A stretch of DNA of 64,000 nt from Rhizobium acidisoli (GTDB taxonomy: Bacteria; Pseudomonadota; Alphaproteobacteria; Rhizobiales; Rhizobiaceae). Each line of letters starts with the position of its first letter. The stretch's first letter is position 1. Shown piece by piece: positions 1 through 64,000 of this stretch. Below the pieces are notes generated by a model. That model did not search any database. It saw only the letters and a list, made by a program, of their open reading frames with translations, and was not told where the DNA came from. The stretch spans positions 2,976,001 through 3,040,000 of the forward strand of contig NZ_CP034998.1 in the NCBI RefSeq assembly GCF_002531755.2. Reading direction: 5' to 3'. The position numbers were made by a program, and so were the translations under genes.

Positions 1-365
1 GCCGTCGACCTGAAGGACGCCCGTGAACCCTTGCAATATCTGATCGGCATGCTGCCCGCTTCGACCGGGGGCATAGGTGAAGGCGACGCCTGGCGGCGCA
101 CCTCCCCCAAGGTCGGTCATCGCGGGCCAGGGCCCAGAAATATCCGGTCTTGGTTTTGCGGGAGCCGGGATCGAGGACCGGCGCACGAGTCTTGTCCATG
201 AACAGCTTCGTCGAGCGCTTCAGGTCGGCGATCAGAGCATCAAAGACCGGACGCAGTTCGAACGCTGCCCGGCCGACCCAATCGGCAAGCGTGGAACGGT
301 CGAGATCGATGCCCTGTCGGCTCATGATTTGGGCCTGGCGGTAGAGCGGCAGATATCGTGCGCGT
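1..365 (-). pseudogene. IS66-family transposase (TnpC) fragment
   Basis: Read on the minus strand, the DNA encodes pieces of an IS66 TnpC transposase: LPLYRQAQIMSRQG, then STLADWVGRAAFELRP, then KTRAPVLDPGSRKTKTGYFW, and after a frame change near position 95-105 GVAFTYAPGRSGQHAD running into the window edge. The piece lacks the N-terminal half (it begins abruptly at about position 362), is interrupted by a frameshift after RDDRPW, and is cut by the window start. Neither terminal inverted repeats nor TnpA/TnpB partners are visible here. On the plus strand, positions 352-411 read as a possible tail of another gene (ending in DLPDIGWEE and a stop), which may mark where the element landed. Confidence 0.8.
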
Positions 366-516
366 CATCGATGAAGCCAGCGACCTTCCCGATATTGGCT
401 GGGAGGAATAATCGCTTTTCCGCATCGCCGCCGTTGAAGACCTTCGAATTCCCCTCACTCTCCCGCGAATTCCATGTTACGCCGGATAGCCGCATTCAGA
501 TGTGAAGGTTCAATTC

Positions 517-1659
517 ATGGCCACTCCGCTCACCATCGCCGATCTGAAGAAGCTCGCGCAGCGCCGTGTACCGAAGATGTTTTTCGACTATGCGGATTCG
601 GGCGCCTGGACGGAGTCGACCTATGCGGCAAACGAGAGTGATTTCAGTGGGATCAAGCTGCGCCAGCGGGTGATGGTCGACATGACCAACCGCACGCTGG
701 AAACGACGATGATCGGCCAGAATGTGTCGATGCCGGTGGCCCTGGCGCCGACCGGCCTGACCGGCATGCAGCACGCCGATGGTGAGATGTTGGCGGCGCG
801 CGCCGCCGAGGAGTTCGGCGTTCCCTTCACGCTGTCGACGATGAGCATCTGCTCGATCGAGGATGTCGCTTCGGTGACGACGCGTCCCTTCTGGTTCCAG
901 CTCTACGTGATGCGGGACAAGGATTTCGTCCTTGGGCTGATCAACCGCGCCAAGGCCGCCAAATGCTCGGCACTGGTGCTGACGGCCGATCTGCAGATCC
1001 TCGGCCAGCGCCACAAGGACCTGCGCAACGGCCTGTCGGCGCCGCCGAGGTTCACCCCGAAGCACATCTGGCAGATGGCAAGCCGGCCCTTCTGGTGCCT
1101 GGATATGCTTAAGACCAAGCGCCGCACCTTCGGCAACATCATCGGCCACGCGAAAAATGTCACCAATATCACCTCGCTCGCCGCATGGACGCACGAGCAG
1201 TTCGACCCCCGGCTCTCCTGGGCCGATGTCGCCTGGATCAAGGAGCAATGGGGCGGCCCGCTGATCATCAAGGGCGTGCTCGATCCGGAGGACGCGAAGG
1301 CAGCCGCCGACACCGGCGCCGATGCGATCGTCGTCTCCAATCACGGCGGCCGCCAGCTTGACGGCGCCCCTTCCTCGATCAGCATGCTGCCTGCAATCGT
1401 CGACGCCGTCGGCGACCGCATCGAAGTCCATCTTGACGGCGGCATCCGCTCCGGACAGGACGTCTTGAAGGCCGTGGCGCTCGGCGCCAAAGGCACCTAT
1501 ATCGGCCGCCCCTTCCTCTACGGCCTCGGCGCCATGGGCAAGGAGGGTGTGACGCTGGCGCTCGGCATCATCCGCAAGGAGATGGATATTACCATGGCGC
1601 TCTGCGGCAAGCGCGACATCAAGCATGTGAATTCGTCGATCATCGCTGGGCGGCAGTGA
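517..1659 (+). CDS. lldD: FMN-dependent L-lactate dehydrogenase (LldD type)
   Basis: An alpha-hydroxy-acid dehydrogenase of 380 residues that oxidises L-lactate to pyruvate with FMN, normally feeding electrons to the membrane quinone pool. The family signature SNHGGRQLDGAP is at residues 274-285, with the catalytic His276 and substrate-binding Arg279; FMN phosphate contacts LDGGIRSGQD (307-316) and IGRPFLYGL (329-337) follow. Length matches the family (about 380). The ATG at 517 was chosen because a GAAGG lies about 9 bases upstream and the protein then begins MATPLTIADL, where homologs start; an in-frame upstream codon at 502 adds only five residues. It stands alone between an IS66 relic and a convergent membrane gene. 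Related substrates such as glycolate or mandelate cannot be excluded from sequence alone. Confidence 0.9.
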   Translation: MATPLTIADLKKLAQRRVPKMFFDYADSGAWTESTYAANESDFSGIKLRQRVMVDMTNRTLETTMIGQNVSMPVALAPTGLTGMQHADGEMLAARAAEEFGVPFTLSTMSICSIEDVASVTTRPFWFQLYVMRDKDFVLGLINRAKAAKCSALVLTADLQILGQRHKDLRNGLSAPPRFTPKHIWQMASRPFWCLDMLKTKRRTFGNIIGHAKNVTNITSLAAWTHEQFDPRLSWADVAWIKEQWGGPLIIKGVLDPEDAKAAADTGADAIVVSNHGGRQLDGAPSSISMLPAIVDAVGDRIEVHLDGGIRSGQDVLKAVALGAKGTYIGRPFLYGLGAMGKEGVTLALGIIRKEMDITMALCGKRDIKHVNSSIIAGRQ

Positions 1660-1677
1660 CCCTGCTTGAGAAGCCGC

Positions 1678-2118
1678 TCAGCAGAGCAGCTGCCCATCGG
1701 TCGCGTCGAGCAGAAGGATCGCGAAAATCACGAGATAGACGGCGAGGGCGAAACGCTGCTGCCAGACGATGCGGCGCGATCCGGCAATCCGCTTCTCGAG
1801 GCCACGCGGCGTCCCGTCAGGCTTGCGCAGCTGCATCCGGGACAAGAGGTCGTCAATGGCGGCAAGGCCGGTGGCCTCTGTCTCGTGGCTCGACGCGAGG
1901 CGAAATAACAGCGCATCGAAGAGCAGGTGGATCGCCAGCGCAAGGACAATCCCGCAGAAAACGAGCATCAAGAGCCAGCCGAGCGTTGGAGCGAAACCTC
2001 GATATCCCGCGGTGATCGGGCCGACAATCAGTGGCAACAACGCCGTCAGCCCGCAGAAGATCGCATTGCGGCCGAGATTTCGCGCGGCCGCCGAGGCCGT
2101 GCTATTCCACTGCGTCAT
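1678..2118 (-). CDS. Small multi-pass membrane protein of the ynb-like cluster
   Basis: A 146-residue protein with three hydrophobic stretches (around residues 15-36, 44-70 and 123-140) and a charged loop between the second and third. I do not recognise a named family. The start ATG overlaps the stop of the upstream PAP2/phosphatase gene by four bases (ATGA), so it is almost certainly co-translated with it. Its position as the last gene of the lipid-type operon suggests a membrane role linked to that cluster, but this is inference only. A longer reading frame exists upstream (to 2217) but would overlap the neighbour's coding region heavily. Confidence 0.7.
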   Translation of the reverse strand: MTQWNSTASAAARNLGRNAIFCGLTALLPLIVGPITAGYRGFAPTLGWLLMLVFCGIVLALAIHLLFDALLFRLASSHETEATGLAAIDDLLSRMQLRKPDGTPRGLEKRIAGSRRIVWQQRFALAVYLVIFAILLLDATDGQLLC

Positions 2119-3458
2119 TGCAAGCCCTCCGCCACGGCATGGAGACTTTCCACGGGCAGATAAACACGCCACCCCGCCCGTTCGATCAGCCGCAGCGCTT
2201 CGGCTGGATTGTCGCAACGTCGGCTAATGAGCAGCCAGCGCACGATGACGCCGGCGCTCCGCTGGAAACCCAACGCACAGCAGACGAGGACCGGTCCCTG
2301 CTGGCGCGCAACCTCGATAAGGTTCGCCGCAGCTCGGGTCTGGATCTTGTCGAGACCGGTCAGATCAAGGGTTGGAAAGCTGGACCAGCCCGCAAGCGTC
2401 CCGCTCGGCCGCTGAAGTTCGCCGGTAATGTCGATCACCGTGGCAAAACGGTTGGCCTCGTGGCGACGCGGAAAACGACCAAGATGGACACCATCGGCGA
2501 TCGCCACGGATGCCGGCATTTTTCGGGTCCAGAGCCAAACGTTGATGACAGCGCCGAGCCGGTAGGGCGCCAGTAGCCAGCGGCTGGCAAACGCGGCCCG
2601 GCCATCGCTGCGTTTCAGGAATATCTGCGGACCGGCGCCGAAATATCCGACTGCGACGATCGCCAGCGCAACGGCCGGCCACAGCAACAGAAGCGCTGCG
2701 GCCGATAGAGGCGTGCAGAGCACTGCAAGGCCGAGACATGCGAGGGCGCCGCACAGATAGTAGACGCCAAGACGGCGCGACTTCGGATCGCCGCTCAAAG
2801 CAAAATTCGCAAGAGGCGAACCGGCATCGCGCGGGAAAAGCCAGGCGGCGAACAGACCGAGCAGCATGCCGGTCGGTATGTCCATGACCTGATGCTGCCA
2901 CGTCGTCATCACCGAGGCGCCAATCAGGAAGCACCAGAAGTGCCAGAGAAGCCGCCCCTTCCGCGACAGCCGGCCGCGCAGATGGTCCCAGATCACCACC
3001 AGGAGCGCGATATGCAGCGACGGCGCCTGGTTGAACGGCTTATCGAAGCCACCGAGGACGGCGAACATGAAACCGGGCAGGCCGCTCGTGGCCGGCCGCA
3101 CGAAGGTTGCTTCGAGCGGAAACGCGACAAAGCAGGCGACGGCTACTAGCTGGATCGTCAGATAACGCCTCGCGAGCCTATCCACATCGCGCGGCGTCGT
3201 GTTGATGAACAGGCAGAGTGCGTAGAACAGATTGATCGACCAATAGGGAATGATCGTCCACGCGAAGAACGGAATGGCGCTTTCCCATGCGAAGGCAATG
3301 TTCGGCACATCAGCGCGTTGCGACGCCACCCAATTGGCGCCGCCATAAGTCAGATAGAAGAACGGCGCCAGGAAGACGAGCCAGAGCGCTGCCCGCCTCA
3401 GGACCGGCGCTGCCTCAGAAAGCGTTGAACGTGCCTGCCCCAACGGCTTTGCCCTCAC
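2115..3458 (-). CDS. PAP2 phosphatase fused to dual-specificity phosphatase (YnbD-like)
   Basis: A 447-residue polytopic membrane protein. The first ~270 residues hold membrane helices and a PAP2 (lipid phosphate phosphatase) core with PSLHIAL and, downstream, SVMTTWQHQVMDIPTG, which supply the conserved His/Ser/Asp pattern. The C-terminal third is a dual-specificity phosphatase with the CX5R loop VCCALGFQRSA (Cys394, Arg400); the residue before the catalytic Cys is Cys instead of the usual His. This two-domain design is that of E. coli YnbD. The chosen start is the GTG at 3458, whose last two bases overlap the TGA of the upstream gene (GTGA); a frame extending to 3641 would lie wholly inside that gene. 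Probable substrate is a phosphorylated lipid or lipid headgroup, unproven. Confidence 0.85.
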   Translation of the reverse strand: MRAKPLGQARSTLSEAAPVLRRAALWLVFLAPFFYLTYGGANWVASQRADVPNIAFAWESAIPFFAWTIIPYWSINLFYALCLFINTTPRDVDRLARRYLTIQLVAVACFVAFPLEATFVRPATSGLPGFMFAVLGGFDKPFNQAPSLHIALLVVIWDHLRGRLSRKGRLLWHFWCFLIGASVMTTWQHQVMDIPTGMLLGLFAAWLFPRDAGSPLANFALSGDPKSRRLGVYYLCGALACLGLAVLCTPLSAAALLLLWPAVALAIVAVGYFGAGPQIFLKRSDGRAAFASRWLLAPYRLGAVINVWLWTRKMPASVAIADGVHLGRFPRRHEANRFATVIDITGELQRPSGTLAGWSSFPTLDLTGLDKIQTRAAANLIEVARQQGPVLVCCALGFQRSAGVIVRWLLISRRCDNPAEALRLIERAGWRVYLPVESLHAVAEGLQ

Positions 3459-5191
3459 ACTCTCTCCGCCAGCGAGACGGTGAAAATGCCCCACTGGTCG
3501 ATCCGTTGTTCGATCTTGCGGAAGCCGGCGGCGGCGATCAGCTGGTCCATTTCTTCTTGCGTCCGCCGCCGCATCACCCACGCCTGGCCGCCGCGATGGG
3601 AGGTCAGAGCACGGGCGATCATCTCCAGTTGCGGATGCCATGGCTGGTTGGTGTAGATGAGCAGCCCGCCGGGCTGCATCGCGCGGGCAATCCCATCGAG
3701 CGAAGCGGCGATCATCGCATTGTCGGAAAACAATTCATACAGGCCGGAGACGATTGCGAGATCCGGAGCCGGCGTGATTGAAGCCAACCCCTCGCCGTCA
3801 AAGGCATCCTGCTGGCGGAAGCTTACGAAATCACCCAGTCCCCGCGCAGCGATGCTGTTGCGGCCGGCGTCGACGTTGATGGGGGAATAATCCTGCAGCC
3901 GCGCACTGTCGGGACGCACGGCGGCCGCCTCGATCGCATCAAGGACATAACGGCCGTGCCCGGCGGCTATATCGAGCATGTGGGTACTGCGCCCGGCTGC
4001 TTTCAGGCGCTGCAGCGCGCGGTCGATCAGCTCCTGCAAGTGCAGCTTGCGCTGCCTGATGCCGCGCCAGCCGATCGCCTCAAGGAACACCTTGTCGATC
4101 AACCGTCCGCCGGGACCGAGCCCCCGCGGCTTGTCCTCGTAGACATAATCGAGCGTTGAGCCGGAATCAAAACCGGTCTCGACCCCGGTCCGTATGCCTT
4201 CGGACACCAGTGCCCCGAGCCTGATGTTGAGGCGGCTGAGCGCCCAGTAAATACCGCGTGGGGATGCGGCGTCCAGTGGGCTCGCGAGCCTGTCCGCCTC
4301 ATCCTTTGTATAGCCCTGGATATGGGCGGTGCGAAGGTCGGCAGGCGCCCGGGGCTCGGCGAAACGCGCATCGATAAAACGGCGGATCTCGGCCAAGGCA
4401 ATCGCACGGTCCTTTTCGCCAAGTGTGTCATGGTAGAAGCCGGCAAGCACATGCCGTTCCTTGATCCGGCTGCCGAGGTTTTCGTAAAACCGGTGCTGCG
4501 GCGCGTGTCGCACCACCCAGTCGCTGCCGGAGATCAGCAGCTGGGTCGGAACGGTGATGGCGCGGGCGTCGCCGACGACGCGGGCTGCCACCTCATAGAG
4601 CTGCAACAGGATGTTGGAGGCAATCGGCCGGGTGATCAACGGGTCGGATTCGTAGGAGGCGATGCGCTCGGGGTCATGTGTCAGAAACCTCGCCTTGACA
4701 TAGGAATTGACGAAGAATGTCCCCTTGAGCCTTTCCCAGAGCGCAATGCCCTCTTTGGCAAAAGGCACGTAGAGCTTGACGCTGAAGGCCGGCGAGGCCA
4801 GCACGAGCGCACGGATCGGCGGCGCGTAGTCGTGCACCCAGGTGGTGGCGAGAACCGCGCCGACGCTCTGCGCAATGACAGCGACGTCGTCGACGGCAGT
4901 ACCGCTTGTCTCGCTGACATGGCGGACGAAGCAATCGAGATCATGCGCCGAGGCGGCAAAGGATGGCGAATAGCCGCGCTCCCCCGGTGAACGCCCGTGG
5001 CCGCGCGCGTCCCAGGCGTAGAAGGCAAAATCATCGAGGCCGAGCTCGGTGGCGAGATGGGCGACGCGGCCGCTATGCTCGTGGCCGCGATGGAGAAGGA
5101 CGATTGCGCCCTTAGGTGCAGCACCCGTCGCAGGCCACATCCGATAAAAGAGCCGTGTGCCATCATGCGAGACAAATTCGGATTCATGCAT
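3455..5191 (-). CDS. Alpha/beta hydrolase fused to SAM-dependent methyltransferase (YnbC-like)
   Basis: A two-domain protein of 578 residues. Residues 1-280 form a monoacylglycerol-lipase-like alpha/beta hydrolase: AWDARGHGRSPG, the nucleophile elbow AQSVGA with Ser109, an acid region LLISGSDWVV and the His region GFYHDTLGEKD. Residues from about 395 onward form a class I methyltransferase with the SAM loop LDIAAGHGRYVLDAI. The same fusion occurs in E. coli YnbC. The ATG at 5191 gives MHESEFVSHDGTRLFYR, matching where this family begins; a TTG at 5275 in the same frame would add 28 residues with no family similarity. It is first in a minus-strand operon with the PAP2/phosphatase and small membrane genes and is divergent from the CDP-alcohol transferase gene. 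Confidence 0.85.
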   Translation of the reverse strand: MHESEFVSHDGTRLFYRMWPATGAAPKGAIVLLHRGHEHSGRVAHLATELGLDDFAFYAWDARGHGRSPGERGYSPSFAASAHDLDCFVRHVSETSGTAVDDVAVIAQSVGAVLATTWVHDYAPPIRALVLASPAFSVKLYVPFAKEGIALWERLKGTFFVNSYVKARFLTHDPERIASYESDPLITRPIASNILLQLYEVAARVVGDARAITVPTQLLISGSDWVVRHAPQHRFYENLGSRIKERHVLAGFYHDTLGEKDRAIALAEIRRFIDARFAEPRAPADLRTAHIQGYTKDEADRLASPLDAASPRGIYWALSRLNIRLGALVSEGIRTGVETGFDSGSTLDYVYEDKPRGLGPGGRLIDKVFLEAIGWRGIRQRKLHLQELIDRALQRLKAAGRSTHMLDIAAGHGRYVLDAIEAAAVRPDSARLQDYSPINVDAGRNSIAARGLGDFVSFRQQDAFDGEGLASITPAPDLAIVSGLYELFSDNAMIAASLDGIARAMQPGGLLIYTNQPWHPQLEMIARALTSHRGGQAWVMRRRTQEEMDQLIAAAGFRKIEQRIDQWGIFTVSLAERV

Positions 5192-5438
5192 TGGTCTGGC
5201 CGTCGATGACGAATGCCCACTATCGGCAGCTTGCAGCACGGTCTTCTCCAGTTCTGATCGATGGATAAGTTGCAACCATTAGCGGAACAGTGATTTGCAT
5301 TCATTGCAAAAGTCTAGTCGCAAATGTAAGTCCTATGCGAGAACCGCTATGAAGTATGGACTTCCCCACAAGTACGACGATCTGCACCGCCGGAGCCGGA
5401 ATAGATTTATCCGATGCCACGAAATTCCATGAGGTCGC

Positions 5439-6050
5439 ATGTCTGTTTATCAATTGAAGTCCCGGTTTCAGAATATTCTTCGCCCTCTGGTGCGCTCCCT
5501 TGCGGCGCGAGGCGTCAGCGCCAATCAGGTGACTTCAGTTGCCGCCGCCGTCTCGGTTGCACTCGGCTTCTTTCTGAGCGTTGCTCCGCTTCCGCATTGG
5601 TTCCTGCTGGTGCCTGTGTGGTTTCTCCTGCGCATGGGCCTCAACGCCATTGACGGCATGTTGGCGCGCGAACATGGGCAGAAGAGCATTTTAGGCGCCT
5701 ACCTGAACGAGATCGGTGATGTCGTGTCGGATGTCGCCCTGTATTTGCCGTTTGCGCTCATCGATCCGAACGGCTTGGGGCCGGCGATGGCCGTCATCTT
5801 CCTTTCGGTGCTGACGGAATTTGCCGGTGTTTTAGGTCAAACGGTCGGCGCGAGCCGACGTTACGACGGGCCACTGGGTAAGAGCGACCGAGCAGTGCTT
5901 TTTGGCGCGCTCGGCATCTTTTTCGCGATGGGTGGTACGTTTGCGGCATGGACTTGGTGGCTTTGGGCGGTGGTGGCTCTCCTTCTCATATGGACCATCA
6001 TCAACCGTATCAGCGCCGGTATCCGCGAGGCGCAGACGGCCGCCCGATAG
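5439..6050 (+). CDS. CDP-alcohol phosphatidyltransferase family protein (YnbA-like)
   Basis: A 203-residue membrane enzyme of the CDP-alcohol phosphotransferase family, which moves a phosphatidyl group from CDP-diacylglycerol to an alcohol. The signature region LNAIDGMLAREHGQ...LGAYLNEIGDVVSD spans residues 68-98: Asp72-Gly73, Ala76-Arg77, Gly86, Asp94 and Asp98 are present, but the first Asp of the canonical motif is Asn69 and another canonical Asp is Asn90. Hydrophobic helices surround it. It faces the YnbC-like gene across a 247-base divergent region; in E. coli the corresponding genes form the ynbABCD operon. The alcohol acceptor is unknown. No YnbB (CDP-diglyceride synthase) homolog is seen next to it. 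Confidence 0.85.
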   Translation: MSVYQLKSRFQNILRPLVRSLAARGVSANQVTSVAAAVSVALGFFLSVAPLPHWFLLVPVWFLLRMGLNAIDGMLAREHGQKSILGAYLNEIGDVVSDVALYLPFALIDPNGLGPAMAVIFLSVLTEFAGVLGQTVGASRRYDGPLGKSDRAVLFGALGIFFAMGGTFAAWTWWLWAVVALLLIWTIINRISAGIREAQTAAR

Positions 6051-6157
6051 GGAGCGGAGCCGATCTGCTGCCGGATCTTCCATCAGCACCGGAATGTCTC
6101 AAACGCTGCTTCTTGCAAGTTGCTGACTAAGCGCATCGCTCTACGCCTCCCTCCGTC

Positions 6158-6170
6158 TAACGATACGTTA
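6158..6170. promoter_or_regulatory. Short palindrome upstream of the TnpB-like/PspA operon
   Basis: TAACG-ATA-CGTTA is a perfect 5-base-arm palindrome in the short AT-rich intergenic region, 65 bases before the ATG at 6235. It is a plausible operator for the downstream stress operon, but short palindromes are common and no regulator is known here. Confidence 0.25.
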
Positions 6171-6234
6171 AACAAAGGTTGTATTTTTTGCGCCTCATCT
6201 TGAAAGCACAAAAGCGGTGCTTTATGTTTTATCC

Positions 6235-7374
6235 ATGGCACCCACGAGCAAGACATCGCATCCGTCACTATTGCGCTACATGCTTGCGCCTGACGATCAG
6301 GCCCGACAGGCGCTTGATGACACCATTGCCGCCTATCGCAGGATGACCGACATCCTGAGCGAACTCATCGACGAAAAGGCCGGCGCCAATCTCGTGGTCC
6401 TGCATGATCTTGCTTACGAAACCGTCCGCGAGCAGACGGGCCTGCCGGCGCGGCTGGTCACACTCGGCCTTCGTGATTTCGCCGCCAATCGGGGCGTCAT
6501 CCCCGATCCGCTGCAACTGCCGCTCGACGATAAGCTCTTCGCCATCAAGGGCCCCTCGGATCTCACGATCGCCACGGTGCACGGACGTGTTGCCGTGCCT
6601 TTCGATGTCGCGGGCTATTCCAAGGGATGGGAGAGTATTTTTCCCGCATACCTTGTAGCGGACCACGATCGCTACGAGATTAACATCGGCGTCACGCCGC
6701 ATTCCACTCGGATGGAGGAAAACATGACGAATGAAGGCATTCTTTCACGCATGGGTCGCCTGATCGCGGGCATCGCGAATGCAGCGATCGACAAAGCGGA
6801 AGGCGTCAACAAGATCGCCGTCATCGAACAGGCTATCCGCGAGATCGATGCGGCCGCCGAGGAAGCCCGCACCGACCTCGGCAAGGCGCGGGCTGAGGAA
6901 TACCGCATCCAGAGCCGCAAGGACGAAATCGTCGAAGACATGGACGCGCTCGACGCGAAGATCCGCCTTGCCGTCTCCTCTGGACGGGATGATCTTGCAA
7001 AAGCCGGCGTCGCCCGTCAGATCGATCTCGAATCCCAGATCGCAGCGCTCGACAAGGCGCTGGCCGATGCCCGGGAGCAGTTGGACGAAGGCCAGAAAGC
7101 CCTGCAGGCCGTGCTCGCCACCCGCCGCGAGGCCGACGCCCGCCTTGCCGATTTCAAGCGCAGCATCGCCAAGCATCCCGAAGAAGCCGCAGCCGGCCAT
7201 AACAGACCGACGCCAGGCGCAGGTGCCGCCCGCGCCGCCGCGGCAGTCTCGCGGCTGACCGGCGTTCCCGCGGGCGAGCACACCCATAGTTCCGAATTGG
7301 ACGAGCTTGACCGGTTGCACCGCGAGCGGGCGATCGAGGCACGTCTCGCACGCTTCAAGACCGATAACCGGTAA
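6235..7374 (+). CDS. PspA/IM30-like protein with N-terminal TnpB-like domain
   Basis: A continuous reading frame of 379 residues with two unlike halves. Residues 164-379 are PspA/IM30-like: the amphipathic start ILSRMGRLIAGIANAAIDKA is followed by long coiled-coil helices rich in Glu, Arg and Ala. Residues 1-163 resemble the N-terminal (wedge/REC) part of IS605-type TnpB: the block LHDLAYETVREQTGLPARLV corresponds to the TnpB 'LHkLvYy.vRe..gLpaQ.v' region, and IATVHGRVAVPF to its 'i.tv.GR.kiPF' strand. No RuvC catalytic domain or zinc ribbon follows. ATG 6235 was chosen (GTG at 6217 is an alternative). A strong GGAGG at 6714-6718 precedes an in-frame ATG at 6724, so a separate 216-residue PspA could also be made. 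It heads an operon with YqiJ-like and flotillin genes. Confidence 0.75.
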   Translation: MAPTSKTSHPSLLRYMLAPDDQARQALDDTIAAYRRMTDILSELIDEKAGANLVVLHDLAYETVREQTGLPARLVTLGLRDFAANRGVIPDPLQLPLDDKLFAIKGPSDLTIATVHGRVAVPFDVAGYSKGWESIFPAYLVADHDRYEINIGVTPHSTRMEENMTNEGILSRMGRLIAGIANAAIDKAEGVNKIAVIEQAIREIDAAAEEARTDLGKARAEEYRIQSRKDEIVEDMDALDAKIRLAVSSGRDDLAKAGVARQIDLESQIAALDKALADAREQLDEGQKALQAVLATRREADARLADFKRSIAKHPEEAAAGHNRPTPGAGAARAAAAVSRLTGVPAGEHTHSSELDELDRLHRERAIEARLARFKTDNR

Positions 7375-7379
7375 CGCCG

Positions 7380-8027
7380 ATGGCACTGTTCTTCGCCCCC
7401 GAATGTGCTCCCTTTGCCATCGCCGCCGCCGTGCTTGCGGGCCTGACGGCGATCGAGATGCTCGCGACCGTCATGGGTTTTTCGATCACCGAACTTCTCG
7501 GAAAACCGGATTTCCATGGCCATGACGGCATTGCCGGCTATCTCTCCTGGCTCAATCTCGGCGGCGTTCCCCTGCTCATTCTGCTGATGCTGACACTCGG
7601 CTTCTTCGCCATTTCAGGCTTTGCCGTCCAGGCCGTCGCCAACGCCTTCTGGGCGCCGCTGCCCTCTGTCATCGCCGTCATTCCAGCTCTCTTGATCACC
7701 TTCCCCATGGTCAGGGCATCGAGCAGAACCGTGGCGCGGATCGTGCCGCACGACGAGACCTATGCAGTCGATCTCGACGCCCTCGTCGGCCGGACCGCCG
7801 AAGTGTCCCTCGGCCCGCTCGATCAGGGACTGCCGGGACGCGTTCGCGTCAAGGACCAGCATGGAAACTGGCATGTGCTGAGAGCCAGGGCCGCCAAGGA
7901 TCAGCAGCCTCTCGGGATCGGCACGCAGGTTCTCCTCGTCGATCGCAATGCAGATGTGTTTATCGCCATTCCCGCCCTGGTGGATCCCACCGGATCGGAC
8001 AATCAATCTTTCACGGAGCAGTCATGA
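7380..8027 (+). CDS. YqiJ/NfeD-like inner-membrane protein with OB fold
   Basis: A 215-residue protein resembling E. coli YqiJ. The N-terminal half has membrane helices (about residues 10-35, 55-85 and 90-110); the C-terminal half, from about residue 130, is a soluble beta-rich region typical of the NfeD/OB-fold domain (GRTAEVSLGPLDQGLPGRVR, then VLLVDRNADVFIAIP). NfeD-type proteins accompany flotillins in many bacteria and are thought to help organise membrane domains. It lies five bases after the PspA-like gene, and its TGA overlaps the ATG of the flotillin gene (ATGA), so the three genes are one transcription unit. Confidence 0.8.
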   Translation: MALFFAPECAPFAIAAAVLAGLTAIEMLATVMGFSITELLGKPDFHGHDGIAGYLSWLNLGGVPLLILLMLTLGFFAISGFAVQAVANAFWAPLPSVIAVIPALLITFPMVRASSRTVARIVPHDETYAVDLDALVGRTAEVSLGPLDQGLPGRVRVKDQHGNWHVLRARAAKDQQPLGIGTQVLLVDRNADVFIAIPALVDPTGSDNQSFTEQS

Positions 8028-9787
8028 TGTATGACATTCTTCTACCGGCCGGCATTGCAATCGTTCTGATCTTCGGCATCGGTTTTGTCCTCGCCTCCCT
8101 GTACACACGCTCCAGCCGTGACGAAGCCTATGTGCGCACCGGCCTCGGCGGCCAGAAAGTCGTGCTCGACGGCGGTTCGGTCGTCCTGCCGATCTTCCAT
8201 TCCACGGCCAGGGTGAACCTGAAGACGCTGCGGCTGGAAGTCCGCCGCGGCGAAGGCGACGCGCTGATCACCAAGGACCGCATGCGCGTCGATATCGGCG
8301 CCGAGTTCTACGTCCGCGTCAAACCCGATGCCTCCTCGATTGCGCTTGCCGCCCAGACACTCGGCAACCGCACCAATGATGCCGAGGCGCTTCGTATCCT
8401 GATCGAAGCAAAATTCGTCGACGGCCTCCGCTCGGTGGCCGCGACGATGAATCTCGACGCGCTGCAGGAACAGCGCATGGACTTCGTCAAGGCCGTGCAG
8501 GAAGCCGTCGGCGCCGATCTTCAGTCAAACGGTCTCGAGCTCGAATCCGTGTCGCTGACGCGCCTTGACCAGACCGACATCAAGCACTTCAACGCCAACA
8601 ACTTCTTCGATGCGCAAGGTCTTGCAGCATTGACCCGCATCACCGAGGGTCGCAAGAAGGAGCGAAACGAGATCGTTCGCGATACCGAAGTCGCCATCGC
8701 CCAGAAAGATCTGGAGGCCCGCCAGCAGTCGCTGACCATCGAGCGGACGAAGCGCGAGGCCGAACTCAGCCAGGAACGCGACATCGCCAACAAATCCGCG
8801 GCGACGCGCGCCGAAACCGCCCAGCAGGAGCAGGCGGCAAAACGCGCCGAGGAAGAAGCCCGCATTGCCTCCGAACAGGCGATCGCCGAACGCGAAGCAG
8901 CCGCCAAGCAGGCCCGCGAAAGCGCCAACATCGACGCGGCCCGCGCCGTCCAGCAACGCGAAACCGAAGCCAAGCGCGACCTTCAGATCGTCGCCCAGGA
9001 AAGCGCGATCGCCGTCGCCAATAAGAGCCGCGAGGAATCCGAGGCGAAGGCCACCGCCGAAGCCGCCCGAGCGCTGGCAATCGCGGCAGAGGAAAAGGTC
9101 GGCACGGCCAAGGCGATCGAGATTGCCGAGCGCGAAAAACAGATTGCCGTGATCGACGCGCGCAAGAAAGCCGAAACCGAAGCGACCGCCGTCACTGTCG
9201 GCGCCGAGGCCGAGAAGCAGGCGGCGATCGACCAGGCCGAAGCGATCAAGACGCTGGCGAACGCCGAAGCGGATGCGGCGATCATCAAGGCCAAGGGTGT
9301 TCTCGAAACCGGCAAGGCAGCGGCGGAAAGCGAGGCTTTGCTCAACGAAGCCCGCAACAAGCTCAGCCAGACCATCATCGAATTCGAGATCACCCGTGAG
9401 CGTATCCGCATCATTCCCGAGGCGCTTGCCGAGGCGGTCAAGCCGATCGAGAAGATCTCCGATATCAGGATCTTCGATACTGGCGGCATGCTCGGCCGCG
9501 GAAATGGCGGGAATGGCGACAGCGGCATCGGCCTTGGCGAGGGCCTGGCCGGCCAGCTCCTCTCCTATCAGGCCAACAAGCCGATCCTCGACAGATTGCT
9601 GAAGGAGGCCGGCTTCGAAGGCGACAATGCCATCTCGTCTCTCCTTGGAAATCTCGATGGCGCAAAACCGGCAAAGGCGGTTGCGGCTCCGGTAAAGCCG
9701 GCAATACCCGCAGCACCTCCGGCAACGCCGGCACCGGCCGCAGCCACGGCAAAGCCGATCGCCCCGTCGGCGCCGACGAAGGATTGA
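8024..9787 (+). CDS. Flotillin (YqiK-like SPFH-domain protein)
   Basis: A 587-residue flotillin. One N-terminal membrane helix (residues 5-27) is followed by an SPFH/band-7 domain (about 35-210), then a very long Ala/Glu-rich coiled coil (about 215-460) with repeated EAEKQAAIDQAEA-like heptads, and a Gly- and Pro/Ala-rich tail. Flotillins form oligomeric scaffolds in ordered membrane domains. Together with the upstream YqiJ-like gene this matches the E. coli yqiJ-yqiK pair, here expanded by a PspA-like gene, which points to envelope-stress or membrane-integrity work. It ends 22 bases before the convergent end of the metallophosphoesterase gene. Confidence 0.9.
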   Translation: MMYDILLPAGIAIVLIFGIGFVLASLYTRSSRDEAYVRTGLGGQKVVLDGGSVVLPIFHSTARVNLKTLRLEVRRGEGDALITKDRMRVDIGAEFYVRVKPDASSIALAAQTLGNRTNDAEALRILIEAKFVDGLRSVAATMNLDALQEQRMDFVKAVQEAVGADLQSNGLELESVSLTRLDQTDIKHFNANNFFDAQGLAALTRITEGRKKERNEIVRDTEVAIAQKDLEARQQSLTIERTKREAELSQERDIANKSAATRAETAQQEQAAKRAEEEARIASEQAIAEREAAAKQARESANIDAARAVQQRETEAKRDLQIVAQESAIAVANKSREESEAKATAEAARALAIAAEEKVGTAKAIEIAEREKQIAVIDARKKAETEATAVTVGAEAEKQAAIDQAEAIKTLANAEADAAIIKAKGVLETGKAAAESEALLNEARNKLSQTIIEFEITRERIRIIPEALAEAVKPIEKISDIRIFDTGGMLGRGNGGNGDSGIGLGEGLAGQLLSYQANKPILDRLLKEAGFEGDNAISSLLGNLDGAKPAKAVAAPVKPAIPAAPPATPAPAAATAKPIAPSAPTKD

Positions 9788-9809
9788 TCGAAGGGCTGGC
9801 GGGTCTGGG

Positions 9810-10550
9810 CTATCTCACCCAACCCGCCGCCAATGCACTCGCCCAGTCGGCACGGCCCCTTTCGGCGGCCAGTGCCGACATCGCCATATGGTCGTAGGCG
9901 ACGGATCGAAACTGCCATATCCATCCGGCCGCCGTCTTTTCCAGAATAGCGTAACTCGCCAGCGGATGGCCGGCTTCGACCTTGTGGCAGTAGGGCAGCA
10001 CGTCGTCATAGGCGGGGCAGCCGACGCTGCCGGGATTGACGATCAGCCGGCCGTCGGAAAGGCGGATGGCGCGGGGAATGTGGCTGTGGCCGCAGAGGAT
10101 CAGCGGCAGGTCGATGCCGTCGGCCAGCGCCTCGATCGCTTCGATCGGCTTCAGAAAGACGAATCCATCAGGCGAGACCGATTCCAGCCAATAGAGATTG
10201 TCGTCCTTCGGCGTCGCATGGCAGAGATAGGCCTCGCCGCGATAGACGGTATCGAACGGCAGGCTGCGCAGCCAGTCGAGGTGGGATGGCGTCAATTGCC
10301 GATAGGCCGCAGCATCCGAGCGATGCATCGTGGCCGGGTCCTGTTCGATCAGATAGCGGTCGTGATTGCCGCGGACCGAGGTCAGGCCGAGCGGCATCAG
10401 CAGATCCGCGGTCCGGCCGGCCTCCAGCGGGCCGCTGAAGAAATCGCCGAGATTGACGATTTCCTCGATGCCTTCAGCGCGAATATCCGCAAGCACCGCC
10501 TCGAGCGCCAGATGGTTGCCGTGGATGTCGGCGATTGCGGCAAAACGCAT
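9810..10550 (-). CDS. Metallophosphoesterase (YfcE/MJ0936-like)
   Basis: A 246-residue calcineurin-like phosphoesterase. The dimetal site motifs are all present: ADIHGNHLALE near residue 7, NLGDFFSGP, RGNHDRYL and the C-terminal CGHSHIPRA. Such proteins hydrolyse phosphodiesters or phosphomonoesters with Mn or similar metals; the substrate is not evident. It begins two bases after the stop of uraH, so it is the last gene of the ureide operon, although no function in purine breakdown is established for it. Confidence 0.8.
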   Translation of the reverse strand: MRFAAIADIHGNHLALEAVLADIRAEGIEEIVNLGDFFSGPLEAGRTADLLMPLGLTSVRGNHDRYLIEQDPATMHRSDAAAYRQLTPSHLDWLRSLPFDTVYRGEAYLCHATPKDDNLYWLESVSPDGFVFLKPIEAIEALADGIDLPLILCGHSHIPRAIRLSDGRLIVNPGSVGCPAYDDVLPYCHKVEAGHPLASYAILEKTAAGWIWQFRSVAYDHMAMSALAAERGRADWASALAAGWVR

Positions 10551-10552
10551 CC

Positions 10553-10909
10553 CTAACTGCCTCGATAGGTGGAATAACCATAGGGCGAGATCAGCAGCGG
10601 CACATGGTAATGCGCCGTGATATCGGCAATGCCGAAGCGGATCGGCACGAGATCGAGGAAGGCCGGGTGCGGCAGAGGCGTGCCGCAGGCCCTTAGGTAA
10701 TCGCCGGCGTGGAAGACCAGCTCATAGGTGCCGGCCCGGAAATTTTCGCCGGCAAGGATGGGGCCACCGTCGACCCGGCCGTCAGCATTGGTCTCGACCG
10801 TCTTCAGATGTCTGCGCATCTCGCCGTCGAGCTGGAAAAGATCGACCCTTAGCCGTTCGGCCGGCTTGCCAAGGGCGGTATCGAGAACATGTGTGGTCAG
10901 ACCGGTCAT
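10553..10909 (-). CDS. uraH: 5-hydroxyisourate hydrolase
   Basis: A 118-residue transthyretin-like protein that hydrolyses 5-hydroxyisourate, the product of urate oxidation, to OHCU. The N-terminal signature [14 protein letters not shown] and the C-terminal tetrapeptide YRGS, which distinguishes the enzymes from true transthyretins, are both visible, as is the catalytic segment [13 protein letters not shown]. Its ATG overlaps the allA stop by four bases. It acts just upstream of UraD in the same pathway encoded here. Confidence 0.93.
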
Positions 10910-11406
10910 GGGGCTGGCTCTTTGATGATGTAGGGGGTTTCGAAGAAGAATTCCTCCAGATTGTTGCCTGGCCCGTCGCGGTCGACGACCAGGAAATCGG
11001 AGACCTCACCAAGCGCCATCAGCGGATGATGCCAGACGTTGCGGCGGTAGTTCACGCCCTGGTCCCCACGTGCCAGAAACACCTGCGGCCTGCCCGGGCG
11101 TCCGCTCTCATCCTCGGAGACGACGACGAGAAAAGCACGCCCGGAAACCGGCGAGAAACTCTGGCTGCCGAAAGGGTGGCGCTCCATCATATCGACATCA
11201 TAGGGGAAGCTGCGCGGCTGGCCGCGAAAGAGATTGATGATGACGCGCGCGCCCTCGCCCGCCGCCTCCGCTGCGGCGAGCGCATGAAACCGTTCGGTCG
11301 TGCCGCCATTGATGAGCCGCATCGAGGCCGGATCGGCTTCGATGACCTCGCCGAAAGCAGCGAAGGCGGCGCCGGTGAGCGGGCGAATGTCGAGAAATTC
11401 GGGCAT
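10906..11406 (-). CDS. allA: Ureidoglycolate lyase
   Basis: A 166-residue cupin-like enzyme that splits ureidoglycolate into glyoxylate and urea. Family features include [12 protein letters not shown] near the N-terminus, [20 protein letters not shown] with the metal-site His, [20 protein letters not shown] and [17 protein letters not shown]. The start at 11406 ([12 protein letters not shown]) matches the family; a longer frame to 11586 would overlap the upstream gene's coding region. It is translationally coupled to uraH. Confidence 0.9.
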
Positions 11407-11410
11407 CGCC

Positions 11411-11773
11411 TCACTCACCTTGGGCATGCCAGTTACGGACGGCATCGATCTCACGAAGAAGCTCCGGCAGCGTCCGATAGGTCGCCTCCCAGATGTCGGA
11501 GGGATCGAGATCGAAGACATCGTCGAGGATGCGATTGCCCGTGCCGCAGATCTTCGTCCACGGCAGGCCGGGATGCTCGGTGGCAAATTCCGGATGCGTC
11601 ACCAGCAGACGGGATGCCGCGGCACCGATGGTGAAGTGGCAGAAGGCCACGGCCTTGAACGTGAGCTGGTCCTCGGCGAAAGCCGCCTCATCCATTCCGC
11701 CGATGAAGGACAGCGCTTCGGATGCTGCCTTTTGCATGTCATTGAGATAGTCGATGGCACGCCCCTCCTTCAT
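11411..11773 (-). CDS. DUF86/HepT-like protein lacking the RNase motif
   Basis: A 120-residue helical protein aligning over its length with DUF86 (HepT) proteins, the HEPN RNase toxins of HepT/MntA pairs: [11 protein letters not shown] matches the 'IGEAArrL' helix, and [15 protein letters not shown]...[18 protein letters not shown] matches the 'HPeipW..i.gmRN...Hgyf.vD...vW.t...dlP.L' block. At the catalytic motif RNxxxHxY, however, this protein reads GNRILDDV: the Arg is Gly79, the His is Asp84 and the Tyr is Val86. It should therefore be inactive as an RNase. No MntA nucleotidyltransferase partner is present. It overlaps uraD by four bases (ATGA) and ends four bases before allA begins, so it is embedded in the ureide operon. 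Confidence 0.7.
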
Positions 11774-12270
11774 TGCGCCTCCGGCAGCATCGAGGTCAGA
11801 CGCAGCAGCGCGATCTTTTCGACCTGCGCAGTCGCGGTCGCAAATTCTTCGTCCCGGCCGTTGCCGATCCGTGTTTCAAAAGCTTCCAGAATATCCTCCT
11901 TGCCGAGTCCTTTGACGGCGATGATGAAGGGAAAGCCATATTTTTCGACATAGGCCGAATTGAGTTCGGTGAAGCGGGCGTGCTCGGCAGGGCTCAGCCG
12001 GTCGAGACCGGCGCCGGACTGCTCCTTGCGGCTGTCCTCGGTGAGTTCGCCGGATATGGCAAGACGCCCGGCAAGGTCGGGGTGGGCTCGGAGCACGCCG
12101 AGACGTTCCTCCCGGCTTGCCGCGCGGAAGGCCGCCGCAAGCGCAACATGCACACCTGATGCCGTCAGCGGTTCGGTCACGCTGCCGGCATCATAGGCAC
12201 GCTCGGCGATGAAAGGCGAATGTTCGAAGACGCCGCCGAAGCGGGAAACGAAATCCTCGCGCGACAGCAT
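11770..12270 (-). CDS. uraD: OHCU decarboxylase
   Basis: A 166-residue enzyme that converts 2-oxo-4-hydroxy-4-carboxy-5-ureidoimidazoline to S-allantoin. Recognisable family blocks are FVSRFGGVFEHSPFIAERAY near the N-terminus, LRAHPDLAGRL containing the catalytic His, and ELNSAYVEKYGFPFIIAVKG. The ATG at 12270 overlaps the last base of the puuE stop (TGATG), fixing the start; longer in-frame options run through puuE. Confidence 0.93.
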   Translation of the reverse strand: MLSREDFVSRFGGVFEHSPFIAERAYDAGSVTEPLTASGVHVALAAAFRAASREERLGVLRAHPDLAGRLAISGELTEDSRKEQSGAGLDRLSPAEHARFTELNSAYVEKYGFPFIIAVKGLGKEDILEAFETRIGNGRDEEFATATAQVEKIALLRLTSMLPEAQ

Positions 12271-13193
12271 CAGATCGCGTCCGGCTGATGATGCTTGTGC
12301 CAGTGCTCGGCAATCTCGATGCGGCGCGGAATCCAGACTTTGTCGTGCTTCAGAACATATTCGATGAAGCGCTTCAGTGCCGCCGCCCGGCCGGGGCGCC
12401 CGACGAGACGGCAATGCAGGCCGACCGACATCATCTTCGGGCTGCCCGCCTTGCCTTCCTCATAGAGCGTATCGAAGGCATCCTTGAGGTAGGTGAAGAA
12501 CTGATCGCCGGTATTGAAACCCTGCGGCGTCGCAAAACGCATGTCGTTGGTTTCGAGCGTATAGGGAATGATGAGGAAAGGTTTCCCGTCGATGCCCTTG
12601 ACCCAGAAAGGCAGGTCGTCGGCATAAGAATCGGAGGAATAGAGAAAGCCCCCCTCCTCCTGCACCAGCCGCAGCGTATTGTCCGAGGGTTTGCCCTGAT
12701 ACATGCCGTAGGGTCGCTCGCCGGTCAGTTCAGTGTGCAGGCGCACGGCTTCGAGAATATGCTTGCGCTCCAGATCTTCCGGAAAATCCTTATATTCCAG
12801 CCAGCGGTAACCGTGGCTGGCGATCTCCCAGCCGGCTTCCTTCATCGCCGCGACGGCCTCTGGGTTGCGCGCCATCGCCAGCGTCACGCCGTAGACGGTC
12901 GCCTGCACCTTGAGATCGGTGAACATCCGCCAAAGGCGCCAGAAACCCGCGCGCGAACCATATTCATAGATCGATTCCATATTGAGATTGCGCTGCCCCG
13001 GCCAGGCGGCCGCGCCGACGATCTCCGACAGCAGGTTTTCGGACGCCGGATCGCCGTCGAGGATCGAGCTTTCGCCGCCCTCCTCGTAATTGATGACGAA
13101 CTGAACGGCGACGCGTGCCTCTTCAGGCCATTTCGGATCAGGCGTTTGACGCCCGTAGCCGACGAGATTGCGCGGATAAGTCTCGGATACCAT
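12270..13193 (-). CDS. puuE: Allantoinase PuuE (polysaccharide-deacetylase type)
   Basis: A 307-residue cofactor-independent allantoinase of the polysaccharide deacetylase superfamily, hydrolysing allantoin to allantoate. Key segments are INYEEGGESSILDGD, SRAGFWRLWRMF, GWEIASHGYRWLEY with the conserved His, YSSDSYADDLPFW and MMSVGLHCRLVGRPGR. ATG 13193 (MVSETYPRNLVGYGR) is preceded by GAAGG; a frame start at 13229 has no such support. First gene of the operon puuE-uraD-HepT-like-allA-uraH-metallophosphoesterase. Urate oxidase or PucL/allantoicase genes are not in this window. Confidence 0.93.
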   Translation of the reverse strand: MVSETYPRNLVGYGRQTPDPKWPEEARVAVQFVINYEEGGESSILDGDPASENLLSEIVGAAAWPGQRNLNMESIYEYGSRAGFWRLWRMFTDLKVQATVYGVTLAMARNPEAVAAMKEAGWEIASHGYRWLEYKDFPEDLERKHILEAVRLHTELTGERPYGMYQGKPSDNTLRLVQEEGGFLYSSDSYADDLPFWVKGIDGKPFLIIPYTLETNDMRFATPQGFNTGDQFFTYLKDAFDTLYEEGKAGSPKMMSVGLHCRLVGRPGRAAALKRFIEYVLKHDKVWIPRRIEIAEHWHKHHQPDAI

Positions 13194-13306
13194 CAAATCA
13201 CCTTCTGAAAAGACGAAGAACGGTAGCATCCGCAGCCGGAATGTCGAGACGGAAACTGCGCAGCGGATTTTTATCCTTTCTACGCAATATGTTAGCTTAT
13301 CTCATG

Positions 13307-14014
13307 TCAGGCGATCTTGCGCGCGCTGACCTTGCCCATCGGGTGCAGAGAATGAACCCGGAAAGGACCGCCGGTGCCCTCTTCGATCATCAGCGCCACA
13401 TTCGAAACCACGACCGGGTCGCAGAGCACGGGCTCGAAAATCGTCCGCAGCGCCGGCTCGATGCGCGGCATGTCGATCGCATTGACCGGGCCCGTCACCG
13501 GCATATGGAAGCGGAACTCTTCCATCACGTAGGGATTGCCCCAGCGATGCAGGTTGGCGAACTGCGCCGCCGACAGCCCGTCCGGATCGCTGCGTTCGAT
13601 GTCGGCTTCGCTCAGCGGCGCGCGGAAACGGTCGAATTCCTGCACGATCGCCGAAGCGAGATATTGGATCTGCTCGCAGGGAACACTCGGCAGCAGACTG
13701 TAGAAATTGCCGAGCCGGGCGACTTCGAGACGCGGAATCTGGAAGGGTAGGACAGTCCCGGAAAAACGCATGAGGTCGCGCAGGAGTTGCGATTCGGGCA
13801 GCTCCGGACACAGGTGGAACGGCGCCTTCAAAAGGCCGTGAAAACCATAGCGCCGCGGCACCGCCGTGTGGAAGGCAATCTCATGGATGCCGAGGCCGCG
13901 AACGGCCGGAGGCTCCAGCATCTCACCTGAAAACACGTTTCGGCCAAGCCAATGGGCGGCCATGAGCGATAGCGGGTCGCTCGCCGGAGGCGTGAAGCAA
14001 ATGGCATAGCGCAT
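13307..14014 (-). CDS. DUF1045 (2H phosphodiesterase-like) protein
   Basis: A 235-residue DUF1045 protein, a family related to 2H phosphoesterases and often found with phosphonate (phn) genes. The two histidine motifs sit at YGFHGLLKAPF (His59) and FRFHMPVTGP (His170). In 2H enzymes each His is normally followed two residues later by Thr or Ser; here those positions are Leu61 and Pro172, so catalysis may be changed or lost. No phn genes flank it: the ureide operon lies downstream and an FAD oxidoreductase upstream on the same strand with a 114-base gap. Confidence 0.75.
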   Translation of the reverse strand: MRYAICFTPPASDPLSLMAAHWLGRNVFSGEMLEPPAVRGLGIHEIAFHTAVPRRYGFHGLLKAPFHLCPELPESQLLRDLMRFSGTVLPFQIPRLEVARLGNFYSLLPSVPCEQIQYLASAIVQEFDRFRAPLSEADIERSDPDGLSAAQFANLHRWGNPYVMEEFRFHMPVTGPVNAIDMPRIEPALRTIFEPVLCDPVVVSNVALMIEEGTGGPFRVHSLHPMGKVSARKIA

Positions 14015-14128
14015 GCGATTTCCTCCATCGGGAAAAGGAGCGCCGGTGATTTCAGGCGCTGTCGATGCGCAAGCAGATAGGTGATTTGCATGACAGAATA
14101 ACGAAACGAAGCGGCGCCGAATTCACGT

Positions 14129-15307
14129 TTAACGTGAAGCGGCTGCGATATGGCCTGATATCCCGAAGCTTTCCGGCAGCAAAAATCCGCAGTCTGTATC
14201 GCCTGCAATACATATCGCCGCCTCCGCCAGCCGGTGCGCGAGGCCGAAACTGACCTTGAAGCCGCCGGTCAGCGCGATCAGGCGCGGGTGATCGGGATGG
14301 CGGCCGATCATCGGATCGCGGTCGATCGCCTTGGGGCGAAGCCCGGCCCAGCGTTCGACAACAGGCGCATCGCCAAGGATCGGCGCGATCTCCCGCGCCG
14401 TTTCGATCAATGCGTCGAGCTGGGCATCGGTCGAAGCGGGATCGTCGAAACGGTTTTCGCTGGTGCTGCCGATCGCCGCATGGCCGCCCTCATGCGCGAC
14501 GATATAGAGCCCGTCGAGGAAGATCGTCGGCAGCCCCGGGTCGATCTCGGCTTTCAACAGCGCCGCCTGTCCCTTGACCGGCTGGCCAAGCGGCTGTTTC
14601 AGTCCCGGCGTCAGTCCCTGCAGCACCGGAAAGGACTGATGGCCGGCAGCCAGGATGCAGCGATTGAAAGCAATATTCTCGCCGCCTATGGCGGCCGTGC
14701 CGCGATCCGGATCAAGGCCGGCAACCGTTGCATGCTCGAGAATGCGCACATGTTTTGCCCGCCGCAGCAAGGCGACGAGGGCCGCAATCAGCGAGCGGGG
14801 CGCAACGCGGGCGGCGAGCGTGTCATGCACGAAACCGCTCTCGCCGGCAGAGGCCTCGATCCAGCCGCCGACCGGCGGGCCGTCGAGCACATGCCAGTGG
14901 AAGCGGCGCTCGCCAGCCTGCCAATGGCGTTCGGCGTCCTCACAATGGCGGCGGGCGATCTTTTCGAGATGCGGCTTCGGCAGCGGGATCAGCCGTCCCG
15001 AACGCCGATAGCCGGCCGAAAGCCCGGTCGCCGCTTCGAGCGTGGCGATCTCGGCTTCGAGCGACACCAGCGCATCGAACTGGAATTGCTTCTTCTCGGA
15101 CCACCGATCCGGCATATGCGGCATCAGCGCGCCGAGCAGGCCGCCGCTTGCGCCTGCGCCCAACCTGCCGGCGTCGGCGATGACCGTGCCGATGCCGCGA
15201 CGCTCGGCATGGACGGCCGCCCAGAGCCCCATGATGCCGCCGCCGACGATCAACAATTGGCAGGACGATTGACCTGAGACCGGCCGAGGATTATCGGCTT
15301 TTTCCAT
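14129..15307 (-). CDS. FAD-dependent oxidoreductase, MnmC C-domain-like
   Basis: A 392-residue DadA-type FAD oxidoreductase with the dinucleotide motif LLIVGGGIMGLWAA at about residues 18-31, followed by GAGASGGLLGALMP, and the C-terminal FAD contact LTGGFKVSFGLAHRLAEA. In E. coli MnmC the C-terminal domain with the same fold removes the carboxymethyl group of cmnm5(s2)U34 in tRNA. Because the gene directly adjoins an mnmD homolog, a split MnmC(o) function is the best inference; a D-amino-acid oxidase is the alternative. Its ATG (15307-15305) overlaps the ATG of the divergent mnmD (15306-15308) inside one CATG, with no space between the two genes. Confidence 0.75.
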   Translation of the reverse strand: MEKADNPRPVSGQSSCQLLIVGGGIMGLWAAVHAERRGIGTVIADAGRLGAGASGGLLGALMPHMPDRWSEKKQFQFDALVSLEAEIATLEAATGLSAGYRRSGRLIPLPKPHLEKIARRHCEDAERHWQAGERRFHWHVLDGPPVGGWIEASAGESGFVHDTLAARVAPRSLIAALVALLRRAKHVRILEHATVAGLDPDRGTAAIGGENIAFNRCILAAGHQSFPVLQGLTPGLKQPLGQPVKGQAALLKAEIDPGLPTIFLDGLYIVAHEGGHAAIGSTSENRFDDPASTDAQLDALIETAREIAPILGDAPVVERWAGLRPKAIDRDPMIGRHPDHPRLIALTGGFKVSFGLAHRLAEAAICIAGDTDCGFLLPESFGISGHIAAASR

Positions 15308-16037
15308 GACAGACGTGAACCCCGATCAGATTGGCGCGGGCGCGCCGCAGCCGCTCGAATGGCGCGACGGCGATATGCCTTATTCCACTGCCTTTGGCGA
15401 TCATTTTTATTGCCAGACCGATGGCCGGCTGGAATGCGGCCATGTCTTCCTCGCCGGCAACGGCCTTCCGGAGCGCTGGGACGGGCGGCAGGAATTTTTG
15501 ATCGGCGAACTCGGCTTCGGCACCGGTCTGAACTTCGCCGAGACCTGGCGGCAATGGAAGCTGCAGCGCGCGGCAGGCCAGCAGCTGCATTTCATCTCCT
15601 TCGAACTCCACCCGATGCGCAGCGAGGAGATCGGCCGGGCGCTCTCGCACTGGCCGGAGATCGATGCCGAACGCCAGGCGCTGACGGCGTCCTGGCCGCA
15701 CCCCCCTGCCGATACCGTCTCGCTCGATCTCGACGCCCAGACAAGGCTCAGCGTCGTCTGCGGCGCAGCACTCGACGGCGTCGCAGCCGCAAAGCCCGGC
15801 TTCGACGCCTGGTATCTCGATGGCTTCGCCCCGTCGCGCAACGGCGACATGTGGTCTGAAGAGTTGATGCGGCGCGTCCACGAAAAGACCACGCCCGGCG
15901 GCACCTTCGCCACCTATGCGGCGGCCGGCTTCGTCCGCCGCAATCTCATCGCGGCAGGTTTTTCCGTCGAACGCCGCCAGGGCTTTGCCGGCAAACGCGA
16001 AATGCTCTGCGGCATCAAGACGCCCGAAACGCACTGA
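15306..16037 (+). CDS. mnmD: tRNA (mnm5s2U34)-methyltransferase, MnmC N-domain type
   Basis: A 243-residue stand-alone version of the MnmC methyltransferase domain, which uses SAM to make the last methylation of mnm5(s2)U34 in the tRNA wobble position. Signature blocks: LEWRDGDMPYSTAFGDHFYC near the N-terminus, SAM loop IGELGFGTGLNFAETW, FDAWYLDGFAPSRNGDMWS, and the C-terminal FAGKREMLCG. There is no clear Shine-Dalgarno before ATG 15306, so the mRNA may be leaderless or use a promoter inside the divergent FAD gene. It ends two bases before the convergent end of the hybrid kinase gene. Confidence 0.9.
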   Translation: MTDVNPDQIGAGAPQPLEWRDGDMPYSTAFGDHFYCQTDGRLECGHVFLAGNGLPERWDGRQEFLIGELGFGTGLNFAETWRQWKLQRAAGQQLHFISFELHPMRSEEIGRALSHWPEIDAERQALTASWPHPPADTVSLDLDAQTRLSVVCGAALDGVAAAKPGFDAWYLDGFAPSRNGDMWSEELMRRVHEKTTPGGTFATYAAAGFVRRNLIAAGFSVERRQGFAGKREMLCGIKTPETH

Positions 16038-16039
16038 GA

Positions 16040-19420
<3,381 letters not shown>

Positions 19421-19729
19421 GAAATTATCGCTCCCGCAATGAATGAAATATCAACTACAAAGATTATAACGCCAAGGCTTTTAACAAGGTTTTAACCATA
19501 AATTTCAGCAGCGTATTTTTACAAGTCGGCTCATCAAGCTAAGCCGCCGCACATCGGCACCCGGACTTCCTATCTTCACCACCCGCTCATTCCCTTGCCG
19601 CGCCGATTTTCGTTGAAATCATGACGAAAATTTAATGCGCGAGACGCTTGCACGGCCATCGCGCCGCCGCGATCCGGGCGGAGTCTGAACACGGCTTTAT
19701 GGAAGCCAGTCTAGATCAAGGAAAATAGC
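19421..19729. other. Intergenic region, AT-rich
   Basis: About 310 bases between the divergent hybrid kinase and small exported protein genes. It is noticeably AT-rich near 19440-19520 and must hold both promoters. I see no convincing RNA gene, repeat or coding frame. Confidence 0.5.
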
Positions 19730-20029
19730 ATGTCCGTTCTTCATAAGACCATGGCGACGGGCCTGATCGCGCTGACCCTTGCCGGCGCCTCACTCGCCAC
19801 CGCCACCACCGCCGATGCCCGTCCACGCGATGCCTTCTGGGGCGGCCTTGCCGCCGGCGTCGTCGGCGGTGCCCTGCTGTCCGAGGCCGCCCGCCCCGCC
19901 TATCCCGCCTATCCCTATTACCGCCCCTACCCCGTCTACAGAACCTATTACCGGCCGTCCTATTGCCACCTCGAATGGCGCTACGACCGTTGGGGCCAGC
20001 CCTACCGTGTCCAGGTCTGCCCGGAATAG
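19730..20029 (+). CDS. Small exported Tyr/Pro-rich protein
   Basis: A 99-residue protein with a clear Sec signal peptide (MSVLHKTMATGLIALTLAGA, likely cleaved near ADA-RP around residue 31). The mature part has a Gly/Ala-rich segment (GGLAAGVVGGALL) and then a Tyr/Pro/Arg-rich segment, ending in RWGQPYRVQVCPE with two cysteines in the last 25 residues that could pair. Proteins of this style are common in rhizobial periplasm or outer envelope, but I cannot assign a function. Not in an operon. Confidence 0.75.
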   Translation: MSVLHKTMATGLIALTLAGASLATATTADARPRDAFWGGLAAGVVGGALLSEAARPAYPAYPYYRPYPVYRTYYRPSYCHLEWRYDRWGQPYRVQVCPE

Positions 20030-20290
20030 AACCGCACCCGGCGCCGCTTGACCTCCCGGCGGCGCCGGCCCACCCCAACGGCGAACTTCGGCATCTTCCC
20101 CTAACGGCGCAAATGCTGTTGTCGCACGATGGCGTGGTAACAATTTCGCGCTAAATCCAGGTGAGCAATCCGCCCATCCCTCTGTCGATTATCGCAGAAG
20201 ACAGCTAGAGTTCGCGCATTGCGTTCGTCGCCATCGAACGCATTTGCAAGCATTCGGCCGGACATTCAACGTATGGAGGGGCGAGACGGA

Positions 20291-21211
20291 ATGGCCGTAA
20301 ATATCCCGGCTGCCGATTGGGCGGCAGACGTAGTCGATTTCCTGTCCCGAAACATCCCGCGCGGCGACGGGGAAGAGGGCTGGGACCATATGTTCCTTAC
20401 GGCCTATCAGATCGGTTGCGAAGCTCTGGTGGCACTTGGTCAAGCGGATGAAACCCGCTGGGGCGCACTCCCACGTAAGAATGCTCAACTACCTCTCGAA
20501 CTGCCACGCTGGGACGACCTTTGCGTCTCTGTGCTTCGACTGGCGGCACAACAGAGGCTGCTATCTTATCGCCGGCCTGATGGCAGTATGCCTCTATCGA
20601 CGGGCGGCTTTCTCATTTACCGGATAAGCGCACCACCTCCGCCTCCGCCGAATATCGCGGCTGCAAACGGTCTTGGTCCCGCGTTCGCAACACCCGAGGT
20701 CTTGTCTGTCATTCGGGTATTGGGGCTGCTGGCCGAAGGCCGTTGGACGGAGATTGCTGAAACCGTGTTCTGGCGGGACTGGCCAGAGGAATGGGAAATG
20801 AGTTTCATCTCCGATCCCCGTTTCTCTGATGCGTTGGAGCAAGCTCTTGTCAGGATACCGGCTGATATCCGCACCGAAATGGACAAACTGGTCACCATCA
20901 CTGACACGGATGTCACGGCTGCCATGCAGCGACGCGCGGCAGCTGTAGCGGAGGCGCGCGCTAAATATGGACCGAACGCCAACATACATCCACCCGACAC
21001 CCACTCCCAGGCAAGAAGGGGTTTGGAGTTGCTGCGGCGGCACGACCTTGACTGGCTGTTCTTCCGCCGCTGGCGCCTTTCCGATGGTTGGCTCGCACCA
21101 AAAGAAGCGGGCAAAGCGCTGGAAATCTTTCACGACGATCTCGCGATCGCCATGCGGTGCGCCGTCATTAAACGGCTCTATCCGAACTTAACGTTCGCGG
21201 CTGCCAGGTAG
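20291..21211 (+). CDS. Hypothetical protein upstream of AlkD-like gene
   Basis: A 306-residue protein I do not recognise. It is mostly helical in appearance, Trp-rich, with a proline stretch (SAPPPPPPN) near residue 120 and no membrane segment or signal peptide. The ATG at 20291 follows GGAGG at 20276-20280 by ten bases, better than in-frame starts at 20219 or 20273. It lies 13 bases before the AlkD-like gene in the same direction, so the two are probably co-transcribed. Base composition is lower in GC than the flanking genes, hinting at transfer. Confidence 0.65.
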   Translation: MAVNIPAADWAADVVDFLSRNIPRGDGEEGWDHMFLTAYQIGCEALVALGQADETRWGALPRKNAQLPLELPRWDDLCVSVLRLAAQQRLLSYRRPDGSMPLSTGGFLIYRISAPPPPPPNIAAANGLGPAFATPEVLSVIRVLGLLAEGRWTEIAETVFWRDWPEEWEMSFISDPRFSDALEQALVRIPADIRTEMDKLVTITDTDVTAAMQRRAAAVAEARAKYGPNANIHPPDTHSQARRGLELLRRHDLDWLFFRRWRLSDGWLAPKEAGKALEIFHDDLAIAMRCAVIKRLYPNLTFAAAR

Positions 21212-21224
21212 GTGGGGGATCAGC

Positions 21225-22340
21225 ATGCCGGAACCGCTCAAGAACCTGCTGCATCAGGCGCTGGTCGGCGACATGGCCGATCGCATCGCCGCCCATGCGC
21301 CCGCCTTCGACAGGGATCGTTTCATAGCGTTGGCAACGCGCGGTCTTGACGCACTGGAGCTGATGGAACGCTCGGCCCTAATCCGCGACGCGCTGTTTGC
21401 CACGCTTCCCGAAGATTTCCCGCAAGCCACAGCCATCCTGACGGCGAGCCTGCCTGCATCAGGCAGACCGGGGTTGACCGGCTGGATGCTGCTGCCGGTC
21501 AACCAGTTCATCGCCGTCCGCGGCCCCGCTCATTTCGAGCTCGGTCTCGATCTGCTGAAGGCGCTGACGCCGCATTTCACCGCCGAATACGGCATCCGCC
21601 CCTTCATTCACCGCGAGCAGCAGCGGGCGCTCACCATCATTTCCGGCTGGGTCGGTGACCCCGACCGGCATGTGCGCCGGCTGGCGAGCGAGGGAACGCG
21701 GCCGCGCCTGCCCTGGGCGATGCGCCTGCCGCAGTTGGTGAAGGATCCGGCGCCGATCCTGCCAATCCTCACTGCATTGATCGACGATCCGGAGGATTAT
21801 GTGCGCCGCTCCGTCGCCAACAGTCTGAACGACATCGCCAAGGATCATCCGGATCTGGTCGCCACCTTCATCGCCGGCCAGATCGAAAACGCTTCTGAAG
21901 AACGGCGCCGGCTGCTGAAACATGCCTCGCGGACGCTTCTGAAAAAAGGCCACGCGCAGGCGCTCGCCAATTTCGGTTTTGGCGCGGCCGCATCGCTCCA
22001 GTGCGAACTGCGCCTCATCACCGGCGAGGTAATGTTCGGCGATGGGCTGGATTTCGCAATCCGGGTGACAAATGCCGGCAAGGCCGCGCAATCGGTGATG
22101 ATCGACTACGCCATCCATCATATGAAGGCTGACGGCTCGTTATCGCCAAAGGTTTTCAAGTGCAAGACGATCCTGCTTGCGCCCGGGCAGAGCCAGGCGA
22201 TCGAGCGCCGCCACGCCATGCGGCCGATCACGACACGGCGCTATTATCCCGGGCAGCACCGCATCGCCATCCTCGTCAACGGCGCAGAAAGCGCGTCGGA
22301 AAGCTTCATCCTGAAAATGCCGTCGCCCAAGCCGGCCTAG
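21225..22340 (+). CDS. AlkD-like DNA alkylation repair HEAT protein
   Basis: A 371-residue HEAT-repeat protein of the DNA alkylation repair (AlkC/AlkD-like) superfamily, whose glycosylase members flip out bulky alkylated bases. Visible features are paired helices such as PILPILTALIDDPEDYVRRS followed by VANSLNDIAKDHPDLVATF, and the conserved WVGDPDRHVRRLASEGTRPR block typical of the family. A C-terminal beta-type extension from about residue 270 (ITGEVMFGDGLDFAIRVTNA) is also seen in longer family members. Its TAG shares the tetranucleotide CTAG with the stop of the convergent traG relic. Confidence 0.8.
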   Translation: MPEPLKNLLHQALVGDMADRIAAHAPAFDRDRFIALATRGLDALELMERSALIRDALFATLPEDFPQATAILTASLPASGRPGLTGWMLLPVNQFIAVRGPAHFELGLDLLKALTPHFTAEYGIRPFIHREQQRALTIISGWVGDPDRHVRRLASEGTRPRLPWAMRLPQLVKDPAPILPILTALIDDPEDYVRRSVANSLNDIAKDHPDLVATFIAGQIENASEERRRLLKHASRTLLKKGHAQALANFGFGAAASLQCELRLITGEVMFGDGLDFAIRVTNAGKAAQSVMIDYAIHHMKADGSLSPKVFKCKTILLAPGQSQAIERRHAMRPITTRRYYPGQHRIAILVNGAESASESFILKMPSPKPA

Positions 22341-23320
22341 AGCTCGATGCCATCGCGCGGATCGAGCGCGGCTTGGCGCATGGTGTCCCGCAGTTGGCTG
22401 TTGCGGGCGACGTCGTCGTCCCCGTCGTCGACAGGATCGAGCTCGAATTCGTTCTCGATCGGCGCCGTCTTCTCGATCGACTGGATTCGGTTCAATTCTG
22501 GCTGGCGGCGGCGCTCGGATTCGGTCGTGTCTTCGTCATCGGAGCTGGTCGGTGTTGCTGCTGCCGGAAGCTGCTGCGACGCCGGCAAGGAGAGCTTGCT
22601 CCAGTCGTCCGCCGATCCTTGGTCGGATGTGCTGAGCGCGGGCGGCGGCAGGATGCGTTCCTGAAAGCGGCGATCCTCGAAGTATCGCGTCTTCTTCGCC
22701 CGTATCGGCGGCGTACCGGCGACCATGACGATCTCGTCGGCTGGCGGGAGCTGCATGATCTCGCCGGGGGTGAGGAGCGGTCGCGCCGTCTCCGACCGCG
22801 ATACCATCAGATGGCCGAGCCAGGGCGAGAGGCGATGGCCAGCATAGTTCTTCATCGCCTTCATTTCGGTGGCGGTGCCGAGCGCGTCGGATACGCGCTT
22901 AGCGGTCCGCTCGTCGTTGGTGGCGAAGCTCACCCGGACATGGCAGTTGTCGAGGACCGAGTTGTTCGGCCCTATCTCGTCCGGCCGCGCCCAGCGCGCC
23001 GAGCCATAGGTCTCCACATTCTTCGCCTCTCGGGCGCGCCAGACGGACATACCGATCGCGACGGCGATCGTGATGAAGCCGCCGGACGCCGCGATATAGG
23101 CGCCCTCCACGAAAACCTTCGGCGAGTTCGGCCAGCCGCCGAGCTCGAACCAGGCCGGGCCAAGCTGGGGTTGGAAGCCGAGCCTGTAAGCGGTCCAGTG
23201 CGTCGCTGCCCAAGTGGTCAGCAGCACGATCAGGAAGACGATAAGGATCTGGTCCCAAAGAATTTTGTACCCGACACGACTACCTCCCTTCAGATAAAGC
23301 GGAGAAGTCAGGGCAGCCAT
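22337..23320 (-). pseudogene. TraG/VirD4 coupling-protein relic with ATPase core deleted
   Basis: A 327-codon open frame that joins the two ends of a rhizobial TraG (VirD4-type) conjugation coupling protein. Residues 1-115 are the N-terminus: membrane helices, FVEGAYIAASGGFITIAVAI and the YGSARWA motif. At residues 116-119 it jumps to the C-terminal part, NNSVLDNCHVRVSFATNDER through LGTATEMKAMKNYAGHRLSP and GTPPIRAKKTRYFED. The intervening roughly 300-350 residues with Walker A and Walker B are absent, so it cannot act as a transfer ATPase. The deletion kept the reading frame. No tra, trb or vir genes lie nearby. It marks a former conjugative element. Confidence 0.8.
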
Positions 23321-23453
23321 TCAATGGTTTCAAGGCATCGCGATGCGCTGACGCTGAAATGGCGGCATTGGCGTGCATTTGGGATAAGTCGATGTTCTAT
23401 CGGGAGATGCGACAGGCGACCATAGACTAGCGATAACTTGCATATTTCTGAAT

Positions 23454-25294
23454 CTATAAGCGATCCCGATATGCAGGATAGTGCCCCGTTCTTATAGTCT
23501 GACTCAGCCAAGTCTGGGGGTCTTTGTAGCGCGGATCCTCGTTCCATGGATTGGGATCGGCGCGCAACATTTCGGCAATATAGAGTGGCTTGAAAATGGG
23601 ATTGCTGGGATCGGTTCCGCGTCGTCGCTGGACGACAGGCACCCGCGCCTTGACGCGATGAGTCCCCACTCGAATGTTCTGCCAGATCTGCGGTCTGTCC
23701 GTGGGCACAGAGTATGTTGGATAATCCAGCAGAAAGTCCCCTGGATAGGGATCGCGCAGGTTCCCCATCGACAACTGCTTACTCGGCTCTCGCCGTCCGG
23801 GTCCGTAACGGGTCACAACGCGGTCGAAGACGTCCGAGGTGCCGTCGCCAAATATCACGCGCGTCTGACCACCCGACATGCGCTCGGTATCGACAATCCG
23901 CCCCCTTCGATAATGCACATTCGGCAGCCCCATCATCACATGGGTGAGCCAAACATTGTAGGGGGATAGGTTGCGCGTGAAGGGCGTCGGCGTGAGGCCG
24001 TTCAGCACAATTTCGGTACCCGGGCGAAGGCGCTTACGCAGCGTGCGTAAATTGAGCAGCCGCGCCACCTTTACTGGTTTCATCAGCGCAGCAATCTCCA
24101 GGCTGAGCGCGTCGTCAATTGCCGGGCTGACAGCGGCACGTACCGCCAATTGCTCTTCCAGAGACAAGGCCAGAACGAACGCTTCACGCTCGTCTTCGGG
24201 TATCGTAGAAGACTTCCTTCCCGGGAAAGCAATTGCGATGCGCTCGGCGAGTTCCGCTTCAATTGCGTCAAAAATCGATTTGGACGAGTCACTCGGCGGC
24301 GACTCGCTTCCATAATTTTTTGCCAATACTGCAGATACGACCAGTGGCCGAGCCACCAGCAAAGCTCTGATATCAACCGCCCTTCGAAATCAACAATCTC
24401 GTCGCTGTGGAGGACGTTGTTGATCCGCTCCAGGCCCACATCCAATATTGCCTCTAGGCCCGCCTTGGGTGGCCAGAAATATGTCACCATCTCATGCTCA
24501 AAGTCTGCGATGGCATAGTGCATCAGTTCGATCACGCCGCTGTCCCCGCAACCGGAGACCAGAACGCGGCTTTCGGGCGGCAGGTGATCGTAGATGAGGC
24601 GATGCCCACCTTCCCAGTAGCTGTAGTCAGCCAGCTTGAGGGGGTTAGCTTCCGGACCGAAGCCGGTCGCATCGATAAGCAGGTCTACGACAAGGGGCCT
24701 CAGCTTAGCGTCGGTCGGTGCTTGAAGTTGGACGATGACCTTGTCTTCGATCTCCGAGATTGCGCTTGGTTCGACTTCACAGTCACGGATGGTGAAAATC
24801 GGCAATTTGGACGCATAGCGGTCAAACTCCCGCAACCATGCGCCTGCGACATCGCTAGCAACGCCGGCTTCCCATTCGAAGATGGCGGGTTTATCGATAT
24901 GCGCCGCATAAGAAGGGTCGAACCCCTTGCGCAGGTCGCGCGAATTGAGGTTCTGCGAGAGAAAGCGCTGGCTCTTGTCCAGGAACCGATGAAGCAGGCG
25001 GCTCTCCTTTTCGAGGATATAGACGATGACGTCGTGGGCGATCGCGAGCGAGCAAGCCAGCATAATGCCTGAAAACGAACCGCCGACGATCGCGACGACA
25101 TCCCCCTTGCGGACCTTCCGCCGGTGGCCGAGGGCCCAAGCGAGATTCGTGCAGCGGACCTGCTGATGAACGATCGAAATGTTCTGCTGCGAAAATCCGG
25201 TCGCCGAATATACTCTTGCGCGCCCGACCGCCCGCGCCTCGCCAAGCATATCCTCCGCAATGATCTTCAGACGTTTGCGATCTGAAATCGCCAT
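23454..25294 (-). pseudogene. FAD/NAD(P)-binding flavoprotein split by a -1 frameshift
   Basis: Two overlapping frames together make one flavoprotein of about 613 residues. The first part begins at ATG 25294 (MAISDRKRLKIIAEDML, preceded by GGGAG) and carries a Rossmann motif VAIVGGSFSGIMLACSL and the second nucleotide-site region LLIDATGFG and LVSGCGDSGVIE. It runs sensibly to YLQYWQK, where the coding frame shifts -1 at an A6 run (minus strand; T6 at 24316-24321) and continues as NYGSESPPSDSSKSIFDAIE to the stop at 23454. The second part has no separate plausible start. The shift could be a real indel, a sequencing error, or slippage. It lies 126 bases after the HEPN-like gene, same strand. 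Function unknown; the oxidoreductase fold is the only safe statement. Confidence 0.7.
24316..24321 (-). other. A6 homopolymer at frameshift site
   Basis: On the minus strand the sequence reads TTGGCAAAAAATTATGG. Reading TGG CAA AAA then stepping back one base to AAT TAT GGA restores the downstream frame of the flavoprotein. The run A AAA AAT also fits a -1 slippery pattern, so programmed slippage is possible, as is loss of one A from an ancestral A7. Confidence 0.6.
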
Positions 25295-25420
25295 GCGGTC
25301 GCTCCCTTTTTCCAACTCGCCGCTAGCCCGGCTCCGTGCGGCAGATGCACTGAAGATTGTGAGGACGGATTCCTGATCGCAGGTCCAACCCATCAAAATG
25401 CGACTGCGGTTTCGCGCATG

Positions 25421-26059
25421 TCAGTCTATCACCCCGAAAGGCGGTTCGGTGACCGCCATCGGTTGCGTATCGACGCGACCCCAAAAGCGAAGGCCTGCTC
25501 GAACATACCGTTTTACATCGCCAGCCCGAATGCGAATCTGTTCGCTGTCAGGTGATGGTCCAGCGTTGATGTCTACATATTCGCTCGGGTCGTAGATCCA
25601 TAGTTGCGGCGCGACCTTCCGCAATTCATCGCTTGTGCGCCCGTCGCCGTGGCGGACGACATTTGCTACGAAAATTGCCTCCACCAGGTCCTTTCGCATG
25701 TCATCTCGAGCACCATCGACCTGCTTGGCGTCGAGGCACTTATCCAGCAGCTTTTCGAAATCGCCGTGCTGGATCTCGCGCGGGTTTTGAGGCGCGAACA
25801 GATGCAGCGCCCAATGACGCACCTGCCGCTCGAACAAGCCCGATACCACCAGCACGAACGCCTTGGCGGCCTCGTTGCGCGTATGCGCTTGGACTTGCGC
25901 CGCCATGAGATCGAGGTTCTCATTCATCGAATTCGTCACCGCGATTTCTTCTAGTACCGGCTCTGGTAGGTCGGCCAGCACCGGCGCGACGACATTCAGG
26001 TAGAATCGGGAGAGGTTGGCTTGAAATATCCGCGGAAGTTCGATCTTAGGGTCATTCAT
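25421..26059 (-). CDS. HEPN-like protein of the accessory module
   Basis: A 212-residue, largely helical protein. Residues 60-150 look HEPN-like: a helix AFVLVVSGLFERQVRHWAL, a spacer with an acidic helix, and LVEAIFVANVVRHGDGRTSDEL, where Asn133 and His137 with the following Gly resemble the N-x3-HG core of HEPN nucleases and of MAE_28990-type domains. This is a motif-level resemblance only. ATG 26059 follows an AGGA by about seven bases; an in-frame start at 26101 lacks support. It sits between the DUF6236-like gene (upstream) and the flavoprotein (downstream) on the same strand. Confidence 0.55.
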   Translation of the reverse strand: MNDPKIELPRIFQANLSRFYLNVVAPVLADLPEPVLEEIAVTNSMNENLDLMAAQVQAHTRNEAAKAFVLVVSGLFERQVRHWALHLFAPQNPREIQHGDFEKLLDKCLDAKQVDGARDDMRKDLVEAIFVANVVRHGDGRTSDELRKVAPQLWIYDPSEYVDINAGPSPDSEQIRIRAGDVKRYVRAGLRFWGRVDTQPMAVTEPPFGVID

Positions 26060-26137
26060 GAAGGTTTCCTGGGACCCCGGCAAAGCGGGCGTCGTGCCCA
26101 TGCTGTCTCTTTTTTCGAAGCGTCCGACGTGATCGCG

Positions 26138-26296
26138 TCATTTCCGCAAGATCTTCTCCATCGCCTTGCCATTAGCAAGCTCGTCGATCAACTTATCGAG
26201 GTAGCGGATTTCCCTCATCAGCGGGTCGCCGAGATCGAGCGGACGATCTCGGCTGAACGCGCGATCTATGCCGCTGAGCCGGTGCCGCCGGCGCAT
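26138..26296 (-). CDS. Possible small protein in the accessory module
   Basis: A 52-codon frame beginning [14 protein letters not shown] and ending in [20 protein letters not shown]. It is highly charged, with a basic N-terminus and an amphipathic C-terminal helix; the reading frame remains open upstream for about 11 codons ([10 protein letters not shown] before it). It fills most of the 315-base space between the DUF6236-like and HEPN-like genes. It could be a real small protein or the tail of a decayed gene. No family recognised. Confidence 0.35.
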
Positions 26297-26374
26297 GGCG
26301 TCGACATACTGCTCAACTTCGATCGTCTATAATCCCGATGGTCAACTGCGTATTTGTCTTCGCGAACGGACGAA

Positions 26375-27412
26375 TCAGTGGGTTTGCGATAGCGAATACA
26401 TATATGCCATCGGGTGCTTCGTCATTGTCTCGCGCTGCTTGCGATTGAAATTGAATCCGCTGCTGAAGAAATCCGCGACCGCCTTGGCAATGTCCTTCCA
26501 TTCGGAACCGGCGGCTGCGGCTGCGCCAGCGGTCAGGGCCACGGGCAAGCCGAGCCCAGAGGCGAGTGAGGCGCCCGTTACCACCGTCGCGACGACGACC
26601 GGCTTCATCAAAAGATCCAATTTGTTAGCGCCAAGCGCTTCTCGCAGATCCTTGAGGTCGAACTCCATCTTCTCTTTGAATTGCCGATTGAGCTCGTCGC
26701 GTTCGAATTGATCAAGGGCCTTACCCAGCGCAATTGTGTGCGCTTGGACTGCGTCGGCATAAGCATGCCGCATCTTAGTAAAGTCACTCCCGCGGCGTTC
26801 GGACGCCTCGCGCTTTCGCAGCGCGATCAGCCTCTCAATAGGGATGCTCGTCGCGTCGATCAGATCAAGGGTGATCGGAACAACTTCGGCTTCCGTCGCG
26901 GATCGCTTATCCCCGCTTCCGATCATGCCATAGGCCATTAGTCGATCGGTCACGCGCGCGAATTGGGAACCGGCGCACGCGTCCGCGAGCTTAGCCATAA
27001 CAAGCAAGCCTCCTTCCTGCGTGAAGGGATAATCCCCGTTCGGAAGCGGCAGATCGGTGAGACGGTGGCTGCGCATCAGGTCCCAGGTCTGCTCCGAGAG
27101 CTTCTGCGGCCAAATTTCATATGGGTCGCTCGGCTGGTCGACTTGACCGACATAATAGAGGTCAGGCGGAAGTGTCCCGGCCTTCAACGTCGTCTCCATA
27201 TCGATGTGCATCCGCTTCCGCTGCGCGTCGTTCGGCACGATCGAGGCGCCGATCAACTCCCAGGCCTCCGCCATGTCTTGGCGATCCAAATAGTCAGGTC
27301 GGTAATGCTTCATCGGAACGATTGTGTGCAGCTTGTCCCAAAGCAGCAACGACGACTGCATGATTGGGCGGCTGTGAACCTGGGATCGGGGATAGTAGAT
27401 GGCGGATCGCAT
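26375..27412 (-). CDS. DUF6236-like protein of the accessory module
   Basis: A 345-residue protein starting MRSAIYYPRSQVHSRP and continuing SSLLLWDKLHTIVP, a pattern like the N-terminus of DUF6236 proteins. The middle is helical and charged; near the C-terminus there is a hydrophobic stretch, VVVATVVTGASLASGLGLPV followed by ALTAGAAAAA (about residues 280-315), which may insert in a membrane. ATG 27412 has GGAG seven bases upstream; a start at 27460 lies above a palindrome and is less likely. It is first in the minus-strand series leading to the HEPN-like protein and flavoprotein. Function unknown. Confidence 0.55.
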   Translation of the reverse strand: MRSAIYYPRSQVHSRPIMQSSLLLWDKLHTIVPMKHYRPDYLDRQDMAEAWELIGASIVPNDAQRKRMHIDMETTLKAGTLPPDLYYVGQVDQPSDPYEIWPQKLSEQTWDLMRSHRLTDLPLPNGDYPFTQEGGLLVMAKLADACAGSQFARVTDRLMAYGMIGSGDKRSATEAEVVPITLDLIDATSIPIERLIALRKREASERRGSDFTKMRHAYADAVQAHTIALGKALDQFERDELNRQFKEKMEFDLKDLREALGANKLDLLMKPVVVATVVTGASLASGLGLPVALTAGAAAAAGSEWKDIAKAVADFFSSGFNFNRKQRETMTKHPMAYMYSLSQTH

Positions 27413-27433
27413 GGTCGGCTCCGAGCTGGCATC

Positions 27434-27446
27434 GGTACAATGTACC
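27434..27446. promoter_or_regulatory. Palindrome before the DUF6236-like gene
   Basis: GGTAC-AAT-GTACC is a perfect 5-base-arm palindrome lying 22-34 bases upstream of ATG 27412, just before the GGAG ribosome site. The position fits an operator that would block transcription or early elongation of the accessory module. No regulator gene is obvious in the module. Confidence 0.35.
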
Positions 27447-27915
27447 AAGTCGCGCTCCATATAAAGCTGGTAGCAACGCGATATTTTGAAGTTTGTCGTT
27501 GAATCGAAGGGCGGCGTCGGTCGGGATGAACAGAAATTTTCTCAAACCTGAACGTTCACTACCATAACGTTTAACGGACGCAATTGGTCAACTCTGGCCA
27601 TTCGCTGAACCTCGCCTAGCTAGGCTTTCTTGTGCACTGCACTTGACTTTCCGCGCGAACTAGCCCAAATGCAGCCCAGCTTTCACCCTTCCGGCCGCCG
27701 CGTGAGCGTGCCCCTGCTAAAAAATACGGACGCAGGAAGAAGGGACAAAAGCGCATTTCGATAGAGGCCGCACTCCCATCCGCGGCCTGAAGCGCTGGAA
27801 AGCTTTTTCCAACTCACAAGTTCCCACTTCACGCGGGGTTCTTGACGCCAGAATGAAACCGGATCGCATGGTGCGTTCCGGCGATAGTCGTTGTGGCGCC
27901 CCGAAAGGTTTTGCC
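27447..27915. other. Intergenic region between accessory island and rhlE
   Basis: About 470 bases separating divergent genes. It contains AT-rich stretches near 27530-27580 and must hold the rhlE promoter and a long untranslated leader. I see no gene, tRNA or attachment-site repeat. Confidence 0.45.
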
Positions 27916-29640
27916 TTGACTAATTTTGAATCGCTTGGTGTCTCCAAGCCGATCGTCGCCACCTTGTTCCAGCTCGGCATCGAAACGCCGACGCCGATCC
28001 AGGAACAGGCCATCCCTCTCCTCCTCGAAGGCCGCGACCTGATCGGCCTTGCCCAGACCGGCACCGGCAAGACCGCCGCCTTCGGCCTGCCGCTCATCGA
28101 AAAATTGCTTGCCGACGAGCGCCGCCCCGACAACCGCACGACGCGGACGCTGATCCTGGCGCCGACCCGCGAACTGGTGAACCAGATCGCCGAGAGCCTG
28201 AAGAAATTCATCCGCAAGTCGCATCTGCGCATCAACGTCGTCGTCGGCGGTGTTTCGATCAACAAGCAGCAGCTTCAGCTCGAAAAGGGCACCGATGTCC
28301 TGGTCGCAACGCCCGGCCGCCTGCTTGACCTCATCAATCGCCGCGCCATCTCGCTGACCACGGTCCGCTATCTCGTGCTTGATGAAGCCGACCAGATGCT
28401 CGACCTCGGCTTCGTCCACGATCTGCGCAAGATTGCCAAGATGGTGCCGAAGAAGCGCCAGACCATGCTTTTCTCGGCCACCATGCCGAAGGCAATCGCC
28501 GATCTCGCCGGCGACTACCTCGTCGATCCGGTCAAGGTCGAAGTCACACCTCCCGGCAAGGCTGCCGACAAGGTCGAGCAATATGTCCATTTCGTCGCCG
28601 GCAAGAACGACAAGACGGAACTGCTGCGCAAGTCGCTGACCGAAAACCCCGATGGCCGCGCCATCGTCTTCCTGCGCACCAAGCATGGTGCGGAGAAGCT
28701 GATGAAGCATCTCGAAAACATCGGCTATTCCGTCGCCTCGATCCATGGCAACAAGAGCCAGGGCCAGCGCGAGCGGGCGCTGAAGGCGTTCCGCGATGGC
28801 AGCATCAAGACGCTGATCGCCACGGACGTTGCCGCCCGCGGCATCGACATCCCGGCCGTCAGCCATGTCTATAATTACGACCTGCCCGAAGTGCCCGACG
28901 CCTATGTCCATCGCATCGGTCGCACGGCGCGCGCCGGCCGCGACGGCATCGCGATCGCCTTCTGCGCCCCCGACGAAGCCAAGCTGCTGCGTGATATCGA
29001 GCGCCTGATGGGCATCGACATCGCAGTCGCAAGCGGCGAAGCACCGGCCAATATCAGCAGCGCCGGCCCGCGCCGCGGCAACGGCAATGGCAACAACCGC
29101 AATCGCGGTGGCGGCCAGGGTCGCGAAGGCCAGGGTCGCGGCGAAGGCCGTGGCGACCAGAACCGCTCGGAGCATCGCGGCAGCCGCCAGGAACGCCGGC
29201 CGCGCCGTGAAGGCGAAGGCAGCGAAAATCGCGCCAGCGGCAGCGAAGTGCGTGCCGGTGGCGAGGAGCGCCGGGAGCGCCGTCCGCGTCCCGAACGCAC
29301 GAGCCGCAACGAGGATTTCCGCGGCCAGCGCCGCGGCGAAGCCACCCCCAATCTCGGCCCCGACAACGATCTGGTCTCGACCTCGGATTTCCGTCCCTCG
29401 GCAAAGCCGCAGCGTCCTGCCCATGGCGGCCCCAATAGCCATCATGCCAATGGCGAGCCGAGCGGTCATCACCGCGGCAATAACCGCCACGCCCACGGCC
29501 GCCCGGCCCGCAAGCACGGCGAAGACCGCGGCCCGCAGCAGGCCCAGGGCGGCGAACCGCGCCGCGAGGGCAATGGCGGCAACCGCCGCGGCGGCTCCGG
29601 CTCCCGCAATGGCGGCGGCCAGCGCCGCGAACGCGCCTGA
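27916..29640 (+). CDS. rhlE: DEAD-box RNA helicase
   Basis: A 574-residue ATP-dependent RNA helicase. Motifs in order: Q motif (PTPIQEQAIP), Walker A AQTGTGKT at residues 46-53, PTRELVNQ, TPGRLLDL, DEAD in LVLDEADQMLDLGF, SAT in LFSATMP, and the C-terminal helicase set IHGNKSQGQRERAL, ATDVAARGIDIP and HRIGRTARAGR. Beyond about residue 385 there is a long Arg/Gly/Asn-rich low-complexity tail typical of RhlE-type proteins that binds RNA. A TTG at 27916 (MTNFESLGVSKP) preceded by AAAGG is preferred because homologs start there; ATG 27853 would add 21 residues without similarity. Followed by a strong terminator. Confidence 0.9.
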   Translation: MTNFESLGVSKPIVATLFQLGIETPTPIQEQAIPLLLEGRDLIGLAQTGTGKTAAFGLPLIEKLLADERRPDNRTTRTLILAPTRELVNQIAESLKKFIRKSHLRINVVVGGVSINKQQLQLEKGTDVLVATPGRLLDLINRRAISLTTVRYLVLDEADQMLDLGFVHDLRKIAKMVPKKRQTMLFSATMPKAIADLAGDYLVDPVKVEVTPPGKAADKVEQYVHFVAGKNDKTELLRKSLTENPDGRAIVFLRTKHGAEKLMKHLENIGYSVASIHGNKSQGQRERALKAFRDGSIKTLIATDVAARGIDIPAVSHVYNYDLPEVPDAYVHRIGRTARAGRDGIAIAFCAPDEAKLLRDIERLMGIDIAVASGEAPANISSAGPRRGNGNGNNRNRGGGQGREGQGRGEGRGDQNRSEHRGSRQERRPRREGEGSENRASGSEVRAGGEERRERRPRPERTSRNEDFRGQRRGEATPNLGPDNDLVSTSDFRPSAKPQRPAHGGPNSHHANGEPSGHHRGNNRHAHGRPARKHGEDRGPQQAQGGEPRREGNGGNRRGGSGSRNGGGQRRERA

Positions 29641-29693
29641 GCATCGATTGATTTAAAGGAAAGGCCGAATATCTCCGGTCTTATACGTTGGGA

Positions 29694-29726
29694 GGCCGGA
29701 GCATCTGACAGGTGCTCCGGCCTTTT
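29694..29726 (+). terminator. Rho-independent terminator after rhlE
   Basis: A 10-base perfect stem, GGCCGGAGCA with TGCTCCGGCC, encloses a 9-base loop and is followed by TTTTCTCTTT. It lies 54 bases past the rhlE stop. Confidence 0.85.
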
Positions 29727-29840
29727 CTCTTTGTGGTGGCAATCACAACGGCGGTCCTGGGCCCCAGCCGGTCCTTCGCTCGCACATCGAGGCAGGCACA
29801 TCCGCTTGAATGCCGGACGCTTGAGACCTAAATTGGCTAA

Positions 29841-30830
29841 ATGCTTGACCATCCGTCCCGGCCGTTGTCGCCGTCAACTATCCCAATGGATGCCCTGAGC
29901 GAAGTCCTGCAAGACTTTCGCTTGAGCGGGGTCAACTATGGCCGCTGCGAGCTCAGGCATCCATGGAGCATCGCCTTTCCGCAACAACAGCTGCTTCGTT
30001 TCCACTTCGTCAGCCAAGGTCCGTGCTGGATCCATACCGAAGTCGAAGGATGGCAGGAGTTGAATGATGGCGATCTGGTTCTGCTGCCTCAAGGCATCGC
30101 ACATCGGTTGGCCAGCGCGCCGGATGTTGAAGGAGATTCACTTAAAGGCTGTCAGATAACAAGAGTGGGAAGCAATGTCTGCGATGTCGTGCGGGAGGGA
30201 ATGGGGGCGAATAGCACCCTCTTCTGCGGCTCCATGGCTTTGGGCGCGCATGCGCTTCACCCCTTGATCGCTCTGATGCCGCCAATCATCAAGGGCTGCG
30301 ATGTGGCCGGCAATGACCCGATCGTTGGCCCCCTTCTGGCCGCCATGTCGGCGGAAGCGACACAGCCCCAAATGGGAAGCGCGACCGTGCTATCGCGAAT
30401 GGCGGACTTGCTCGCGGCGCGGCTTATCCGCTGCTGGGTCAATTGCAGCGGAGCTTCGACCACCGGCTGGCTCGCCGCCATCCGGGATCCTCATATCGGT
30501 CGTGTATTGGCGGCCATGCACCGGGACCCCGGCCATAACTGGACCCTCGAAAGCCTCGCTGGTGTGGCTGGCCAGTCGCGCTCGATCTTCGCCGAGCGCT
30601 TCAGCGCTATCTTGGGTGAAGGCGCGGCACATTACCTCGTCCGTCTGCGTATGCAGCTTGCCCGCGATTTGTTGGGTCAAAGCGGCATGTCGATCGCGGA
30701 AGTTGCTTCCCGGCTGGGCTATGAGTCCGAGGCGTCTTTCGCGCGCGCCTTCAAACGCGTCACCAACGTTTCACCGGGGATTGTGCGCCGCACAAGTTCC
30801 GGACGAATGGATATAGATTTCGGATTTTAA
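29841..30830 (+). CDS. AraC-family regulator with cupin sensor
   Basis: A 329-residue regulator. The N-terminal cupin-type sensing domain (residues 30-190) contains LLRFHFVSQGPCWIHTE and DGDLVLLPQGIAHRL; the C-terminal ~100 residues carry two helix-turn-helix units, LESLAGVAGQSRSIFAERF and MSIAEVASRLGYESEASFAR followed by AFKRVTNVSPG. The start at 29841 is used, but the ATG at 29886 (MDALSEVLQDFRLSG) matches the usual family start and may be the true one. It lies 58 bases before an MFS exporter gene in the same direction, which it probably regulates. Confidence 0.85.
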   Translation: MLDHPSRPLSPSTIPMDALSEVLQDFRLSGVNYGRCELRHPWSIAFPQQQLLRFHFVSQGPCWIHTEVEGWQELNDGDLVLLPQGIAHRLASAPDVEGDSLKGCQITRVGSNVCDVVREGMGANSTLFCGSMALGAHALHPLIALMPPIIKGCDVAGNDPIVGPLLAAMSAEATQPQMGSATVLSRMADLLAARLIRCWVNCSGASTTGWLAAIRDPHIGRVLAAMHRDPGHNWTLESLAGVAGQSRSIFAERFSAILGEGAAHYLVRLRMQLARDLLGQSGMSIAEVASRLGYESEASFARAFKRVTNVSPGIVRRTSSGRMDIDFGF

Positions 30831-30888
30831 GACACATATCATCCTGAAAACTTCGTCTATCAAATCTCCGAACATAGGAGATATTTCA

Positions 30889-32097
30889 ATGACGGACTCA
30901 ACATCACAGTTCGACGGGGTCGCAATTGGCCTGGAGACGGATGAACCATCCGCGTGGAACACGGCGACCTGGTTTGCCGTTGTTTCGATGGCAGCCACCA
31001 GCTTTGCGCTGGTGTCCGCTGAGTTCCTGCCGGCGGGCCTGTTGACGCCGATGGCGCGCGATCTCGGCATTTCCGAGGGAACGGCCGGACAAGTCGTCAC
31101 CGCCACCGCTTCTGTCGGCGCCGTGGCGGCCTTGTTGAGCAACGTCCTCATCGGCCGACTGAACCGCAAAACCGTGCTGGTCAGCCTCAGTGCACTGGCG
31201 ATCGGCTCCAATATTCTGGCATCAGTGGCGACTGATTTTTGGCTGTTGTTGCTGGGTCGGGCCGGGTTGGGCATCGCGCTTAGTGGCTTTTGGGCGCTTT
31301 CAGTAGCCGTCGTGGCGAGGCTGGTCGGCGCCAATGCGACAGGTCGTGGCATGGCTATCGTCACGCTCGGCGTTTCGCTCGCCACGATAGCTGCACCATC
31401 AATGGGTGCTTTGATCAGCGATTGGCTGGGATGGCGCAGCGCCATGGCGATGACAGCCGGGCTTGCCGCGCTTGCCATGCTGCTGCAACTGCTCAGCTTG
31501 CCGACGCTCCCTGCAAGCACAAGCAACAGTATCGCTGATGTTTTCCGGCTGACACGACGGGGCGGTATTCAACTGGGAATGCTTGCCATCCTTTTGTTGA
31601 TGACCGGGCATTTTGCCGGGTCGGTTTATGTGCGTCCTTTCCTCGAACAGGTAACACTGCTTGATACCCGATCAATCGCCCTGGCACTGCTCGGATTTGG
31701 CATCGCCTCGGTGATCGGCAATGTTGCCGGTGGCCGAATGGCCGATGCCAGTATCCGGCTAGCACTCGCTGTCACCGCCGCGCTGATGACGGCTGCAGCA
31801 CTCGCTCTGGTGCTTTGGGGCGCCCATACCGGCATTGCGTTCGCCCTCGTCGCACTTTGGGGCTTTGCCTTCGGAATGGCGCCGGTCGTGCTGCCGACCA
31901 ATCTTTCCCGCGCAGCCCCCGACGCTCTGGAGGCGGCGGGTAGCCTGATGGTCGTCTCTTTTCAGGTGGCCATCAGTATCGGCGCGGTTTTTGGCGGCTA
32001 TATCGTCGACCACTACGGCGCCGTGGGACCATTGACTGTGACGGTGCTCCTGGCTGCGTCGACGATTGCCTTGGCGTTGCTGCAGCCCCGCAGCTGA
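30889..32097 (+). CDS. MFS transporter, DHA1/AraJ-like efflux family
   Basis: A 402-residue major facilitator protein with twelve predicted membrane helices starting about residue 28. It shows the early block FALVSAEFLPAGLLTPMARD and IGRLNRKTVLVSLSALAIG, the loop 2-3 signature region, and WRSAMAMTAGLAALAMLLQL after helix 6, which are typical of DHA1-type drug or sugar efflux permeases. An AGGAGA lies seven bases before the ATG. The upstream AraC-type gene suggests inducible export; the substrate is unknown. Confidence 0.85.
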   Translation: MTDSTSQFDGVAIGLETDEPSAWNTATWFAVVSMAATSFALVSAEFLPAGLLTPMARDLGISEGTAGQVVTATASVGAVAALLSNVLIGRLNRKTVLVSLSALAIGSNILASVATDFWLLLLGRAGLGIALSGFWALSVAVVARLVGANATGRGMAIVTLGVSLATIAAPSMGALISDWLGWRSAMAMTAGLAALAMLLQLLSLPTLPASTSNSIADVFRLTRRGGIQLGMLAILLLMTGHFAGSVYVRPFLEQVTLLDTRSIALALLGFGIASVIGNVAGGRMADASIRLALAVTAALMTAAALALVLWGAHTGIAFALVALWGFAFGMAPVVLPTNLSRAAPDALEAAGSLMVVSFQVAISIGAVFGGYIVDHYGAVGPLTVTVLLAASTIALALLQPRS

Positions 32098-32332
32098 TCG
32101 TTGCTTTCTGCCTGCGGATCACGCACAGTCGAACTGAAGATGCTCTGGATAACAGGTCACCGGCAATCGCCGGCGACCTCCAATGCGTTCCGTCCGAGGT
32201 TCGGTGACTAGCGGCAAGAGTGGAATGTCGTCGGGAAAGAAAACTTTCTTAGCGGCACCGGTAGCCGTCGCCGATTGCGTCTACGAAGGGACGCTCCTCG
32301 TCCGGGCGGCCGGCCTTGGCGCGGCCGGCGGC

Positions 32333-33232
32333 CTATACGCTCGCGGGCACCTGCTGAACGACTCTGCGGTTTGTCATGTAGACACCCGTTACCACGATCG
32401 CCGTGCCCAAAATCAACGGCAGGGTTAGCGGCTCCCCAAAGGCGATGAAGGCCTCGAGCGCGACGGCCGGCGGCATCAGATAGATCAGCGAGGCCGCGCG
32501 GGAGACCTGCCCCCGGCGGATCAGATAAAGCAGCAGCCCGACGCCGCCCATCGACAGGCCGAAGACCGACCAGACGAGCGCGGCATAGGCCTGCGCGGTG
32601 CCGTCGAAATGCTGGTGCTCCAAGATCAGCGAAAGCGGCAGGGTCAGCATCAGCGCTCCGACATATTGCAGCGTCGCGATGGACCTGAGGTCGCCGGATT
32701 GCAGGTGTTTTTTCTGATAGAGCGTGCCGTAGGTGACCGATCCCATGGCGATGAGGTTGATCGCCAGCGGCAGGGCGGCATGCGTAAGATCAGCTGTCGC
32801 CGAATCGAGGAGCTTCGGCGAAATGGCGATGGCAATGCCGATGAAGCCGAAGGCAAGGCCGAGCTTCTGCGTCTGCTGCAACCGCTCGCCGACCAGAAAG
32901 GGAGCCGCCATCGCCGTCAACAGCGGCTGCAGCGCCGCGATGATCCCCGATATGCCGGCCGGCACGCCGTTGGCGATCGCCCACCACAGGCCGGCGAGAT
33001 AAAACCCATGCAGGAAAAAACCGGAATAGACGGCGCGCAGCGCCGTCGCCCGGCTTTTCGGCCATTGCGCTTTGGTCACCAGGCAAAAGGCGAGGAATGC
33101 CAAGGCCGACAGCCCGTAGCGTATCGAAAGAAAGGTGAAGGGCTCGGAATGCAGCGAAGCATATTTCGCCACCACCCAGCCCGTGGACCAGAGCAGAACG
33201 AAAACAGCGGGGGCGAAGCGGTCGAGGGACAT
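32333..33232 (-). CDS. EamA/DMT-family transporter
   Basis: A 299-residue drug/metabolite transporter with ten hydrophobic helices in two EamA repeats. The first repeat opens FAPAVFVLLWSTGWVVAKYA; the second includes LIAMGSVTYGTLYQKKHL. The protein ends VVQQVPASV. ATG 33232 (MSLDRFAPAVF) is the family-like start; the frame stays open to 33601 through a repeat-containing region that is not coding. Substrate unknown, probably an amino acid or other small metabolite export. Confidence 0.85.
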   Translation of the reverse strand: MSLDRFAPAVFVLLWSTGWVVAKYASLHSEPFTFLSIRYGLSALAFLAFCLVTKAQWPKSRATALRAVYSGFFLHGFYLAGLWWAIANGVPAGISGIIAALQPLLTAMAAPFLVGERLQQTQKLGLAFGFIGIAIAISPKLLDSATADLTHAALPLAINLIAMGSVTYGTLYQKKHLQSGDLRSIATLQYVGALMLTLPLSLILEHQHFDGTAQAYAALVWSVFGLSMGGVGLLLYLIRRGQVSRAASLIYLMPPAVALEAFIAFGEPLTLPLILGTAIVVTGVYMTNRRVVQQVPASV

Positions 33233-33977
33233 GAAGCTGCTCGGAAATAAGGTTCGCCGCGCTGATAACCGCACCGGGCGGTCACAGTCAAAGGCGAAGC
33301 GTTGATGCTTATTTGAAATTTCGCTGATGGTGAAAACGACAGGGCTGGCCGACGATACTCTAATTTGATGGATGAGCCTATCGACAGCTTCACACCATAC
33401 CGCCGCAGCAAAGAATCGCAGACGCTCCTCCCATCCACCGTCATTCCTGTGCTCGTCACAGGAATCCAGCCACCGCGCGTCCGCGCGGTGAATGACTCTC
33501 CTACTTGATGAAGCATCTGAAACGCTGCGTGCTTCCGAGGGAGTTTGGCTGGAAAGCCAACCCCACCCTCCGTCATCCTCGGCCTTGAGCCGAGGATCCA
33601 TCCCACGACGCCTGCGGATGCAGTGTGGATGCTCGGCTCAAGGCCGAGCATGACGGAGGCAGGGTGGGCACAAAGAGCTATTCACAGCCGGTTCTGGAAT
33701 GCCATCCACCAACGGAACCAAACAATGCCGGCACCTCGGCCAAACTAACTTGATGAGGGAGCAAGCGGGAAGGCTGTACGCAACATACCCGCCGAACGAA
33801 AAACAATCAGCTGCTCATATTTTCAGCAGTCTCTGGCGAACGACAATCGCCACCTCGCTTCCGCCGCCCAATTCCCCCTGTTTCCCGCAACGCAAAATCT
33901 TTTCCTCGAACTGCGCATGGTTCTTGCATTGCAATTTGCGTTGTATTCAAATGAACAAAAAAGGGGAGCACGCACCT
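33233..33977. other. Long intergenic region with a palindromic repeat
   Basis: About 745 bases between the divergent EamA transporter and ATP-grasp genes. Apart from the repeat at 33561-33669, I find only AT-rich DNA close to the ATP-grasp gene (33790-33960) that probably includes its promoter. Open frames here lack any recognisable protein similarity. Confidence 0.45.
33561..33669. repeat. RIME-like double-hairpin intergenic repeat
   Basis: Two hairpins, CCTCGGC-CTTGA-GCCGAGG (33577-33595) and GCTCGGC-TCAAG-GCCGAGC (33631-33649), are enclosed by outer inverted ends CCACCCTCCGTCAT and ATGACGGAGG...GGGTGG. The same design recurs at 59.3-60.2 kb. It matches the style of the mosaic intergenic palindromes of Rhizobium genomes. 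Confidence 0.7.
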
Positions 33978-35387
33978 TTGGCATTTGATGAAATGATTAC
34001 CGGGGACGAAAGTCCTCGCCCGCCTTATGAAAAATATTTTGAGTGGTACAACAGCCAAGACCGGTCGCATCTGATTGCCAAATCCCGCGATGCGGAAAAC
34101 ATCTTCCGGAAGACCGGCATCACCTTCGCGGTTTACGGCCATGCCGATAGTTCCGAAAAGCTCATCCCCTTCGACATCATTCCCCGCATCATCTCCGCCC
34201 GCGAATGGCGCAAGCTCGCCCAGGGCATCGAGCAGCGGGTGATCGCACTCAACGCCTTTCTCGACGATATCTACCACAAGCAGGAGATCATCCGCGCCGG
34301 CCGCGTCCCGCGCGAGCTGATCGAGAACAACGTCACCTTCATCCCCGAGATGATCGGCTTCCGCCCGCCCGGCGGCGTCTACACCCATATCGTCGGCACC
34401 GACATCGTGCGCACCGGCGAGGATCAGTTCTACGTGCTGGAGGATAATGCCCGCACACCTTCCGGTGTCAGCTACATGCTGGAAAACCGGGAAACCATGA
34501 TGCAGATGTTCCCGGAACTCTTCCATGAGAACAAGGTGCAGCGCGTCGAAGACTATCCCTACCTTTTGCGCCAGAGCCTTGCTTCGCTCGCCCCTCCCGG
34601 CTGCAGCGGCAAGCCGCGCGTCGCGGTGCTGACCCCCGGCATCTACAATTCGGCCTATTACGAGCATTCCTTCCTCGCCGACATGATGGGCGTCGAACTG
34701 GTCGAGGGCTCGGATCTGCGTGTCATCGACGGCAAGGTGAAGATGCGCACGACCCGCGGTTACGAGGCGATCGACGTGCTCTACCGCCGCGTCGACGACG
34801 ATTTCCTCGATCCGCTGACCTTCCGGGCCGATTCCGCCCTTGGTATTCCCGGCATCATGGATGTCTACCGCTCCGGCAATATTACCATTGCCAACGCACC
34901 GGGCACCGGCATCTGCGACGACAAGGCAATCTACTCCTATATGCCGGAGATCGTCGAATTCTACACCGGCAGCAAGGCGCTGCTCGAAAACGTGCCGACC
35001 TGGCGCTGTTCGGAAGCATCAAGCCTCAAATACGTGCTGGAGCACCTCGAGGAATTGGTCGTCAAGGAAGTACACGGCTCCGGCGGCTACGGCATGCTTG
35101 TGGGACCGACGGCATCGAAAAAGGAGCGCGCCGATTTTGCCGAGAAGCTGAAGGCCAAGCCGAACAATTATATCGCCCAGCCAACACTGTCGCTCTCCAC
35201 CGTGCCGATCCTCGTCAACAAGGGCATCGCGCCGCGCCATGTCGACCTGCGTCCCTATGTGCTCGTCTCCGACAAGGTTCAGATCATTCCGGGCGGGCTC
35301 ACCCGCGTGGCGTTGAAGCAGGGCTCGCTGGTGGTCAATTCCAGCCAGGGCGGCGGCACCAAAGACACCTGGGTATTGGAGGACTGA
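33978..35387 (+). CDS. Circularly permuted ATP-grasp protein (DUF404/DUF407)
   Basis: A 469-residue ATP-grasp-type ligase of the circularly permuted family. Hallmarks are YHKQEIIRAGRVPRELIENN, GVYTHIVGTDIVRTGEDQFY, VLEDNARTPSGVSYMLENRE, VLTPGIYNSAYYEH, NAPGTGICDDKAIYSYMPEI and VKEVHGSGGYGMLVGPTAS. Family members are predicted to form peptide-like amide bonds. The TTG at 33978 is preferred (GGGGAG nine bases upstream; homologs begin at AFDEMITGDES); ATG 33951 is in frame and possible. It overlaps the next gene by one base (TGATG) and opens the conserved ATP-grasp/alpha-E/transglutaminase operon. Confidence 0.88.
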   Translation: MAFDEMITGDESPRPPYEKYFEWYNSQDRSHLIAKSRDAENIFRKTGITFAVYGHADSSEKLIPFDIIPRIISAREWRKLAQGIEQRVIALNAFLDDIYHKQEIIRAGRVPRELIENNVTFIPEMIGFRPPGGVYTHIVGTDIVRTGEDQFYVLEDNARTPSGVSYMLENRETMMQMFPELFHENKVQRVEDYPYLLRQSLASLAPPGCSGKPRVAVLTPGIYNSAYYEHSFLADMMGVELVEGSDLRVIDGKVKMRTTRGYEAIDVLYRRVDDDFLDPLTFRADSALGIPGIMDVYRSGNITIANAPGTGICDDKAIYSYMPEIVEFYTGSKALLENVPTWRCSEASSLKYVLEHLEELVVKEVHGSGGYGMLVGPTASKKERADFAEKLKAKPNNYIAQPTLSLSTVPILVNKGIAPRHVDLRPYVLVSDKVQIIPGGLTRVALKQGSLVVNSSQGGGTKDTWVLED

Positions 35388-36328
35388 TGCTCGGAAGAAC
35401 CGCAAACGGCCTCTACTGGATGTTCCGTTACATCGAGCGCGCCGAAAATATTGCCCGCCTGGTCGATGCCGGGCTGCGCATGTCGCTGACCCGCAGCAGC
35501 GCCGGCGACGACAACTGGGATGGCGTACTGCAAAGTGCCGGCGTTCGCGAAGCCTATGACGAGGGCCACACGAAGCTGACCAATGCCGATGCAATCGACT
35601 ATCTGCTGCGCGATCGGGCCAACCCGTCGAGCGTGATGTCCTGCATCGAGTCCGGCCGCAACAATGCCCGCATGGTGCGCACCGCGCTGACGCGAGAGAC
35701 TTGGGAAGCGACCAACGAATGCTGGATCGACCTGAAGTCGCTGCTCGAAAAGCGCGTCAAGCCGGCCGAAATGCCTGAAGTGATCGACGCCATCAAGCGC
35801 CGTGCCGGTCTCATCCGCGGTGCCTTCCATGGCTCGACGCTGCGCAACGAACTCTATAATTTCGCCCGCATCGGCACCTTCATCGAGCGGGCCGACAATA
35901 CCAGCCGTATTCTCGACGTAAAATATTACGTGCTGCTGCCCTCGGTCTCGGCGGTCGGCTCTTCGCTCGACAATGTGCAATGGGAATCGATCCTGCGCTC
36001 GGTCTCCGCCCACCGCGCCTATAGCTGGGCCTATGACGGCGAATATCGCGCCATGAACATCGCCGACTTCCTGACGCTGAACGTCCAGATGCCGCGTTCG
36101 CTCGCCTATTGTTACGAGAAGATCGTCAGCAATCTCGGCTATCTCGCCCAGGATTACGAGGAGCGGCTGCCTGCCCACGATACCGCCGATGCGATCCGCA
36201 CCACGCTGCAGACGCGGGCGATCCGCGATATCATGGATCAGGGCCTGCATGAGTTCCTGGAGGATTTCGTCTCGCGCAACAACCAGCTCGGCGCCGAGAT
36301 TTCCAACGGCTACCGGTTCTACGTTTAA
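35387..36328 (+). CDS. Alpha-E domain protein (DUF403)
   Basis: A 313-residue all-helical protein of the alpha-E family. It opens with MLGRTANGLYWMFRYIERAE, the family's signature N-terminus, and contains SCIESGRNNARMVRTALTRE and the repeated-like TFIERADNTSRILDVKYYVL. Its partner genes are an ATP-grasp ligase immediately upstream and a transglutaminase-like protease downstream. The domain is thought to assist the ligase reaction, but no biochemical role is proven. Start is fixed by the one-base overlap with the upstream stop. Confidence 0.88.
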   Translation: MLGRTANGLYWMFRYIERAENIARLVDAGLRMSLTRSSAGDDNWDGVLQSAGVREAYDEGHTKLTNADAIDYLLRDRANPSSVMSCIESGRNNARMVRTALTRETWEATNECWIDLKSLLEKRVKPAEMPEVIDAIKRRAGLIRGAFHGSTLRNELYNFARIGTFIERADNTSRILDVKYYVLLPSVSAVGSSLDNVQWESILRSVSAHRAYSWAYDGEYRAMNIADFLTLNVQMPRSLAYCYEKIVSNLGYLAQDYEERLPAHDTADAIRTTLQTRAIRDIMDQGLHEFLEDFVSRNNQLGAEISNGYRFYV

Positions 36329-36340
36329 GCGGATCAGAAC

Positions 36341-37165
36341 ATGAGACTGAAAATCAGCCACCTCACCGAATATCGCTACGACGAACCGGCGCAGTTCTCG
36401 CTCCAGCGCCTCAGGCTGACGCCTCCGACAACGGCCGCGCAGAAGGTGCTCGGCTGGTCGCTGAACGTCGAGGGCGCCAAGCCCGAGGTGGAGTATGACG
36501 ACCAGTACGGCAATCACGTGAACCTGGTCTCGCTGGAAGGCGCACAGCACCTGACGCGCATCTTCGCCGAAGGCGAGGTCGAAACGGCGGATAATAACGG
36601 CGTCACCGGGCCGCATACCGGCTTCTGCCCGCTTTGGCTCTTCCTGCGCGAAACGCCGCTGACCAAGGGCGGCAAGCTGGTCAAGGAGTTAATCAAGGGC
36701 GTCACTGGCGATAACGAGCTTGCCCGCATGCATGCGCTGATGGCGGCAATCCATGAGACGGTCGACTATAAGCCCGGCACCAGCAACACCACAACGACGG
36801 CCGAACAGGCGCTGGAAAAGAAGAGCGGCGTTTGCCAGGACCATGCCCACATCTTCATTGCCGCCGCCCGCGCCCTGCAGGTGCCGGCGCGTTATGTCTC
36901 GGGTTATCTGATGATGGAAGAAAAGGTCGAACAGGCGGCGACCCATGCCTGGGCCGAAGCCCATATTCCAGGCCTCGGCTGGGTCGGTTTCGATCCCGCC
37001 AACGAAATCTGCCCGGATGCACGTTATGTCCGCGTCGCCTCCGGCCTCTGCTACCGCGACGCCGCGCCGATTTCCGGCATGCGCATCGGCACGCCGGGTG
37101 AAACGCTGTCGGTGACCGTGAAAGTCGAGGACGGCGGCCAGATGCAAAGCCAGAGCCAGAGCTGA
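36341..37165 (+). CDS. Transglutaminase-like cysteine protease family protein
   Basis: A 274-residue protein with an N-terminal beta region (KISHLTEYRYDEPAQFSLQR; bacterial transglutaminase N domain) and a transglutaminase core. The catalytic triad regions are KSGVCQDHAHIFIAAARALQ (Cys), THAWAEAHIPGLGWVGFDPA (His and Asp). These proteins probably cleave or transfer amide bonds made by the partner ATP-grasp enzyme. It begins 12 bases after the alpha-E gene. The last residues are a Gln/Ser tail (QMQSQSQS). Confidence 0.88.
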   Translation: MRLKISHLTEYRYDEPAQFSLQRLRLTPPTTAAQKVLGWSLNVEGAKPEVEYDDQYGNHVNLVSLEGAQHLTRIFAEGEVETADNNGVTGPHTGFCPLWLFLRETPLTKGGKLVKELIKGVTGDNELARMHALMAAIHETVDYKPGTSNTTTTAEQALEKKSGVCQDHAHIFIAAARALQVPARYVSGYLMMEEKVEQAATHAWAEAHIPGLGWVGFDPANEICPDARYVRVASGLCYRDAAPISGMRIGTPGETLSVTVKVEDGGQMQSQSQS

Positions 37166-37571
37166 GCGGCATCAGCCGCTCGACAGAGGGAGATCCAAAT
37201 CTGGGGGCTCCCTTGCATGCGCACACTGGATTTCGACGGTCTTCCAGGGCTGATATGGCCGCGCCGTTTCACCAGCGCGTCACCCCGCCAGTCGATGCGG
37301 AATTCGGACGGCCCATCGAGGCCCGATATCCGCCACGCTAACACCTGTCCTGTATCGCGCACGGACATGGCTCAACGAGAAGCATCCCGGTTCTCATCGA
37401 AAGCACACAGCCAACTTTGATCCGTCGCAATGACCGGGCCGCATGGCCATGGTTGGATTTCAGAAACAAGCAGAGCGGACTGCACCGTCGTCGTGGCATA
37501 TTGGGCAGAAGTTCCCGCCAAGGCGGGCTGGCCGACAATGTCTGGATCTTCGGATGATGACTTCATTGGTG
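37166..37571. other. Intergenic region
   Basis: About 400 bases without a confident gene. A minus-strand open frame (37051-37368, beginning MSVRDTGQVLAWRISG) could encode a small protein, but it runs into the transglutaminase gene and has no family I recognise. I see no repeat or RNA gene. Confidence 0.35.
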
Positions 37572-38816
37572 ATGACGGACGCGTTCCAACGTCTCAGCCT
37601 GGCGCTTGCGATCGGCATCCTCGTCGGGATCGAGCGCGGATGGCGCGAACGCGAAGCTGCGCCGGGCAAGAGAGTGGCGGGCATCCGCACCTATGGCCTG
37701 TCGAGCTTCCTCGGCGGTTTTTGCGGTTTTCTGCAGCCGATCACAGGACCGATCCTGCCGACGGCCATCTTCGTGTTCTTCTGTATCACGGTGCTCGTCT
37801 TCAGCGGCATGCAGGCAGCACGGGAGAAAGATTACAGCGCGACCGGCACCATCGCCGCGATAACGGTCTTTGCACTCGGCTTCAGCGCCGTCGTCGCGGA
37901 TATGACGGCGACTGCGGCGAGTGCCGTGGCGATCACCGCGCTTCTGGCGGCGCGGGAGCCGCTGCATGGGTTTCTCCGGAAACTGACCTGGCTCGAATTA
38001 CGGGCCGCGCTGATCCTGCTGACGATGACGGTCGTCATTCTTCCGATTCTCCCCGACGAGGCGGTCGATCCCTGGCAGACGATCAACCCTTTCGAGCTTT
38101 GGATGATGACCATCCTGATCGGTGCGGTTTCATTCGCTGGTTACGTCATGATCAGGCTCAGCGACGCCAAGGCCGGAATATTGCTGACCGGGGCCTGCGG
38201 CGGTATCGTCTCGTCGACGGCGCTGACGCTTTCCTTCGCCCGCCAGTCGACGCAGACGCCCGCCCTCTCGCCGCTGCTTTCGGCCGGAGCGATGCTGGCG
38301 GGAGCCGTGTCCCTGAGCCGGGTGCTGTTGATCTGCGGCGTCATCGCCCCTGATATACTGAAGGAGCTTGCCGCATCGCTCGGCCCGGCTGCCGCGATCC
38401 TTGCCGTGGGCGGCGGCCTCGCCGGATTGTCGCGGCGCTCCGATGGCGGTTCCGATTTTTCACCGCGAAATCCGCTGGAGGTGATGGTCGTCATCCGCTT
38501 TGCGCTTCTGCTTGCCGTCGTGACCATCGTGACGCGGGCGACTTTGGCAGTCTTTGGAACCCAGTCGCTCGTCGCGGTCGCGTTCATCACAGGGCTCGGC
38601 GATCTCGATGCGATAACCCTCTCCATCGCCAAGCTGTCGTCGCAGACCGTGCCTGCGGACGCGGCCGCGCATGCGATAGCGGTCGCCGCCTTCGCCAATC
38701 TTCTGGCGAAAACCGGTCTTGCGGCAACGGCGGGAAGCATCGGTTATGCGGTTCGACTGGCGATCACCACCGGCATAGCGACGCTTGCGGGCGCCGCCGG
38801 CTTGTTTCTGGCGTGA
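37572..38816 (+). CDS. MgtC/SapB-type DUF4010 membrane protein
   Basis: A 414-residue polytopic membrane protein. The N-terminus LALAIGILVGIERGWREREA followed by GKRVAGIRTYGLSSFLGGF is the MgtC/SapB-like signature; the remainder is the DUF4010 extension with about ten further helices, including LTGACGGIVSSTALTLSFAR and AFITGLGDLDAITLSIAKL. Function is not established for this family. Start choice is uncertain: ATG 37572 gives MTDAFQRLSL, close to homologs, but ATGs at 37554/37557 or 37443 are in frame. The gene stands alone. Confidence 0.8.
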   Translation: MTDAFQRLSLALAIGILVGIERGWREREAAPGKRVAGIRTYGLSSFLGGFCGFLQPITGPILPTAIFVFFCITVLVFSGMQAAREKDYSATGTIAAITVFALGFSAVVADMTATAASAVAITALLAAREPLHGFLRKLTWLELRAALILLTMTVVILPILPDEAVDPWQTINPFELWMMTILIGAVSFAGYVMIRLSDAKAGILLTGACGGIVSSTALTLSFARQSTQTPALSPLLSAGAMLAGAVSLSRVLLICGVIAPDILKELAASLGPAAAILAVGGGLAGLSRRSDGGSDFSPRNPLEVMVVIRFALLLAVVTIVTRATLAVFGTQSLVAVAFITGLGDLDAITLSIAKLSSQTVPADAAAHAIAVAAFANLLAKTGLAATAGSIGYAVRLAITTGIATLAGAAGLFLA

Positions 38817-38841
38817 ACGGCCGTCGCGGGCGCGATATCTC

Positions 38842-39690
38842 TCAGCCCCGGCGCTTTTTCAGATCATGGACGAAAGCATCGACGATATCGGCAGCGGGGC
38901 GACATTGTTTTCGGCGGTGTATCGTCGCCAATGTCGATGTTCGCACGGAGGCGCCGCCGTCGATGACGATATCCTGACCGGCGATATAGGAGGCGGCTGT
39001 GGATGCAAGCCAAAGCGCGGCAGCGGCAACCTCGTCGGTCTTCGCCACCCGTTTGGAAGGATTGGTGGCGGCCACGCGCGCGTCACGCGCCGCTCGATCC
39101 TCACCGGGACGGATGGAAAGGGGTGTATCCACCGGCCCCGGGCAAAGGCAGTTGATGCGGACGCCATGAGGAATGGCTTCCAGCGCCGCCGTCCGCGTTA
39201 AGCTGCTGACGGCAGCCTTTGAGGCGGCATAGGCGCCCATGCTGGGGCGCACGATCCGCGCGCCGATATTCGAGCCGATGTTGACGATCGCACCGCCGCC
39301 CGTCGCCTTCATGACGCGGACTTCGTGCTTCATCGACAGCCAAAGCCCGGTCACGTTGACATCAAAGACACGAGCGAAGGCTTCAGCCTCCATCTCGTCG
39401 ACCGCGCCGCCGAGCACGGTACCGGCGGCGTTCACGGCAACATGCAACGGTCCCACCTGGTCGACCAAGGCGCCGACCGACCGCTCATCGGTCACATCGG
39501 CTGGAACGGCGAGTGCTTCGCCACTCCCCTCACGGATGAGGCGCGCGCTCTCTTCCAGTTCCTCCAGCCGCCGCCCGGCCAACACCACCCTGGCTCCGGC
39601 ACTGGCGAAGGCAATCGCGATGCTGCGCCCGATGCCACTGCCGGCGCCGGTGATAAGGGCTGTCTTGCCGGAAAACTCTAAGCTGGCCAT
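38842..39690 (-). CDS. SDR-family oxidoreductase
   Basis: A 282-residue short-chain dehydrogenase. It has the nucleotide motif TGAGSGIGRS (residues 14-23), NAAGTV, the catalytic Ser in VNIGSNIGA and the YAASK Tyr/Lys pair, then CLCPGPVDTPLS. A C-terminal extension after the usual end GQDIVIDGGASV (about 35 residues, Arg/Lys-rich) is unusual and may reflect loss of the original stop. It is divergent from a TetR gene, and both promoters carry copies of the same palindrome, so it is very probably repressed by that TetR protein. Substrate unknown. Confidence 0.85.
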   Translation of the reverse strand: MASLEFSGKTALITGAGSGIGRSIAIAFASAGARVVLAGRRLEELEESARLIREGSGEALAVPADVTDERSVGALVDQVGPLHVAVNAAGTVLGGAVDEMEAEAFARVFDVNVTGLWLSMKHEVRVMKATGGGAIVNIGSNIGARIVRPSMGAYAASKAAVSSLTRTAALEAIPHGVRINCLCPGPVDTPLSIRPGEDRAARDARVAATNPSKRVAKTDEVAAAALWLASTAASYIAGQDIVIDGGASVRTSTLATIHRRKQCRPAADIVDAFVHDLKKRRG

Positions 39691-39706
39691 GGCTCACCTA
39701 TTTATG

Positions 39707-39718
39707 TGTCGATCAGCA
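39707..39718. promoter_or_regulatory. Putative TetR operator 1 (SDR side)
   Basis: TGTCGATCAGCA, a near-palindrome 17-28 bases upstream of the SDR start codon. It matches the reverse complement of operator 2 (TGTCGATCAACA) at 11 of 12 positions. Confidence 0.6.
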
Positions 39719-39731
39719 CAGAAATAGGTGA

Positions 39732-39760
39732 TTGCACTCACCCTGTCGAGAGATTTATAT
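39732..39760 (+). promoter_or_regulatory. Putative promoter of the TetR gene
   Basis: TTGCAC (39732-39737) and TTATAT (39755-39760) are separated by 17 bases, a good sigma-70-type match. The start codon follows at 39787. Operator 2 begins at the last base of the -10 box, consistent with autorepression. Confidence 0.55.
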
Positions 39761-39771
39761 GTTGATCGACA
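39760..39771. promoter_or_regulatory. Putative TetR operator 2 (TetR side)
   Basis: TGTTGATCGACA is an almost perfect 12-base palindrome touching the -10 box of the TetR gene and repeated in the SDR leader at 39707-39718 (centres 53 bases apart). Confidence 0.6.
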
Positions 39772-39786
39772 CAGAATGAGGCACCC

Positions 39787-40404
39787 ATGGCTGAACGAGG
39801 GCGACCAAGGAATTTCGACCGCGCGCAGGCACTGGACCGGGCGCTGATGGCGTTCTGGCAGAACGGCTTTGCGGCGACCTCGATGAACGATCTTGTCGAG
39901 GCAATGGGGATCAACTCGCCGAGCATCTACGCGGCATTCGGATCGAAGGAAGCGCTGTTCGCCGAGGCCGTGCAGTATTATAACACGACCTATGCGGACG
40001 AACTGCCGGCAGTACTGAAGAGCGCGCCCGACGCCGCCGGCGGCATCGAAGCCATGCTGGAGGCGGCGGTGGACCTGTTCACGCGCCCGGATAGGCCGCA
40101 TGGCTGCTTTGTCGTGAACTCCGTGGCGAGCAATGCTCCGAACGGGATGGAAATAGAGCAGACCCTGAAAGAGCTGCGGCAGGGACGGTCAAAGCAGATT
40201 GCCGAGCGCCTGACCGAAGATGTGCGCGGCGGCAGACTTCGAAATGATACGCCCGTTCAGGAACTGTCGGACCTTTACGCTGCCATCCTTCAAGGCCTCG
40301 CTCAGGGCGCCCGAGATGGTCTTGCCAAGGAGCGCCTGCTGACAATCCCCCGCCATTCGAGGGCTCTCATTTCTCCGTGGATGTCAGACAAGAACTCTCG
40401 CTAG
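39787..40404 (+). CDS. TetR-family repressor
   Basis: A 205-residue TetR regulator. The N-terminal DNA-binding domain includes RGRPRNFDRAQALDRALMAF and the helix-turn-helix FAATSMNDLVEAMGINSPSI followed by YAAFGSKEALF. The C-terminal ligand domain has PHGCFVVNSVASNAPNG, common in the subgroup regulating SDR or reductase genes. GAGG lies six bases before the ATG. Two copies of a TGT(T/C)GATC palindrome in the divergent region indicate control of itself and the SDR gene. Confidence 0.9.
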   Translation: MAERGRPRNFDRAQALDRALMAFWQNGFAATSMNDLVEAMGINSPSIYAAFGSKEALFAEAVQYYNTTYADELPAVLKSAPDAAGGIEAMLEAAVDLFTRPDRPHGCFVVNSVASNAPNGMEIEQTLKELRQGRSKQIAERLTEDVRGGRLRNDTPVQELSDLYAAILQGLAQGARDGLAKERLLTIPRHSRALISPWMSDKNSR

Positions 40405-40417
40405 CGGGAGCCCTGTC

Positions 40418-41287
40418 TCACGGCAGGCTTCGCCACTCCCCTGGCGGTACGCCGGTCGTGGCTTTGAAAGCTTTGGAAAAATGGCTTTGTGAACCGAACC
40501 CGCAGGCGGAGGCAACGGCTGCAAGGCTGTTTTCGCGGTTGCGAAGGAGCCTTTCTGCCTGCTCGATCCGCCGCGCCGCCACGTAGCGATGCGGAGGCAT
40601 GCCGAAACTGACGCGAAACATCTTGGCGAAATGAAAGGTGCTCAAGCCGGCTTCCCGTGCCAGCCGATCAAGCGTCAGCGCCTTTTCGAGATTGGCGTCG
40701 ATGTAATCAGCAGTACGGCGACGCACCGAGGGTGAGAGGCCGCCGCGCACGGCCTCCTGCCGCGCCTGCCGATTGTGCGATTTCAGGATACGATGAATGA
40801 GAAGCCTGCAAACCGCATCGAGGGCGAAACGGTCGCTCTTTTCCTGCCAGTTCAGAGGCAAAACTCCTCCCCGGACGATCATCGCCATCGCCGGATCATC
40901 GCAGAACGTCAGATCCATCAGATCGATATGTCTCGGGTCGATGTCGAACGACGTCAGCGCTTCATATGCGAGGAGCTCGGGATCGACGTAAAGATGAAAC
41001 ATCCTCAATGGCCCGCCGATATGCCATTGGCTTTTGTGTTCGGCCGGCAAGAGGCAAAGCTTGCCCGGTGCTCCGCCCGATAGCCGCTTATCCTCGCGAA
41101 TGACCCTTTCGCCGCCGTCAAGATAGATGCTCAGCGTGTGGTGATCGGGGCGCTCGTAGAACGCTTGGCCTGCGCTGTTGGTCCACTCCGCAAGCGACAG
41201 TCCCAGGTCGACCGAGCCGGAGCGCTGAAGGCATGCGCCGGATCGTGAGAGCGCTTCTTTAACTGTCAGACGGTGTTGCTGTTCCAT
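40418..41287 (-). CDS. AraC-family transcriptional regulator
   Basis: A 289-residue regulator with an N-terminal ligand domain (about 1-170, with HHTLSIYLDGGERV and KLCLLPAEHKSQWHIGG) and a C-terminal double helix-turn-helix: LDRLAREAGLSTFHFAKMFR and LAAVASACGFGSQSHFSKAF followed by GVPPGEWR. ATG 41287 (MEQQHRLTVKEALS) is preferred over a frame start at 41431 that would run into the divergent promoter. It faces an EamA transporter gene across 167 bases and likely controls it. Confidence 0.87.
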   Translation of the reverse strand: MEQQHRLTVKEALSRSGACLQRSGSVDLGLSLAEWTNSAGQAFYERPDHHTLSIYLDGGERVIREDKRLSGGAPGKLCLLPAEHKSQWHIGGPLRMFHLYVDPELLAYEALTSFDIDPRHIDLMDLTFCDDPAMAMIVRGGVLPLNWQEKSDRFALDAVCRLLIHRILKSHNRQARQEAVRGGLSPSVRRRTADYIDANLEKALTLDRLAREAGLSTFHFAKMFRVSFGMPPHRYVAARRIEQAERLLRNRENSLAAVASACGFGSQSHFSKAFKATTGVPPGEWRSLP

Positions 41288-41454
41288 GATCCATCGGGGC
41301 CTCGTCTCACGAGTTTGAATGGGACGGCGCAGCCGATCAATAGGATGAGAGGCAAAAAACCCAAGAATATACAATGCCTCCGCGGTCTGCGGCATAGACC
41401 CGGCTGTTCGGCTCGGTATCGATCCTCCCATTGTCGTTGACGGAGTGAAAGACC

Positions 41455-42357
41455 ATGATCGGCCTCTGCTATGCTTTAACCGTGCTGATCTGGGGCACCA
41501 CCTGGATCGCCATCAAGAACCAGCTTGGCGTCGTTCCGATTGAAGCGTCGATCGCCTACCGCTTCGCCCTCGCCGGCGCGATATTATTTGCAGGCCTGAC
41601 GATTGCGAAGAGGCTTCAGCCCATTCCCTTGCGCCATCATCCCTATGTGTTCCTGCAGTCGATCTGTCTCTTTTCCTGCAATTTTCTTTGTTTCTATATC
41701 GCCGAAACCTTGGTGCCGAGCGGCATTGTTTCGGTGATCTTTTCGGCTGCGACAATCTTCAATCTTGCCAATGGCATGGTCGCATTTGGCCAGAGGCCGT
41801 CGGCGCGCATTCTCCTGGGCGCGGCCTTCGGCGTTGCCGGCATTGTCTGCCTCTTCTGGAACGAAGCTGCCGCCGCCGCATTCGACCGCAACGTGGTGAT
41901 CGGCGTGATGCTTGCACTCCTTGGGACATGGTTCTTTTCGGTCGGCAACCTGGTGTCCGTACGCAACAGGAAGCACGGACTGTCGGTCACTTCGGTAAAC
42001 GCATATGGAATGCTTTACGGTGCGGGCATCGTCTCGGCATTCGCCGCCATTCGGGGTGTCGAATTTACCTTCGATCCTTCAGCGTCCTATGTCGGTTCTC
42101 TCCTTTATCTCGCGATTTTCGGCTCCGTGATCGGCTTTACCACCTATCTCACCGTCGTTAACCGGCTAGGAGCAGCCAAAGCCGCTTACATGACCGTCCT
42201 CTTTCCCATCGTTGCCCTGACGATTTCGATGTTTTTCGAAAATTATCAGCTCGGCCCATTGGCAGCTCTCGGGCTCTGCGCAGTGCTGGTTGGAAACGTG
42301 CTGGTTTTTTCACCAACGCCTCGACTGGCCGTTTTTGTCAGGCGCTTTCGTCTCTGA
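41455..42357 (+). CDS. EamA/DMT-family transporter
   Basis: A 300-residue drug/metabolite transporter with ten helices in two EamA repeats: it starts MIGLCYALTVLIWGTTWIAI, the common EamA opening with the WGTTW motif, and the second repeat includes FGSVIGFTTYLTVVNRLGAA followed by KAAYMTVLFPIVAL. A GGAG lies nine bases before the ATG. Divergent from an AraC gene that is the likely regulator. Substrate unknown. Confidence 0.87.
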   Translation: MIGLCYALTVLIWGTTWIAIKNQLGVVPIEASIAYRFALAGAILFAGLTIAKRLQPIPLRHHPYVFLQSICLFSCNFLCFYIAETLVPSGIVSVIFSAATIFNLANGMVAFGQRPSARILLGAAFGVAGIVCLFWNEAAAAAFDRNVVIGVMLALLGTWFFSVGNLVSVRNRKHGLSVTSVNAYGMLYGAGIVSAFAAIRGVEFTFDPSASYVGSLLYLAIFGSVIGFTTYLTVVNRLGAAKAAYMTVLFPIVALTISMFFENYQLGPLAALGLCAVLVGNVLVFSPTPRLAVFVRRFRL

Positions 42358-42436
42358 TGTCAGGACGAATTTCCTTTAACCCTCCTCGAAGCGTCTCTGC
42401 CGGCCGTTTCATCGCGCGCCGGGTGCGGTTCACGTT

Positions 42437-42760
42437 GCAGGCAAAACGGTCGGTTCAGCTGGAAGCGCTGGAGGCCGGCGCCACGGATTTTTGGCCAAGC
42501 CCTTCGACCCGAGGGAACTGCAAGTTATCATGAAAAATGGGACGGAACCGGCTATCCCAAGGGCCTGTCCGGCGACGCAATCCCCATCGAAGGACGTATC
42601 GTCGCGGTCTCCGACGTCTTCGAAGCGCTCTGCTCCGATCGGCCGTGTAACAGGCCTCGCCGGTCGAGCAGGCTTACGCAAGAATCATTGCCTGCAGCGG
42701 ATCTCATTTCGACCCGCCTGCATTGCCGCTTTCCGGCGCACAGCGGCCTCAAGCGTCTGA
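42437..42760 (+). pseudogene. Response regulator/HD-GYP (RpfG-like) remnant
   Basis: Fragments of a cyclic-di-GMP phosphodiesterase response regulator appear in changing frames. The end of a receiver domain ([11 protein letters not shown], then after a lost base [11 protein letters not shown]) is joined directly to the late HD-GYP region ([20 protein letters not shown], then [19 protein letters not shown]), followed in other frames by [18 protein letters not shown] and [10 protein letters not shown]. At least three frame changes and the absence of the central receiver-to-HD segment, including the HD metal site, show that it is inactive. Confidence 0.75.
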
Positions 42761-42798
42761 GCGCCACCATCATCCGCTACGGAACCGGCGAACATAAA

Positions 42799-42821
42799 GA
42801 GGCGGGGTTTTGCCCCGCCTC
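42799..42821 (-). terminator. Terminator after the sugar-acid dehydratase gene
   Basis: A 9-base stem (GAGGCGGGG with CCCCGCCTC) encloses a 5-base loop; on the minus strand it is followed by TTTA. It lies about 30 bases past the stop at 42850. The short U tract makes it moderate in strength. Confidence 0.65.
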
Positions 42822-42849
42822 ATCAGCTATCAATTTTGGATGCACCCGG

Positions 42850-44589
42850 TTAGTGGCTGTCTTTGCCGACTGCGTTTCCGCGACATCCCTTGAGGAAGTC
42901 GAGGTCGGCGCCGGTATCGGCCCCTTCGACATGCTGCTGATGCAGGAAGGCATAACCCGATGTCGGCAGGTCGTGGTTCGGCTGCCATTCGGCCAGCCGC
43001 CGCGCCAGTTCCTCGTCTGATATGTCGAGATGCAGACGACGGTTCGGCACATCGAGCTCGATCATGTCGCCGTTTTTCACGACAGCGAGCGGGCCGCCGA
43101 CCGCCGCTTCCGGCGAGGTGTGCAGCACGACGGTGCCATAGGCCGTTCCGGACATGCGGGCGTCGGAAATGCGCACCATGTCCAGGATGCCCTTCTTCAG
43201 CACCTTCGGCGGCAGTCCCATGTTGCCGACTTCGGCCATCCCTGGATAACCCTTCGGCCCACAGTTCTTCATGACCATGATGCAGTTTTCGTCGATGTCG
43301 AGATTGTCGTCGTTGATCTTGGCCTTGTAGTCGTCGATGTCCTCGAACACGACTGCCCTGCCCTTGTGCACCAAGAGATGCGGTGAGGCCGCCGACGGCT
43401 TCAGCACCGCGCCCTTCGGCGCCAGATTGCCGCGCAGCACGACGATGCCGCCAGAAGAGGTCAGCGCCTTTTCAGCCGGCAGGATGACGTCCTCGTTCCA
43501 GTTGACGACCTCCTTGACCTCGTCCCAGACGGTTTCGCCGGAGACCGTCAGCGCATCCTTATGCAGCAGGCCGGCCTCGCCGAGGCGCTTCAGCACCACC
43601 GGCAGGCCGCCGGCATAGAAGAACTCTTCCATCAGGTACTTGCCCGAGGGCATCAGGTTGACGATTGTGGGAACGTCGCGACCGCAGCGGTCCCAGTCGT
43701 CGAGCGATAGATCGATGCCGACGCGGCCGGCAATCGCAAGCAGGTGGATGACGGCATTGGTCGATCCGCCGATCGCCGCATTGGTGCGGATGGCGTTTTC
43801 GAAAGCCTGTTTCGTCATGATCTCGGAGGGCTTCAGGTCATCCTTGACCATCTGCACGATCCGGCGGCCGGTCAGCTGCGCCATGACCTTGCGGCGGGAA
43901 TCGACGCCCGGGATCGCGGCATTGCCTGATAGTGCCATGCCGAGCGCCTCGGCCATGGAGGCCATGGTGGAGGCGGTGCCCATGGTGTTGCAGGTGCCCG
44001 ACGAACGGCTCATCGACGCCTCAGCCTCGAGGAATTCGGCCTGCGTCATCTCGCCGGCCTTCACCATTTCGGAGAACTTCCACAGATGCGTGCCCGAACC
44101 GACACGCTCACCGCGGAAATAGCCGTTCAGCATCGGCCCGCCGGTGACGACGATCGAAGGCAGGTCGCAGGAGGCAGCACCCATGAGCAGCGACGGCGTG
44201 GTCTTATCGCAGCCGACCAAGAGCACGCAGCCGTCCATCGGCTGGCCGCGGATCGCTTCCTCCACCGCGAGTGCGGCGAGGTTGCGATACATCATCGCCG
44301 TCGGGCGGAAAGTGTTTTCGGATGCCGAGAATACCGGCACCTCGAGCGGGAAGCCGCCGGCCTCCCAGACACCCGCCTTCACCTTCTCGGCGAGTTCGCG
44401 CAGATGGCCATTGCACGGCGTCATATCAGACCAGGTATTCAGGATGCCGATGACCGGACGGCCATCGAACAGGTCATGCGGATAGCCCTGGTTCTTCAGC
44501 CAGCCGCGATGGTAGATCACGTCGCGGCTGGTGCCGCCGTACCATTCCTGCGAGCGCAGCTTGCGCGGCCATTCTGCTTTCTTCTTCAT
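42850..44589 (-). CDS. IlvD/EDD-family dehydratase, probably L-arabinonate dehydratase
   Basis: A 579-residue iron-sulfur dehydratase that removes water from a sugar acid to give a 2-keto-3-deoxy acid. The cluster and active-site cysteines are Cys59 ([10 protein letters not shown]), Cys127 ([11 protein letters not shown]) and Cys200 ([12 protein letters not shown]), the three that bind the [2Fe-2S] cluster in the characterised R. leguminosarum L-arabinonate dehydratase, which this closely resembles in length. The neighbouring semialdehyde dehydrogenase, AraD1-type gene and ChvE/Ggu importer support L-arabinonate, with D-fuconate or D-galactonate possible. It is the last gene of the operon, 62 bases after the dehydrogenase gene. 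Confidence 0.88.
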
Positions 44590-44651
44590 CGTCTCTGTCC
44601 TTCAGGATATCCCCTGACCGCCTCGTACGATCAGGGTTATCGCGCTTCGTC

Positions 44652-46085
44652 TCAAGCCAGCGTGTAGGCGGTCTTGACGGTTGTGTAGAATTCGGCGGCG
44701 TACTTGCCCTGCTCGCGCGGGCCGTAGGACGAGCCCTTGCGGCCGCCGAAGGGAACGTGGAAATCGACGCCAGCCGTCGGCAGGTTGACCATGACCATGC
44801 CGGCCTCGGAATTGCGCTTGAAGTGCGTCGCATGTTTCAGGCTCGTCGTGGCGATGCCGGCCGAAAGCCCGAACGGCGTGTCGTTGGCGGTCGCCAAGGC
44901 CTCTTCGTAATCCTTGACCCGGATCACCGAGACCACCGGTCCGAAGATCTCCTCGCGCGAAATACGCATCTGGTTGGTCGCTTCGGTAAACAGCGTCGGC
45001 TGCAGGTAGAAGCCGGGCGTCTCGCGGGAAATGACTTCGCCGCCGAAGGCGAGTTTGGCGCCTTCCTTTTTGCCGATCTCGATATAGTCGGTATCGGTTT
45101 TCAGCTGCCGCTCGTCGACGACGGGACCGATATGGGTGCCGGCCTTGAGCGCATTGTCGACGACCAGCGTCTTCAGCTTGTCGGTCAGCGCCGCGACGAA
45201 CTTGTCGTGGATGCCTTCGGTGACGATCAGCCGTGACGAGGCGGTGCAGCGCTGGCCGGTGGAGAAGAAGCCGGAATTGGCGGCGGCTTCGACGGCGACG
45301 GACAGATCGGCGTCGTCGAGCACGACCATCGGGTTCTTGCCGCCCATCTCCAGCTGGAACTTGCGGTTATGCTCGATCGAGGCGGCGGCGACGCGCCGGC
45401 CGGTGCCGGTGGAGCCGGTGAAGGTGATGCCGTGAACGTCCGGGCTTTCGAGCATCGCCTGGCCGACGACAGATCCCTTGCCCATGACGAGGTTCAACAC
45501 GCCCTTCGGCAGGCCGGCGCGGTTGAGGATGTCGACGATCGCCCAGGAACAGGCCGGCACCAGTTCGGCCGGCTTGAAGACGACCGTGTTGCCATAGCAG
45601 AGCGCCGGCGCAATCTTCCAGGCCGGGATAGCGATCGGGAAATTCCACGGCGTGATGATGCCTATGACGCCGAGGCCCTCGCGGGTGATTTCGACACCGA
45701 TATTCGGGCGCACGGAGGGGATGACCTCGCCGGCCAGCCGCAGGGCTTCGCCTGCGAAGAATTCGAAGATCTGCGAAGCGCGGATCACTTCGCCGGTGGC
45801 CTCAGGCAGGGTCTTGCCTTCTTCACGGGCAAGCAGCGCGCCGAGCTCGTCCTTGCGCGCCATGATCTCGTCGCCGGCCTTTTTCAGGATGACGTGGCGT
45901 TCCCAGATGCCGGAGCGCGACCAGGCCGGGAAAGCCGCTTTGGCGGCAGCGATGGCGTTCTTGGTGTCTTCGGCGTTGCCGTCGGCATAGAGGCCCACGA
46001 CTTCGTTGGTATCGGACGGGTTGATGTTCTTCGTCGCGTTGGTGCCGACCCATTCGCCGGCGATCAGGTTTTGATAAATGGTCAT
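44652..46085 (-). CDS. Aldehyde dehydrogenase, probably 2-oxoglutarate semialdehyde dehydrogenase
   Basis: A 477-residue NAD(P)-dependent aldehyde dehydrogenase. It has ITPWNFPIAIPAWKIAPAL, the cofactor region FTGSTGTGRRVA, catalytic Glu in LEMGGKNPMVVLDDAD and catalytic Cys in FSTGQRCTASSRLIV, and the C-terminal PFGGRKGSSYGPREQG. Placed between AraD1/GguC and sugar-acid dehydratase genes, it most likely oxidises alpha-ketoglutaric semialdehyde to 2-oxoglutarate, the last step of the non-phosphorylative pentose route. Starts 35 bases after gguC. Confidence 0.88.
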   Translation of the reverse strand: MTIYQNLIAGEWVGTNATKNINPSDTNEVVGLYADGNAEDTKNAIAAAKAAFPAWSRSGIWERHVILKKAGDEIMARKDELGALLAREEGKTLPEATGEVIRASQIFEFFAGEALRLAGEVIPSVRPNIGVEITREGLGVIGIITPWNFPIAIPAWKIAPALCYGNTVVFKPAELVPACSWAIVDILNRAGLPKGVLNLVMGKGSVVGQAMLESPDVHGITFTGSTGTGRRVAAASIEHNRKFQLEMGGKNPMVVLDDADLSVAVEAAANSGFFSTGQRCTASSRLIVTEGIHDKFVAALTDKLKTLVVDNALKAGTHIGPVVDERQLKTDTDYIEIGKKEGAKLAFGGEVISRETPGFYLQPTLFTEATNQMRISREEIFGPVVSVIRVKDYEEALATANDTPFGLSAGIATTSLKHATHFKRNSEAGMVMVNLPTAGVDFHVPFGGRKGSSYGPREQGKYAAEFYTTVKTAYTLA

Positions 46086-46120
46086 GGGCTGAATGAGCCT
46101 CCTTTACCGTTTATGAGAAA

Positions 46121-47116
46121 TCAGAGCTGCCTGACGGCAATCTCTTCTTCGGCGGCCACCTTCAGCGGATTGCGCAGCGGCAGGCCGAATTCGGCGACTT
46201 CGATTTCGAAGACATCGCCCTCTTCCGCCTTGATGCCGTCGGCGAAGGAGAGTGTTGCCGTGCCGAACATATGGACATGGACATCGCCCGGAACACGGAA
46301 GATGCCGTACTTGAAATGGTGATATTCGAGATTGGCGAAGGTGTGCGACATGTTCGCTTCGCCCGATAGGAAGGGCTTTTCGAAGATCACCTTGTCGCCG
46401 CGCTTGATGCGCGAGGTGCCGCGGATGTCGTCCGGGGCGGCGCCGATACGGATTTCCGGACCATAGGCGGCCGGGCGCAGTTTCGAGTGGGCCAGATAGA
46501 GATAGTTGATCCGTTCGGTGACGTGGTCCGAAAACTCGTTCGACAAAGCGAAGCCGATGCGGAAGGGCGAGCCGTCCTTGGCGATGACGTAAATGCCAGC
46601 CATTTCAGGCTCTTCGCCGCCGTCGAGCGCGAAGGAGGGCGAGACCAGCGGCGCGCCGGGGGCGGCAGTGCCATAGCCGTTGCCCTTGTAGAACCACTCG
46701 GGCTGGACGCCCTTTTCGCCAGCCTTCGGCTTACCGTTCTCGAGGCCCATCTTGAACATCTTCATCGAGTCGGTCAGCGTTTCCTCGGCCGCCTCGCTGG
46801 TCTTCTTGTGCATGGAATCGCGGGTGGCGGCGGAGCCGAGATGCGTGAGACCGGTGCCGGTCAGATGCAGGTGGGCAGCGTCCGGATGGGTGATCGGCGG
46901 CAGGAAGCGGCCTTCCGCATAGACCTTTTCAAGATCGACGGCATCGCCGTAACCATGCGCCTCGATAACCGCGGCAAGCGACTTGCCGCCGTCGGCGGCT
47001 TCCATTGCCAGCGCATAGACGCTGCCGGCATTCTTCACCGATCTTGCAGCGCCGCCCTGCTCGCGCACGGCGACGACGATCTCTCCGTTGGCACCCTTGA
47101 TCTGGGAAATAAGCAC
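46121..47116 (-). CDS. gguC: GguC/AraD1, fumarylacetoacetate-hydrolase-family protein
   Basis: A 331-residue protein of the AraD1 family within the fumarylacetoacetate hydrolase superfamily. Recognisable segments are LTGTGLTHLGSAATRDSMH, PEWFYKGNGYG, the metal-site region DGGEEPEMAGIYVI, and FTNLEYHHFKYG-like FANLEYHHFKYGIFRVPGD. The gene follows gguB as in Agrobacterium chvE-gguABC. The proposed reaction is dehydration of 2-keto-3-deoxy-L-arabinonate to 2-oxoglutarate semialdehyde, which would link the dehydratase and dehydrogenase encoded downstream. The reaction is inferred from context. Confidence 0.85.
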   Translation of the reverse strand: MLISQIKGANGEIVVAVREQGGAARSVKNAGSVYALAMEAADGGKSLAAVIEAHGYGDAVDLEKVYAEGRFLPPITHPDAAHLHLTGTGLTHLGSAATRDSMHKKTSEAAEETLTDSMKMFKMGLENGKPKAGEKGVQPEWFYKGNGYGTAAPGAPLVSPSFALDGGEEPEMAGIYVIAKDGSPFRIGFALSNEFSDHVTERINYLYLAHSKLRPAAYGPEIRIGAAPDDIRGTSRIKRGDKVIFEKPFLSGEANMSHTFANLEYHHFKYGIFRVPGDVHVHMFGTATLSFADGIKAEEGDVFEIEVAEFGLPLRNPLKVAAEEEIAVRQL

Positions 47117-47235
47117 GACTTCGATCCTTCTCGTTCCAGTGAAGACTTTCAGAAAAAGCTCCGCCTGTCCGGCTCCATCAGGAGCCGGAATTGATCATTC
47201 ATATGACTGCGAATGCCTGGGCTGCGCTTGAGCGC

Positions 47236-48447
47236 TCAGCCCTTGTTCTTGTTGTAGACGTCGAAGAACACGGCAGCGAGAAGCACCGCGCCCTTGACCA
47301 TCTGCTGCGAGTCGGTGCCGAGGCCGTGGATCGACATGCCGTTGTTCATGATGCCCATGATCAAAGCGCCGATGACCGCACCCGTCACCTTGCCGACGCC
47401 GCCCTGGGCCGACGCGCCGCCGATGAAGCAGGCGGCGATGACGTCGAGCTCGAGACCGAAGCCGCCCTTGGCCGTCGCCGAGTTGAGGCGCAGCGCAACG
47501 ATCAGGCCGGCGAGACCGGCGAGCAGGCCCATATTGGCGAAGGTCAGGAAGGTCAGCCGCTCGGTGTTGATACCGGAAAGCTTGGTCGCCTTCTCATTGC
47601 CACCCATGGCGTAGATGCGGCGGCCGATGGTGGTGCGACGGGTAATGAAGGCGTAGGCGGCGACGAGGGCGAGCATGATCACCAGCACGTTCGGGAAGCC
47701 GCGATAGATCGACAGCTGGAGGCCGAGCCCCAGAATGGCGAGCGCGACAATGATGTTCTGGGCAAGGAAGAAACCCATGGGCTCGACGTCATTGCCATGT
47801 TTCTCGTTCGACAGCCGCTTGCGCCATGCCATATAGAAGAGGGTGACGGCGCCGATCACGGTCAGAATGATCGAGGTCGAGTTGATGCCGCCCATATCGA
47901 ACAGGTTCGGCAGGAAGCCGATGCTGATCAGCTGGAACTCCGGCGGGAAAGGACCGATGCTGGTGCCGGTTCCCGAAGCCGTCATCACGAACAGCGTCAG
48001 GCCGCGGAAGACCAGCATGCCGGCCAGCGTGACGATGAAGGCCGGAATCTTGTGATAGGCGACGAAATAGCCCTGGATGCCGCCGACAAGCGCGCCCATG
48101 GCCAGACAGACGACGGCCGCAACGACATAGTTGACATGCCATTGCACCGTCATCACGCCGGCAATGGCGCCGATGAAGCCGACGACGGAGCCGACCGAAA
48201 GATCGATATGGCCGGCGACGATGATCAGCAGCATGCCCAGCGCCATGATGACGATGAACGAGTTCTGCAGAATGATGTTGGTCAGGTTGAGCGGCCTGAA
48301 GAGAACGCCGCCGGTCGAAATCTGGAAGAACACCATGATCGCGATCAGCGCGATGAACATGCCGTATTCCCGGATGTTGCCGCGAACGTAGTCTCCGATC
48401 GAGACGACACGCCCTTGCTCAGCGATGGGTTGGTTGATCGGCGTCAT
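47236..48447 (-). CDS. gguB: Sugar ABC transporter permease
   Basis: A 403-residue inner-membrane permease of the CUT2 (ribose/xylose) family with ten or more helices. It includes [20 protein letters not shown], the family's conserved 'GGIDLSVG' region, and [20 protein letters not shown] near the end. The start ATG overlaps the gguA stop by four bases (ATGA). With ChvE and GguA it forms the importer for arabinose, galactose and related sugars. Confidence 0.92.
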
Positions 48448-49982
48448 TGTTTCTTCTCTCCTGAGCGCATGATGGCGCGCATGATGGTTTCCTGGCTCGC
48501 TTCTCCCTTCGGCAGTTCCGCAACGATACGCCCTTCATTCATGACGTAGATGCGGTCGCAGGTGCCAAGAAGTTCCGGCATTTCCGACGAGATCATCAGA
48601 ACGGCTTTGCCGTCAGCCGCGAGCTGATTGATGATAGTATAGATTTCGTATTTTGCACCCACATCGATGCCGCGCGTCGGCTCGTCGAGGATCAAAACAT
48701 CGGGATCGGAGAACAGCCACTTCGACAGCACCACCTTCTGCTGGTTCCCGCCGGAAAGATTGACCGTTTCCTGGAAGATGCTGGAAGAGCGGATGCGCAG
48801 CTTCGAGCGATAGTCGGACGCTACCCGGGATTCCTTGACGCTGTCGATGACCGACGCATTCGACACCGCCTTCAGATTGACGAGCGTCGTATTGTGCAGG
48901 ATCGTGTCGTTGAGCACGAGGCCGAGCTGCTTGCGGTCTTCGGTGACATAGGCAAGACCGGCGTCGATCGCCCGGCGCACGGTGCTGACATCGACCGGCT
49001 GGCCATGCATCAGCACATCGCCAGAAATCTTGTGCCCATAGGATTTGCCGAACAGGCTCATGGCGAATTCGGTGCGCCCTGCCCCCATCAGACCGGCGAT
49101 GCCGACGACTTCGCCCTTGCGGACGGTGACGTTGATATCGTGCAGGACCTGACGGTCGCGGTGCTGCTGGTGATAGGCGTTCCAGTTCTTCACTTCGAGA
49201 ATGGTTTCGCCGATCGGCACCGAACGCGGGGGATAGCGGTCTTCGAGATCGCGGCCGACCATGTTGCGGATGATGATGTCTTCGCTGATCTCGTCGGCGT
49301 GACAGTCGAGCGTCTTGACCGTCATGCCGTCGCGCAGCACGGTGATCTGGTCGGCGACCTTGCGGATTTCGTTCAGCTTATGGGAAATGATGATCGAGGT
49401 GATGCCCTGCTTGCGGAATTCCATCAGCAGCGTCAGCAGCGCGTCGGAATCGCTTTCATTGAGCGAGGCGGTGGGCTCGTCGAGGATGAGCAGCTTGACG
49501 CTCTTCGACAGCGCCTTGGCGATCTCGACGAGCTGCTGCTTGCCGACGCCGATGTCGGTTACCAGCGTGTTCGGAGATTCCGACAGGCCGACCTTCTTGA
49601 GCAGCTGCTTGGTGCGGTTGAACGTCTCGTCCCAGCTGATGACGCCGTTCTTGGCATTCTCGTTGCCGAGGAAGATGTTCTCGCCGATCGACAGCAACGG
49701 CACCAGCGCCAGTTCCTGGTGGATAATGACGATGCCGATTTCTTCGGAATCCTTCAGGACCTTGAAGTTGCGCGTCTCGCCTTCATAGACGATGTCGCCG
49801 TCATAACTTCCGGTGGGGTAGACGCCCGATAGGACCTTCATCAGGGTCGATTTGCCGGCCCCGTTTTCGCCGACCAATGCGTGAATTTCACCCTTGCGAA
49901 CCTTGAGGTTCACGTTCTCCAGCGCCTTGACGCCCGGGAACGTCTTGGTGATGCTCCGCATTTCGAGGATGGTATTGTCCAT
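48444..49982 (-). CDS. gguA: Sugar ABC transporter ATPase
   Basis: A 512-residue protein with two ABC domains, as in CUT2 sugar importers. The first domain has Walker [10 protein letters not shown] (residues 38-46), signature region [15 protein letters not shown] and Walker [12 protein letters not shown]; the second has the usual degenerate P-loop [10 protein letters not shown] and an intact signature [18 protein letters not shown] 49982 ([20 protein letters not shown]) matches the known GguA length; a frame start at 50012 adds ten residues. It is separated from chvE by a strong hairpin. Confidence 0.93.
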
Positions 49983-50039
49983 AGTCAAAGTTCCAGCGCC
50001 GTGAGCCGCCAAGCGGCTTGGCGATCATAAAATCGAAGA

Positions 50040-50065
50040 CCGGAACCCGCAAGCGCGGGTTCCGG
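50040..50065 (-). terminator. Hairpin between chvE and gguA
   Basis: An 11-base perfect stem (CCGGAACCCGC with GCGGGTTCCGG) and a 4-base loop lie between the chvE stop (50082) and gguA start. On the minus strand it is followed by TCTTCGATTTT. It likely acts as a partial terminator or mRNA 3'-end stabiliser, letting the binding protein be made in excess over the transporter. Confidence 0.7.
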
Positions 50066-50081
50066 CCTCCTGCTTAACGTC

Positions 50082-51146
50082 TTACTTCAGCTTGTCTTCA
50101 GAGTAGTAACCGCTGTCGACGAGGATCTGCTTGTAGTTGGTCTTGTCGACGGCAACCGGCTTCAGCAGGTAGGACGGAACGACCTTGACGCCGTTGTCGT
50201 AGGTCTTGGTGTCGTTGACCTCAGGCTCCTTGCCGGACATGACGGCATCGACCATGGCAACAGTGACCTTGGCGAGTTCGCGGGTGTCCTTGAAGATCGT
50301 CGAGTGCTGTTCGCCAGCGATGATCGACTTGACCGACGGGATTTCAGCGTCCTGGCCGGTGACGATCGGCAGCGGCTGAGCAGCCGTACCGTAACCAACG
50401 CCCTTCAGCGAGGAGATGATACCGATCGACAGACCGTCGTAAGGCGACAGAACGGCGTCGACCTTGGCGTCGGTGTAGTTAGCCGAGAGCAGGTTGTCCA
50501 TGCGGGCCTGGGCCGTTGCCGGATCCCAACGCAGGGTGCCGACCTTGTCCATGCCGGTCTGGCCGGACTTCACGACGAGCTTGCCCGAGTCGATGTAGGG
50601 CTGCAGGACGGACATTGCGCCATCATAGAAGAAGAAGGCGTTGTTATCGTCCGGCGAACCGCCGAAGAGTTCAATGTTGAACGGGCCCTTGCCATCCTTG
50701 AGGCCGAGGCCGTCAACGATGGAGCCAGCCTGCAGAACGCCGACCTGGAAGTTGTCGAAGGTCGCGTAGTAGTCGACATTGCCCGAATCGCGGATCAGAC
50801 GGTCATAAGCGATGACCTTGATGCCGGCGTCATGAGCCTTCTGCAGAACGTCGGAAAGCGTCGTGCCGTCGATCGAAGCGATGACCAGAACCTTGGCACC
50901 CTTGGTGACCATGTTTTCGATCTGCGAAAGCTGGTTCGGAATATCGTCGTCGCCATACTGCAGGTCCGTGCCGTAACCGGCAGCCTGGAGCTGCTTGACG
51001 ATGTTGTTGCCGTCGTCGATCCAGCGGGCCGAAGCCTTGGTCGGCATGGCAATGCCGACGGTGCCCTTGTCGGCGGCCATTGCCGGTACAACGAACGAAG
51101 CGACGCCGAAGGCAGCCGCAGCCATCAATGAGATAATGGACTTCAT
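50082..51146 (-). CDS. chvE: ChvE-type periplasmic sugar-binding protein
   Basis: A 354-residue periplasmic binding protein with a signal peptide (cleavage after VPAMA, about residue 24). The mature start [20 protein letters not shown], the block [16 protein letters not shown] [35 protein letters not shown] and [15 protein letters not shown] match ChvE and related multiple-sugar-binding proteins. In Agrobacterium ChvE binds arabinose, galactose, glucose and others, and also signals to VirA; in Rhizobium import is the known role. Divergent from gbpR. Confidence 0.92.
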
Positions 51147-51417
51147 TTCTCTCTCCCTTGTTAATAGAGCAGCGGACGAAAAATCGCCCGCCCCGAAACT
51201 GTGGCAGGTTCCGTATTGGATAGTTACTTCAGATGGTGAGAAACGAAGTAGGTCTCCTCCACGATCTCACACGTGTTGAGTGCCAACCAGCACACGGCGG
51301 CAAACTGGTATGGATTCCTATAACTGTCAAATAGAATAAGTGGTAAAGTGCATAACAATTTTGGTATATCGTTAAAAAGTATTACTTTTGATGGAGCGCA
51401 GCGAGGAGGCTGCAACC
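51147..51417. promoter_or_regulatory. chvE-gbpR divergent control region
   Basis: This 271-base, AT-rich region separates the divergent chvE and gbpR genes and holds both promoters. By analogy with LysR-type systems the GbpR site should lie here, but I cannot pick a unique T-N11-A box. GAGGAGG at 51403-51409 is the gbpR ribosome site. Confidence 0.5.
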
Positions 51418-52425
51418 ATGACGATTGTTTCAGAGCCCATTTCGATGGATCATGTCGATATCCACAGCGATAGTTTCGGCAATGACAGCCTTTTACGTGC
51501 AGGACTTAAGCTGAATCACCTGCGGATGATCGTCGCAATCGAAGATAGCGGACAGATTTCCGCAGCTGCGGAAGTCCTGAACATTTCGCAGCCCGCCGCA
51601 TCGCGCATGCTGTCCGAAATGGAATCGATCACCAAGACTCAGCTCTATGAACGCGTCGCCCGCGGCGTGGTGCTGACGACCTTCGGCGCAGCACTTGCCA
51701 GACGCGCCCGGAAGATCCTCCTAGAGCTGCGCGAGGCGAGCCGCGAGATCGGCGAACTGAAGAGCGGCAAGGGCGGCTCGGTCTTCATCGGCGCGGTGAC
51801 GGCGCCGGCCATGAGCCTCGTCGTGCCGGCGATCAACCGGGTGCGCAAGGCCTATCCCGGCATCGAGATCAACATCCAGGTGGAGACCAGCAACGTGCTC
51901 GCCCGCGAGCTGCTCGCCGCCCGCCACGACTTCATCATCAGCCGCATTCCCGACGATCTCAACCCGCGCCTGTTCGAGGTGACGGAGATCGGCATCGAGC
52001 GCGCCTGCCTGATCGTGCGCAGCCGCCATCCGCTGCTGAAAAAGAAAAAGATCAGCAGCCTTACCGACATCAAGGATTACGACTGGGTGTTCCAGCCGCC
52101 GGGCACGCTGCTGCGCCGGACGATCGAGGATATTTTCCTGTCGCGCGGCGTGGCGCTGCCGGAAAATATCGTCAACACCTCGTCGCTGCTTCTGACCTGC
52201 GCCATCGTCTGCGGAACCGATGCGATCGCTCCTGTCGCCACCGACGTCGCCCAGTTCCTCTCCAGCCAGAGCGCCAGGGCTTCCGACGTGCGCATGCTGC
52301 CAATCGATTTCGACATCAACGTCAAGCCTTACAGCCTGATCACCGCCAGGGAACGGGCGCTGCCGCCGAGCGCAAGGCTGCTCTATGACATCATTCTGGA
52401 GGAGAGCCTGAAGCAGGCCGGCTGA
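51418..52425 (+). CDS. gbpR: LysR-type regulator of the chvE-ggu locus
   Basis: A 335-residue LysR regulator. The helix-turn-helix is at about residues 35-55 (SGQISAAAEVLNISQPAASR), preceded by a longer-than-usual N-terminal segment. The effector domain includes FIGAVTAPAMSLVVPAINRV and DYDWVFQPPGTLLRRTIED. In Agrobacterium GbpR activates chvE in response to arabinose, galactose and fucose. ATG 51418 is supported by GAGGAGG at 51403-51409; an in-frame start at 51388 is weaker. Confidence 0.88.
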   Translation: MTIVSEPISMDHVDIHSDSFGNDSLLRAGLKLNHLRMIVAIEDSGQISAAAEVLNISQPAASRMLSEMESITKTQLYERVARGVVLTTFGAALARRARKILLELREASREIGELKSGKGGSVFIGAVTAPAMSLVVPAINRVRKAYPGIEINIQVETSNVLARELLAARHDFIISRIPDDLNPRLFEVTEIGIERACLIVRSRHPLLKKKKISSLTDIKDYDWVFQPPGTLLRRTIEDIFLSRGVALPENIVNTSSLLLTCAIVCGTDAIAPVATDVAQFLSSQSARASDVRMLPIDFDINVKPYSLITARERALPPSARLLYDIILEESLKQAG

Positions 52426-52454
52426 CGCGGCCCGCAAGCCCGGCGCCATCTTGC

Positions 52455-52556
52455 CCGTCTCTAATGCGCGCCGGAGCAATTCCAGCAAAGGGCGCAGCGG
52501 TTTTTGCGTCCGGGAATTGCGTAAAAAATTAGAGCACGTCGGGTGTTTCGAAGAAA
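52455..52556. repeat. Rhizobial intergenic repeat
   Basis: The stretch GGAGCAATTCCAGCAAAGGG...GCGGTTTTTGCGTCCGGGAATTGCG followed by TTAGAGCACGTCG is a familiar interspersed intergenic element of Rhizobium chromosomes, with an inverted GAATTGC/GCAATTC pair. Recognition is from memory of such repeats; there is no gene here. Confidence 0.5.
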
Positions 52557-52579
52557 CGGAATGCTCTTGAGGATGCGGG

Positions 52580-53050
52580 ATGCTGTTCGGACAGTCGGTA
52601 TTTCAATCAGTGCTCGAGCGGCTGAAGGCCGAGGACGAGACGGTTGAGGAGGCCGAAGCGCCAGCCAGCCACCGTGTGGCAGGCCTCGGCACCGGCTTTG
52701 CTTTCGATGTCATGGAGGGCGTCTCGGTCGCCTCGCAGCGGATCGGCGAAGCCTATTTCGACAATCTGGATCTCGACGCCGCCGCCGGGTTCGTCGAGAA
52801 ACCGGCGCCTTTGCCGGAACCAGAGCCCGCCATGCCCGACCATCTCACCCGCACGGCGCCGCAAGAGGTTGCCACCGAACTGGCGATCTCGGCCGCCGAC
52901 ACGCCGTTGACGCTCAGCGAGAAGCGCCGCGCCTTCGCCCGCGCCAATCATCCCGACGGTGTCGCCCTGCCCTTCCGCGACAATGCGACGAAACGGATGA
53001 TGCTGGCCAATCTGCTGATCGACGAGGCGCTGCGGCGATTGAGCCGCTGA
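52580..53050 (+). CDS. J-domain-like protein with HPD motif
   Basis: A 156-residue acidic protein. The C-terminal 50 residues, LTLSEKRRAFARANHPDGVA followed by RMMLANLLIDEALRRLSR, resemble the helix II/HPD/helix III of a J domain (His-Pro-Asp at NHPDG), while the N-terminal two thirds are unrelated and probably disordered, rich in Glu and Pro. It could act as a co-chaperone-like adaptor. GAGG lies eight bases before the ATG. Its end touches the convergent small membrane gene. Confidence 0.6.
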   Translation: MLFGQSVFQSVLERLKAEDETVEEAEAPASHRVAGLGTGFAFDVMEGVSVASQRIGEAYFDNLDLDAAAGFVEKPAPLPEPEPAMPDHLTRTAPQEVATELAISAADTPLTLSEKRRAFARANHPDGVALPFRDNATKRMMLANLLIDEALRRLSR

Positions 53051-53335
53051 CTAGTCTTGGTCTGCCTGCTTGGTGGGCTTTTCCGTGGATGTCTCCGCCG
53101 GCTCTTCGTCTTCATCTGCCTCAGGCTCGGCCGCAGGCTCGACGGTCGCCGGCTGCGGCTTGAAGGTCCAAAACAGCATATAGAAGGAATAGGCGCCCGC
53201 CGCGGCCGAAAGCACCGCCCAGAAGGGATCGCCGCCGACAATCTCGAACGCCGCCCAGCCGAAGCAGACGGCAACGATGGCGACACGCACCCAAAGGCGC
53301 CGGTATGCCGGATGGTTCGGATCAATCAGTTGCAT
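53051..53335 (-). CDS. Small membrane protein with acidic tail
   Basis: A 94-residue protein with two hydrophobic helices (about residues 14-30 and 34-55) followed by a Glu/Pro/Thr-rich acidic tail of about 35 residues (PAAEPEADEDEEPAETST). ATG 53335 (MQLIDPNHPAYRRLWVR) is preferred to a frame start at 53365. Family not recognised, though this layout is frequent in alpha-proteobacterial hypothetical proteins. Confidence 0.6.
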   Translation of the reverse strand: MQLIDPNHPAYRRLWVRVAIVAVCFGWAAFEIVGGDPFWAVLSAAAGAYSFYMLFWTFKPQPATVEPAAEPEADEDEEPAETSTEKPTKQADQD

Positions 53336-53512
53336 CTCTGCCCCGCGGTCGGATATGTCGCACATGCCCCGGCATGCGCCGCGCTTGTCTTTAGTTCGAA
53401 TCTTGCAAATGTGAAAGAGCCCGCGGGCTTGACGTCGCGTGGAGAAGATGGAATGAAAATTCCAGATTTTGGGTAATTCGGTTTATTTGTTCCGAATTCA
53501 ATGGAGGTTGCT

Positions 53513-54505
53513 ATGACAGTGAGATTTGGTCTTCTCGGCGCCGGCCGCATCGGCAAGGTTCACGCGAAAGCCGTCAGCGGCGACGCCAATGCGACGCTCG
53601 TCGCTGTGGCCGACGCCTTTCCGCAGGCGGCCGACGCCATTGCTTCGGCCTATGGCTGCGAGGTCCGCACCATCGAGGCGATCGAGGCAGCCAAGGATAT
53701 CGACGCCGTCGTCATCTGCACGCCGACCGATACCCATGCCGACCTGATCGAGCGCTTCGCCCGCGCCGGCAAGGCGATCTTCTGCGAAAAGCCTGTTGAT
53801 CTCGACGTCGCCCGCGTCAAGGCCTGCATCAAGGTGGTGGAAGAGACCGGCGCCAAGCTGATGGTCGGCTTCAACCGCCGCTTCGACCCGCATTTCATGG
53901 CGGTGCGCAAGGTGATCGACGACGGCAAGATCGGCGATGTCGAAATGGTGACGATCACCTCGCGCGACCCCGGCGCCCCGCCGGTGGATTATATCAAGCG
54001 TTCGGGCGGCATCTTCCGCGACATGACGATCCACGATTTCGACATGGCCCGCTTCCTGCTCGGCGAAGAGCCGGTCTCGGTGCTGGCAACCGCCGCCGTC
54101 CTCGTCGACAAGGCGATCGGCGAAGCCGGCGACTATGACAGCGTCTCGGTGATCCTGCAGACCAAATCCGGCAAGCAGGCCGTCATCTCCAACTCCCGCC
54201 GCGCCACCTATGGCTACGACCAGCGCATCGAAGTGCACGGCGCCAAGGGCATGGCCTCGGCCGAAAACCAGCGCCCGGTCTCGATCGAAGTCGCAAACGG
54301 CGACGGCTATACCCGCCCGCCGCTGCATGATTTCTTCATGACCCGCTACACCGAAGCCTACGCCAACGAAATCGCCGCCTTCATCGCCGCGATCGAAAAG
54401 GGCACGAAGATCTCGCCGTCCGGCGCCGATGGCCTGGCGGCTCTGGTGCTCGCCGATGCGGCGGTGCAGTCGGTCAAGGAAGGCAAACTGGTCAAGATCG
54501 GCTGA
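53513..54505 (+). CDS. idhA: Myo-inositol 2-dehydrogenase
   Basis: A 330-residue Gfo/Idh/MocA oxidoreductase. The Rossmann motif GLLGAGRIGKVHA is at residues 6-18, the catalytic Lys in FCEKPVDLD near residue 95, and the active-site Asp/His in DMTIHDFDMARFLLG. Length and sequence match rhizobial IdhA (IolG), which oxidises myo-inositol to scyllo-inosose with NAD+, the first step of inositol catabolism. GGAGG lies six bases before ATG 53513. No other iol genes are adjacent, which is usual for rhizobial idhA. A hairpin follows. Confidence 0.92.
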   Translation: MTVRFGLLGAGRIGKVHAKAVSGDANATLVAVADAFPQAADAIASAYGCEVRTIEAIEAAKDIDAVVICTPTDTHADLIERFARAGKAIFCEKPVDLDVARVKACIKVVEETGAKLMVGFNRRFDPHFMAVRKVIDDGKIGDVEMVTITSRDPGAPPVDYIKRSGGIFRDMTIHDFDMARFLLGEEPVSVLATAAVLVDKAIGEAGDYDSVSVILQTKSGKQAVISNSRRATYGYDQRIEVHGAKGMASAENQRPVSIEVANGDGYTRPPLHDFFMTRYTEAYANEIAAFIAAIEKGTKISPSGADGLAALVLADAAVQSVKEGKLVKIG

Positions 54506-54570
54506 CGCATCGACTCGATCGAAATCGATCGCAAGAAAGATGCGCCTTCTTTAACAGATCTATCATGAGA

Positions 54571-54592
54571 TGGCCGGGCACTCGCCCGGCCA
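54571..54592 (+). terminator. Hairpin after idhA
   Basis: A 9-base stem (TGGCCGGGC with GCCCGGCCA) with a 4-base loop, followed by CTTTGCGTTT. The weak T tract makes it a moderate terminator. Confidence 0.6.
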
Positions 54593-54649
54593 CTTTGCGT
54601 TTGTGGCAAGGGCCGTTCTCTACGCGGCGTCATCCTCGACCTTATGGTC

Positions 54650-54755
54650 TGACGGGGAGAAGCAACACACCTAACGAACAGAGGGATCGCGGCATGTCTC
54701 TTCTCCCCGCAGGCGGGAAGAAGGCGGCGGCAGCCGGATGAAGGGCTGTTCGCCG
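54650..54755. repeat. Rhizobial intergenic repeat segment
   Basis: GACGGGGAGAAGC...CTTCTCCCCGCAGGCGGGAAG followed by GGCGGCAGCCGGATGAAGGGC resembles a common interspersed rhizobial element built on the GGGAGAAG/CTTCTCCCC inverted pair. No gene in it; the betaine-type binding protein gene ends just downstream. Confidence 0.5.
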
Positions 54756-54771
54756 GCCTTCTCCTCGTTCT

Positions 54772-55773
54772 TTAAAGGGCGGCCTTGATTTTCTCGGCGA
54801 CATCGGCCGGGACCCATTGCGACCAGGTGCTTTCGTCTTGCTGGAGGAAATGCTTGGCGCCGTCTTCGCCGGTGCCCTGGTTCTCCGTTTCCCACGCCAT
54901 GATCTTGCCGACGGTGTCGTTGCTCCAGCCGCGTTTGTTGAAATAGGCCATGACTTCGGGGCTGGTGCGATCGGCAAATTTCTTGGTGACGACCGTCATC
55001 ACCTTGTCGACCGGCCAGTCGGCGACCTTCGGGTCGGGGCAGGCAAGGTTGGTGATGCAGCGCTTCCATTCGACGGGATCGGCCGAACCATTCTGCTTGA
55101 GCTTCACCAGTTGATATTTGCCGAGCAGCGCCGTCGGCGCCCAGTAATAGGTGATGAAGCCCTGCTTGCGCTCATAGGCCTTGGCGATGGCGCCGTCGAG
55201 GCCGGCTGCCGAGCCCGGGTTCATCAGGGTGAAGCCCTTATCGGCCGCCTTGTAGGCCTTGAACAACTGTGTCGTCACGACGGTCGCGCCCCAGCCTTCG
55301 GCGCCATTGAAGATCACGCCCTTGCTCGGGTCTTCCTGATCGGGAAAGAGGTCGGGATGGGCAAGAGCATCCTCGACGGTCTTGATCTCGGGATGGGCGT
55401 CGGCCAGATATTTCGGGATCCACCAGCCCTGAATGCCGCCGTCGGGAAGGGCCGGAGCGCCGAAGACGATCTTGCCTTCCTGGACGCCGCGCGGAACGAT
55501 CTCCGGCAGCAGGTCGACCCAGGTTTCGGATGAGACGTCGGGCTCGCTCTTCTCCACCATCGATGTCGTGGTCGGCACCGTATCGCCGGGAACGGTCTCG
55601 ACATTGCAGCCGTAACCGTTTTCGAGGATGAACTTGTCGACGAAGGTCAGCAGTTCAGCGCTCTGCGCATTGTGCACGGCGAGCACGACGTCGCCGCATT
55701 CAGCGGCATGAGAAAGCGATGCGAAGCCGGCAAGACCGGCCAGCAGGCATGTGTATGCAAGCAGTTTTTTCAT
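54772..55773 (-). CDS. ProX/OpuAC-type betaine-binding protein
   Basis: A 333-residue periplasmic solute-binding protein of the glycine betaine/proline betaine family. A signal peptide (MKKLLAYTCLLAGLAGFASL, cleavage after SHA near residue 24) precedes ECGDVVLAVHNAQSAELLTF. Typical OpuAC features are PDVSSETWVDLLPEIVPRG, WWIPKYLADAHPEIKTVEDA and the ligand-pocket tryptophans near GFITYYWAPTALLGKY. No permease or ATPase gene lies beside it; the upstream gene is an enolase-superfamily enzyme. It probably delivers a betaine for use by that enzyme's pathway. Confidence 0.85.
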   Translation of the reverse strand: MKKLLAYTCLLAGLAGFASLSHAAECGDVVLAVHNAQSAELLTFVDKFILENGYGCNVETVPGDTVPTTTSMVEKSEPDVSSETWVDLLPEIVPRGVQEGKIVFGAPALPDGGIQGWWIPKYLADAHPEIKTVEDALAHPDLFPDQEDPSKGVIFNGAEGWGATVVTTQLFKAYKAADKGFTLMNPGSAAGLDGAIAKAYERKQGFITYYWAPTALLGKYQLVKLKQNGSADPVEWKRCITNLACPDPKVADWPVDKVMTVVTKKFADRTSPEVMAYFNKRGWSNDTVGKIMAWETENQGTGEDGAKHFLQQDESTWSQWVPADVAEKIKAAL

Positions 55774-55824
55774 TTTCGTTCCCTCTTTTTGCGGCGTCGA
55801 TAAGACAGGGCGCCGCATCCCTGT

Positions 55825-56940
55825 TTAGAAGTAGCTTGCCACCGGCTCGCCGAGCACATCGAGGCGGGGTGTAATGCCGAGGCCCGGTGCTGTGGGCGCG
55901 GTGACCCGGCCATTGCGCACCGTAAAATCGCCGTCGGCGGTCTTGAGCTTGACGATGTCCCGGCATTCGAGCACGCAGCGCAGGTTCTTTTCCGGCACCG
56001 TCTGGCCGAGATGCACGATGGCCGCGAAGGCGACGTCCGAGCCCGCCGTTTCCTGGACGCTGACGGTGTAGCCGGCAGCGACCGAGATATCGCGATGACG
56101 GCGGCCGCGGGTCAGCCCGCCATTCTTGGAAATCTTCAGGCCGATGCCTTCGGCGGCGTCGTCACTGAGGAGCTGGGCAATCGCCGCATCATCCGTCGCC
56201 AGTTCGTCGAAGATGATCGGCACATCCGTGCGCCGGCGCAGCGACATGCATTCGCGCCAGGTCGCGCAAGGGGCCTCGAGCACGAAATCGAGCCCGGCCG
56301 GTAAGAGCCGCAGCATGCGCAGCGCGGTCTCCACCGCCATGCCGCCATTGGCATCGACGATGAAGAATTCGCCCGGCCGCTTGTCGGCGAGCGACGCGGC
56401 AATTCTGGCGGCATCGACAGCCGGCTCGTCGCCGATCTTGACCGAATGGGCGAGGTAACCGAGCTGGCGATGCTCGGCGACACGCCGGCGCATATCGTCC
56501 GGGTCACCCATATAGATCGACGAGATCACCGGCATCTGGACATCGGTACGGCCGCCGAGCAACTCGCAGACCGGCAGGCCGACCGATTTGCCGAACAGAT
56601 CCCAGCAGGCAACATCGAGCGCGGTCTTGGCATGCAGATGTCCGAGCAGCGCATTGTCCATGGCGTCATTGATGCGATCGACGCGGCGCGGATCGAGCCC
56701 GATCAGGCTGGGCGCGATTTCCGCAATGCCGGCGCGCACCCCGAGCGCGTGAGAGGCGATGTAGGTCGAGCCGAACGGCGTGCTCTCGCCCCATCCTTCC
56801 AGCCCGTTCTGCGTCGTGATCCTGACGATCGTCGCATCGAAGCTTCTATATTCCCTGCCGCCCGACAGGCGGTAGACGCCGCCCGAATAGGGCAGGTCGA
56901 CCTGGAAGACATCGATTTTTTCGATTTTGAGTTCGCTCAT
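55825..56940 (-). CDS. Enolase-superfamily enzyme, possibly hydroxyproline-betaine epimerase
   Basis: A 371-residue mandelate racemase/muconate lactonizing enzyme family protein. Metal ligands are Asp196 (IVDANGG), Glu222 (LEAP) and Asp245/Glu246 (IFDELATDD); the two active-site lysines are Lys168 (SVKIGDE, with Ser in place of the first Lys of KxK) and Lys269 (LKISKNGG). The paired single lysines at this spacing and the adjoining betaine-binding protein resemble 4-hydroxyproline betaine 2-epimerase (HpbD) and cis-3-hydroxyproline dehydratase. Which reaction it performs cannot be decided here. Confidence 0.8.
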   Translation of the reverse strand: MSELKIEKIDVFQVDLPYSGGVYRLSGGREYRSFDATIVRITTQNGLEGWGESTPFGSTYIASHALGVRAGIAEIAPSLIGLDPRRVDRINDAMDNALLGHLHAKTALDVACWDLFGKSVGLPVCELLGGRTDVQMPVISSIYMGDPDDMRRRVAEHRQLGYLAHSVKIGDEPAVDAARIAASLADKRPGEFFIVDANGGMAVETALRMLRLLPAGLDFVLEAPCATWRECMSLRRRTDVPIIFDELATDDAAIAQLLSDDAAEGIGLKISKNGGLTRGRRHRDISVAAGYTVSVQETAGSDVAFAAIVHLGQTVPEKNLRCVLECRDIVKLKTADGDFTVRNGRVTAPTAPGLGITPRLDVLGEPVASYF

Positions 56941-57021
56941 GTGCTTCTTATTCCGGGATGGCGTCTATTCGGGGATCACGAGGACGAGCTTGCCGGCGAT
57001 GCGCTTCGACAGAAAATCGCG

Positions 57022-58092
57022 CTACGCCTCGACGATATCGCTCAAGGGGTAGCTCTTGCCGACGAGCGGCCTGATTTCGCCGCGCTCGACATAGGAGACG
57101 AGGTTTTCGAAAACCACGTCCTCCTGGAAGGTGCAGCCGAAGAAGGTCAGGTCCTTGAGATAGAGGATTCTGACATCGAGCTCGACGAGCGGCCCGGCGA
57201 TGGCGCCGGCAACGGCGTATCGTCCGCCCTTTTTCAGGGCGTCGAGCAGCTCGCCGAAGGACGGACCGGCGGCGACGTCGAGCACGACGTCGACCGACTC
57301 GTGGCCGATCCCGGCGACGATGCTCTCGCCGCGCGAAAGGATGCGGTCGGCGCCGATCGCCAGCAATTGCGGGGCTTTGTCCGGGCTTGAGATCGCCGTG
57401 ACGATCGCGCCCCGGCGTTTCGCCAGCTGGACCGCCGCCGAGCCGACGCCACCGGAGGCGCCGGCGATCAGGACGTGCTCTCCGGCGCCGACGGCCGCCC
57501 GGTGCAGCATGCCCTCGGCTGTGGAATAGGCGCAGGGCAGCGACGCCAGTTCGACATCGCTCCAATCGCAATCGATCCGATAAGTTTCGCGCGCCGGCGC
57601 CACCGTATATTGGGCAAAGCCGCCATCGCATTCCGAGCCGAAGGTCCAGCACTCGAAGGGCCGATAATCGGTATAGGAGCGCAGCATGTTGCGCACCAGC
57701 ACCCGCTCGCCGATCCGGCCGGGATCCACACCCTCCCCGACCGCGACGATACGCCCGCAGCAATCTGCCCCTTGGATGCGCGGAAAGGCGAGCGGCACGC
57801 CGGACCAGCTGGCGTCGGCATCCTGCGCCGACTGGAAGCCTGTTGCCCCGCCGCTTTCCGTGCCTGTTGTCACCGCCTTGGAATACCAGCCGATGCGAGT
57901 GTTGATATCGGTGTTGTTGACGCCGGCCGCAGCGACGCGGATCAGCACCTCGCCGGCCTTCGGCCGGGGAAGCGGAATGTCCTCGCGATATTCCAGTTTC
58001 TCGAAACCGCCATGGCCGGTGAGGAGAACGCCCTTCATCCGGTCCGGCAGCCTCTGCGAGGCCTGTTTCGACTTTGATGTCTCGATGTTCAT
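57022..58092 (-). CDS. Zn-type alcohol dehydrogenase-like oxidoreductase, amber-truncated
   Basis: A 356-residue medium-chain dehydrogenase/quinone-oxidoreductase-like protein: PLPRPKAGEVLIRVAAAGVN, GADCCGRIVAVGEGVDPG and the Rossmann segment VLIAGASGGVGSAAVQLAKR. The frame ends at TAG 57022 just after SDIVEA, but continues in the same frame for 18 more codons (RDFLSKRIAGKLVLVIPE) to a second TAG at 56965. Family members normally have a residue such as Gln here and finish with the GKLVL-type tail, so a CAG-to-TAG change is likely. ATG 58092 starts MNIETSKSKQAS. It precedes the enolase-superfamily gene and faces a LysR gene. Confidence 0.75.
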   Translation of the reverse strand: MNIETSKSKQASQRLPDRMKGVLLTGHGGFEKLEYREDIPLPRPKAGEVLIRVAAAGVNNTDINTRIGWYSKAVTTGTESGGATGFQSAQDADASWSGVPLAFPRIQGADCCGRIVAVGEGVDPGRIGERVLVRNMLRSYTDYRPFECWTFGSECDGGFAQYTVAPARETYRIDCDWSDVELASLPCAYSTAEGMLHRAAVGAGEHVLIAGASGGVGSAAVQLAKRRGAIVTAISSPDKAPQLLAIGADRILSRGESIVAGIGHESVDVVLDVAAGPSFGELLDALKKGGRYAVAGAIAGPLVELDVRILYLKDLTFFGCTFQEDVVFENLVSYVERGEIRPLVGKSYPLSDIVEA

Positions 58093-58324
58093 GTCTGTTT
58101 GGGACCTCGAAAAACAGCCTTGCCAAATCGCCGGATAGGCGCCTTCTCCTCGCGACAGGCTGTCGATGGGTCCTATGAAAGCGGCAGGCAGGCCTTGAAG
58201 ACAAGGCCCATAAAAATCCGCCATGTGTTGAGTTAAACTCAAGACGAGTGGGTTTGGCTGTGTTATCATGGCGGAAATATCAACGCCGCGCCGACAGGCG
58301 CTAGGGATGGATGGGGGAAGATCA

Positions 58325-59263
58325 ATGGTTCGCCGCTTCTATGGTCTGCCATCCCTGACCGCGCTTGCCACTTTCGAGGCCTCGGCCCGGCACGGCAATT
58401 TCACCTTGGCGGCAGCCGAGCTCAACGTCACGACAGGGGCCGTCAGCCGGCAGATCAAGTCGATCGAGCAGGAGCTCGGCGTCGCTCTTTTCCTGCGCAC
58501 CGGCAAGGGCGTGATGCTGACCGCGCCGGCCGAGGATTTGTACCGGGCGCTGGCAACCGGCTTCGCCAGGGCATCCGAAGTCGTCAATTCGATCAAGCAG
58601 GGAAACAGCGCGCGCAACGTGACGATTGCCTGCAGCGACGTGTTCGGGACGATGTGGCTTATTCCCCGGATGCCGGATTTCTGGCGGCGCTTCACCGACA
58701 TATCGGTCGATCACCTGATCGGCGACAACTTCAAGACCTTCCGCCCATCGCAGCTGGAGCTGCGCATCCGCTACGGATCGGGAAAATGGATCGACGAGGC
58801 GGCGGAATTCCTGTTCGACGACTGTCTCTATCCGGTCTGCAGTCCGGGTTTTGCCGAAAGGCATGCCGGCGCCTCGGCCGCCGATCTTGCCGATCTGCCG
58901 CTGTTGAACGTCGAGTGGGTCGAGCCCGGCTGGACCGGCTGGGAAGAGGTGCTGGCACGCGGCGGGGTGCCGTATCACGCCGCCAGCGGCAGACGCTTCG
59001 GCAAGTTCAGCGTCGCGCTCCAGGCTGCCATGGCCGACCAGGGCCTGGTCGTCGGCTGGCACCGCATGGTCGGCCCCCTTGTGGAAAAGGGGGATCTGGT
59101 GCGCTTCACCGAACTGGTCGTCCCCGACCCCGGGGCCTATTACCTCACCTGGAACAGCACCCGCGCGCTGCCTGCCGCTGCGCTATCGCTGCGCGACTGG
59201 ATCAGGATGCTCGCCGAAGAGGAAAGACGGACGCCGATGCCTTTGGCGCGGCCATTCTCCTAA
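58325..59263 (+). CDS. LysR-family regulator, GcvA type
   Basis: A 312-residue LysR regulator of the GcvA subgroup. The helix-turn-helix region is at residues 10-45: LTALATFEASARHGNFTLAA followed by LNVTTGAVSRQIKSIEQELG. The effector domain contains TIACSDVFGTMWLIPRMPDF. ATG 58325 has GGGGGAAG just upstream; ATGs at 58268 and 58307 are in frame. Divergent from the oxidoreductase/epimerase/betaine-binding cluster, which it presumably controls. Confidence 0.85.
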   Translation: MVRRFYGLPSLTALATFEASARHGNFTLAAAELNVTTGAVSRQIKSIEQELGVALFLRTGKGVMLTAPAEDLYRALATGFARASEVVNSIKQGNSARNVTIACSDVFGTMWLIPRMPDFWRRFTDISVDHLIGDNFKTFRPSQLELRIRYGSGKWIDEAAEFLFDDCLYPVCSPGFAERHAGASAADLADLPLLNVEWVEPGWTGWEEVLARGGVPYHAASGRRFGKFSVALQAAMADQGLVVGWHRMVGPLVEKGDLVRFTELVVPDPGAYYLTWNSTRALPAAALSLRDWIRMLAEEERRTPMPLARPFS

Positions 59264-59334
59264 AACCGTCCGGATGGTTGCTTGCTTCATGTGCGGCCTG
59301 AGCTCACCGTCAGAATCGTCAGCGGTTGCCGACA

Positions 59335-60213
59335 CTCCGGCGTCCTCGGGCTTGAGCCGAGGACCTACGCCGCATCCAATTGCAGTCGTGGCGTGGATCC
59401 CAGGCTCGAGGCCTGGGATGACGGAGAGTGGGGGTTGCGGTTGCGTCAAACTCGCCGTCGGTAGGGTCGGATCTGCCGCTAAGTCTTTGGTGGGGCGAGC
59501 TATCTCCAACGACTTTAACCCCACCCGCCGTCCTGCTCGGGCTTGACCCGAGGACCCACGCTGCATCCACCGGCAGTCGTGGCATGGATCCAGGCTCGAG
59601 GCCTGGGATGACGGAGAGTGGGGGTTGCGTTTGTGCCAAACTTGCCGTCGGTAGGGTCGGATCTGCCGCTAAGTCTTTGGCGGGGCGAGCTATCTCCAGC
59701 GACTTTAACCCCACCCGCCGTCGTCCTCGGGCTTGACCCGAGGACCCACGCCGCAGCCATCGGCAGTCGTGGCATGGATCCCAGGCTCGAGGCCTGGGAT
59801 GACGGAGGGTGGGGGTTGCGTTTGTGCCAAACTCGCCGTCGGCGCAGCGGATGAGGCGTTCGGTTCCTGGTCGAAGGCGGTGCCGCGAGCGGTCTGTCAT
59901 CCTGGTGCCGCCACCCCTCGCCGTCTGCTCCGGAAGCTACCCCATCCTCCGTCCTCCTCGGGCTTGACCCGAGGACCCATGCCGCATCCACTGGCAGTCG
60001 TGGCATGGATCCCAGGCTCGAGGCCTGGGATGACGGAGGGTGGGGTTGTGTTTGCGCCAAACTCGCCGTCGGCGCAGGGGATGAGACGTTACCGGGCGGG
60101 CGCTATAACAGGCACGCGAAAGCACCTCGCGCCATCCGAAATATCGACAGCCCGTTTGGCGGCAGCGCACCTCCAACCTCTGTCATTCCAGGCCTTGAGC
60201 CTGGAATCCATGC
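59335..60213. repeat. Array of RIME-like palindromic repeats with a 190-bp tandem duplication
   Basis: Four full double-hairpin elements (about 59335-59430, 59524-59622, 59714-59812, 59943-60044) and a half element (60180-60213) each pair a CCTCGGGCTTGACCCGAGG-type hairpin with a CCCAGGCTCGAGGCCTGGG-type hairpin. Between the first three, the spacer GCCGTCGGTAGGGTCGGATC...CTTTAACCCCACCCGCCG is repeated almost exactly with a period of 190 bases (for example 59453 and 59643). The design equals the single element at 33561-33669. The whole gene-free interval is 59264-60347; no convincing coding frame lies in it. Confidence 0.85.
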
Positions 60214-60347
60214 CCGCAGCCGAAATGTGTAATCCAAGTCGATACTGCCGAAACCCCTTGTGGCATGGGTGTTTGGAAATATCTTCATGAAGCATCTGCG
60301 CACTCACCGCTTTAAATGGGATTTTTTCGACAGGAGGGAACCGCAAT

Positions 60348-60800
60348 ATGGAATCGATGATTGAAGTCGGGACTATAAAAGATCTCGAGCCATGGGCGCG
60401 GCTTCGCCTTGCGCTATGGCCGCATCACTCGCTTGAAGATCATCGCGCTGAGTTGAGCCGGGCATTTCTTTCGGAAAATGCGGAAGCCGTCGCGTTCATC
60501 GCTCGAAATGCTGCGAATGACGCTGTCGGGTTTGCTGAGGCCACGTTGCGGCATGATTATGTGAATGGATGCAGCAGCTCGCCCGTTCTGTTCCTCGAAG
60601 GGATTTATATCAGGCCGGTTGACAGGCGAAAGGGTATCGCAGGATTGCTTTGCAATGCCGTTGCCGTTTGGGGGAAGTCGCTTGGGTGTGTTGAGTTTGG
60701 CTCTGACGCGCCGCTTGAGAATTCGGCCAGCCACGCACTCCATGCCGCTTTAGGATTTGAGGAGACACAGCGCGTCGTGTTCTTCCGAAAGCCGCTGTAG
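60348..60800 (+). CDS. AAC(6')-like GNAT acetyltransferase
   Basis: A 150-residue GCN5-type N-acetyltransferase very like aminoglycoside 6'-N-acetyltransferases. The family pattern is seen throughout: WARLRLALWPHHSLEDHRAE, VGFAEATLRHDYVNGCSSSP, VLFLEGIYIRPVDRRKGIAG (acetyl-CoA loop), CVEFGSDAPLENSASHALHA and LGFEETQRVVFFRKPL. AGGAGG at 60333-60338 sets the start at 60348. It stands alone after the repeat array. Such chromosomal genes may give aminoglycoside resistance or act on another amine; activity cannot be judged from sequence. Confidence 0.8.
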   Translation: MESMIEVGTIKDLEPWARLRLALWPHHSLEDHRAELSRAFLSENAEAVAFIARNAANDAVGFAEATLRHDYVNGCSSSPVLFLEGIYIRPVDRRKGIAGLLCNAVAVWGKSLGCVEFGSDAPLENSASHALHAALGFEETQRVVFFRKPL

Positions 60801-60818
60801 GCCGGGTTGGGGGTGGCT

Positions 60819-62042
60819 TTAATCCCCGCCCTGCCCTCCCGAGATCACGATGTCCTGGTCGATCACCGAGAGCGCCCGGTTGAGGTGGCCTTCGAAGACG
60901 AGGATCGGTTCGTCTGCCACCACGCGGATTTCCGGCATGCCTTCCATGCGCACGATGTGCGACTGTCCCAGCCCCTCTTCGATGCCCTGGCGCAGCAGGT
61001 CATAATAGCGGGTGCCGGGGCCGGTGATGGCGATGGGCATGCGTTCGGTGAGGCTGAGCATGCGCGACAGGCCGTTGCCGAGCGCCAGGCCCGCCTGGCG
61101 GAAGGCGATGGTGGAGGTGCGGTGGCCCTGGCGGGCTTTAGCGGCGATCTTGTCGAGTTCGGTGACGGGGACGAATTTTGCCGGGATGGTATCGAGCGGC
61201 ACTTCGAAGGCGCTGCGCAGGATGGCGTAGAAGCCGGCATAGGCCTCGATGCAGCCGCGGGTGCCGCAGCGGCAGAGGCCGCCACCCGCCATGTGCAGCA
61301 TGTGGCCGAAATTCGGGGCCGAGATTTCCTGGCCGGTCTGGCCGCCGCGCCTGACGATGCCGAGGCCGATACTGTGGCCGAGCGACAAGGCGGCGAGCGA
61401 GCGGAAATCGGCGCCCTTGACGATCTCCTCGCGGGCGCCGAGCGCGGCTGCGACCAGCAGCGTCTCGTTGTCGAGGATGACCTTGGCCTGCCAGTCCGGC
61501 CGCAGCACCGATTCGAAATCGATCCGATCGCTGCCGAAGATCGGCGACCAGACGAGGACCGGCTCGGTTGAGTTGACCAGGCCCTTGCTGCTGATCGAGA
61601 TCAGCAGCACTTTTTCCTGGGAAATCCTGGAGCGCTCGAGAATGCGCGAGAGACCGGCGCGCACGCCTTCAACGAAGCGGGCGGCGCCTGCGGGATCATG
61701 CGAGCGCTCCTCGCTGAAGCGGTCGATCAGCTTGCCGGCATAATCCACCAGCGAATATTGTACGGCATCGGACGAGATGATGACGACGATGAGATAGCCG
61801 CAATCGCGGCGCTGGCGCAGGAGCACGCGCGGCCGGCCGCGGCCGCTCGCCGCCTGCTGCTCGGATTTTTCGATGATATGGGCGCGTTCCAGATCGGCTG
61901 TGATCGCCGAGATGGTGGCCGAGGAAAGGCCGGTGAAATCCGATATTTCGGTATGGGCGAGCGCGCCGTGACGGCGCAGCACGGACAGCACGAGCACGCT
62001 GTTTCTCTGCCGGACCAGCTCCGTGCTCGACTTGGTCAGCAT
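60819..62042 (-). CDS. xylR: ROK-family repressor, probably of the xylose operon
   Basis: A 407-residue ROK regulator. The N-terminal winged helix-turn-helix (SVLVLSVLRRHGALAHTEIS followed by GLSSATISAITADLERAHII) precedes a sugar-kinase-like ROK domain with the zinc motif CRCGTRGCIEAYAG and DIVISGGQGG at the end. ATG 62042 (MLTKSSTELVRQRN) is preferred. It is divergent from xylF with a long perfect palindrome between them, so control of xylose uptake is the natural inference. Confidence 0.85.
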   Translation of the reverse strand: MLTKSSTELVRQRNSVLVLSVLRRHGALAHTEISDFTGLSSATISAITADLERAHIIEKSEQQAASGRGRPRVLLRQRRDCGYLIVVIISSDAVQYSLVDYAGKLIDRFSEERSHDPAGAARFVEGVRAGLSRILERSRISQEKVLLISISSKGLVNSTEPVLVWSPIFGSDRIDFESVLRPDWQAKVILDNETLLVAAALGAREEIVKGADFRSLAALSLGHSIGLGIVRRGGQTGQEISAPNFGHMLHMAGGGLCRCGTRGCIEAYAGFYAILRSAFEVPLDTIPAKFVPVTELDKIAAKARQGHRTSTIAFRQAGLALGNGLSRMLSLTERMPIAITGPGTRYYDLLRQGIEEGLGQSHIVRMEGMPEIRVVADEPILVFEGHLNRALSVIDQDIVISGGQGGD

Positions 62043-62079
62043 GAATGCCGCCCTCTCCTTCCCGCTAAAATTCAAAAGT

Positions 62080-62135
62080 TAGAGCATGATATCATGAGAA
62101 AACCGCTCACACTTTTCGGCATCATGCTTCTCTCC
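62080..62135. repeat. Rhizobial palindromic repeat in the xylR leader
   Basis: TAGAGCATGATATCATGAG...AAAACCGCTCACACTTTTCGGCATCATGCT is an interspersed element common in Rhizobium intergenic regions. It includes the perfect palindrome CATGATATCATG (62085-62096). A 29-codon frame beginning MRKPLTLFGIMLLSALAS (62094-62183) lies on it and is probably not a gene. Confidence 0.5.
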
Positions 62136-62198
62136 GCCCTCGCTTCCACTGCATCGCCGGCCGCCGTTCCGCAAGAAAAATAAGCTGACGGCCCAGTG

Positions 62199-62247
62199 TT
62201 GACAGCCGAAAAAATCTCTGACATCAAATTTCTCGACTGTCGAGAAA
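62199..62247 (+). promoter_or_regulatory. xylF promoter region and operator palindrome
   Basis: A TTGACA box (62199-62204) is followed, with only a weak -10, by the palindrome TTTCTCGA-CTG-TCGAGAAA (62229-62247; perfect 8-base arms). A further half-site CTCGACAG lies at 62263-62270. The position between the ROK gene and xylF indicates the XylR operator. Confidence 0.65.
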
Positions 62248-62332
62248 ATAATCCGAATTTCCCTCGACAGCTTTTCGCGGTGGCCGGAGGAAGCATGGGC
62301 TGGGCCGGTCGCAACTCACTCGGGAGGACATT

Positions 62333-63373
62333 ATGAAGTCTATTTTTAGATTGATGGCAGGCGCGGCCATTCTCGTTTCCGTGCATACCGCGGCCATGGC
62401 TGCCGATCTCGTCGTCGGCGTTTCCTGGTCGAATTTCCAGGAAGAGCGCTGGAAGACCGATGAAGCCGCCATCAAGAAGGCTCTCGAAGCCAAGGGCGCC
62501 AAGTATATTTCCGCTGACGCGCAGTCCTCAGCCGCAAAGCAGCTGACCGACGTCGAATCGCTGATCTCGCAGGGCGCCAACGCGCTGATCATTCTCGCCC
62601 AGGATTCCGACGCCATCGGCCCGGCGATCGAAAAGGCTGCTGCCGAAGGCATCCCGGTCGTCGGCTACGACCGCCTGATCGAAAATCCGGCTGCCTTCTA
62701 CATCACCTTCGACAACAAGGAAGTCGGCCGCCTGCAGGCCGAAGGCGTCTTCAAGGCGAAGCCGGAAGGCAATTACGTCTTCATCAAGGGCTCGTCCTCC
62801 GACCCGAACGCCGACTTCCTGTTCTCGGGCCAGCAGGAAGTGCTGAAGGCCGCGATCGACGCCGGTAAGATCAAGAATGTCGGCGAGGCTTATACCGACG
62901 GCTGGCTGCCGGAGAACGCCCAGCGCAACATGGAGCAGTTCCTGACCGCCAACAACAACAAGGTTGACGCCGTCGTCGCCTCCAATGACGGCACGGCCGG
63001 CGGCGCGATCGCAGCGCTCGACGCCCAGGGCCTCGCCGGCTCCGTTCCGGTTTCTGGCCAGGACGGCGACAAGGCGGCACTGAACCGCATCGCTCTCGGC
63101 ACGCAGACGGTTTCCGTCTGGAAGGACAGCCGCGAACTCGGCAAGCGCGCAGCCGAAATCGCTCTCGACCTCGCCGGCGGCAAGGACATGAGCAAGATCG
63201 ACGGCGCCCAGGCTTTCAAGGGCGGCCCGAAGGGCGTGGAAATGCAGTCGGTTTTCCTGAAGCCGCTGGCCATCACCAAGGACAATCTGAACGTCGTCAT
63301 CGACGCCGGCTGGATCTCCAAGGCTGAAGCCTGCCAGGGCGTCAAGGCCGGCACGGTCGCCGCCTGCAAGTAA
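62333..63373 (+). CDS. xylF: D-xylose-binding periplasmic protein
   Basis: A 346-residue periplasmic binding protein with a signal peptide ([20 protein letters not shown], cleavage after AMA near residue 23). The mature start [20 protein letters not shown] is characteristic of XylF, followed by [40 protein letters not shown] and [27 protein letters not shown] lies about six bases upstream of the ATG. Partner of xylH and, beyond the window, presumably xylG. Confidence 0.93.
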
Positions 63374-63635
63374 GCAAGCTTCGAACGAAATTGCCGGCGC
63401 CGCAGCGGAAAGACCGTTGCGGCGCCGGATGCGGATGAGAACTCCGACCACAGAGCTTTCTCCGCCTCGCCGCACCATCGCGGACCTGCATTCCCTGCCG
63501 GAAGGGTGTCGCGACGCCACGCCACGGTTTCCGGAAGCATCGCGATGGTCAGTTGAAGAACAGACGAATGACGCCGCCCAGAGTTTCGGGCACGCCGGCG
63601 CAGCCGTCCAAACATAATGGGGGAACGGCAAACCC

Positions 63636-64000
63636 ATGGCCGAAATGGTAAAATCAACAGCATCAAGCGGGCCGCGAACGGCGGAAGCCAATCCGGTGAC
63701 CCGCTTCTTCCGCGCGACCGAGATCGACACGCGCCTGCTCGGCATGATCGGCGCGCTCATCATCATCTGGATCGGTTTCCACATCATCACCGGCGGCCTG
63801 TTTCTGACCCCGCGCAATCTCTGGAACCTCTCGGTCCAGACGACCGATATCGCGATCATGACGACGGGCATGGTGCTGATCATCGTCACCCGCAACATCG
63901 ACCTTTCTGTGGGTTCCGTGCTTGGCCTCTGCGGCATGATCATGGGCGTGACCCAGGCGAAGATCCTGCCTGAGTATATCGGCTTCGACAGCCCCTTCAC
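63636..64000 (+). CDS. xylH: Xylose ABC transporter permease, N-terminal part
   Basis: The first 121 codons of a CUT2-family permease, cut by the window end. It starts MAEMVKSTASSGPRTAEANP with a soluble N-terminal tail, then IDTRLLGMIGALIIIWIGFH, LFLTPRNLWNLSVQTTDIAI and [20 protein letters not shown], the conserved 'RNIDLSVGS' helix typical of XylH. GGGGGAA at 63619-63625 precedes ATG 63636. It lies 262 bases after xylF in the same direction. Confidence 0.88.
   Translation, partial: MAEMVKSTASSGPRTAEANPVTRFFRATEIDTRLLGMIGALIIIWIGFHIITGGLFLTPRNLWNLSVQTTDIAIMTTGMVLIIVTRNIDLSVGSVLGLCGMIMGVTQAKILPEYIGFDSPF

Follow-up and report, generated by a model that had tools for sequence, protein, structure and literature searches.

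TnpB of ISDra2 reads its TAM through Y52, S56, K76, F77 and Q80 in the REC domain and through T123 and N124 in the WED domain, according to PMC10097598. TnpB relatives have also been turned into transcription regulators: PMC13418256 describes TldR proteins as nuclease-dead, RNA-guided repressors, in which the nuclease domain is inactivated and which work with guide RNAs. In a separate field, the available text of PMC11237479 places PspA beside a YqiJ-like 3TM protein and a band-7/flotillin protein, with CesT/Tir, and mentions no dyad operator at these operons; the word TnpB is absent from the main texts of the PSP surveys PMC11237479 and PMC9239133. Here we describe a gene of Rhizobium acidisoli that keeps the same gene company as these PspA-YqiJ-flotillin operons, and that carries a TnpB-like lobe in front of PspA. 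Coordinates below are those of the window, the whole 64,000-nucleotide stretch of contig NZ_CP034998.1 that was analyzed.

A TnpB-type lobe joined to PspA

The fusion gene (6235–7374, plus strand) is a single open frame of 379 aa with its ATG at 6235 and its TAA at 7374. Residues 1–163 (6235–6723, plus strand; homologous core 12–155) form a TnpB-derived WED-REC-WED lobe by profile comparison and predicted fold, and the PspA start follows directly after it. The PspA/IM30 part, residues 164–379 (6724–7374, plus strand), begins with its own ATG (M164, codon 6724–6726) and has a predicted second product of 216 aa. PF04012 (PspA_IM30) matches residues 168–292 at 53.2 bits against a gathering cut-off of 33.9 (model positions 1–123 of 220), and a PDB sequence search aligned the C-terminal part with solved PspA/Vipp1 proteins; the PspA equivalog TIGR02977 scores 37.1 bits, under its cut-off of 242.95. 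The fusion thus shares the start and coiled coil of the PspA/IM30/Vipp1 family, and adds to them the N-terminal lobe. Pfam and NCBIfam scans found no RuvC domain, the frame running on into PspA instead, and the zinc ribbon PF07282 is unmatched in the fusion, yet matched by a real TnpB of the same type. An earlier sequence-only reading of the window had described one frame made of a TnpB-like N-terminal part and a PspA coiled coil, lacking RuvC and zinc ribbon, and these scans and profile matches bear it out.

The lobe is similar to TnpB. Searched alone, residues 1–168 matched nothing in Pfam or PHROGs, and their one NCBIfam match is meaningless (E = 0.1). The profile-profile comparison that had been suggested as a check, run with hhalign against TnpB profiles, gave a strong match, showing homology of residues 12–155 with the WED-REC-WED lobe at the N-terminus of one TnpB subtype (98.9–99.5%, E = 3e-17 to 6e-22; 98.9% and E = 3e-17 over residues 12–155). 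An HMM built from the N-terminal parts of 11 plasmid TnpBs found 207 of 209 targets at E < 1e-3, missing P0096 and P0097; of these targets, 206 are fusions or fragments, with many near-copies among them, and three are short TnpB-like proteins. Among 814 control sequences (reversed, shuffled and window ORFs), the sole hit up to E = 10 was the window's fusion frame itself. The predicted fold of the lobe resembles TnpB/Cas12, and all 50 VIA matches listed are Cas12, TnpB, Fanzor or TranC proteins. When a genuine TnpB of the same subtype is scanned, the Pfam model OrfB_IS605 reaches only residues 156–248, on the RuvC side.

The fusion gave no match with an ISDra2-type TnpB profile: it is homologous to a single TnpB subtype and connects to ISDra2 through structure. 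Profile searches of PDB sequences with lobe alignments returned nothing, and we set aside the PDB sequence matches of the lobe, which are weak and unrelated, as well as an unrelated hydrolase family hit by two of 21 lobes with a best E of only 0.02. Compared with TnpB of IS200/IS605 (NF040570, guided_TnpB), the fusion shares a collinear WED-REC-WED lobe over 144–150 columns and the same predicted fold; it differs in having neither RuvC nor zinc ribbon, in standing in a stress-type operon, and in its presumed reading of a dyad at its own promoter.

The nearest database proteins, from Rhizobium and R. etli, are 97 and 95% identical to the fusion. In all, 686 proteins match it at E ≤ 0.001; among the 120 listed, coverage is 83–100% of its length. 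Lobe relatives are encoded in 186 stretches of genome contigs, of which 80 were kept as loci, and the fusion lobes form one clade. A phage collection gave no match, and PADLOC gave only one match under 0.01, inside the coiled coil.

Short TnpB-like lobes also occur elsewhere. On a Thermobacillus composti plasmid, the 176-aa WP_157373766.1 (L117:3004–3534) is a TnpB lobe lacking RuvC, beside an S-layer protein gene; a perfect ATAGATT-N5-AATCTAT dyad, unrelated to that of the fusion, lies upstream, and here a lobe may have been retained on its own independently. A Rhodothermus marinus plasmid encodes another short lobe lacking RuvC (WP_014072562.1, L124:1483–2019), which the tree places, with weak support, together with TnpBs of Thermus and Allomeiothermus. 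Upstream of a short Acidithiobacillus lobe lies a GC-rich dyad; the rule used for Thermobacillus and Acidithiobacillus found no upstream dyad in Rhodothermus. Among 175 short lobe proteins found, of which 120 were listed, the 14 examined look like partial genes or abnormally ending frames and were not counted as free-standing.

Operon context, promoter and dyad

The fusion is the first gene of a PspA-YqiJ-flotillin operon, followed on the plus strand by genes for a YqiJ-like membrane protein with an OB fold (7380–8027; PF21001, PF07290) and a flotillin with Band_7 and Flot domains (8024–9787; Pfam). YqiJ is present in all 85 loci and flotillin in 82; the other three are truncated stretches of about 3.4 kb, and flotillin adjoins in their longer stretches (L157–L159). 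The same gene order is annotated on Bosea, Agrobacterium and Shinella plasmids. Among 53 regions compared, all 14 operons with the lobe encode it in a single open frame with PspA. So do 84 of 85 loci (the remaining one, L035, was scored on the wrong strand and has a 390-aa frame) and 29 of 31 later loci (369–519 aa), the exceptions being L257 and L252. The survey of homologs came out in favor of a conserved upstream lobe, its members not always being plain 216-residue PspA proteins. L252 is a decayed copy, with a 75-aa remnant of the lobe and a PspA tail.

The lobe is sparse. In even draws, 397 genomes of the order yielded it 25 times, the 75-aa remnant included, and 389 genomes of the class nine times; an earlier, narrower profile found it in four of 289 genomes of the class. 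The R. acidisoli genome holds two more plain PspA-family genes (C3:59373 and C1:732379) and six PspF-like proteins, none over the PspF cut-off. The putative lipid-type genes adjoining the fusion (2115–6050) recall E. coli ynbACD; the one among them that was scanned, a CDP-alcohol phosphatidyltransferase gene (5439–6050), lies close to the fusion gene in 23 of 85 loci.

Upstream of the fusion we predicted a sigma70-type promoter, TTGAAA-17-TATGTT (6200–6228, plus strand; −35 at 6200–6205, −10 at 6223–6228; one found against 0.1 expected). Within its spacer lies a dyad, AAAGCAC-AAAAGCG-GTGCTTT (6203–6223, unstranded), which is the predicted operator. The start codon stands 6 nt past the −10 hexamer, and the mRNA is therefore predicted to be leaderless. 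An alignment of upstream DNA from 24 divergent loci contained a single conserved block. In a set of 87 loci, many of them close relatives, the best site always carried 11–14 of the 14 half-site letters of AAAGCAC-N7-GTGCTTT (all 14 in 66), set between TTGAAA-like and TATnTT-like hexamers, and the first ATG followed 6–7 nt past the −10 in 68. Among 31 later, more divergent loci, 24 carried the dyad by the strict rule and seven did not (six of the 30 intact ones): one arm is altered in L245, L246, L247 and L249, the dyad of L256 is weak, L252 is the remnant, and L258 has another sequence with the same dyad geometry. Aligned on the site, 110 loci gave an information content of 1.3–2.0 bits at half-site positions and mostly 0.0–0.5 outside the promoter block. 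We found both arms changing together in L155 (AAAGGAC/GTCCTTT), L202 (AAAACAC/GTGTTTT) and L258 (GGAATAC/GTATTCC). The pattern AAAGNAC-N7-GTNCTTT has a single match in the 7.5-Mb genome, as has its reversed control; since reversed controls give one match each, it is the absence of a second site that counts and not the lone match. One family of genomes (L152, L153, L154, L209, L213, L237–L239) carries an extra GTGCTTT or GTGCTTA one base past the dyad, at the expected −10.

The dyad goes with the lobe. We compared 53 regions: 10 from the order draw, 40 from a phylum draw of YqiJ genomes that left out four further genomes, and three class loci chosen for having the lobe. All 14 operons with the lobe have the dyad (13 by the strict rule, L202 in compensated form), compared with none of seven with PspA but no lobe and none of 32 regions without a PspA found by BLAST with the window protein; the seven lobe-free PspAs are only 31–38% identical, so kinship may explain part of this contrast. 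Two of the 32 PspA-less regions contain a dyad match away from the operon, in L195 some 640 nt ahead of the YqiJ frame and in L222 about 5.8 kb away, a number near chance. In L257 the lobe stands alone (1483–1998 of that locus) directly upstream of YqiJ, with a canonical dyad and no significant PspA match within the 3.4-kb stretch; its GTG start comes soon after the −10.

Inside the fusion, a Shine-Dalgarno sequence, GGAGGA (6714–6719, plus strand), precedes the ATG at 6724. Among 57 non-redundant sequences from 98 loci, 56 have a Met at the PspA start with a strong Shine-Dalgarno ahead of it. The mean is −9.0 kcal/mol, compared with −2.7 at 13680 control codon positions (26% of which reach −4), a control that takes no account of the Glu codons standing before the PspA Met. 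With a predicted leaderless start upstream and a Shine-Dalgarno inside, both the lobe-PspA fusion and free PspA are expected.

Co-variation between dyad and lobe

Two lobe residues follow the dyad bases: H57 (codon 6403–6405, plus strand) co-varies with half-site position 4, and R73 (codon 6451–6453, plus strand) with position 5. The pattern was first seen as G5 with Q73 and V76, and as A4 in L202 with T57 in place of H57; loci collected later served as the test. Across 110 non-identical loci, the seven without C5 in either arm (L034, L035, L036, L155, L251, L256 and L258) are exactly the seven with Q73, the other 103 having R73, and the three without G4 in either arm (L202, L251 and L258) are exactly the three without H57. 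Leaving out L256, for its weak dyad, and L258, which was found by geometry, keeps five of five Q73 loci with no exception in 108. T76 (codon 6460–6462, plus strand) changes along with R73 in some loci, and V76 is not strict: Q73 occurs with T76 in L036, L251 and L256 and with A76 in L258. In a scan of all variable columns over 63 representatives, residue 73 came first for C5 and residue 57 first for G4. L257 (R73, C5) sits beside L034 (Q73, G5) in the tree (80/66). At its own promoter, then, the predicted operator both co-occurs and co-varies with the lobe, the co-variation amounting to about three independent changes on long branches, a number with which a sign test is unable to reach significance.

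The REC contacts of ISDra2 map near lobe positions 52, 56–57, 72, 73 and 76 through the subtype profile, in a low-confidence register with 28% between TnpB subtypes. By this low-confidence register, residues 73 and 57 would lie in the helices that read the TAM in TnpB.

A proposed operator-binding switch

We propose, with a probability of roughly 78%, that the TAM-reading lobe has become a protein-only operator-binding domain that controls its own PspA-YqiJ-flotillin operon, with an internal start giving free PspA. The gene would consist of the TAM-reading WED-REC-WED lobe of an IS605-type TnpB joined directly to the PspA start, and the lobe, acting as a pair, would read AAAGYAC-N7-GTRCTTT between the −35 and −10 elements of the promoter from which it is itself transcribed, probably without a leader. 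Because the dyad fills the promoter spacer, the lobe would most likely repress the operon. Free PspA, made from the same mRNA through the internal ribosome-binding site, may co-assemble with the fusion on damaged membrane through their PspA parts; recruitment to the membrane would then take the lobe off the operator, and PspA, YqiJ and flotillin would rise. The comparative data make binding of the lobe to the dyad a well-supported step. We infer DNA binding, dimeric reading, a leaderless start, repression, co-assembly and release under stress, and the sign of regulation and the coupling to the membrane are guesses. The sequence-only reading had supposed that an envelope-stress operon captured a nucleic-acid-binding fold, for which the TnpB match and the conserved lobe provide support. 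As to the target, a dyad that accompanies the lobe and co-varies with its residues 73 and 57 argues for double-stranded DNA, at the promoter of the operon itself, and makes an RNA partner less likely.

The dyad could instead belong to an unrelated regulator encoded elsewhere, the lobe only tuning PspA assembly or binding other partners. Described systems do regulate PspA with separate proteins such as PspF (PMC11237479). This dyad is the only match in its genome, however, follows the lobe rather than PspA, YqiJ or flotillin, stays with the lobe in L257 with no PspA beside it, and co-varies with two lobe residues, all of which makes an outside regulator unlikely. We hold it to be less likely still that the dyad forms a hairpin in the RNA of a leader, bound by the lobe to control translation of its own mRNA. 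It does score as a terminator-like stem-loop, and the WED and RuvC domains of TnpB bind the omega RNA scaffold (PMC10097598), but in 23 of 110 loci at least one position of the arms could not form a base pair in RNA, even with G-U counted as paired. The conserved flanks look like −35 and −10 hexamers, with the close ATG seen in most loci, so the dyad would lie upstream of the transcript. No Rfam family matched at E up to 1 over 5000–10000, a scan that likewise gave no hit for an omega RNA or a guide RNA beside the fusion. We also hold a terminator reading of the dyad unlikely.

A different doubt concerns the fusion itself, which may be incidental: two translationally coupled genes with no stop between them, of which only the separate products matter. 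The Shine-Dalgarno inside the fusion, strong and conserved ahead of the PspA Met, and the free-standing lobe of L257 fit such an arrangement, which is compatible with the DNA-binding part of our proposal. Against it stands the shared open frame, kept in every one of the lobe operons compared and in nearly all other loci, and we consider it improbable.

Returning to the operator-binding proposal, PspA-PspF control in enterobacteria follows a parallel logic; the fusion would differ in holding sensor and DNA-binding domain in one chain. Like the fusion lobe, TldR is a TnpB relative turned transcription regulator; compared with TldR as described in the available text of PMC13418256, the fusion has lost RuvC altogether, and the evidence points to protein-only reading. 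Searches of the literature, with most subscription journals outside their reach, returned no relevant paper on TnpB with PspA, flotillin or phage shock, none on Rhizobium with PspA and flotillin, and no protein like the fusion among work on TldR and TnpB exaptation. To our knowledge, the known TnpB-derived gene regulators (TldR) all use guide RNA, and we know of no described case of a TAM-reading lobe as a transcription-factor domain. The parts of the fusion belong to known families.

On balance we lean towards a broader reading: the TAM-reading lobe of a Cas12/TnpB-type nuclease may have become an RNA-free transcription-factor domain, its palindromic operator read by former TAM residues, and been joined in Hyphomicrobiales and related Alphaproteobacteria to the ESCRT-III-like PspA as a one-protein membrane-stress sensor and switch. 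The fusion keeps only the PAM/TAM-reading lobe, whose contact positions have apparently been re-tuned together with the operator. If this is true, the lobe would represent a new class of DNA-binding domain and an RNA-free natural experiment on TAM specificity, compact at about 150 residues and with a specificity code found in nature, in which R73 goes with C5, Q73 with other bases and H57 with G4, and the operon would be a PspA circuit with sensor and regulator in one polypeptide.
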